DNA of 29,466 nt, taken from IMG/VR virus record IMGVR_UViG_3300037107_000006, positions 1 through 29,466 of that record. One strand, 5' to 3'. Position 1 is the stretch's first letter, and every line of letters begins with the position of its first letter. The DNA is from a virus. Shown here in pieces: positions 1 through 29,466 of the stretch. A model generated the notes under the pieces. The model was not told the DNA's origin. It did not search any database and saw only the letters and a program-made list of their open reading frames with translations. Position numbers and translations under genes: made by a program.

Positions 1-185
1 CCCATCTCAAATTTGGCACCTGTTAATCTATCATGTTCTACAGCTATAATAGGTAATTTTATTCCTACTTTACTATCTGGAAATGATTTTATTACATTCA
101 CCATATTAGTAGAAGAGAATAAATCTTTCAGGAAGTAATATACACTTAAATCTTCTTTGGTTAATAAATGTTGCATATTATTCAT
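1..185 (-). CDS. Partial neck/tail-completion-like protein (3' end beyond window)
   Basis: An open minus-strand frame runs from ATG at 185 off the left edge (61 complete codons). It begins MNNMQHLL and contains the stretch FPDSKVGIKLPIIAVEHD followed by GAKFEMG. The first ATG overlaps the end of the 400-aa gene; AAAGGA lies 2-3 nt before it and about 11 nt before the second ATG (176), so either could be the start. The pattern of a short helix, then 'LP-I-VE' and 'G-FE-G', recalls tail terminator/completion proteins, and the position after head-tail connector genes agrees. The functional call is inference; only the open frame, coupling and ribosome-binding site are directly seen. Confidence 0.55.
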   Translation of the reverse strand, partial: MNNMQHLLTKEDLSVYYFLKDLFSSTNMVNVIKSFPDSKVGIKLPIIAVEHDRLTGAKFEM

Positions 186-1380
186 TTTCCTTTAATAATA
201 CCTGCAATGTATTATACACCTGTTGCAATCTAAGACGTTTCCCTGTTGCTACTGTAATTTTCTTGCTATAATCTATTAAATCTGGATTACCAGATAACAT
301 AGAAATAACTATCTTAGAGGCCTTCTCTGGGTCTTTAATTTGAGATATATCTATACCGGCTCTTTCCATTAATCTATTATCTATTATCTCAATTGCAGCT
401 ACTTTCTTTGCTCCATCAATTCCTTCTGGTATAGAAGAAAGTCCAGACAATGAATTATCTATATCTCGGATATCTACATTAATCTTTGCTATGTTACTCT
501 CTATAGTAGTCTCAAATTTATCCATTAAATCAACCAGGTTATTATGTGCTTCTACATATAGTGGATTATAAATAGACTTTAATCTATCCTGAATATGCTT
601 AACAAAATTAGTGGGTTGATTCTGTGGGTAAGCTTTACCAGAACCACCTAAACCTCTCTTTGCACTTATAGTCCCCTGATCTACTATCTCCCAGAATGGA
701 GCTAGACTGCTACAGGAATTCAGTCTATTTTGCATTGTTTCCCAATATTTAGCAGAATATTTGGCAGATAAATCTACTGTCTCTCCAGCCTTATGACCAT
801 TACCATCCTTCTTATATGTTCTAGTTACAGCCTTACCTTCTCTTGCAGTACCATAATATTTCTCTGCCCAGAAGTGTGATGCCATTGCGGGAGATGGATA
901 ATGGTCTCCAAGTATTCTAGGATAATTAGGATCATCATGTTTACTTCTTGCAGACTTAATTGCATTTCCCCACTCCTCTATTCTTCCTGCTACCTGATCC
1001 ATGTTATTATCTATATCAATAACTTTGTCCCCAACTCCTACATCTATCAAGAAAGCATCTGGTGATAGTACTGCTTCTAGTAGTCTTCCTGCATAACTAG
1101 GAATATCAAACTCTGTATTAATACTCAATGCCCTATCTACTTCTTCTGTTAAAACTTGAGTTACATACTCAGAACCTTCAGATATTGCATAAGATTTTGA
1201 TACCTGATATAAATCCACTCCTTGCATTTTAACTAATGAACTAGTTTCTAATGCTAATTCGTCTGTTAGTGTAGCTCGCATAGCTTTTAGCTCATCAATA
1301 TCTGCTAAAACTATGTCTGCGCTACTAATATTTATTACAGGCAAACTAGCCCTTAGACTCTCTATTAGTTCCTGATACAT
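178..1380 (-). CDS. Hypothetical phage structural-region protein, 400 aa
   Basis: Full-length ORF with AAGGA about 10 nt before the ATG. I do not recognise the family. The protein is mostly helical-looking and acidic at the N terminus. A central segment around residues 140-250 is rich in Tyr, Trp, Gly and Lys, and a helical segment at about 265-320 could be a coiled coil. There is no signal peptide or membrane segment. It overlaps the upstream 91-aa gene by 35 nt, and its own stop overlaps the next gene, so it is translationally coupled within the neck/tail block. The gene position suggests a virion or assembly protein; no function is assigned. Confidence 0.7.
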   Translation of the reverse strand: MYQELIESLRASLPVINISSADIVLADIDELKAMRATLTDELALETSSLVKMQGVDLYQVSKSYAISEGSEYVTQVLTEEVDRALSINTEFDIPSYAGRLLEAVLSPDAFLIDVGVGDKVIDIDNNMDQVAGRIEEWGNAIKSARSKHDDPNYPRILGDHYPSPAMASHFWAEKYYGTAREGKAVTRTYKKDGNGHKAGETVDLSAKYSAKYWETMQNRLNSCSSLAPFWEIVDQGTISAKRGLGGSGKAYPQNQPTNFVKHIQDRLKSIYNPLYVEAHNNLVDLMDKFETTIESNIAKINVDIRDIDNSLSGLSSIPEGIDGAKKVAAIEIIDNRLMERAGIDISQIKDPEKASKIVISMLSGNPDLIDYSKKITVATGKRLRLQQVYNTLQVLLKENE

Positions 1381-1621
1381 TATCTATAATTCCTTCAAAG
1401 TTATTACCGAATATGGCTCTCAATACTAATCTTGTATATTCATTCAAACCATCCAATACAATGTGCCTAACCTGACTAAATTCTATTGAATCCTTTCCTA
1501 GTACATTCTCCATATCTTGTAACATTGATGCCTGAAATTTCTTATTCTTCTTACCTATGAAACTAATTATGTCCAGTAAATCTATTCCCTGAATAATAAC
1601 AGTTCTATCTGATTTCTCCAT
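1346..1621 (-). CDS. Small hypothetical protein, 91 aa
   Basis: The frame can be read from a TTG at 1639, but that start would lie on the Shine-Dalgarno itself. AAGGAG sits 7 nt before ATG 1621, which fixes the start at MEKSDRTVIIQG. The protein is small, helical and charged, without a recognisable motif. Its 3' end overlaps the following 400-aa gene by 35 nt, unusually long for this genome, so both frames are used there. It probably belongs to the connector/neck block by context only. Confidence 0.65.
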   Translation of the reverse strand: MEKSDRTVIIQGIDLLDIISFIGKKNKKFQASMLQDMENVLGKDSIEFSQVRHIVLDGLNEYTRLVLRAIFGNNFEGIIDNVSGTNRESKG

Positions 1622-1641
1622 TATATCTCTCCTTATCAATA

Positions 1642-2079
1642 TTAATCATCACTCTGTTCCACGAGGTCAAGAAGGTAGCGGTTAATTGTTGGTGTTCCTC
1701 TAGGAATCCTTTTCCTTATTGTTAATCTCTTATCATCTACAACTACATAATCACTGTTATTAATAGCATTTAATGTCTCTGGTAAACTCTCTACCTGAAC
1801 CAGACAATCACCATTAATGGTTGATCCAACTGATTGCCAACTGGTTATATCTGCCTTACCCCAAGTTATATGAGCACCTACTGTATAACCAGATAAAGTA
1901 TATAAATATCCGATGCCAGAACAGATAGGGCAGTAGGGATTAGTGGAAGTATTAGAAACTGGATTAATATCACAACTAGGACAATCAGTTTCTATCTTGG
2001 TAATGAAAGTTATATCTCTACCAATAGCTTCTCTTATATTATTAATGACATCACGATTATTAGTTGGATATGTTATCAT
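1642..2079 (-). CDS. Zinc-finger head-tail connector-like protein, 145 aa
   Basis: A Cys4 motif is visible: C33-P-S-C36 and C50-P-I-C53 followed by SGIGY, a DnaJ-like zinc knuckle seen in a family of phage neck/head-completion proteins. The remainder is predicted beta-rich (residues 65-130). The start ATG overlaps the stop of the glycosyltransferase gene (TAATG), with GGAG 4 nt upstream. It sits among connector genes between head and tail blocks. The zinc motif is seen directly; the connector role comes from position and recollection of similar neck proteins. Confidence 0.6.
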   Translation of the reverse strand: MITYPTNNRDVINNIREAIGRDITFITKIETDCPSCDINPVSNTSTNPYCPICSGIGYLYTLSGYTVGAHITWGKADITSWQSVGSTINGDCLVQVESLPETLNAINNSDYVVVDDKRLTIRKRIPRGTPTINRYLLDLVEQSDD

Positions 2080-3263
2080 TATTCTCCACGTCTGAAAATC
2101 TCATCCCAAATTAAGGCTATATTCTGCCACTTATACTTATCATCGCTGAATTTCTCTATACCCTTTCTTGATAGGGAATCATAGTTATCTTTATCTGAAT
2201 AAATTTCATCTAATTTTTCTGCTACATCTGCAGGATTAACTATGTACCCAGTTGTCATGATTCCATCAATAACATGAGTATCCTCTACTGGAACCAGTAT
2301 TCCACAATCTTCATATAGTTCAAATAATGCACTATGTCCAGCTACTACCTGAGGAGCACCAGTTAGGGTATGTTCACAATTTGGTAATCCCCAGCCTTCG
2401 CCAAGTCCTGTATTGATTCCAACATCTGTAGCATTATATATCAAGTTAAGATGTTTATCTGGAACCATCTGAATACCACTTTGATTATTAGTAAGAATTA
2501 ATCTATTAGAAATGCCATATCTTACTGCCAGTTTAGAAATATTTATATGTGAATCTTGTACTCCACAATGCATATATAATTTAACATTGTTTGGTTTATT
2601 TCTAGAGAATAAAGCAAATGCTTGTAAAGTAATATCTAATCTCTTTCGTGGTTGATTCCTTCCAGCATTGAGTACTATAAATCCATCATAGAAATCATCT
2701 TTCTTATCTTTATACAGTTTACGTTTAATCTCTTGTTTAGTTCCTTCCATCTTATAGAAGACAGTAGAATCTACACCATGAGGTACTATTTCTATATCTC
2801 TTCCTGGTAATACTTTCTGTAATACACTCTTACCAAAGTTAGTGTAAGCCACTATAGTACTTACTATATCAAAGTTTACATACCAATCTGGATCATGATG
2901 CATAGCATCAATAGGAATATAAGTCACTATCTTAGGAAGTGTCTTGCCTTTATATATTTCCTTGAGTCTACCTAGCAATCCATTTAGTACCCAAGCATCA
3001 AACAGTAAGAATAGTACATCTGGCTTCTCCAGATTGACTATATCCTCAATCCTACTAATCCCATACACATCACCAGGATTTCTATAAGTAATAGCAGGAT
3101 AAATCTTTGCTCTCTTATACGGATGAGGATCACCCGTATAGTTTATACCTAACCAAAATATATCATAATTATCTGGCAAATATTTTACTATTGAATGTAG
3201 AACCCTTGAAAATCCTGTAGGAGTAACTGCATCTCCCCAAATGCCCAACTTAAGTTTCTTCAT
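2079..3263 (-). CDS. GT4-type (GT-B) glycosyltransferase, 394 aa
   Basis: This is a glycosyltransferase of the GT-B fold that would move a sugar from a nucleotide-sugar donor. The C-terminal donor domain carries NAGRNQPRKRLD (about 199-210), with the basic Arg/Lys typical of GT4, and the E-x7-E motif E289-GWGLPNC-E297, then TGAPQVVAGHSALFEL. The N-terminal acceptor domain starts with a beta strand and TGFSR. The length is normal for the family. AAAGGAT precedes the ATG. It is unusual that it lies inside the head-tail connector block, overlapping its downstream neighbour; most phage sugar genes sit apart. Acceptor and sugar are unknown; a virion protein is a reasonable guess. Confidence 0.85.
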   Translation of the reverse strand: MKKLKLGIWGDAVTPTGFSRVLHSIVKYLPDNYDIFWLGINYTGDPHPYKRAKIYPAITYRNPGDVYGISRIEDIVNLEKPDVLFLLFDAWVLNGLLGRLKEIYKGKTLPKIVTYIPIDAMHHDPDWYVNFDIVSTIVAYTNFGKSVLQKVLPGRDIEIVPHGVDSTVFYKMEGTKQEIKRKLYKDKKDDFYDGFIVLNAGRNQPRKRLDITLQAFALFSRNKPNNVKLYMHCGVQDSHINISKLAVRYGISNRLILTNNQSGIQMVPDKHLNLIYNATDVGINTGLGEGWGLPNCEHTLTGAPQVVAGHSALFELYEDCGILVPVEDTHVIDGIMTTGYIVNPADVAEKLDEIYSDKDNYDSLSRKGIEKFSDDKYKWQNIALIWDEIFRRGE

Positions 3264-3275
3264 ATTAATCCTTTC

Positions 3276-4094
3276 TTACAATAAAGTTTTCTGTTCCCAA
3301 TTATTTAGAGTATACCCAGGTAATGACATCTTATTTGTCTTGGCTAATCTCTTAGTTGGTGGCAGTATTAATGAACTTAATTCATCAGTAAATCTCTTTA
3401 GATTTGTATCTAATAGCTTACCACTATCTATATTAGTATATCTAATTTCTGCATCTGACCAACTTGATACATCCCATGCACTATTCTCTAGACTGCCCTC
3501 TAATACAATTATTGCAGCCATTAAGATTATAATGTATTCATCTGCTGTCTCTATTACTGGAGGTGAATCAAATGTGAATCGTCTATAATTACCATTCCTA
3601 GTAATTACATTAGTTGTACTTACTATATACTTAGAATCCCAATACCTCTGTAAAGTCTTAACTGACAATATTAAAGAAGTTAGCAACCACTCGTTAGCAT
3701 ATCTATAAGTTGAAGGATTGATATCCCCAATCTTTAATCTCAGGTATGGAATTAAGTATTCTATATTACTGGTAAATTCTCTAACTACTAGTATATTTCC
3801 TATAGTAACAGTTACAGAAACTATACCATCATCTATTACTAATGTATAAGTTCCTTCATTAATAGTATCAACTTCTGATTTACTTAATATTAATTCAATC
3901 TCACCACTATTAGAAGTTAGACTTAGTTCATCAGACTGAACTTTATAATTAACTACTTCTATTCCCATATCATCAAAGAAAGTAATAGTAATATCATACC
4001 CACTTAAATCAAGTGGAATACTATTTGAATCCTTTATAGTAAATATTGTAGCATAACCTGAACCTTTATATAAAGTTAAATCAATATTATCCAT
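3276..4094 (-). CDS. Head-tail connector with N-terminal Ig-like (BppU-type) domain, 272 aa
   Basis: Two parts are visible. Residues 1-110 are beta-rich and follow the pattern of the BppU-N/Ig-like domain of phage baseplate or fibre proteins: LYKGSGYATIFTIKD, then DLSGYDITITF, then INEGTYTLVI. From about 112 on, the protein is helical and starts IPYLRLKIGD, like gp6-type head-tail adaptors, with a later 'EIRYTNIDSGK' stretch. The ATG overlaps the stop of the fibre gene (TAATG). The adaptor would close the portal ring; the Ig-like domain may add an exposed surface. The domain assignments come from pattern recognition and are not proven. Confidence 0.6.
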   Translation of the reverse strand: MDNIDLTLYKGSGYATIFTIKDSNSIPLDLSGYDITITFFDDMGIEVVNYKVQSDELSLTSNSGEIELILSKSEVDTINEGTYTLVIDDGIVSVTVTIGNILVVREFTSNIEYLIPYLRLKIGDINPSTYRYANEWLLTSLILSVKTLQRYWDSKYIVSTTNVITRNGNYRRFTFDSPPVIETADEYIIILMAAIIVLEGSLENSAWDVSSWSDAEIRYTNIDSGKLLDTNLKRFTDELSSLILPPTKRLAKTNKMSLPGYTLNNWEQKTLL

Positions 4095-6199
4095 TATGGC
4101 CCGTTCCTCTTTGTTACATAAAAATTATCTTTATTACTTACTTTAAATTGTTTATAATCTTTTACCGAAATAGTAAATAGAGTATATGGGAATCTTGTCT
4201 TTACAGCATGAAGTAATCTTACATTAGTACTGGTTTGAATTAATATACTGTTTAATATATTAAGTATTCCATGTTGAGTTAAAGATACTAAATCTGATAC
4301 TTGTGATAATGAACTAGGTTGTATAGTTAGTGTTAAATGAGAAGTTAAGATTAAGTTATCTGATGTTTGAGATAATGAACTATCTTGTAAATCTAGTGAA
4401 CCAAAATATGGATGATATCCTATTGTAATGTTGTTAGAAGTTTCTGATTGTAAAGAATTATCAATACTTAAAATATTATGTTGTACTAGGACTACATTAT
4501 CTGAACTTTGTGCACTAGAACTATTGTAAATGCTAAATACACCAGATATTATTAAATCTAAATTATTACAATTTTGAAGTTGAGTAGAATTATTAACTGA
4601 TAGTGTATAATGTTGTATTAAAGTTAAATTATCAGATATTTGTGACTGTTGTGAATTATTAATTGCTAGACTATTATGCTGAGTTAAACTTATATTATCT
4701 GATATTTGATTACTAGTACAATCTTGTATAACTAAACTTCCAGTAGGTGGGGTATAACTTAATGTTATATTATCTACTGATTGTAATTGAGACGAATTAT
4801 TAATTGATAAAGAACTGTGTTGTATTAGGTCTACATTATTAGATACTAAAGATTGAGAACAATTATTAATTAATAATCCTAGACCGAGAACAACATTATC
4901 TACTATTTGTACTTGTGAGGAACTTTGTATATCTAGAGTATTATGTTGAGTCAAATCCAAATTATCTGAAACTATTGACTGAACACAATTACTAACTGAT
5001 TCCCCTATACCAAGTATTACATTATCTGTAGACTGTGATTGTGACGAATTCTGAATACTTAAACTACTGTGTTGTATTAAATCTAAATTATCTGATGTAG
5101 ATAGTTGTACACTATTATTTACAATTAATCCCACACCAAGAACTAGATTATCTACTATTTGTACTTGTGAACAGTTATCTACTGATAAACTACTATGTTG
5201 AGTAAGTACAACATTACCAGAATTTTGTGATTGTGAACTATCTTGTAATACTAAACCAATCCCAAGTGTTACTAAATCTGATGTTTGTAATTCTTGACTG
5301 TTCTGAATTACTAATACATTATGTTGTATTAAACTAACATTACCAGAATTTTGTGATTGTGAAGAGCTATTAATTGTCAGTGATACTGGTAATGGAGATG
5401 GGGCTACAAATGTTCCATTCGCTGTGAAGGTATGATAGGTATAACCACCTGCATGCGTGATGTTCCCGCCCGTTCCATCTATCTCACCCGAAGATAGATA
5501 TCGAATATAGACAATGCCTGAACCGCCCGCCGCCCCAGTATAATTAGCTGAGCCTCTTCCACCACCACCGCCGCCGCCCTTATTCGTAGTTCCACCCGTT
5601 CCCGCTCCCTTGTCTACAGTTCCTGCTCCCCCACCATCTGAAGCGGACCCGCCACTTCCAGAATTAGCTCCACCACCACCACCCCCACCTAAACGAGTAG
5701 TGTTTGCAGATTGTGACAAAAACGAAGAGGCATCTGTTCCTGCACCACCCGCCGCTCCGCTATCACCAGATGGGCTAGAACCGATTGCTCCTGTACCGCC
5801 TCCTCCAGCAGCCCCCTCGTTTACGCTAGTACCACCGTTGTAACCTTGACTGCCAGTTCCACCAGTCCCTCCGGTTCTTCCTGTACCACCACCACATCCA
5901 CCAGCTAAGCCGCTATTAGTATTTCCGCTTCCACCACCACCACCACCAAGAGCCGTTATAGTTGAGAATGTAGAATTGCTTCCGTTATTTCCTTTGACAC
6001 CATTATTACTTCCAGCACCCCCAGCGCCTCCTGCACCTATAACAATAGGATAACCCATAGCAACTGATACAGAAATAGTACCAGTTTGAAGCCCACCGGC
6101 ACCACCACCACCTTCACCACCACCATAAGAGGCCGCGCCACCACCGGCACCACCACCACCACCAACTAAAAGATAATCAACATTAACAGTCGCTACCAT
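4094..6199 (-). CDS. Glycine-rich plus tandem-repeat fibre protein, 701 aa
   Basis: Residues 1-265 form a glycine-rich domain of the kind found at ends of phage fibres: it opens YLLVGGGGG, contains many GGGG/GGAGG runs and ends GGSGIVYIRY, then HTFTANGTF. Residues about 267-666 are some 18 tandem repeats of 20-22 residues rich in Ser, Asn and Gln. The last about 35 residues are basic and unlike the rest. Base composition changes sharply at the domain junction: the glycine half is GC-rich and the repeat half AT-rich. There is no signal peptide. GAGGG lies just before the ATG, which overlaps the preceding stop. Probably an exposed head or tail fibre; receptor binding is inferred. Confidence 0.75.
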   Translation of the reverse strand: MVATVNVDYLLVGGGGGAGGGAASYGGGEGGGGAGGLQTGTISVSVAMGYPIVIGAGGAGGAGSNNGVKGNNGSNSTFSTITALGGGGGGSGNTNSGLAGGCGGGTGRTGGTGGTGSQGYNGGTSVNEGAAGGGGTGAIGSSPSGDSGAAGGAGTDASSFLSQSANTTRLGGGGGGGANSGSGGSASDGGGAGTVDKGAGTGGTTNKGGGGGGGRGSANYTGAAGGSGIVYIRYLSSGEIDGTGGNITHAGGYTYHTFTANGTFVAPSPLPVSLTINSSSQSQNSGNVSLIQHNVLVIQNSQELQTSDLVTLGIGLVLQDSSQSQNSGNVVLTQHSSLSVDNCSQVQIVDNLVLGVGLIVNNSVQLSTSDNLDLIQHSSLSIQNSSQSQSTDNVILGIGESVSNCVQSIVSDNLDLTQHNTLDIQSSSQVQIVDNVVLGLGLLINNCSQSLVSNNVDLIQHSSLSINNSSQLQSVDNITLSYTPPTGSLVIQDCTSNQISDNISLTQHNSLAINNSQQSQISDNLTLIQHYTLSVNNSTQLQNCNNLDLIISGVFSIYNSSSAQSSDNVVLVQHNILSIDNSLQSETSNNITIGYHPYFGSLDLQDSSLSQTSDNLILTSHLTLTIQPSSLSQVSDLVSLTQHGILNILNSILIQTSTNVRLLHAVKTRFPYTLFTISVKDYKQFKVSNKDNFYVTKRNGP
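4202..5401 (-). repeat. About 18 protein-coding tandem repeats of 60-66 bp in the fibre gene
   Basis: The encoded unit reads roughly L-x-I-x-N-S-S-Q-x-Q-x-S-D-N-L-x-L-x-Q-H. Along the first half, units ending in IQH/TQH alternate with units ending in GIG/GVG/GLG, giving a double-length period of about 42 residues. DNA copies have diverged, so this is an old array rather than a recent expansion. The layout suggests a beta-solenoid or trimeric fibre shaft. Confidence 0.85.
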
Positions 6200-6516
6200 T
6201 ACGCCCTCACATAAACCAGTCGGATCAAATCCAACAATGCGGGAGACGCTAGATTATCAGCACCACTTCCTAGACGATAAGCTTTGATGTGAACCCGCTT
6301 TCCAGCACCTGGCGTACCAGCAAAGGTAATTGCAGCGCTGACCGGACTCTCGTTGTCCGAATAAGCAGCCGCAGTATTAGCAGAGGTAACTTCGACCGCA
6401 GTTTCAATAGCAGTTACCTCATCCTGTAGATCATTAACATCTACTGCATGAACAGTGGTTACATTATCTGTTTTAGTAGAAAATGATTTCACACCAGTTG
6501 GAAATGTTGCTGTCAT
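6199..6516 (-). CDS. Small fibre-associated structural protein, 105 aa
   Basis: The N terminus holds FPTGVKSFSTKTDNV followed by AVDVNDLQDEVTAIETAV, a heptad pattern that recurs at N termini of phage fibre and appendage proteins. The C-terminal half is beta-rich with AGTPGAGKRVHIKAYRLG. The GKR is not in a P-loop context, so no nucleotide binding is claimed. GGAAG precedes the ATG and its stop overlaps the fibre gene start. Base composition is richer in GC than its neighbours, matching the glycine-rich half of the fibre gene. The two likely entered together and may form one appendage. Confidence 0.6.
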   Translation of the reverse strand: MTATFPTGVKSFSTKTDNVTTVHAVDVNDLQDEVTAIETAVEVTSANTAAAYSDNESPVSAAITFAGTPGAGKRVHIKAYRLGSGADNLASPALLDLIRLVYVRA

Positions 6517-6537
6517 TATTATCTTCCTTATTTATTT

Positions 6538-6906
6538 CTAAGTAGGATCAGCTATATTAATCTTCCAACTTGGGATATCTACCGTTCCACCGGCGGTTAG
6601 TGCTTGAGATGTACAAGTAGTTACATATCTTAAAGTAGTATCACCAGATTTAACTATAGCAACAAATCCTGCGGTACCAGAGTTAGTAATACTAACACCA
6701 GATTTGGCAGCAATGGTACATTTACGACCAGAAATATCATCTGCATTGACAAAATCACCAGCTACCATAGCCACTTTAGCTAACATTAGAGTAGTAAATG
6801 CATCAGTATATGTTGCTGGCTGTGTAGAACATACACACATCCAATCTCCTGCACCTACATAAGAAAGTGCAGAGTCAATCATTGCATCAGGAGCAACTTT
6901 AGCCAT
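6538..6906 (-). CDS. Conserved phage structural protein, 122 aa
   Basis: This looks like a recurrent small virion protein: it opens VAPDAMIDSALSYV, has CSTQPATYTDA, a middle SGRKCTIAAKSG, then AGFVAIVKSG and a C-terminal 'VDIPSWKI-IADPT'. It is Ala/Thr/Val-rich and beta-rich, suggesting a compact shell or trimeric spike. AAGGAAGG before the ATG is a strong ribosome-binding site, in line with high expression. It lies between the capsid block and the fibre, so a decoration or fibre-base role is plausible. I do not know an experimentally studied member. Confidence 0.6.
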   Translation of the reverse strand: MAKVAPDAMIDSALSYVGAGDWMCVCSTQPATYTDAFTTLMLAKVAMVAGDFVNADDISGRKCTIAAKSGVSITNSGTAGFVAIVKSGDTTLRYVTTCTSQALTAGGTVDIPSWKINIADPT

Positions 6907-6907
6907 A

Positions 6908-7012
6908 TTATTTACCTTCCTTTAAATTAGTTTTACTTTTAATACTAGAATCTTGAACTTCTAGCTTAAAGTGTAATTTCTTATTATCTTTCTTATTCTT
7001 ATTATTTCTCAT
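6908..7012 (-). CDS. Possible 34-aa Lys/Asn-rich peptide
   Basis: A short frame fills an otherwise empty gap: ATG at 7012 overlaps the end of the 174-aa gene and the stop at 6908 touches the ATG of the 122-aa gene. The peptide begins MRNNKNKKDNKK and stays basic. The ribosome-binding site is weak, so translation would rely on coupling. The exact fit between neighbours is the main support; it could equally be a spacer. Confidence 0.35.
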   Translation of the reverse strand: MRNNKNKKDNKKLHFKLEVQDSSIKSKTNLKEGK

Positions 7013-7526
7013 ATTCTATTTTACTCACAACCTCACCAAATTGAGTTTCAGATATTCTACCTTCAATAACTTTGATTATCTTCTCAGATTTCTCCAATAC
7101 TCTAGCTCTATTTAGGAACCTATTTAAAACTACATCACTCTTACACTTGTTTAGAGCAGCCAATAGAGACATGTATGGACTCTTGAGAATAACATCTAAT
7201 TCTTCATCAGTGGCAGCAGCATAAGGTTCAGGAATAATATCCTTTACCATTTCAGGTACTTTACATTCAATGATAGTACCAGTCTCTAGGGCTTTCTTAT
7301 TAATACGTCTGAAATATACATCTTGTGCATTATTCCATACATAGACCATAGTAGAAGGATCATTACTATTTGGATTACCAAATAATATAATACCTTCTGG
7401 TTTACCATCAAACGGATTCAGTACAGTACAGAATACCCTACCTAAGATTGTTTTCTTATATCCTTTAAGTGGTTCACCTGTCTGCATTGCAGTAAATAAC
7501 TTGCTATCTAATTCACTCTCAGCCAT
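7002..7526 (-). CDS. Hypothetical head-region protein, 174 aa
   Basis: Placed just after the major capsid gene and a strong hairpin, with AAAGGAT before the ATG. Residues 20-100 are beta-rich with VLNPFDGKPEGIILFG and VYVWNNAQDVYFRRINKKALETG; residues 105-174 are helical. I do not recognise a named family, though phage genomes often carry a protein of this size next to the capsid gene. A role in the head or head completion is inferred from position only. Confidence 0.65.
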   Translation of the reverse strand: MAESELDSKLFTAMQTGEPLKGYKKTILGRVFCTVLNPFDGKPEGIILFGNPNSNDPSTMVYVWNNAQDVYFRRINKKALETGTIIECKVPEMVKDIIPEPYAAATDEELDVILKSPYMSLLAALNKCKSDVVLNRFLNRARVLEKSEKIIKVIEGRISETQFGEVVSKIEYEK

Positions 7527-7555
7527 TATATAAATCCTTTCTATAATATATTTAA

Positions 7556-7585
7556 CTAGGGCAGGGCGTTTATTCCCTGCCCTAG
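7556..7585 (-). other. Perfect 11-bp hairpin after the capsid gene
   Basis: CTAGGGCAGGG pairs fully with CCCTGCCCTAG across an 8-nt loop. On the minus strand it follows the capsid stop, but what comes next (TTAAATATATT) is not a U-tract, so a Rho-independent terminator would be weak. Partial termination, an RNase III-type processing site or 3'-end protection of the capsid mRNA are all possible. Confidence 0.75.
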
Positions 7586-7596
7586 ATATTAAATCC

Positions 7597-8514
7597 TTAG
7601 CTTATTGCACCAATTACATGAATACCCATTGAATTGTCGATCATCATACCAAACTGTTGGTAAATCTCCAAATTCCAGTAAGGAGGAGTAGGACGCATAT
7701 CGTCATACTGTTTGGTCTGGGCAGGCCCGTAAGTGATAAATTCACCAACGTTATTACCAATGACCAAAACCTTATCTTCTGGTACCAGTTTGTTATAATC
7801 TTCTGGGTTATCATAATTCTGAGGAACTACGATAATAGGAACTCCAGAGTATTGACCTAACCAGCCAGTTCTCATAACCTCTTCTAGAGCGGAATTAACT
7901 GCCCAAGTAGTAGGAGAAGCTGCACCATTATTCCAGAATGCACCAAATTTGGTGATTGGAGTAAGAGCAGCCCTAGTACCTACAATGGCTTTGGCTCCAG
8001 ATGTAGTCAAATTGATCTGCTTGATGGCATCATCTAATATAGTATATGTGAGTGGGCCATTAGCTGCAGTATAATTATTAGGAGTATTAGCTGCAGTCCA
8101 AATCGTAGTTAAAGCAGTAAAGACTTTATTCATAAGGAAATCATTCAGTTTAGCTACCATCTCGGAACGAATACTTTCGACAGTACCAAGTTCACCAGAT
8201 GCTAACTCCCAATAGTTTGCCAGAACTTTCACATCTGCACCATCAAGAATATAGTTAGCTCTTTCTGATACAGTCAATTCATTAGCGAGATGAATAGAAC
8301 CAGGAACTAAGGTATGAACATGAATTCCTTTCCGAACTTTCTTAACGAGAATATCACCGACATTAAGATTTCTGGTATTAAGCAGTAGACCAATAAAGTC
8401 AGTACTGATATGACCAGGATCAACATATTCAACAATCAATTGAGCTAGTGCGTCTCTCTTCGTAGTATCTTTCATTAAAGAAGCAACAGCTTCTTTCAGT
8501 TTTAAATTTTCCAT
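7597..8514 (-). CDS. Major capsid protein, 305 aa
   Basis: The call rests on length, position after protease/scaffold and decoration genes, and sequence character: an N-terminal helix, LLLNTRNLNVGD, a long helix at about 110-140 (the spine-helix position in HK97-fold proteins), and a C-terminal beta part with SGVPIIVVPQ and the closing 'MGIHVIGAIS'. There is no long N-terminal delta domain, which agrees with a separate scaffold made upstream. GGAGG lies 11 nt before the ATG. Perfect hairpins flank the gene on both sides, suggesting special mRNA handling. The HK97 fold is inferred. Confidence 0.8.
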   Translation of the reverse strand: MENLKLKEAVASLMKDTTKRDALAQLIVEYVDPGHISTDFIGLLLNTRNLNVGDILVKKVRKGIHVHTLVPGSIHLANELTVSERANYILDGADVKVLANYWELASGELGTVESIRSEMVAKLNDFLMNKVFTALTTIWTAANTPNNYTAANGPLTYTILDDAIKQINLTTSGAKAIVGTRAALTPITKFGAFWNNGAASPTTWAVNSALEEVMRTGWLGQYSGVPIIVVPQNYDNPEDYNKLVPEDKVLVIGNNVGEFITYGPAQTKQYDDMRPTPPYWNLEIYQQFGMMIDNSMGIHVIGAIS

Positions 8515-8550
8515 TAGCTTAAGAACCTCCGTGTAGTTAAATCCAAAGCT

Positions 8551-8579
8551 TATAGTGGGGAGTTAATATCCCCACTATA
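8551..8579 (-). other. Perfect 11-bp hairpin in the capsid-gene leader
   Basis: TATAGTGGGGA pairs with TCCCCACTATA over a 7-nt loop, between the decoration gene stop and the capsid Shine-Dalgarno (GGAGG at 8526-8530). No U-run follows in the direction of transcription. It mirrors the hairpin on the other side of the capsid gene, so 5'-end protection or processing of the capsid mRNA is more likely than termination. Confidence 0.7.
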
Positions 8580-8593
8580 TTATTTATTATATA

Positions 8594-9169
8594 TTATGGG
8601 CGAATCTTAACAGTCAAACGACCAGAAGTAGAATCATATGCTACAACCTGACCAACGACTCTAGCATCCATAGTAGATTGATATTTCAATTTACCTGCAT
8701 CTGTAGTATCTTCTGCCGTATTAGCAACAATCACAGGAGCACCAACAGTATGTAAGCTGTTACTAGCAATATAGCAACCAGAGGGTAATGTATAGGTACC
8801 TTCACCAAAAGCTAGAGCAGGAATCCCAGAGGGAATAGTTTTACTTTCCTGATAACCAGGATAGGTAGTATATACAGTCTCACTGGACATAGGCAAATTA
8901 GTGGCCTGATCCCAACCACCACGCAAAGCCCACGCATAAGCAGGCATTGGTAGATAGTAAGGAGGAGTACCATTATTTACTGCCCAAGTAATACAATACT
9001 TGGCAAAATTTGCTTCTGCAGCAGTAGCAGGAACAGCAACACCAGGCAGATCAGACATTGAGCCAAAATCTGCTGTATCAGCATTGGCTTTCAGTAATAC
9101 AAATCTACCCTCAACAACATCAGCTTGGGGGACTACCCCAATAACATCTTCAAAACGATTGATTTCCAT
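8594..9169 (-). CDS. Probable capsid decoration/cement protein, 191 aa
   Basis: Lies between scaffold and capsid genes, the usual place for a head decoration protein. It is Ala/Gly/Thr-rich and predicted beta. It opens with a strand-rich EGRFVLLKANADTADFGS, contains a central Pro/Tyr-rich loop (PPYYLPMPAYAWALRGG) and closes with VVGQVVAYDSTSGRLTVKIRP, a common end of trimeric cement proteins. AAGGAG is 9 nt before the ATG. The role follows from context and general character, not from a diagnostic motif. Confidence 0.6.
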   Translation of the reverse strand: MEINRFEDVIGVVPQADVVEGRFVLLKANADTADFGSMSDLPGVAVPATAAEANFAKYCITWAVNNGTPPYYLPMPAYAWALRGGWDQATNLPMSSETVYTTYPGYQESKTIPSGIPALAFGEGTYTLPSGCYIASNSLHTVGAPVIVANTAEDTTDAGKLKYQSTMDARVVGQVVAYDSTSGRLTVKIRP

Positions 9170-9172
9170 CGT

Positions 9173-9616
9173 CTAATTCTCCTTAGCCGTTTTACTTTCT
9201 AACAGGGCTTTGATAATTTCTTTATTACCCATAGCAACATTGTCTACAGTAATAACTGGAACTTTAACAGAAGCAGTAGCAACGTTAGCAGAAGCTTTAG
9301 CAAATGATACAAGTTCCTGAATAACGAAGTCTAACTGTGAATCTGCCATGCTCAATAATTCAGCTTTCTTCTCTTCGAAGTATTTCTCATCTTTCTGAAT
9401 ACCTGCGGTAGAGAATTTACCTTTAATTGCAGTCAGTTTCTCCGCATTAGCTTTCTGAGTATCTGCTTCCACTTTAAATTGTTTTAAGGTAGTAAACTCA
9501 GGTTCCATAGCATCAAACTTAGTCTTCAAATCCGTAAATTCTGCTTCCTTAGTCTTCAGAAGTTCTTCTTTCTTCTGTAAATCTAATTTAGCTTGTTCTA
9601 ATTCTTTCTCTTCCAT
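9173..9616 (-). CDS. Scaffold protein from an internal in-frame start, 147 aa
   Basis: Inside the protease gene, codon 276 is an ATG with GGAGG at 9625-9629 exactly 8 nt upstream, as good as any ribosome-binding site here. It begins precisely where the coiled-coil domain begins (MEEKELEQAK). The product would be protease-free scaffold, as with lambda C/Nu3, where a shorter scaffold is made from the same frame. The protease-fused copy would be the minor form. Use of this start is inferred from sequence. Confidence 0.6.
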   Translation of the reverse strand: MEEKELEQAKLDLQKKEELLKTKEAEFTDLKTKFDAMEPEFTTLKQFKVEADTQKANAEKLTAIKGKFSTAGIQKDEKYFEEKKAELLSMADSQLDFVIQELVSFAKASANVATASVKVPVITVDNVAMGNKEIIKALLESKTAKEN

Positions 9617-10441
9617 CTTATTGTCCTCCGTGCTGGCTTCAGCACTTGATAATAGTTTCTGAGCTTTTGATTGTAACGAACTCTTAAGACTATCCGAAAT
9701 ATTTGATTGAGGTATTCTAGCAATAGCATTACGCAAATGGGGCAAATCAGTCTTGCCACTAGAATCCTTATATGGGAAATGTCTTAGACTTCGTGGTACG
9801 GTCTTGCCTTCTCCGTCTTTCTTTCCACCAGATTCAACATATAAGAAAGCCGAATCAGGAAGATCATCAATAAATGCTCTAGTCCATACTGCTGCTTCAC
9901 TTAACTCTGCAGTAACTTCCTCTATCTCTACAGAAGAGAAAGCTATAAATGGAGTTCTGCCACTATATGCTGGCATACCAACAACAGCTAAACCATTTAA
10001 TACACAATCTTTCAGGACTTCAACATCATTTACCATATCAGATGATGCATAAGCTAATTCAAAGCTTACGTTGGGGGGATTCCCCTCATCATACATCTTC
10101 TTAAGTAGTGCTATATCATCTGGTCTCTCTTTTGACCACAGGGCAGCTAAAGCAATAACTTTGTTGCCTTCTTTAGATAAATTTGATATAACGCCTATTG
10201 GATTACCTAGTGCTTCTTTATGTCCTTTAGATATCTGATTACGTGCCATCTTTATTGGAGCATTGATACCTGTTTTAATAATATTATCAAACTCCGATTC
10301 TGGCACCTGCTGTTTATTGGCATTAGGGTCTGAGTCACATACTACAATTTTAGCCCACTGATATAGAGGATTGAGACTGACACTTGCATTTGCCTCAAAT
10401 AACTCAATATTAGTCTTTAATTCAATAGATTTGGTTTCCAC
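9173..10441 (-). CDS. Prohead protease fused to scaffold, 422 aa
   Basis: Residues about 1-170 resemble the serine prohead protease of the DUF2213/U35 type: H74 in KGHKEALGNPIG and S126 in NVSFELAYAS are the likely catalytic pair, followed by GMPAYSGRTPF. Residues about 188-246 hold a conserved phage motif (IDDLPDSAF, then KTVPRSLRHFPYKD, then LRNAIARIPQS). From about 276 the protein is a charged coiled coil plus an Ala/Val-rich tail, as in scaffolds. The start is GTG, with GGGAG 7 nt upstream and immediately after a hairpin. It should cleave scaffold and capsid arms during head maturation. Catalytic residues are predicted from pattern. Confidence 0.8.
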   Translation of the reverse strand: METKSIELKTNIELFEANASVSLNPLYQWAKIVVCDSDPNANKQQVPESEFDNIIKTGINAPIKMARNQISKGHKEALGNPIGVISNLSKEGNKVIALAALWSKERPDDIALLKKMYDEGNPPNVSFELAYASSDMVNDVEVLKDCVLNGLAVVGMPAYSGRTPFIAFSSVEIEEVTAELSEAAVWTRAFIDDLPDSAFLYVESGGKKDGEGKTVPRSLRHFPYKDSSGKTDLPHLRNAIARIPQSNISDSLKSSLQSKAQKLLSSAEASTEDNKMEEKELEQAKLDLQKKEELLKTKEAEFTDLKTKFDAMEPEFTTLKQFKVEADTQKANAEKLTAIKGKFSTAGIQKDEKYFEEKKAELLSMADSQLDFVIQELVSFAKASANVATASVKVPVITVDNVAMGNKEIIKALLESKTAKEN

Positions 10442-10453
10442 TAATGCACTCCC

Positions 10454-10479
10454 AAATTCAGGGTATTTCTCCTGAATTT
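10454..10479 (-). promoter_or_regulatory. Hairpin abutting the protease Shine-Dalgarno
   Basis: AAATTCAGG pairs fully with CCTGAATTT across an 8-nt loop. The Shine-Dalgarno GGGAG (10449-10453) starts at the very next base, 7 nt before the GTG. The 5' arm plus loop itself contains CAGGAG. It lies in the leader that would start from the putative late promoter at 10498-10529. It could expose the site, modulate initiation or protect the 5' end. Confidence 0.55.
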
Positions 10480-10497
10480 TATTTATATATACTATTA

Positions 10498-10529
10498 ATT
10501 ATACACCTTATTTGATATTATAGCGGAAT
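10498..10529 (-). promoter_or_regulatory. Putative late promoter, copy 1 (ATTCCGCTATAA box)
   Basis: On the minus strand ATTCCGCTATAA (10529-10518) is followed by TATAATTA, with 19 nt between CCGC and TATAAT. The same box with the same spacing occurs at 19325-19356. There is no TTGACA-like -35. It sits in the only sizeable gap between the portal and protease genes, pointing at the protease, scaffold and capsid genes. A phage-activated or alternative-sigma promoter is inferred. Confidence 0.55.
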
Positions 10530-10535
10530 ATGACC

Positions 10536-12110
10536 TTATTTGGGTAAATTATCTGTAGGTTTTGGTGCATTTTGGTTATTACCTGCTGGATTTTGACTAT
10601 CAGTAGGAGTACTTGGCTGGTCACTATTAGGTACAGTAGGAGCAGGACTAAATGGTTGAGGAGCAAAGGAACCAATTTGTTTCTCTTGCATTAACTTATC
10701 TTCTTCTTCTTTCTGGTTAACCTCATCATTCCAATTTATACCTAAAGCATTATCAAATGTAGTTCTAGATATATTACCATTCTTATATAAGGTCGATAAT
10801 GCAGCGAAAAAGTCTTTGAATGCTGATATATTAATTGGTTCAAATGATATATCGGGAGCAGAGTTAAATGAGTTTTGCCTAGCTACTTCATTAACTATAT
10901 AACTTAATACTTGAACTATGTGTGATCTAAAATTCTCCATAGTTTTAGCTGGAGACATCATTGCATATTCTGGAGTAGAGGTATTACTTTTCTCTGATTC
11001 TCCAGTAATAATTATTCTTGGCATACCCAAAGCAAATAATATTTCTTGATTAATTTCAGTATATTTAGAATCACTAATTAATGCCTCTATATCTGGCATA
11101 ATCCAGTCAATTTGTAGTGTATGATTAGCAAACAATTGGAATATTCTTTCTACATTATTACCCTGACCATCTCTCCATAACACCTGGTTCTTCAATTCTG
11201 CTAAAGAGTCAGCATTGTCTTCTGTTAATGGGAAATCCTTATCTCCCAATCTGAATAACAGAATAGCACTAATTACTCTAGAAGCTACAGAATAATCCAT
11301 TCTTCGTAAATTACGTTTATGTTGTAATGCTTCCAGTGCAGATTCCAAATAAGGAATAGGATAGGGTTCATATGATTGTGGTTTACGTCTAAAGATATTA
11401 TCATTATTTAATAATACCTTCTTAGCTCCATCATTTACCTGAGTTACAAATTGTGGATAGGATACCAATAAATTATTGTATAAATCTACATCTTTAGTAC
11501 CATCAGGATAAGTACCACCACTGGTTATAAATGAAACTAATTTATCTGGTACACTTACATAATAAGAAACCTTTGGCCCTAATAGTGAAGAATTTATGGT
11601 TATTGTTGCAGGGTCTCTTATCCACATAGTTGTTGGTAGGGTAAGTGTAGTATATTTCTTAATATTATATGCATTTAGTTGTTCTTTAGTTACTGGGGTA
11701 AACTCAATCTCTGGTACAACTAATCCAGATAATAGATACTCATGTGCCATTAATTGAGCAAACTCTTTCAACTTTGGTTTGAGAGCATCAAATACTCTGT
11801 ATACGTTATCAGATAGATTTTCCCTACTCATAACTATGTCCGTTACTCCAAGGTCTACTAATTTATTTATTGTAGTGGAACTAAGTGGGTCTCTCTTGTA
11901 GAAGAATCTACATTGATTTACTATCTTTAGATAGTTATCTGTAGTATTTCTGTCTAAAGTGTCTACTTCCACCGTAGACCAGGGATTATAAGAATTAGTG
12001 CCTAATGGTGTCATTATAGCAGCTATAGCATCATTATTTAATTTACCCTTTGGTATAGTAATAGATGCTGCAGCTTTCTTTGTAGTTTTACTAGTTGATT
12101 TGCTTTCCAT
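10536..12110 (-). CDS. Portal protein, 524 aa
   Basis: Follows the large terminase and precedes the protease, with family-typical length. Residues 50-110 contain the early portal pattern (KIVNQCRFFYKRDPL, then INKLVDLG). A central beta-rich wing follows, then a helical stem region (about 270-400) with ILFALGMPRIII around residue 360. The last about 55 residues are low-complexity, Pro/Asn/Gln/Ser-rich and probably disordered. TAAGGATG at the terminase stop is its ribosome-binding site. It should form the dodecameric DNA channel at one capsid vertex. Confidence 0.85.
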   Translation of the reverse strand: MESKSTSKTTKKAAASITIPKGKLNNDAIAAIMTPLGTNSYNPWSTVEVDTLDRNTTDNYLKIVNQCRFFYKRDPLSSTTINKLVDLGVTDIVMSRENLSDNVYRVFDALKPKLKEFAQLMAHEYLLSGLVVPEIEFTPVTKEQLNAYNIKKYTTLTLPTTMWIRDPATITINSSLLGPKVSYYVSVPDKLVSFITSGGTYPDGTKDVDLYNNLLVSYPQFVTQVNDGAKKVLLNNDNIFRRKPQSYEPYPIPYLESALEALQHKRNLRRMDYSVASRVISAILLFRLGDKDFPLTEDNADSLAELKNQVLWRDGQGNNVERIFQLFANHTLQIDWIMPDIEALISDSKYTEINQEILFALGMPRIIITGESEKSNTSTPEYAMMSPAKTMENFRSHIVQVLSYIVNEVARQNSFNSAPDISFEPINISAFKDFFAALSTLYKNGNISRTTFDNALGINWNDEVNQKEEEDKLMQEKQIGSFAPQPFSPAPTVPNSDQPSTPTDSQNPAGNNQNAPKPTDNLPK

Positions 12111-12119
12111 ATATCATCC

Positions 12120-14891
12120 TTAAACCCAAATGGGCTTCAATAAACTTTTCTGTTTAGTATTAACTCTGAAAGATTCATTCTCTAAGTAATAGGCCAATAC
12201 CCCACATAATAATGCAGAAGTGAAATGGTCTTCTCCACGCTTACCTCCCCTGACTGTTAATGTCTTATATGTTATATCCCCACTAACACTCTTAGAGTAG
12301 GTCATACGTTCCAGTTCTGTTACCATTTCCAAATCCATAGTAGAATAAATTATCTTTTGATTATTGGAATAATCCTGTAGAGCAGAAACTGAGAATGGTT
12401 TAGTCTTATTCTTTATTTCTTTACCTTCACTATCAAATCCTAATGATATTGAGGATGAAAAATCTATTGGTATTAGTCTCTTAGTATAATTCTTATGTAT
12501 ATAGTCATTATCATTTTGTAAATGATGTAGTGTAGACATACCAGAGTTACCCTTATCCATTCCTATAATAATTGGATTATATTTAGTATCTAGGATATCT
12601 ATTAGTTTCTCTTGAATTGTATAAGAAACTTTGTCCATTCTTATACGTGCATGAAAATGAATTCTGTCTTCACTATCTAGATATAAGATTTGAATGGCAG
12701 TAGGTTCAGTATAACCTAAATCTATTCCCATTATTGTTCTAAGTCTTTTATCAGATATTGAGGGTAATGATGATATCTTAGTCAAATATTCAGACAAGTT
12801 CTCTTGTAATTGTAGTCCACTTAATTCCAATTTATACACAGGTTCTGACTTCAGTAGAAATGAAGAACGATCAAATAATGAGAAAATTGGTTTTCCATGT
12901 TCTGCACAGTTATGAGCAGAGAACCCACAGGTTACATACGAGTTATCACCTTCTACTTCTAAATTGTAAACCTTTCCAGAATAGGGTATTGTTTTTATGT
13001 TTCTAATTCTAATAGAGAGGTCTCCATTGTCAAATGTATCAAAAGTATCTTTTAGGTTACAGTATATGGTCTTTATTTCTTTTACATTTAATGCTATTGT
13101 ATAACAACCAGTTGTGGTTGTTTTTTTGGCATTATGATATATTTGTATTTCTTTACCACCAGCAGAATATATAAGTGATGGGTGAATAGAAAAACCATAT
13201 AGTATGTGTAAAATTCCGTATGCCAAATCTTTTGATACAGTAGTATAGGTTTGTTTCATATCTTTATTGTGTAGACTTAAACTTCCATCCCCAGCGAATA
13301 AACCCTCAAGATATGGTAATAATTCTTGTGAAGTTACACCGACAAGAAAAGATGGAACGTGTTTATTGTGTGCCCCATGTCCTATGTACTTAGAAATAAA
13401 CTTTGAGAATATAACTGAACTGAATACTAAGTATCTACCATTTCCTGCAAAAGTTTCCCAATAATGCAATCCCAAAGTATCAAGAACTCTTTTAGACTTA
13501 TCTACAATACCCTGTTCCAAAATGTTCAAAGCAATAGAACACTGGCCTCTTTCTTCATGATTAGACCCTTCCGCAGTAAATAGTCCAAGTAAGAATAGTA
13601 AGTCTGAATCTAGCTCCGTTCTTTTAATAAATTTTCCACGTAATGAACGTATACTTTCATTTCTTGTTCTACAACTAGCATATACACTACCTTCTTTAAC
13701 TACACCAAATTCTGAAAAATCAATATACTTTGGAAGATGTCTAGTATATTTAACATTAGGAAAGCTAACTCTGTCTAAAGCAGTATACTCTTTTGCAGCA
13801 ATAAAACTAGGGAAAAGTGATTTAATATTATTTGGTCTTATATTTTTATTAAGATTTCCCTTCCATATAGCATACGGTTTATTTCCACTCCATGTAACCT
13901 TTTTGAGTTTCATTCCATAAATAGGATGATCTGGTGTACATATAATTGGTTTATACAAATGCTCTGTTTTAATCTCTATTGCATCCCCATTATAATCTCT
14001 TTCAAAAGTTTTTACTACTTTTCCCCAACCCCCTTTGTGAGTTAAAACAGTATCTCCTACTTGTATGTCTACTATGTCTTTAATGTCATTATCTGTAATT
14101 ATAGGAGTATTAGGAGCAAAACACACTAGATGAATATAATCATCTGAGTCTTCACCACCATATTGATCTATGGCCTTACGTTTATCTTCATCAGTGAATC
14201 TGGGATTCTGATAAGCAGTAATATGGTGCTTAGAATAATTGGAGTCTTCTTGGTCACAGTGATAATTTACACTTTTCTCTCTTATTCCTGTAGGAACACC
14301 AGCTACCATTAATTTATATCCATCAGTAAAAGTATTAAGTGTTGGTTGTAATTCAACCCAAGTTCCCCAAGGGTAGTAACCTGATTCGTCTACTATAACA
14401 AATGGACTATGTAATCCAATTACTGTAGCTCCAGTTCCAGTCTGTCCAGCTATACGGCACATCAATAGGGATTGATTAGTTAGCTTGATAGTAAAATCAG
14501 AAGAATTAATTCCTCCTGCTCGTTCTATAAAGTGTCTCAGGAATGTATTGGAGCGTAACATCCTAATTAGATTGGAGAATACGGGCTCAAGATGAACTTT
14601 AGATGGTACAGTGTATACAATATAGTCTTCTGGAAATGTTTTGAATATTAATAACCACAATATTAATGCAGTTAAGGCCATAGTCTTACCAGTGGCACGG
14701 GCTTCTACTATACTTACATAATTACTAAAGTCTAGTAATATTTCCTTCTGATACCAAGTTAATTCAAATGGTTCCTCTGTTTCAAGTTTATCGTAGTTAT
14801 ACATAAACTCACACAGCATAACAGGATTCCGAATCAACTCGAATATCATCATATCCACATCTGTTTGGTGACACTTTTCTTCTATTGGCAA
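12120..14891 (-). CDS. terL: Terminase large subunit interrupted by an intein, 923 aa
   Basis: ATPase part (1-256): deviant Walker A ARATGKT (64-70), Walker B VIVDE (165-169) and coupling motif VAGVPTG (196-202). The nuclease part lies after the intein: D724 in IMGIDLGYTEP, D779 in IIGMDKG and D888 in GEDHFTSALL, the RNase H-like acidic triad. An intein occupies residues 257-661; spliced length would be 518 aa, normal for TerL. The start is TTG with GAGG 5 nt upstream, and no better ATG is near. The enzyme packages and cuts DNA at the portal. It depends on splicing, because the intein separates ATPase from nuclease. Confidence 0.93.
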   Translation of the reverse strand: MPIEEKCHQTDVDMMIFELIRNPVMLCEFMYNYDKLETEEPFELTWYQKEILLDFSNYVSIVEARATGKTMALTALILWLLIFKTFPEDYIVYTVPSKVHLEPVFSNLIRMLRSNTFLRHFIERAGGINSSDFTIKLTNQSLLMCRIAGQTGTGATVIGLHSPFVIVDESGYYPWGTWVELQPTLNTFTDGYKLMVAGVPTGIREKSVNYHCDQEDSNYSKHHITAYQNPRFTDEDKRKAIDQYGGEDSDDYIHLVCFAPNTPIITDNDIKDIVDIQVGDTVLTHKGGWGKVVKTFERDYNGDAIEIKTEHLYKPIICTPDHPIYGMKLKKVTWSGNKPYAIWKGNLNKNIRPNNIKSLFPSFIAAKEYTALDRVSFPNVKYTRHLPKYIDFSEFGVVKEGSVYASCRTRNESIRSLRGKFIKRTELDSDLLFLLGLFTAEGSNHEERGQCSIALNILEQGIVDKSKRVLDTLGLHYWETFAGNGRYLVFSSVIFSKFISKYIGHGAHNKHVPSFLVGVTSQELLPYLEGLFAGDGSLSLHNKDMKQTYTTVSKDLAYGILHILYGFSIHPSLIYSAGGKEIQIYHNAKKTTTTGCYTIALNVKEIKTIYCNLKDTFDTFDNGDLSIRIRNIKTIPYSGKVYNLEVEGDNSYVTCGFSAHNCAEHGKPIFSLFDRSSFLLKSEPVYKLELSGLQLQENLSEYLTKISSLPSISDKRLRTIMGIDLGYTEPTAIQILYLDSEDRIHFHARIRMDKVSYTIQEKLIDILDTKYNPIIIGMDKGNSGMSTLHHLQNDNDYIHKNYTKRLIPIDFSSSISLGFDSEGKEIKNKTKPFSVSALQDYSNNQKIIYSTMDLEMVTELERMTYSKSVSGDITYKTLTVRGGKRGEDHFTSALLCGVLAYYLENESFRVNTKQKSLLKPIWV
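12909..14123 (-). mobile_element. LAGLIDADG-type intein in terL, 405 aa
   Basis: The N-terminal splice block begins at C257 (CFAPNTPII). Block B holds TPDH with T319/H322. Two dodecapeptide motifs of a homing endonuclease are seen: LLGLFTAEGS (E441) and LEGLFAGDGS (D535). The C-terminal block runs VYNLEVEGDNSYV to S-A-H660-N661, followed by extein C662. All splice residues are present, so it should be active by the class 1 mechanism, and both metal-binding acidic residues of the endonuclease are kept. Splicing joins DDYIHLV to CAEHGKP. Confidence 0.93.
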
Positions 14892-14915
14892 ATTTACCTC
14901 TTGATTTTCCTGATG

Positions 14916-15119
14916 TTATTTATTATTTATAGTAATCTCATCATACATTGGTTGAAAATTCTTTGTATCCTTAGCACCTGCACGGAAATACTCTTGACCA
15001 CCATCTACAAATATCTCTCCACATTTACAAGATACAAAATCATGTACAGACTTTGATTCTATAATATCTCCACACTTTAAACATTTTGCACGATTATGAT
15101 ACTGTTTTTCTGTTATCAT
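14916..15119 (-). CDS. Small zinc-ribbon protein (DUF7695-like), 67 aa
   Basis: Cysteines C13-x2-C16 and C31-x-C33 form a zinc ribbon within a highly recognisable pattern: AKCLKCGDIIESKSVHDFV, CKCG, FVDGGQEY. This pattern recurs in a widespread small family that I recall as DUF7695, of unknown function, common in phages and low-GC bacteria. The ATG overlaps the stop of the glycosyltransferase gene (ATGA), so it is coupled to the sugar block, and it lies directly before terL. The function is not known; nucleic-acid or protein binding is a guess from the fold. Confidence 0.7.
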   Translation of the reverse strand: MITEKQYHNRAKCLKCGDIIESKSVHDFVSCKCGEIFVDGGQEYFRAGAKDTKNFQPMYDEITINNK

Positions 15120-15958
15120 ATATTTTCTCTTATCTTGGTAAAGATATTAGTTACTATTGTCTTCCAATCAAAGGTGTTTCTTATCTCTTCAAGTTCAGGT
15201 AAAGTGATTTCCTTTGGGTCTTCATTCAATATAGAGACTAACTGGTCTACTATATTACCTTTCATATCAATTACCTTACTATACTTACTATACCAATCAT
15301 AGGTATCAATATTAGGAATTATAGGTGTAGCACCACAAAATAATCCTTCTATTCCCATCATCTCAAATCCCTCTACATCTCTTAAACAGGAGACATATTG
15401 AGATTCATTTAATACTTGTCTTAACTCATTATCCTCCATGTAAGGAAGGAAATGGTACCTACTTCCAAATTTGAAATCCTCACCAGTATGATACATATCC
15501 TTGTTTGACAACACACAAGCAGCATATAACTTATCTATACATTCTGTAGAAGCCACATGACCTGTAGTAAATACCTTTCTGTTTCTAATAGAAGTTGTAG
15601 TATAGAATGTGTTCTTGTCTGCTCCCCAAGGACAGTGTAGAAAGTTAAATTTCTTATCTGTATACTTAGTTAAATCATGAAAGGAAACAGTTAAATTGGC
15701 TTCTTCCCATAACTTGGGCCAATTATAGTATCCACTAGTGAAATAAGTATGCTGAATAATTATAGTCTTTAATCCTGCAGATATACAATTCTCTATTGGT
15801 ATAACTTCACCACCACCAACAGCATGTAGTATTTCCATTTCAGAGATAGTTGGATCACTTACCCACTCTATCCATTCTGGAGAATACTGGTGAAATGCTT
15901 TAGATATCCTATCGAAAGCTTTACCTAAATTATGATCCTTATGCTCAAATACTCTCAT
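15116..15958 (-). CDS. GT-B glycosyltransferase, 280 aa
   Basis: The C-terminal part carries an E-x7-E motif (E196-GFEMMGI-E204) followed by GLFCGATPIIPN, as in GT4-like donor domains. The N-terminal part has an ILHAVGGGEVIPIEN segment and an internal IIIQHTY strand. It is shorter than usual for GT-B enzymes, so the acceptor domain is reduced. There is no Shine-Dalgarno; the start lies within the end of the epimerase gene (14-nt overlap) and would be translated by coupling. With the epimerase and the GT-A/methyltransferase fusion it forms a three-gene sugar module. Substrates are unknown. Confidence 0.7.
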   Translation of the reverse strand: MRVFEHKDHNLGKAFDRISKAFHQYSPEWIEWVSDPTISEMEILHAVGGGEVIPIENCISAGLKTIIIQHTYFTSGYYNWPKLWEEANLTVSFHDLTKYTDKKFNFLHCPWGADKNTFYTTTSIRNRKVFTTGHVASTECIDKLYAACVLSNKDMYHTGEDFKFGSRYHFLPYMEDNELRQVLNESQYVSCLRDVEGFEMMGIEGLFCGATPIIPNIDTYDWYSKYSKVIDMKGNIVDQLVSILNEDPKEITLPELEEIRNTFDWKTIVTNIFTKIRENI

Positions 15959-16772
15959 ATTTATAATAAGATATTAATTCATCTATTCCTCTCTCAAGAG
16001 TGGTCTCTGGTTTCCACAGAGACAGAATATCCTTATTGGGTTCTTCTAGTTTTGCTCTACCTATTACGTCCTTATTTGGTGAGATAACAATGGCAGACTG
16101 TGTCTTACTTGCAATAATTCTAGCTAAATCAATTACACTTGTCCACTCAAAGGAAGAGATATCATATTCTCTATTTTGATAATTATTTGCCATAGTATAA
16201 AGGGCTTTAGCACAATCCCCTGCATAGAGAAACTGTCTCTTCTCTTCTCCGTCTGTTTTCATGGAAATAACATTAGTCTTTATTGCACTGTTTATAAAAT
16301 CAGTGATAACATAAAATCTATCTTCTGAACCGGATTGTTTACCATAGACATTCCACAACTTTGCTGTCATTCCACCTAAGGAGTTAGTATATTTCTCACC
16401 TAGTAATTTTAGATTACCATATGTGGAACTAAGTAAATTACTTAACTGACTAGACACAAATATGAAGGGCTTATGTAAGTTAGATAAAGCACAAAAGGTA
16501 TTATACATAATACTATCATTATCGCGTATATACTGAAAGTTATTCTTAATACTAGATAAATACTTTGAGCCACCAACATCAAAAGCTAGGAAGTAAACAA
16601 AGTCTGCTTTCCTAAACTTATCCTCAATAAGAGATGGAGAATCCCAAAATCTTAGGTCTTGGTCTTTACCACTCTTAATATCTATCTCTGATACTTCTTG
16701 ACCAGCACATTGTAAATAACTTACCAAATATGATCCAATTAGTCCCTTACTTCCTAATACTAGACTGTTCAT
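15945..16772 (-). CDS. NAD-dependent sugar epimerase/dehydratase (extended SDR), 275 aa
   Basis: A Rossmann glycine motif lies at the N terminus (G7-S-K-G10-L-I-G13), an acidic residue follows strand 2 (EIDIKSG), Ser 107/108 are near the active site and Y118-GNL-K122 is the catalytic YxxxK. Later WNVYGKQSG matches the substrate loop of nucleotide-sugar epimerases. It would convert a nucleotide sugar (epimerisation, dehydration or reduction) and so feed the neighbouring glycosyltransferases. The ATG overlaps the stop of the upstream gene (ATGA). The exact reaction cannot be told from sequence alone. Confidence 0.8.
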   Translation of the reverse strand: MNSLVLGSKGLIGSYLVSYLQCAGQEVSEIDIKSGKDQDLRFWDSPSLIEDKFRKADFVYFLAFDVGGSKYLSSIKNNFQYIRDNDSIMYNTFCALSNLHKPFIFVSSQLSNLLSSTYGNLKLLGEKYTNSLGGMTAKLWNVYGKQSGSEDRFYVITDFINSAIKTNVISMKTDGEEKRQFLYAGDCAKALYTMANNYQNREYDISSFEWTSVIDLARIIASKTQSAIVISPNKDVIGRAKLEEPNKDILSLWKPETTLERGIDELISYYKYESI

Positions 16773-18130
16773 TTTAGTAGGTCTCTAACTTTTGTGCTGA
16801 ATTCTGAACCTTTACATATAACAAACAACCCATGATTATTCTTGAATTCAAACCACTCAGAAGTGGTGTGTAAATCCATAAATCTATTTATTGCATCCTT
16901 CTCGGTAGCATATACCGGCTCATTGGAGTCATGTAAAATCATTAGTCCACCCAGTCTTAAATTCTGGAAATATAATGTCATTTCCTGATAAGTCTCGTTA
17001 AAGAAATGACTAGTATCTATAAATACAATATCATATGAATTAGGAATTACCTTAATAGTAGTCAAAGATATACTGTTACCTAAGTTAAAACTCCAATTAA
17101 AGTTATCTAAGAATTTAGCTACTTCTCCTATAGGTCTTTGAATATCACACGACCAAAGATTACCAGAGGTTTCAGTTAAAGCAGACAGAAATGCACTTGT
17201 ACTACAACCCTCTCTTACTCCTAACTCTACTACTTGTTTTGCATTCATAACCACAGTTACATCATGTAAGAACTGTAAATGTTCAGATATATCTGAGGGT
17301 GTGCCTATCTTTAATTCAAAGAAATCATTCACTAAAGTATGTACATCTAATTTCATATTATTAAATCCCCAATCCTCTTTATTTGTAGTATTCTCAAAGT
17401 CTCGTAAGGAGAAATCCATATCATTTATTATCCCACTACCACCAAATCCACCTTCATGATTAATATGATAGAATGGAATATCCCTTACTACCTTTAATTT
17501 GAAACCATTTAACTGTGCTTTCTTCTGTACATTAGAGTCTGTAAATCCTCTACCTATTAGACTTTCCTCAAATCCTCTTATGGAATACCAGACATCTTTA
17601 TGAGCATACTGAAAATCACCACAACAATTTACTAATGACCAAACATCCCCAATGAAGGCACCGCTATCTCCAACTTGTGGATAATTTAATTTCATTAATT
17701 CTTCTTGAGAAGTTACTTCACTAAGTGGAATATTACGTCTAGCTCCAACATAGAAAGTATCTTTATCCTGTAATAAATCAAAGTAATTTCTAGTGGGACA
17801 GATAACGTCTATATTAGTTGAAAGTATAAAGTCTGTATTGAGTCTTCTTATGCCAATATTTCTTCCTAAAACTTCTACACATTTCTGTGAAGGTTTTCCA
17901 TCTAGTAATATGTTAGCTTCTTCTGGAGAAATTACTATCCACTTTAATTTATTACTATATATTAAATCACCCTGTATTTCATCCACTAATGAGTTCTTAT
18001 CAGAAGACCAATCAACATATACTATCTCATCAACTGTATTTATTAAAGAATTAATACAATAAGTTGCTCTCTCTTTAAGATTACCACCATAGTTATCATT
18101 CCTACTTACTAATACACACCCAATTGTCAT
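16769..18130 (-). CDS. GT-A glycosyltransferase fused to SAM methyltransferase, 453 aa
   Basis: Residues about 1-230 resemble a GT2-like GT-A domain: CVLVSRND, the strand IVYVDWSSD, TDFILSTNIDVICPTRNY (acidic metal/nucleotide site) and a later RGFEESLIGRGFTDSN, as in galactosyltransferase-type enzymes. Residues about 265-453 are a class I methyltransferase (Methyltransf_24 type): VVELGVREGCSTSAF is the SAM loop, then YDIVFIDTSH and GGLMILHDSN. AGGAA precedes the ATG. A single chain could add a sugar and methylate it. Such fusions are known in polysaccharide and phage sugar clusters; the acceptor is unknown. Confidence 0.8.
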   Translation of the reverse strand: MTIGCVLVSRNDNYGGNLKERATYCINSLINTVDEIVYVDWSSDKNSLVDEIQGDLIYSNKLKWIVISPEEANILLDGKPSQKCVEVLGRNIGIRRLNTDFILSTNIDVICPTRNYFDLLQDKDTFYVGARRNIPLSEVTSQEELMKLNYPQVGDSGAFIGDVWSLVNCCGDFQYAHKDVWYSIRGFEESLIGRGFTDSNVQKKAQLNGFKLKVVRDIPFYHINHEGGFGGSGIINDMDFSLRDFENTTNKEDWGFNNMKLDVHTLVNDFFELKIGTPSDISEHLQFLHDVTVVMNAKQVVELGVREGCSTSAFLSALTETSGNLWSCDIQRPIGEVAKFLDNFNWSFNLGNSISLTTIKVIPNSYDIVFIDTSHFFNETYQEMTLYFQNLRLGGLMILHDSNEPVYATEKDAINRFMDLHTTSEWFEFKNNHGLFVICKGSEFSTKVRDLLK

Positions 18131-18137
18131 ATAGTTC

Positions 18138-18938
18138 CTACTTCATAGAGTCTGGAATATTATCTAAGTTTCTCATACCGTGTGCTAACAACCACTCCGA
18201 TGTTATAGTAACTTCACCATTACAAATTCTTTGGTCAGGAAATTCTCTATGACATTTTAATTTTATTACATTAGTCTTGAATTGTGGATACTGAAACCAT
18301 ATCGTAGCAAGTAATTCATGACACTCAGGACAGAAGATATACATCATTCTTTGTTCATAGAATTTCTTAGCTTTCTTCTTTAACTCTTCTATGAAAGTTA
18401 CAGCATCTTCTTCCTTCTCTGAGTGTCTAGTCTTACGTGAAATCTTTAGGTCATCTTGAATCTTACTTATACCCTCACGAAGATGCTGTTGAATACTCGA
18501 AAGTCTTTCAACTACTAGAATATTGTTCTCACTAACTCCACCACCTTCTTCTAGAAGTTTACCTATAATTGTGTCATAGTCTTCTAGTCGTATAACGGAA
18601 GAGGCCAACGCCCTTAGTCCCTGAATATCATTTATCTTCAAATCATCTAGGTCATAGTCTTTACGAAACTCTTCTAACTTTATTTGAATTCGTTTCTCCC
18701 AATCTCTATTTGTCTCTACATTCATAGCCTTCTTAATAAACTTTTCGTCAAACTCATCATCAGTTAAATTTTTATACTGCTTAAGATTACGAAGTTTATT
18801 CTTATCAGGTACAGTTAATCTCTTGTACTTATAAGCAGTCCTTAGTCTCTTATTGAATTCTGGAGTAGTTTCATCTTCATTCTCCAGATTAGGTATTGTA
18901 CCGATATCCATTAAAGGTCTACTAGTCGGCTTCTTCAT
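18138..18938 (-). CDS. Lys-rich helical protein with C-terminal zinc site; possible small terminase, 266 aa
   Basis: Residues 25-200 are charged and helical, with probable coiled coil around 140-195. The C-terminal 60 residues hold CPEC (about 210) and later C-x9-C in LKCHREFPDQRIC, a likely zinc ribbon. It is the last sizeable protein upstream of the sugar genes and terL, and no other small-terminase candidate is in view; a helical oligomerising core plus DNA-binding end would fit. Against this, it is not adjacent to terL and no HTH is obvious. GGAAG lies before the ATG, which overlaps the previous gene. The function is a hypothesis. Confidence 0.6.
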   Translation of the reverse strand: MKKPTSRPLMDIGTIPNLENEDETTPEFNKRLRTAYKYKRLTVPDKNKLRNLKQYKNLTDDEFDEKFIKKAMNVETNRDWEKRIQIKLEEFRKDYDLDDLKINDIQGLRALASSVIRLEDYDTIIGKLLEEGGGVSENNILVVERLSSIQQHLREGISKIQDDLKISRKTRHSEKEEDAVTFIEELKKKAKKFYEQRMMYIFCPECHELLATIWFQYPQFKTNVIKLKCHREFPDQRICNGEVTITSEWLLAHGMRNLDNIPDSMK

Positions 18939-19137
18939 CGACTACTTCCGTATTTGTAGTTTTATCAAATACAGGAGTAACCACATATGTAATGGCTACA
19001 TCCATTTCTATTTCCATTACTCCACCACAGAAGGGACAAAAGAAATCTCCCTTTGGGTCAATTATATCATCATCCATAAAGAAATCTGTTACATCTTCTC
19101 CACAGAATGGGCATATAATTCTATCTGACTTTTCCAT
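18922..19137 (-). CDS. Small zinc-ribbon protein, 71 aa
   Basis: C9-PF-C12 and C34-PF-C37 form a Cys4 zinc ribbon; the rest is acidic, with a Val/Thr-rich tail. The frame extends to 19164, but AGGAG lies about 8 nt before ATG 19137 and the longer form would overlap the neighbour's stop, so 19137 is chosen. It overlaps the start of the 266-aa gene by 17 nt. It belongs to a run of small zinc proteins at the head of the late block; role unknown. Confidence 0.7.
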   Translation of the reverse strand: MEKSDRIICPFCGEDVTDFFMDDDIIDPKGDFFCPFCGGVMEIEMDVAITYVVTPVFDKTTNTEVVDEEAD

Positions 19138-19151
19138 AATTAATTCTCCTT

Positions 19152-19292
19152 TTACATTGAACATAAACTATAACCACAATTAGGACATGTTGCACAATGT
19201 CCACTTACTATCATTTCACTTCCACAATCATTACAGATTAATTTAGTGTCCACTTGCTCTTGTTCACTACCTGGTTCTGTAATTACTATCAT
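19152..19292 (-). CDS. Zinc-ribbon peptide, 46 aa
   Basis: This short gene is readily missed: ATG at 19292 with AGGAG 8 nt upstream, stop at 19152. Cysteines occur as C20-ND-C23 and C33-AT-C36-PN-C39, a compact zinc ribbon ending CPNCGYSLCSM. It is the first gene after the putative late promoter at 19325-19356 and its stop lies just ahead of the Shine-Dalgarno of the next zinc-ribbon gene. Function unknown; a small transcription or assembly cofactor is possible. Confidence 0.7.
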   Translation of the reverse strand: MIVITEPGSEQEQVDTKLICNDCGSEMIVSGHCATCPNCGYSLCSM

Positions 19293-19324
19293 AGTCTATT
19301 CTCCTGTATTTATTTATATATATA

Positions 19325-19356
19325 ATTATACCATATTATCTCATTTATAGCGGAAT
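19325..19356 (-). promoter_or_regulatory. Putative late promoter, copy 2 (ATTCCGCTATAA box)
   Basis: On the minus strand ATTCCGCTATAA (19356-19345) is followed by TGG-TATAATTA with 19 nt between CCGC and TATAAT, exactly as at 10498-10529; AT-rich DNA ending in AAATA follows in both. It overlaps the end of the 62-aa gene and points at the zinc-ribbon, sugar, terL and portal genes. There is no TTGACA at -35, in contrast to the early promoters of this window. Confidence 0.55.
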
Positions 19357-19529
19357 TTAAGATGATTTATCAGATAATCTATCAAAAATTTCTCTATTTC
19401 TTCGATACTATGAGTACTATAACAATTTAGACATACATAGAAATCTGTATTTTGTCTATCAAATCTGAATACTCTATACTCTATTCCTACACCATTTCCA
19501 CACATTGGACATTTAATCTGAGTCTTCAA
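19341..19529 (-). CDS. Small zinc-ribbon protein, 62 aa (TTG start)
   Basis: Two Cys pairs (CPMC near the start, CLNC about 28 residues later) form a zinc ribbon, followed by a helix ending LKFRYK. An ATG exists at 19556, but AAGGAG lies 5 nt before TTG 19529 and downstream of that ATG, so the TTG is the better start. It overlaps the upstream C2H2 gene by 17 nt. Its last codons contain the conserved box of the putative late promoter. Function unknown. Confidence 0.65.
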   Translation of the reverse strand: MKTQIKCPMCGNGVGIEYRVFRFDRQNTDFYVCLNCYSTHSIEEIEKFLIDYLINHLKFRYK

Positions 19530-19767
19530 ATTGTCTCCTTGCTGCCTGTTCAGCATAATGAGTTATGGTTCTAACTAAAGAAGGAGTCAGCAATTCTTCA
19601 TTCCTCATAAATAGAAATTGTCTTAGTCTATCCAAATCAGAGGCCAGTAATGGTACATAGACTAAATCATGATCTTTAATCTTATGCATATCACATGCAA
19701 TTTCTTCTGTGAATTCCTTATTACAGATAAGGCATACATATCTTTTATTTCCTAATTTTATTGCCAC
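19513..19767 (-). CDS. C2H2 zinc-finger protein, 84 aa
   Basis: A classical finger is visible: C12-LI-C15, then H28 and H33 after the phenylalanine-containing NKEF loop. The remainder (35-84) is helical, with LRQFLFMRNEELL. The start is GTG, with GGAGG 4 nt upstream. It is the first gene of the minus-strand operon and should be transcribed from the minus-strand early promoter at 19850-19878. C2H2 fingers in phages are rare enough to suggest DNA or protein binding, perhaps regulation; this is inference. Confidence 0.75.
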   Translation of the reverse strand: MAIKLGNKRYVCLICNKEFTEEIACDMHKIKDHDLVYVPLLASDLDRLRQFLFMRNEELLTPSLVRTITHYAEQAARRQFEDSD

Positions 19768-19776
19768 TATTCCTCC

Positions 19777-19804
19777 TTGACATTCTGTTATTCTGTGGTA
19801 TAAT
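19777..19804 (+). promoter_or_regulatory. Near-consensus promoter facing rightward, convergent with the minus-strand promoter
   Basis: TTGACA (19777-19782), 16-bp spacer, TGG-TATAAT (19799-19804). The -35 lies almost on the Shine-Dalgarno of the C2H2 gene, which is on the other strand. Its RNA would start near 19811, at the hairpin, and run towards the minus-strand promoter. Confidence 0.6.
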
Positions 19805-19811
19805 TACTAAA

Positions 19812-19836
19812 CATTACCATAAAGGTAATGACTATT
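19812..19836 (+). terminator. Hairpin with U-run just after the rightward promoter
   Basis: CATTACC pairs with GGTAATG across ATAAA, followed by ACTATTTTT, a weak Rho-independent terminator on the plus strand. On the minus strand the same hairpin lies in the leader of the C2H2 gene. The 7-bp stem is only moderately stable. Confidence 0.4.
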
Positions 19837-19849
19837 TTTAATTATCTAT

Positions 19850-19878
19850 ATTATATCACAAATTGACTTAAAAGTCAA
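19850..19878 (-). promoter_or_regulatory. Minus-strand early promoter
   Basis: Read on the minus strand: TTGACT (19878-19873), 17-bp spacer, TGA-TATAAT (19855-19850). It fits the extended -10 class used by the plus-strand promoters. The leader of about 75 nt holds the 19812-19830 stem. Its -35 lies inside the palindrome at 19862-19879. Confidence 0.65.
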
Positions 19879-19879
19879 T
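19862..19879. promoter_or_regulatory. Palindrome overlapping the minus-strand -35; possible operator
   Basis: ATTGACTT and AAGTCAAT form an 8-bp inverted repeat with two central bases. It covers the -35 hexamer of the minus promoter, so a dimeric protein bound here would block leftward transcription. No repressor is identified in the window. Confidence 0.45.
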
Positions 19880-19889
19880 ACCCAATATT

Positions 19890-19922
19890 ATTAGAATTTT
19901 ATTAGAGTTTTATTAGAGTTTA
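19890..19922. repeat. Three 11-bp direct repeats between divergent promoters
   Basis: ATTAGAATTTT, ATTAGAGTTTT and ATTAGAGTTTA lie head to tail, one helical turn each, between the minus promoter and the first plus promoter. Phased AT-rich repeats in this position could be regulator sites, an UP-like element or a small iteron set. Confidence 0.7.
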
Positions 19923-19932
19923 ATATTTACCC

Positions 19933-19961
19933 TTGACAATCTATTAAATCTATGATATAAT
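19933..19961 (+). promoter_or_regulatory. Plus-strand early promoter 1
   Basis: TTGACA (19933-19938), 17-bp spacer, TGA-TATAAT (19956-19961). It is the upstream member of a tandem pair reading into the replication arm. Nothing clearly structured is seen in 19998-20140, its AT-rich leader; with the other promoters it accounts for the gene-free stretch 19768-20140. Confidence 0.7.
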
Positions 19962-19969
19962 TGTGATTA

Positions 19970-19997
19970 TTGACAATACAATAAATTATGGTATAAT
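19970..19997 (+). promoter_or_regulatory. Plus-strand early promoter 2
   Basis: TTGACA (19970-19975), 16-bp spacer, TGG-TATAAT (19992-19997), only 8 bp after the -10 of promoter 1. It reads into the small Cys-rich gene at 20141. Confidence 0.72.
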
Positions 19998-20140
19998 TGT
20001 GCTGCCAAATACATGAATAAAAAGAATTCAGTATTAGTTCTCACAATTCATTAAATGTCCTAAATATAATAAAAATAAATCATTTAGCTAATACATATAC
20101 AGCAATCAATTCAAATTAATCTTAGAGAGGGTAGTGACAT

Positions 20141-20275
20141 ATGAATATAGGGGATATGCTAAGTGACCTTAATCGTTCTAGGTGTCTGACATGTGATTTA
20201 TATATATATAATCAATGGTGTTATTGGGACTGCATATTTGATAGATATCATAAATATAATAATATTGCCTATTGA
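20141..20275 (+). CDS. Small Cys/Tyr-rich peptide, 44 aa
   Basis: ATG at 20141 with GAGAGGG about 9 nt upstream; the stop TGA at 20273 lies inside the -35 of the next promoter. The peptide starts MNIGDMLSDLNRS, then has RCLTC and, after aromatic residues, WCYWDC, i.e. two Cys pairs that could hold a metal. It is the first plus-strand gene after promoters 1 and 2, a typical place for an early host-takeover or regulatory peptide. I do not recognise a family. Confidence 0.55.
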   Translation: MNIGDMLSDLNRSRCLTCDLYIYNQWCYWDCIFDRYHKYNNIAY

Positions 20276-20300
20276 CATTATAAGGAATTTGTGGTATAAT
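20272..20300 (+). promoter_or_regulatory. Plus-strand early promoter 3 (DNA polymerase)
   Basis: TTGACA (20272-20277), 17-bp spacer, TGG-TATAAT (20295-20300). The start would be about 20 nt before the polymerase ATG, giving a short leader with AAAGGA. Confidence 0.78.
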
Positions 20301-20328
20301 TGGGGTATATCAAAATGAAAGGACAAAT

Positions 20329-22230
20329 ATGGAGGGATTTACTTATATTACCAGTATAACTGAAATGGGACGGTTCCAAGATGATTTGATGTTAGCAGAT
20401 AAAATAGGATTTGATATAGAAACTACAGGACTAGACCCATTTCTGGATGAGGTTACTCTTATTCAGTTTAGTATGAATAAGAATATTTATATCCTTAATA
20501 CCCTAGTTCTAGGTGATGGTTACACTAAATATTTTCTACGATTAGTAGATGCCACTCATAAGATGATTATAGGCCATGCAATAGATTTCGACCTAAGATT
20601 CATTAAGAGAAAATATGGTATACTATTTGAGAATGTATATGATACCATGTTAGCTGAAAGAATGATTAATAACGGTTTAGATAAGACACAATACTATGCT
20701 TTAAAGTTGGTTGTATCCAGATATTGTGATGTAGATTTGGATAAGGATGTGAGAACTTCTTTTATTGATAATAAGGAAATAACAGAAGAGAAATTAGTTT
20801 ATGCTGCTAATGATGTTAGATATTTAAATGCTGTATATCTAAAGCAAATGGCTACACTAACTGAACAGAAACAACTAGATGTTCTTAATTTGGAATGTAA
20901 AGTTGAACCTATAGTTGTGTCTATGGAACTAGAAGGAATTAGTATAAATAGAAAGAAATGGGAATCAGTAACAGTTCAGTCTAAGGAGAAAGCTAAGAAA
21001 CTTAAGGCCGACCTTATAGATAGATTTATAACAGATGCTATGACTAATCTAGAGTGGAATAATACCCTAGACCTGGTTGATTTGTTAGAACTTCCAGTTA
21101 AGGGTAAGGCAATTAGGAATAATTTATCTACAGTGACCAATGAGGAGTTTGTTAAGTCATATCTGAAGTCTATATTGAATATTGATTCTCATAAGCAGAT
21201 GTTAGCAATTCTAACCAAGGTATATAAGATTAAGAAATTGAAAGATACTAATGAGAAGACAATTAACAAGGTATCTGACTCTAATCCAATTATAAATACT
21301 CTACTTAGTTATAGAGAGGCAGAGAAAGAAGTTAGTACATTTGATACTGGTTATCTGGACAAGATTCATCCATTTACTGGTAGATTACATACTACATATC
21401 ATCAACTAGGGGCTATAACTGGAAGGTTTAGTTCATCTGATCCCAATCTACAAAACATCAAGGGTAAAGATGAAGAGGACATGTCTAAATATAGACCCTG
21501 TATTGAAGCAAGAGAAGGATGGAAACTAATATCTTCTGATTACTCTCAACAGGAATTAAGAATACTAGCAGAAGTAACCAGAGACCCAAGGATGTTGGAG
21601 ACTTTTGAGAAGAAACAAGACCCGCATAAAGTTACTGCTGTTGGACTATTTGAAGGTACAACCTATGATACAGTTACAAATAAACAAAGAGCAGAAGGTA
21701 AGCATTTAAACTTTGCTATTAATTATGGAACTACAGAATGGGGATTGGCCCGTAACTTTGATATTCCTATGGTCAAGGGTAAAGAATATATTGAGAAGTA
21801 CTTTAAGTTTTACTCAGTATATAACCAGTTTATTAAAGAAGTTAACGAGAGTATTTGGGAACATGGTTATTCCATTACAATGTTTGGTAGGAAGAGATTC
21901 TTCACTAAACAGATATTGTTCGAAGATGGATGGAAGGCTACAGGATATAAGGATAGGCTATTAAGGTCATTAAGAAATCACATAATTCAGGGAACTGGAG
22001 CAGATATAACTAAAATGGCTTTATGTAACTTATATTACAACAACCCATTTGGAGATAAGTTTAGAATAGTATTACAAGTACATGATGAGATTGTTGTAGA
22101 ATGTGAGGAAGAGATAGCAGAGAAAGCTAAGATATTTGTTGAAGAACAAATGTTATCTGCAGAAAGGTATTTCTTGAAAGTAGTAGAAAGTGCTGTTGAT
22201 GCACATATTTCAGACCATTGGGAGCATTAA
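20329..22230 (+). CDS. polA: Family A DNA polymerase with 3'-5' exonuclease, 633 aa
   Basis: Exonuclease domain: DIETTGLD (D29, E31), then GHAIDFDLRF and YAANDVRY, the three Exo motifs; Exo II has Ala where Asn is common, but the metal-binding Asp is kept. Polymerase domain: RFSSSDPNLQNI, motif A SDYSQQELR (about 402-411), motif B from RAEGKHLNFAINYG (about 453-466) and motif C QVHDEIVVE (about 582-590). It lacks the 5' nuclease domain, like other phage PolA-type replicases. AAAGGA precedes the ATG. It should be the replicative polymerase of this phage and leads the replication operon. Confidence 0.95.
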   Translation: MEGFTYITSITEMGRFQDDLMLADKIGFDIETTGLDPFLDEVTLIQFSMNKNIYILNTLVLGDGYTKYFLRLVDATHKMIIGHAIDFDLRFIKRKYGILFENVYDTMLAERMINNGLDKTQYYALKLVVSRYCDVDLDKDVRTSFIDNKEITEEKLVYAANDVRYLNAVYLKQMATLTEQKQLDVLNLECKVEPIVVSMELEGISINRKKWESVTVQSKEKAKKLKADLIDRFITDAMTNLEWNNTLDLVDLLELPVKGKAIRNNLSTVTNEEFVKSYLKSILNIDSHKQMLAILTKVYKIKKLKDTNEKTINKVSDSNPIINTLLSYREAEKEVSTFDTGYLDKIHPFTGRLHTTYHQLGAITGRFSSSDPNLQNIKGKDEEDMSKYRPCIEAREGWKLISSDYSQQELRILAEVTRDPRMLETFEKKQDPHKVTAVGLFEGTTYDTVTNKQRAEGKHLNFAINYGTTEWGLARNFDIPMVKGKEYIEKYFKFYSVYNQFIKEVNESIWEHGYSITMFGRKRFFTKQILFEDGWKATGYKDRLLRSLRNHIIQGTGADITKMALCNLYYNNPFGDKFRIVLQVHDEIVVECEEEIAEKAKIFVEEQMLSAERYFLKVVESAVDAHISDHWEH

Positions 22231-22233
22231 TTA

Positions 22234-23271
22234 ATGAGAAAAGAATTTGATAGTTTCTTGGATGAAGTAAGGAAGAGTTATGATTCAGAAGTAATAGTAA
22301 CAGCTAAATCAGAGTTAGATGTAATACCCACTGGAATTACTTCATTGGATGCTAGTATAGGAGTTGGTGGTATTCCTCGTGCTAGAATGACAGAGATATA
22401 TGGCCCAGAGGGGGCAGGAAAGACCACATTGGCATTAGGTATATGTAAACATGCTAATGAACAGGGACTCAAAGTACTATATATTGATATTGAGAATATG
22501 TTAGACTATGAGTATGCACACACTTTAGTAGGAGAATTAGATACAGATAGGTTTATTATTCTCCAACCAGATACAGGTGAAGATGCTCTAAAGTTAGCTA
22601 GAAAGGGAATTCAATCGGGTGAATTTGGTGTAGTTATCTTAGATTCTGTTGGAGCTATTGCACCAGATGAGGAGAAGAAGAAAGATATTGAAGATCAACA
22701 GTATGCGTTAGTTCCTAAGCTTATTACTAAGTTCCTTAGAATGGTAGCATATGATGTAAGGGTAAATAATGTAGCATTAGTATTTATTAATCAAGTACGA
22801 GATACAATTGGTTCTTATGTTAAGTCTTATTCTGTTCCTGGTGGACATGCACTCAAACATTTCTGTTCTGTCATTGTACAACTAAAGAAGGGTGAACAGA
22901 TTAAAGTAGGAAGTGGAGATGATGTAGCTATAGTTGGAATTAATGTATCCTTTACTGTAGTAAAGAATAAACTAGCTGCCCCATTTAGAAGTGCAGTAAT
23001 TCCATTGATGTTTGGTAAGGGTGTAGATGAATTAAGAGATTTGGTCTCATTTGCAGATATGATAGGTGTTTTACAGAAAGCAGGTTCATATTACAAATAT
23101 GGAGATGTGGTTTTGGGAAGAGGAATGGTAAATTCCATAGAATTCCTAAATGCAAACAAAGAGACTATTGACAACATTAAAAAGTCGTGCTATAATGTAA
23201 CAGTAACAGATAAACACGAATTGATTGACGAAGATGCAGAAAATCTTGAGAAAGGAGTAGAGGATGAATAG
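22234..23271 (+). CDS. RecA/UvsX-like recombinase, 345 aa
   Basis: Walker A GPEGAGKTT (about 57-65), IDIEN at the position of the RecA catalytic Glu, Walker B VVILDSVGA (about 133-141) and FINQVRDTIG before the DNA-binding loop are visible; PGGHALKH follows. The C-terminal tail is acidic, as in RecA. It would form filaments on ssDNA for strand exchange and recombination-dependent replication. GGGAG serves as ribosome-binding site within the end of the polymerase gene, only 3 nt separating the two. An apparent promoter lies within its last 110 bp. Confidence 0.92.
   Translation: MRKEFDSFLDEVRKSYDSEVIVTAKSELDVIPTGITSLDASIGVGGIPRARMTEIYGPEGAGKTTLALGICKHANEQGLKVLYIDIENMLDYEYAHTLVGELDTDRFIILQPDTGEDALKLARKGIQSGEFGVVILDSVGAIAPDEEKKKDIEDQQYALVPKLITKFLRMVAYDVRVNNVALVFINQVRDTIGSYVKSYSVPGGHALKHFCSVIVQLKKGEQIKVGSGDDVAIVGINVSFTVVKNKLAAPFRSAVIPLMFGKGVDELRDLVSFADMIGVLQKAGSYYKYGDVVLGRGMVNSIEFLNANKETIDNIKKSCYNVTVTDKHELIDEDAENLEKGVEDE
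23168..23196 (+). promoter_or_regulatory. Intragenic promoter in the recombinase gene
   Basis: TTGACA (23168-23173), 17-bp spacer, TGC-TATAAT (23191-23196) lies in coding sequence 68 bp before the next gene. All 12 consensus positions match, which is unlikely to be chance. It would boost the 98-aa protein and the ssDNA-binding protein. Confidence 0.6.
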
Positions 23272-23560
23272 AGGATTAGGAGTAGAGAGAACGTATCAGG
23301 TAGCTAATTTTGAGCCAATTAAATTTAGTGACTATATTAATGAGTTGCCCGATGAACTAGCATTCAATAATGAACTAGTAAATAGAATCAGATATTTGCA
23401 GTTTCTAAATATTGAAATGAGTTATAGAAATTATTTGTTATTGGCTAAGAGTGCCAACCAGATGCCTATTGCAGATGCTATGGCATTCTTAGAGGAAGAG
23501 AAAGCAACTACATTAGACGAAATAAAATCCATTATATTCAAGAAAGAAGAGGACAAATAA
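23264..23560 (+). CDS. Conserved hypothetical replication-arm protein, 98 aa
   Basis: Begins within the end of the recombinase gene (8-nt overlap); AGGAG is 6 nt before the ATG. The N-terminal part shows RTYQVANFEPIKFSDYI, reminiscent of a small phage family with a 'Y-NYE-I-F' beta motif near recombination and SSB genes. The rest is helical with acidic/Lys-rich ends. It lies between recombinase and SSB and may assist one of them; the function is unknown. Confidence 0.6.
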   Translation: MNRGLGVERTYQVANFEPIKFSDYINELPDELAFNNELVNRIRYLQFLNIEMSYRNYLLLAKSANQMPIADAMAFLEEEKATTLDEIKSIIFKKEEDK

Positions 23561-23561
23561 T

Positions 23562-24356
23562 ATGCCATTCGCAGATTTAGATGATAGAACCAGTTATGAA
23601 AGTAAATTTAAGAAGATGGAATTCATTGACTTATCAGCCTCGATGAATACAGTTCGTATCTTGGATGATAAACCCAATAAGACTTATACTCATTATGTTA
23701 GAGGTTCTTACATAGAGTGTATAGGTGAAGATTGTCCAGTATGCTCAAACAATAAGAAATTAATTGCAGAGAATCCTGACAATTTCAGAACTATTGGTGG
23801 ATATAGTGCAAAGTCAGAACGGTTTGTTGTTAATGTATTTGATAAGACTAATGTCAAACTTTGCTCCAAATGTGGACATGAGGTTAAGAAAGCAGGAGAA
23901 CAATATCCTTCTGCTTGCCCCAAATGTGGACAAATGATAACCACAATTGCAGAAAGTCCCTTGAATAAGGTTAAGATTCTAGCTAAAGGTAAAGACCTAT
24001 TCAATCAGTTCAATGTATTGGAAATGTCTACACTTGATGCTAATAAAGACCCTATGGGATTGCAGAACTTTGATATTACCTTATTTGTTACTGGTAGTGG
24101 TAGAGAAACTAAAATTATGGCTGTACCTCAACCAACTAGTGTTGATAAAGTTGAAGTAACTCCAGACATGTTGTTTGATACCACTAGGGCTACGTTAAAA
24201 CTCAAGGAAGATGAAATCAATGATTTGCTACGGGGTGTAGCAATCAAAGATATCTTAGTGGCTCGTAAGTCCAGTAAAGATGATAAACTAGAGTCAGAAA
24301 CTATTGTGACATCTGACGAAGTTAAAGCACAAGTCAATAGTTTATTCAATAAGTAA
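23562..24356 (+). CDS. gp32-like ssDNA-binding protein with zinc-binding insertion, 264 aa
   Basis: The N-terminal part has the family pattern of gp32-type SSBs: a short basic arm, then an OB-fold core with YIECIGEDCPVCSNN (C53, C58, C61). An extra zinc ribbon lies at C101-SK-C104 and C119-PK-C122 (KLCSKCG to ACPKCG). The core resumes with DLFNQF and DITLFVTGSG. The C terminus is helical but only moderately acidic. It coats ssDNA in replication, and its position next to recombinase and helicase genes agrees. GAGG lies 9 nt before the ATG. A perfect hairpin follows the gene. Confidence 0.8.
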   Translation: MPFADLDDRTSYESKFKKMEFIDLSASMNTVRILDDKPNKTYTHYVRGSYIECIGEDCPVCSNNKKLIAENPDNFRTIGGYSAKSERFVVNVFDKTNVKLCSKCGHEVKKAGEQYPSACPKCGQMITTIAESPLNKVKILAKGKDLFNQFNVLEMSTLDANKDPMGLQNFDITLFVTGSGRETKIMAVPQPTSVDKVEVTPDMLFDTTRATLKLKEDEINDLLRGVAIKDILVARKSSKDDKLESETIVTSDEVKAQVNSLFNK

Positions 24357-24385
24357 CTCATTTATGTAGTTGCTTACCAAATCTT

Positions 24386-24417
24386 ATATGAGAGGGAACC
24401 AATAAGCCCTCTCATAT
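24386..24417 (+). other. Perfect 11-bp hairpin after the SSB gene
   Basis: ATATGAGAGGG pairs with CCCTCTCATAT over a 10-nt loop. TACTCAGG follows, not a U-tract, so termination is doubtful; the next gene's AGG lies only 7 nt beyond. Same design as the hairpins around the capsid gene. Confidence 0.72.
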
Positions 24418-24430
24418 TACTCAGGTGAAT

Positions 24431-24811
24431 ATGGAAGACCTATTAAGTTATTATGCTAATAAATTAGACAAATCAGAAGACATACCAAGTTCATTAACTC
24501 AATTCTACTGTACTGCATTGAAGTTACAGAGTAATCGAGATATATTGATAATGTTCTCTAAATTAACTAGGATGTATGGTGGTAAGGTTGTATTCAAGGC
24601 CATAGTTGATGTCTATGATATGAAAGAGGTAGACCTAAATAATATTTATCCACTACTTACTTATTTCTGTAATAAAGGAACATCAGTTAATGATACCAGT
24701 TCGCCTAGTTTAGATTCAGTATTAAATGACAATTTAACTAAGATAGAAGAATTAAAGGAAGTAAAGTTGGTTATACCAAATCCATTTGAGGAGACTGATA
24801 GTGGCAGATAG
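24431..24811 (+). CDS. Hypothetical protein upstream of the helicase, 126 aa
   Basis: AGGTG lies just before ATG 24431; a GTG two codons earlier (24425) would use the same bases and is less likely. The protein is all-helical (MEDLLSYYANKL at the start; a core with IMFSKLTRMYGGKVVFKAI) with a low-complexity Ser/Asp stretch at about 85-100 and a Pro-containing acidic end. It overlaps the helicase gene by 11 nt. Size and place next to a DnaB helicase suggest a helicase loader or accessory, but no motif proves it. Confidence 0.6.
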   Translation: MEDLLSYYANKLDKSEDIPSSLTQFYCTALKLQSNRDILIMFSKLTRMYGGKVVFKAIVDVYDMKEVDLNNIYPLLTYFCNKGTSVNDTSSPSLDSVLNDNLTKIEELKEVKLVIPNPFEETDSGR

Positions 24812-26096
24812 AGAAGTTAAGATATTTCCGCAAGACTCAGAGACAGCCTTATTAAGTATATTGATAAAGTCTCCTGACTTGATTTACAATGTTACTAATC
24901 TTCGTTCTTATATGTTCAGTTCCACACCATATATAGCTTTATTCTCAACCATGAATGATTTGGTAGAACAGAAACTAGTTCCAGAATATCATTTGGTTCT
25001 AAATTATCTACGGTCTAAGAATAAGTTAGATACTGTAGGCGGTGAACAGACATTACAATATCTAAACTCCCAGAACTTTAATTCTAATAACATTAAGGAA
25101 TTTGAGAGACAAATTGAGAAGGCATATAAGTCTAGAGAATTAGTACAACTATTATCTTCTAGTACAAAGGGTGTAGTAGATGTAGATAATGTAGATGATA
25201 TCATGATCTCACTTAAGAATAGTATAGATAAGTTAAGTGATGTATCCGGTGGTGATATCACTGAAAGTCTAACTTCTATACTAGAGAGTTCTTATAAGGT
25301 AATTGTTGACAGGATAGACCATCCTGGGGAAGTAGGTACATCATTTGGTATAAGAGACGTAGATAAAACATTTGGTGGTATAGCTGCTGGGGAGTTATGG
25401 GTCATAGCTGCTAGACCCAGTATGGGAAAGTCAGCAATGGTATGTAATTCTGCTCTAGGTACAGCTAAGCAGGGTAATCCAGTATTATTGTTTTCATTGG
25501 AAATGCGTAAGCAGGCTATAGTAGAAAGGTTATTATCAATAGAAACTGGAGTACCAATAACAGATATTAGATTAGGTACTATGAGTCAGTTACAGGTAAA
25601 TAAATTGGGAGATAAGACTAAGGAGTTAAGAGATTTACCAATCTATATTGATTGTAATTTCAATATGAATCTTAATTACATTTTATCAACTATTAGGAAG
25701 TATAAGAAACATCATGATGTCAAGGTAGTATACATTGATTATATTCAGTTACTATCTGAAAGGGATGAAGACCAGACAGCAGAACTAGGTAGAATATCTC
25801 GTAATCTAAAGTTACTAGCTGGAGAATTAGGGATTGGCATAATAATGTTATCTCAACTAAACCGATTAGTAGAAATGAGAGACGATAAGAGACCAATTCT
25901 GTCTGATTTAAGACAATCGGGTAATCTGGAGGAAGATGCAGATTTAGCAGTATTCTTATATAGGGATGACCTTTATCATAAAGACTCTAAAGAGAAGAAT
26001 ACTATGGAGTTTATTATAAGAAAGAATAGAAATGGCCCAATAGGTACTTTGAATCTGAAATTTGTACCAGATACTAATAAGATAAGTGGACAATAA
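24801..26096 (+). CDS. dnaB: DnaB-type replicative helicase, 431 aa
   Basis: N-terminal helical domain (about 1-150), linker, then RecA-like ATPase: Walker A ARPSMGKSAM (about 204-213), SLEMRKQ, Walker B VVYIDYIQLL (about 309-318), IIMLSQLNR and DLRQSGNLEEDAD, all hallmarks of DnaB. The start is GTG 24801, with GAGGAG 7 nt upstream; a TTG at 24786 would lie before this site. It would unwind DNA at the fork together with the polymerase and SSB encoded nearby. No primase is seen in the window; none of the domains here resembles one. Confidence 0.93.
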   Translation: MADREVKIFPQDSETALLSILIKSPDLIYNVTNLRSYMFSSTPYIALFSTMNDLVEQKLVPEYHLVLNYLRSKNKLDTVGGEQTLQYLNSQNFNSNNIKEFERQIEKAYKSRELVQLLSSSTKGVVDVDNVDDIMISLKNSIDKLSDVSGGDITESLTSILESSYKVIVDRIDHPGEVGTSFGIRDVDKTFGGIAAGELWVIAARPSMGKSAMVCNSALGTAKQGNPVLLFSLEMRKQAIVERLLSIETGVPITDIRLGTMSQLQVNKLGDKTKELRDLPIYIDCNFNMNLNYILSTIRKYKKHHDVKVVYIDYIQLLSERDEDQTAELGRISRNLKLLAGELGIGIIMLSQLNRLVEMRDDKRPILSDLRQSGNLEEDADLAVFLYRDDLYHKDSKEKNTMEFIIRKNRNGPIGTLNLKFVPDTNKISGQ

Positions 26097-26097
26097 T

Positions 26098-26556
26098 ATG
26101 GGAACCAATAAGAGTAAGGTTAAGGGATCAAGATTTGAACATGATGCTGTAGAGATATTAACACAACTAGTAAGTGGTTCTAAGTTTAAGAGGATACCAG
26201 GTTCAGGAGCAATTGGAACTACATTAGGTGAATCTCTGTTGACTGGTGATATTGTAGGAATAATTGATAACTATCCACAGAGATTCAAGGGAGAATGTAA
26301 GGTAGGGTATAATTCCTCTACTAATAAAGAAGTTAAACAGTTTACTCTGAAGAAGGAATGGTTAGATAAAATATTCAATGAGGCACAGGGAACGTATTCA
26401 TTACCTTTCCTAATAGGTAAATTTGACAATGCTCGTGCTGGAACCAAAGTATTTGTAGTATTAGATGTTGAAGTATTTGCAGAGTTAATAAACAAATACA
26501 CAGACCTACAGAAAGGATTAATAGATAGTGAGAAATTGACTATTGACAAATCCTAA
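26098..26556 (+). CDS. Resolvase-like PD-(D/E)XK nuclease, 152 aa
   Basis: Arrangement typical of Holliday-junction-resolvase-like nucleases: KGSRFEHD (E14) in the first helix, then G50-D51-I and later G65-E66-C-K68, the PD-(D/E)XK core. Basic residues surround the motif. ATG 26098 follows the helicase stop directly; a GTG at 26086 would overlap it. It may resolve recombination or replication junctions before packaging. A promoter is embedded in its last codons. Substrate specificity is inferred from family resemblance. Confidence 0.72.
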   Translation: MGTNKSKVKGSRFEHDAVEILTQLVSGSKFKRIPGSGAIGTTLGESLLTGDIVGIIDNYPQRFKGECKVGYNSSTNKEVKQFTLKKEWLDKIFNEAQGTYSLPFLIGKFDNARAGTKVFVVLDVEVFAELINKYTDLQKGLIDSEKLTIDKS

Positions 26557-26570
26557 AATAGTGGTATAAT
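26543..26570 (+). promoter_or_regulatory. Plus-strand promoter ahead of the nuclease/HTH block
   Basis: TTGACA (26543-26548), 16-bp spacer, TGG-TATAAT (26565-26570), followed by a short leader to the ATG at 26593. Overlaps the end of the resolvase gene. Confidence 0.75.
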
Positions 26571-26592
26571 ATATACAAGAAAGGAAGATAAA

Positions 26593-26943
26593 ATGGCAAT
26601 AAATATACCAGATTATGACGACCAATTAAAGTTGGCTACGGAGATTAGAAATCTTTTGTATAAGAAAATGATGTTAGATATTGAAATCAAGGCAGAAGAA
26701 TCTAATGTAACCAGAACAATGACTACGGAAGAGAAATATTATTCTAATGGTAAAGTACCATCAATGAATTATATTGAGAATACTTTCCAGTATACAGGAT
26801 TCACTGGTGAACTCTTGGCTAAGAGACAAGAACTAGCAGAAGTAATTTCCTCACTAGAGGAAGCCAGAACTAAATTTGAAATATACAAGATGCAGTTGGA
26901 TTTATATCGAACTGAGTCAGCTAATCAGAGACTAACTTCATAA
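26593..26943 (+). CDS. Coiled-coil hypothetical protein, 116 aa
   Basis: First gene after its own promoter, with AGGAAG before the ATG. Two long helices (about 8-40 and 76-112) are separated by a Gly/Thr/Tyr-rich loop (YSNGKVPSMNYIENTFQYTGFTG in part), suggesting a helical hairpin. There is no catalytic motif. Its stop overlaps the start of the next nuclease gene (TAATG), so the two are coupled and may act together. Confidence 0.65.
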   Translation: MAINIPDYDDQLKLATEIRNLLYKKMMLDIEIKAEESNVTRTMTTEEKYYSNGKVPSMNYIENTFQYTGFTGELLAKRQELAEVISSLEEARTKFEIYKMQLDLYRTESANQRLTS

Positions 26944-27641
26944 TGATATATTTGTCAGCTAGTTCAATAAAAGATTTTAATATTTGTAGCCAAAGATATT
27001 ATTATAGAATAAATAGTCATGGAATTTCAATTAAGACTGATGGTATGAAATTAGGTAGTGCAGTACATAAGGCTTTAGAGTTATCATGGAATAAGGATAA
27101 GACTAAGTTATTTAATCAAGCAGTTAAATTTTATCTTGAAGAAGAAGGCACTAATGACATTAAACTCAATGATAAGATTAAAACATGTATAGATAATTAC
27201 TCTAACTATTATAAACCATTACTTACTACCAAAGATGAATTAGAGAAGGACTTTAAATTTAAGTTTAATGATATATACATTGTAGGTAGAATTGATAGAA
27301 TAATTCCTAGTTCTGGGATATTGATAGATTGGAAGACATCTTTCCGTGACCCTTGGACTATAGACGATGACCCACAATTTTTATTGTATAAATATGCTTA
27401 CTATAGGTTATATAATAAATATCCTAATAGAGTTTTATACATTAACTTGTTCTCTAATAAGATGATGGGTCTGGATGATGATGGTACTAATTACGATAAA
27501 TTACTGAATGTAGATATACCAACTATGGTAAACAAGATAAGTAAGAATAAGTTTTCTAGAGAGGGATTGGAGAAGAAAAATGTATGTAAATCTTGTCAAT
27601 TCAGAGAGATATGTTTCGAGGATGGAGGAATCAATAAATAA
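26943..27641 (+). CDS. RecB/Cas4-like PD-(D/E)XK nuclease with Fe-S cysteines, 232 aa
   Basis: SASSIKDFNICSQRYYY with C15 near the N terminus, GSAVHKALE (H42), VGRIDRI (D118), ILIDWKTS (D129, K131), the QFLLYKYAY helix (Q145) and a C-terminal C215-KS-C218-QFREI-C224 are visible. This is the layout of AddB/Cas4-type nucleases with an iron-sulphur cluster. It would be an exonuclease processing DNA ends. It is not a CRISPR component: no array or other cas gene is in the window. Coupled to the upstream coiled-coil gene. Confidence 0.85.
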   Translation: MIYLSASSIKDFNICSQRYYYRINSHGISIKTDGMKLGSAVHKALELSWNKDKTKLFNQAVKFYLEEEGTNDIKLNDKIKTCIDNYSNYYKPLLTTKDELEKDFKFKFNDIYIVGRIDRIIPSSGILIDWKTSFRDPWTIDDDPQFLLYKYAYYRLYNKYPNRVLYINLFSNKMMGLDDDGTNYDKLLNVDIPTMVNKISKNKFSREGLEKKNVCKSCQFREICFEDGGINK

Positions 27642-27643
27642 TT

Positions 27644-28090
27644 ATGGGATGGTATGTGGAAATTTTGTTATTAAACAGGGAGTTAATACGAGCTAAAGAA
27701 GACATTGACTCTGATGCATATATAGACTTGATACAGGTAGAAAGAACTTTGGATTCATTTAGTAATAATAAGACAATAACACCTAATGAATTACGAGTAC
27801 TTAATACCGTATTGAATACACCAAATTTCTTTTATGCAGAGAAAGAACTAGGTATGGATAGAGATACTGTATCTAAGATATTTAGAGTAGTATGTGATAG
27901 GGTGTCTTATAAATTGGGAGACTATTTCACTGATGAAGGATATATAGACTATATGGCAGATAAATATAATCTATCTTGTAATCAGGCAAATAAACTCAGT
28001 GAGTATATGAATTCCAAATATAGATATAGACTTGGTAGAAGAATATTTGAAGATACACAGTTAGAAGTTAATCCATTAAGTTATCAATAG
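27644..28090 (+). CDS. Helix-turn-helix protein, possible transcription regulator, 148 aa
   Basis: A sigma-region-4-like or LuxR-like helical stretch is seen: NELRVLNTVLNTPNFFYAE, then ELGMDRDTVSKIFRVVCDR, which reads as turn and recognition helix. The rest is helical, with a further helical pair near the C terminus (LSCNQANKLSEYMNSKY). The nearest GGAGG is about 15 nt before the ATG, unusually far, so coupling to the upstream nuclease gene is likely. It is the best HTH candidate in the window for switching on the ATTCCGCTATAA promoters; this is inference. Confidence 0.6.
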   Translation: MGWYVEILLLNRELIRAKEDIDSDAYIDLIQVERTLDSFSNNKTITPNELRVLNTVLNTPNFFYAEKELGMDRDTVSKIFRVVCDRVSYKLGDYFTDEGYIDYMADKYNLSCNQANKLSEYMNSKYRYRLGRRIFEDTQLEVNPLSYQ

Positions 28091-28108
28091 AAATTTAGGA
28101 GATAAACT

Positions 28109-29065
28109 TTGAATAGAGAAACATTTGATGATTGTTATAAACACTACTTGGCAGACTATAGTTTAGGAGAAACCCTAAAGTCATTGGCTGTTAAGTGGAA
28201 ATATAAGAGTGGTGAACACTTACGTTGGGAAATGAAAGCAGAACGAATTAGGAGAGGAATTCCTCCCAAGGGTCAGACACCAGTAGTAATTCCTCATGCT
28301 AAATTAAATGTAGCAGTTCTTGATATAGAAACTTTACCCATGATATACTTTGGGTGGGGTATATGGGATCAAAATATAGGAATAAACCAGATAATTGCAG
28401 GTACTTGTCTATTAGCTTGGGCAGGAAAGGTACTGAATAGTTCTGAGATTCATTCTGATGTATTGACTCCTTCTGAGGCTATACTCAGGAATCCTGCGAG
28501 AATTGCACGAAGTTGTTGGGAATTTCTATCAGATAAAGATGCAATCATAGGTCATAATATACAATCATTTGATATGAAGTTGTTGAACCTGGCTTTCTTA
28601 CAATATGGACTACCTCCATTGAAATTCATATTAATAGATACCTATTTGATTGCTAAACAGAGTTTCAGATTTGATAGTAATAAGATGGAGTATATAAATA
28701 ATTTGTTAGGTATAAGGAACAAAATTGAACATGAAGGTTTTCCATTATGGAGAAAGTGTAATGAGGGCGATGTACAGGCATTGGCTGAAATGAGTAACTA
28801 TAATTGTGGTGATGTCTTAAGTAGTGAAGATTTATACTATAGAATTAGACCATATGTTAGAAACTTTAATGTAGCATTGTATAATGAAATAAATACTTAT
28901 CAATGTCCTGTCTGTGGTAGTGAGAAAGTCCATACCGAAGGGTTGTACTATTCACCTAAGGGCAAATGGGAATCTGTAAGATGTGAACATTGTGGTTGTC
29001 TGTCTCGCAAAGGTGAAAACTTATTGAGTAAAGATAAGAAGAAAGTAATTTTGACGAATTCTTAA
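28109..29065 (+). CDS. DnaQ-like 3'-5' exonuclease with N-terminal HTH and C-terminal zinc ribbon, 318 aa
   Basis: DEDDy pattern: D72-I-E74 in AVLDIETLP, D155 in GHNIQSFDMKLL, and Y231-NCG-D235. Residues 1-50 look like a homeodomain/HTH fold (YSLGETLKSLAVKWKYKSG). C266-PV-C269 and C292-EH-C295 form a zinc ribbon near the end. The start is TTG, with AGGAG 7-8 nt upstream. A second exonuclease besides that of the polymerase may act in repair or RNA/DNA end trimming. The three-part build implies binding of a specific nucleic-acid structure. Confidence 0.78.
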   Translation: MNRETFDDCYKHYLADYSLGETLKSLAVKWKYKSGEHLRWEMKAERIRRGIPPKGQTPVVIPHAKLNVAVLDIETLPMIYFGWGIWDQNIGINQIIAGTCLLAWAGKVLNSSEIHSDVLTPSEAILRNPARIARSCWEFLSDKDAIIGHNIQSFDMKLLNLAFLQYGLPPLKFILIDTYLIAKQSFRFDSNKMEYINNLLGIRNKIEHEGFPLWRKCNEGDVQALAEMSNYNCGDVLSSEDLYYRIRPYVRNFNVALYNEINTYQCPVCGSEKVHTEGLYYSPKGKWESVRCEHCGCLSRKGENLLSKDKKKVILTNS

Positions 29066-29073
29066 ATTGGGTA

Positions 29074-29102
29074 TTGACAACAGAAAATTAGAGTGGTATA
29101 AT
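29074..29102 (+). promoter_or_regulatory. Plus-strand promoter ahead of the last small genes
   Basis: TTGACA (29074-29079), 17-bp spacer, TGG-TATAAT (29097-29102), followed by a leader of about 40 nt before AAAGGAG and ATG 29151. It directs the right-edge genes. Confidence 0.78.
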
Positions 29103-29150
29103 ATATCTGTAATCAAGAAATACCACTCTGAAATTCTAAAGGAGATAGAT

Positions 29151-29426
29151 ATGATTAAAATTATTAATACTGTAACGCAGACGGCAACATTTAAGGACGG
29201 AGTTTGGGAAGCATTATTGGAAGCAAATATGTGTATGAAAGAGAATGAAGAATCTACTATGGAAGAATTTCCATATTCCGTGAAAACTTTAGACACTAAT
29301 TTAGAGAGAGCTATGGATGTATTAGTTAGAGCTAAGAACAGACACTATAAACAAGTAGCAACTAACCGTGTATCTCTTGAATTAGAGAAGGGTAAACGTA
29401 ATGCCATCTCGAATACAAGTATCTAA
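29151..29426 (+). CDS. Small hypothetical protein, 91 aa
   Basis: The frame is open further upstream, but the promoter at 29074-29102 lies inside that extension, so translation must start at ATG 29151, which has AAAGGAG 6 nt upstream. The protein opens MIKIINTVTQTATFKDGVW; the rest is helical and charged (NLERAMDVLVRAKNRH), with a basic tail. No family recognised. Having its own strong promoter, it is probably made early. Confidence 0.6.
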   Translation: MIKIINTVTQTATFKDGVWEALLEANMCMKENEESTMEEFPYSVKTLDTNLERAMDVLVRAKNRHYKQVATNRVSLELEKGKRNAISNTSI

Positions 29427-29466
29427 GATACCAAGTATGAACCTGATTATAATCAAGCAAGATGGT
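29401..29466 (+). CDS. Start of a further small gene (3' end beyond window)
   Basis: ATG at 29401 with AAGGG 8 nt upstream opens a frame that runs to the end of the window (22 codons, MPSRIQVSKIPSMN at the start). It overlaps the end of the preceding gene by 26 nt, like other pairs here. Too short to classify. Confidence 0.45.
   Translation, partial: MPSRIQVSKIPSMNLIIIKQDG

Follow-up and report, generated by a model that had tools for sequence, protein, structure and literature searches.

The window, a 29,466-nucleotide stretch of virus DNA, carries two exact copies of the 12-nt word ATTCCGCTATAA (hereafter the box), at 10518-10529 and 19345-19356, both on the minus strand. This agrees with an earlier note on the same DNA, and no other exact copy occurs in the window. 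The copies define two sites, A and B, around which the following features were recognised, together with the early promoters and the regulator candidate discussed below.

10536..12110, minus strand: portal gene, the last gene before predicted promoter A (phrog_2739, E=1.5e-20)
10518..10529, minus strand: site A box ATTCCGCTATAA, at about -38 to -27 when TATAAT is taken as -12 to -7
10496..10503, minus strand: site A -10 region TATAATTA, 14 nt after the box, lacking a TGn extended -10; position conserved in relatives
10454..10479, minus strand: leader hairpin AAATTCAGG...CCTGAATTT between predicted promoter A and the protease start codon/ribosome site
9173..10441, minus strand: protease/scaffold-like gene, the first after predicted promoter A (named from the earlier note and synteny; PHROG match weak)
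19345..19356, minus strand: site B box ATTCCGCTATAA, overlapping the final codons of ORF 19341-19556
19323..19333, minus strand: site B extended -10 TGGTATAATTA, box-to-TATAAT distance 14 nt; homologous promoters in L031, L044 and probably L076
19151..19291, minus strand: 46-aa zinc-ribbon protein, the first gene after predicted promoter B (from sequence)
19777..20300, plus strand: four early-type promoters TTGACA-16/17-TGnTATAAT (19777, 19933, 19970 and 20272; pattern match)
26543..26570, plus strand: further early-type promoter TTGACA-16-TGGTATAAT (pattern match)
27644..28090, plus strand: conserved HTH protein of 148 aa, putative box-binding regulator (homologues in 8 relatives)

The consensus sigma-70/sigma-A -10 hexamer TATAAT is present at both sites. 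At site B, TATAATTA lies at 19323-19330 on the minus strand, again N14 after the box, and these coordinates bear out the CCGC-N19-TATAAT arrangement described earlier, as well as an AT-rich stretch with AAATA downstream at both sites. The 14-nt spacers between the box and TATAATTA are identical at 4 of 14 positions. Site B has a full TGn (TGG) extended -10, whereas site A has none. No TTGACA-like -35 element was found at 16-18 bp from either -10 (best match 2/6 at both), in contrast to the five plus-strand early promoters, which carry TTGACA as had been claimed. Both boxes precede late operons, and this part of the proposed placement stands; however, box B is not intergenic, because it covers the end of the coding ORF 19341-19556 (AAA TTC CGC TAT AAA TGA).

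IMG/VR contig 3300037226_000003 belongs to the same phage (identical over the compared proteins) and adds 9.4 kb to the right of the window (L145). It contains no third exact copy of the box. A near-copy, ATTCCGCTATTA at L145 6179, was considered as a third site and rejected, as TATAAT is absent at the right distance. Two more TTGACA promoters lie past the right end of the window (L145 9758 and 6391), and all consensus TTGACA promoters found in this phage are on the early strand. Over the approximately 39 kb known of the phage, the box occurs nowhere but in front of the two late operons. The statement that only two places carry it is correct for this length, but the genome is likely incomplete; since the larger relatives measure 72-86 kb, the missing part may hold more copies. 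L145 (1-9400) also holds more early genes, including IMP dehydrogenase/GMP reductase, Toprim, ThyX-like, HD-domain and RNR-like proteins (the last recognised by eye).

A repeated 12-mer by itself is not rare, since the window contains 356 of them against 225 expected. The register of the two copies is less common: an order-3 Markov simulation produced a 12-mer standing in equal register before two TATAAT hexamers in 3.3% of windows, and one with at least four G/C in 0.9%. The real window contains one other in-register pair of comparable quality, between TTGAC-bearing promoters. The 14-nt spacer differs between the two sites, whereas box and -10 are the same, which suggests selection rather than a recent copy.

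Relatives were gathered with a portal profile, which yielded 80 loci. Apart from the same phage, their portal proteins are 36-51% identical to that of the window, and nothing closer turned up in the collections searched. At site A, taken as the 130 nt that precede the first aligned protease codon, 29 of 46 distinct relatives have an extended -10 of the form TGnTAnAAT. Upstream of five other late genes the same motif occurs in 7 of 188 windows (0-7% per gene), and among random windows in 3.9% (29/46 vs 7/188, Fisher's exact test: 9e-19; the relatives cannot be counted as independent, which makes this and the following p-value optimistic). In about 18 relatives, nearly all of which have no real portal-protease gap, the 5′-terminal part of the protease gene contains the extended -10, in a constant frame (L025, L038, L043, L049-L051, L054, L056, L057, L059-L061, L064-L067, L072 and L073). 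The residue preceding this in-gene motif varies (Met, Val or Leu). Among the non-Met codons at that place, 9 of 12 end in TG vs about 12% expected (p = 8e-7, from non-independent relatives and including three relatives, added by eye, that have the peptide but not TG). This preference despite the varying residue suggests a constraint at the DNA level, acting through synonymous codon choice. Site A is very likely a real, conserved promoter position, judging from these comparisons.

The box itself is found at site A in no relative with a readable gap among the portal-profile loci. Several relatives (L031, L039, L042 and L085) have an ordinary TTGACA there, and others have different words; L020 and L086 have one in common, GGCTAAACGGTGTTTTT, followed by a diverged 13-nt spacer. 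The earlier note had made conservation of the box and its spacing in related phages a test of its proposal; at the distances available this fails, and other sequences stand in its place, often TTGACA at 18-19 bp. Pattern scans of IMG/VR recovered no unrelated promoter with the box; the non-self matches, several of them near-identical to one another, were judged by eye as not promoter-like. When 20 loci were scanned for repeats of their own site-A word, a clear repeat was found in L031 alone, where the second copy lies on the early strand and is built around TTGACA. In L031, the closest relative, the TTGACACGAAATTG stretch of the late promoter recurs almost unchanged in an early one, so that the two kinds of promoter are not cleanly distinct there. 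A loose scan allowing three mismatches in 20 records was uninformative, since it gave abundant chance-level matches; one record, G001, stood well above its control, with part of its sites listed. A literature text search for ATTCCGC returned nothing related among the ten top-ranked matches. At the sequence level, these comparisons refute a promoter class shared family-wide through this box, and the ordinary TTGACA of several relatives at site A indicates that an activator is not required family-wide.

For site B, L031 and L044 have homologues, L076 probably has one, and most of the relatives checked have no such promoter. A promoter at site B is likely, with weaker support than at site A. The spacers of the A and B homologues have a common property. 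Those with a -35 element matching at least 5/6 have 18-19 bp spacers in 10 of 10 cases (a set assembled by hand from several lists), whereas early TTGACA promoters have 16-17 bp spacers in 28 of 30 and 18-19 bp in 2 of 30 (two 22-bp matches, probably spurious, are not counted). The TTCCGC of the window lies exactly 19 bp from the -10 at both sites, i.e. in the register of the -35 of the late homologues. Other late-strand TTGACA promoters in the relatives mostly have 17 bp. The spacer rule therefore concerns the A/B positions and not every late-strand promoter. Late promoters of L031, L039, L042 and L085, which belong to the same uncultivated family, resemble site A in their portal-protease position, in TATAATTA and in an element 18-19 bp from the -10; they differ in that this element is TTGACA, as against ATTCCGC in the phage of the window.

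Bacterial promoters normally have a -35 signal where the box stands. We suggest, with a probability of roughly one half, that A and B are late-operon promoters in which a host-sigma -10 is combined with a box bound by a phage protein in place of a -35 element. TATAAT, extended by TGG at site B, would be read by the host RNA polymerase in its housekeeping (sigma-A) form. A phage DNA-binding protein made early in infection may bind ATTCCGCTATAA at about -38 to -27, and the bound protein would substitute for, or recruit, the sigma contact at -35. The two late operons would then be switched on after the TTGACA-driven early genes. This reading starts from what can be read in the sequence, namely the shared box, its fixed register, the contrast to the early promoters and an apparently family-wide promoter position at site A. 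The box probably serves as the binding site of a switch protein specific to the phage, and the chance that this protein is an activator is about even. The earlier proposal of a second promoter class read by host polymerase with an activator is thus retained in its late-operon placement, host-type -10, shared box replacing the -35 and conserved site A position, but not as a class conserved in relatives.

The box-binding protein would be phage-encoded, and the HTH protein at 27644 may be this protein. Foldseek with its confident structure model (pLDDT 85) gave no significant match in PDB or BFVD. In a second look with VIA-align, sigma region 4 domains ranked high, with Z up to 5.8, which is below the level that would indicate kinship. 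The top sequence matches of the family profile in PDB were LuxR/GerE HTH domains (best E 0.009). Of nine family members, a single one matched Pfam GerE (PF00196; E=0.008), and it was not the protein of the window; there was also a weak match to PHROG sigma factor 5767 (E=0.033). Sigma-region-4 and LuxR-type HTH domains can bind near -35. The protein is a candidate regulator that may act at the box, and the missing part of the genome may encode other regulators. A wider and rather doubtful extension is that late promoters of the family combine a host -10 with an over-long spacer of 18-19 bp and would be read with a small sigma-region-4-like regulator of the 27644 family. The -35 word would change between phages (TTGACA, TTTACA, ATTCCGC and others), with the place of the promoter fixed even inside the protease gene.

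The main rival explanation, possible though on the unlikely side, is that A and B are plain host-sigma promoters with a strong or extended -10 and no activator, in which the -35 has decayed and the box is a remnant of common origin or a coincidence. The full TGn extended -10 at site B fits this explanation, as does the range of late promoters in relatives, from TTGACA-19 to no -35 at all, which is expected of a dispensable -35; the box is also kept in no relative. However, decay or common descent should not hold 12 identical bases in register beside a spacer identical at 4 of 14 positions, and site A, which has no TGn, would be weak unaided. A separate explanation by coincidence, in which the shared 12-mer has no function and box B is just the end of a small gene, is the least probable of the readings considered. 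It could appeal to the 3.3% of simulated windows with an in-register pair, to the coding nature of box B and to the lack of the box in every relative, but both copies stand at expected late-operon starts on the right strand, which the simulation did not demand, and the G/C-containing word reduces the frequency to 0.9%.

Two further explanations also assign a function to the box. A separate sigma factor, encoded by phage or host, might use ATTCCGC as its own -35 with a TATAAT-like -10, and the box does lie in the -35 register of the relatives' late promoters, with the HTH protein at 27644 weakly resembling sigma region 4. We consider it improbable. A separate sigma factor usually changes the -10 too, whereas the -10 here is the plain housekeeping TATAAT of the early promoters; the HTH protein is only 148 aa, with just a region-4-like part seen, and no other sigma factor was recognised among the proteins scanned. 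It is very improbable that the box is an operator over the -35 position for a repressor silencing the late promoters early in infection. Its location would suit steric repression equally well, but a repressed promoter should retain a usable -35, and this is absent at both sites.

Among known systems, the nearest to the preferred reading of an activator-bound box are the T4 middle promoters, in which a MotA box at -35 to -26 lies 13 bp from a host sigma -10 and TGn is present in about half of the promoters; MotA tolerates deviations from the box consensus (PMC2988021). The likeness is that a phage word replaces the -35 and the host -10 is kept: here the word lies at about -38 to -27, a position deduced from the -10, and 14 bp away, with TGn at one of two sites. 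The best ungapped hand alignment of ATTCCGCTATAA with WWTGCTTYA, however, matches at 6/9 positions and interrupts the central GCTT, and among the proteins scanned (about half of the genome) no homologue of MotA or AsiA was recognised. Therefore, we do not claim membership of the T4 middle-promoter class. The two copies known here also stand before late structural operons and not before middle genes. Ordinary sigma-70/sigma-A extended -10 promoters have TATAAT in common with both sites, and TGn in common with site B; they differ from the present pair, in which an identical 12-nt word replaces the -35 hexamer and site A has no TGn. If the preferred reading is true, this lineage, known here from metagenomes alone, would add an example besides T4 of a phage that times its structural genes by putting a word of its own in place of the -35. 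The fixed place of promoter A and the over-long spacers of the late homologues may offer a testable handle on early versus late transcription in this family, together with a candidate regulator.

Named phages matching the portal or capsid protein are all distant: Slashvirus phages, Bacillus phage G, Psychrobacillus phage Perkons, SPbeta-like phages and Microcystis phage MaeS. Portal and capsid profiles found no relative in host genomes among GTDB contigs, and no tRNA genes were found. TerL (12120-14891, minus strand) contains an intein-like insert at approximately residues 260-663, and the TerL proteins of relatives align on both sides of it. The zinc-ribbon protein (19151-19291, minus strand) resembles the C-terminal end of ribonucleotide reductase (phrog_23565, E=4e-4). 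The T4 late-promoter word TATAAATA occurs in both 5′ leaders (10470-10490 and 19300-19320, minus strand), close upstream of the ribosome site, probably by chance in AT-rich DNA. The leader hairpin downstream of predicted promoter A may perhaps serve mRNA stability or translation control. Hairpins of unrelated sequence occur at the equivalent position in L031, L035, L037 and L039.
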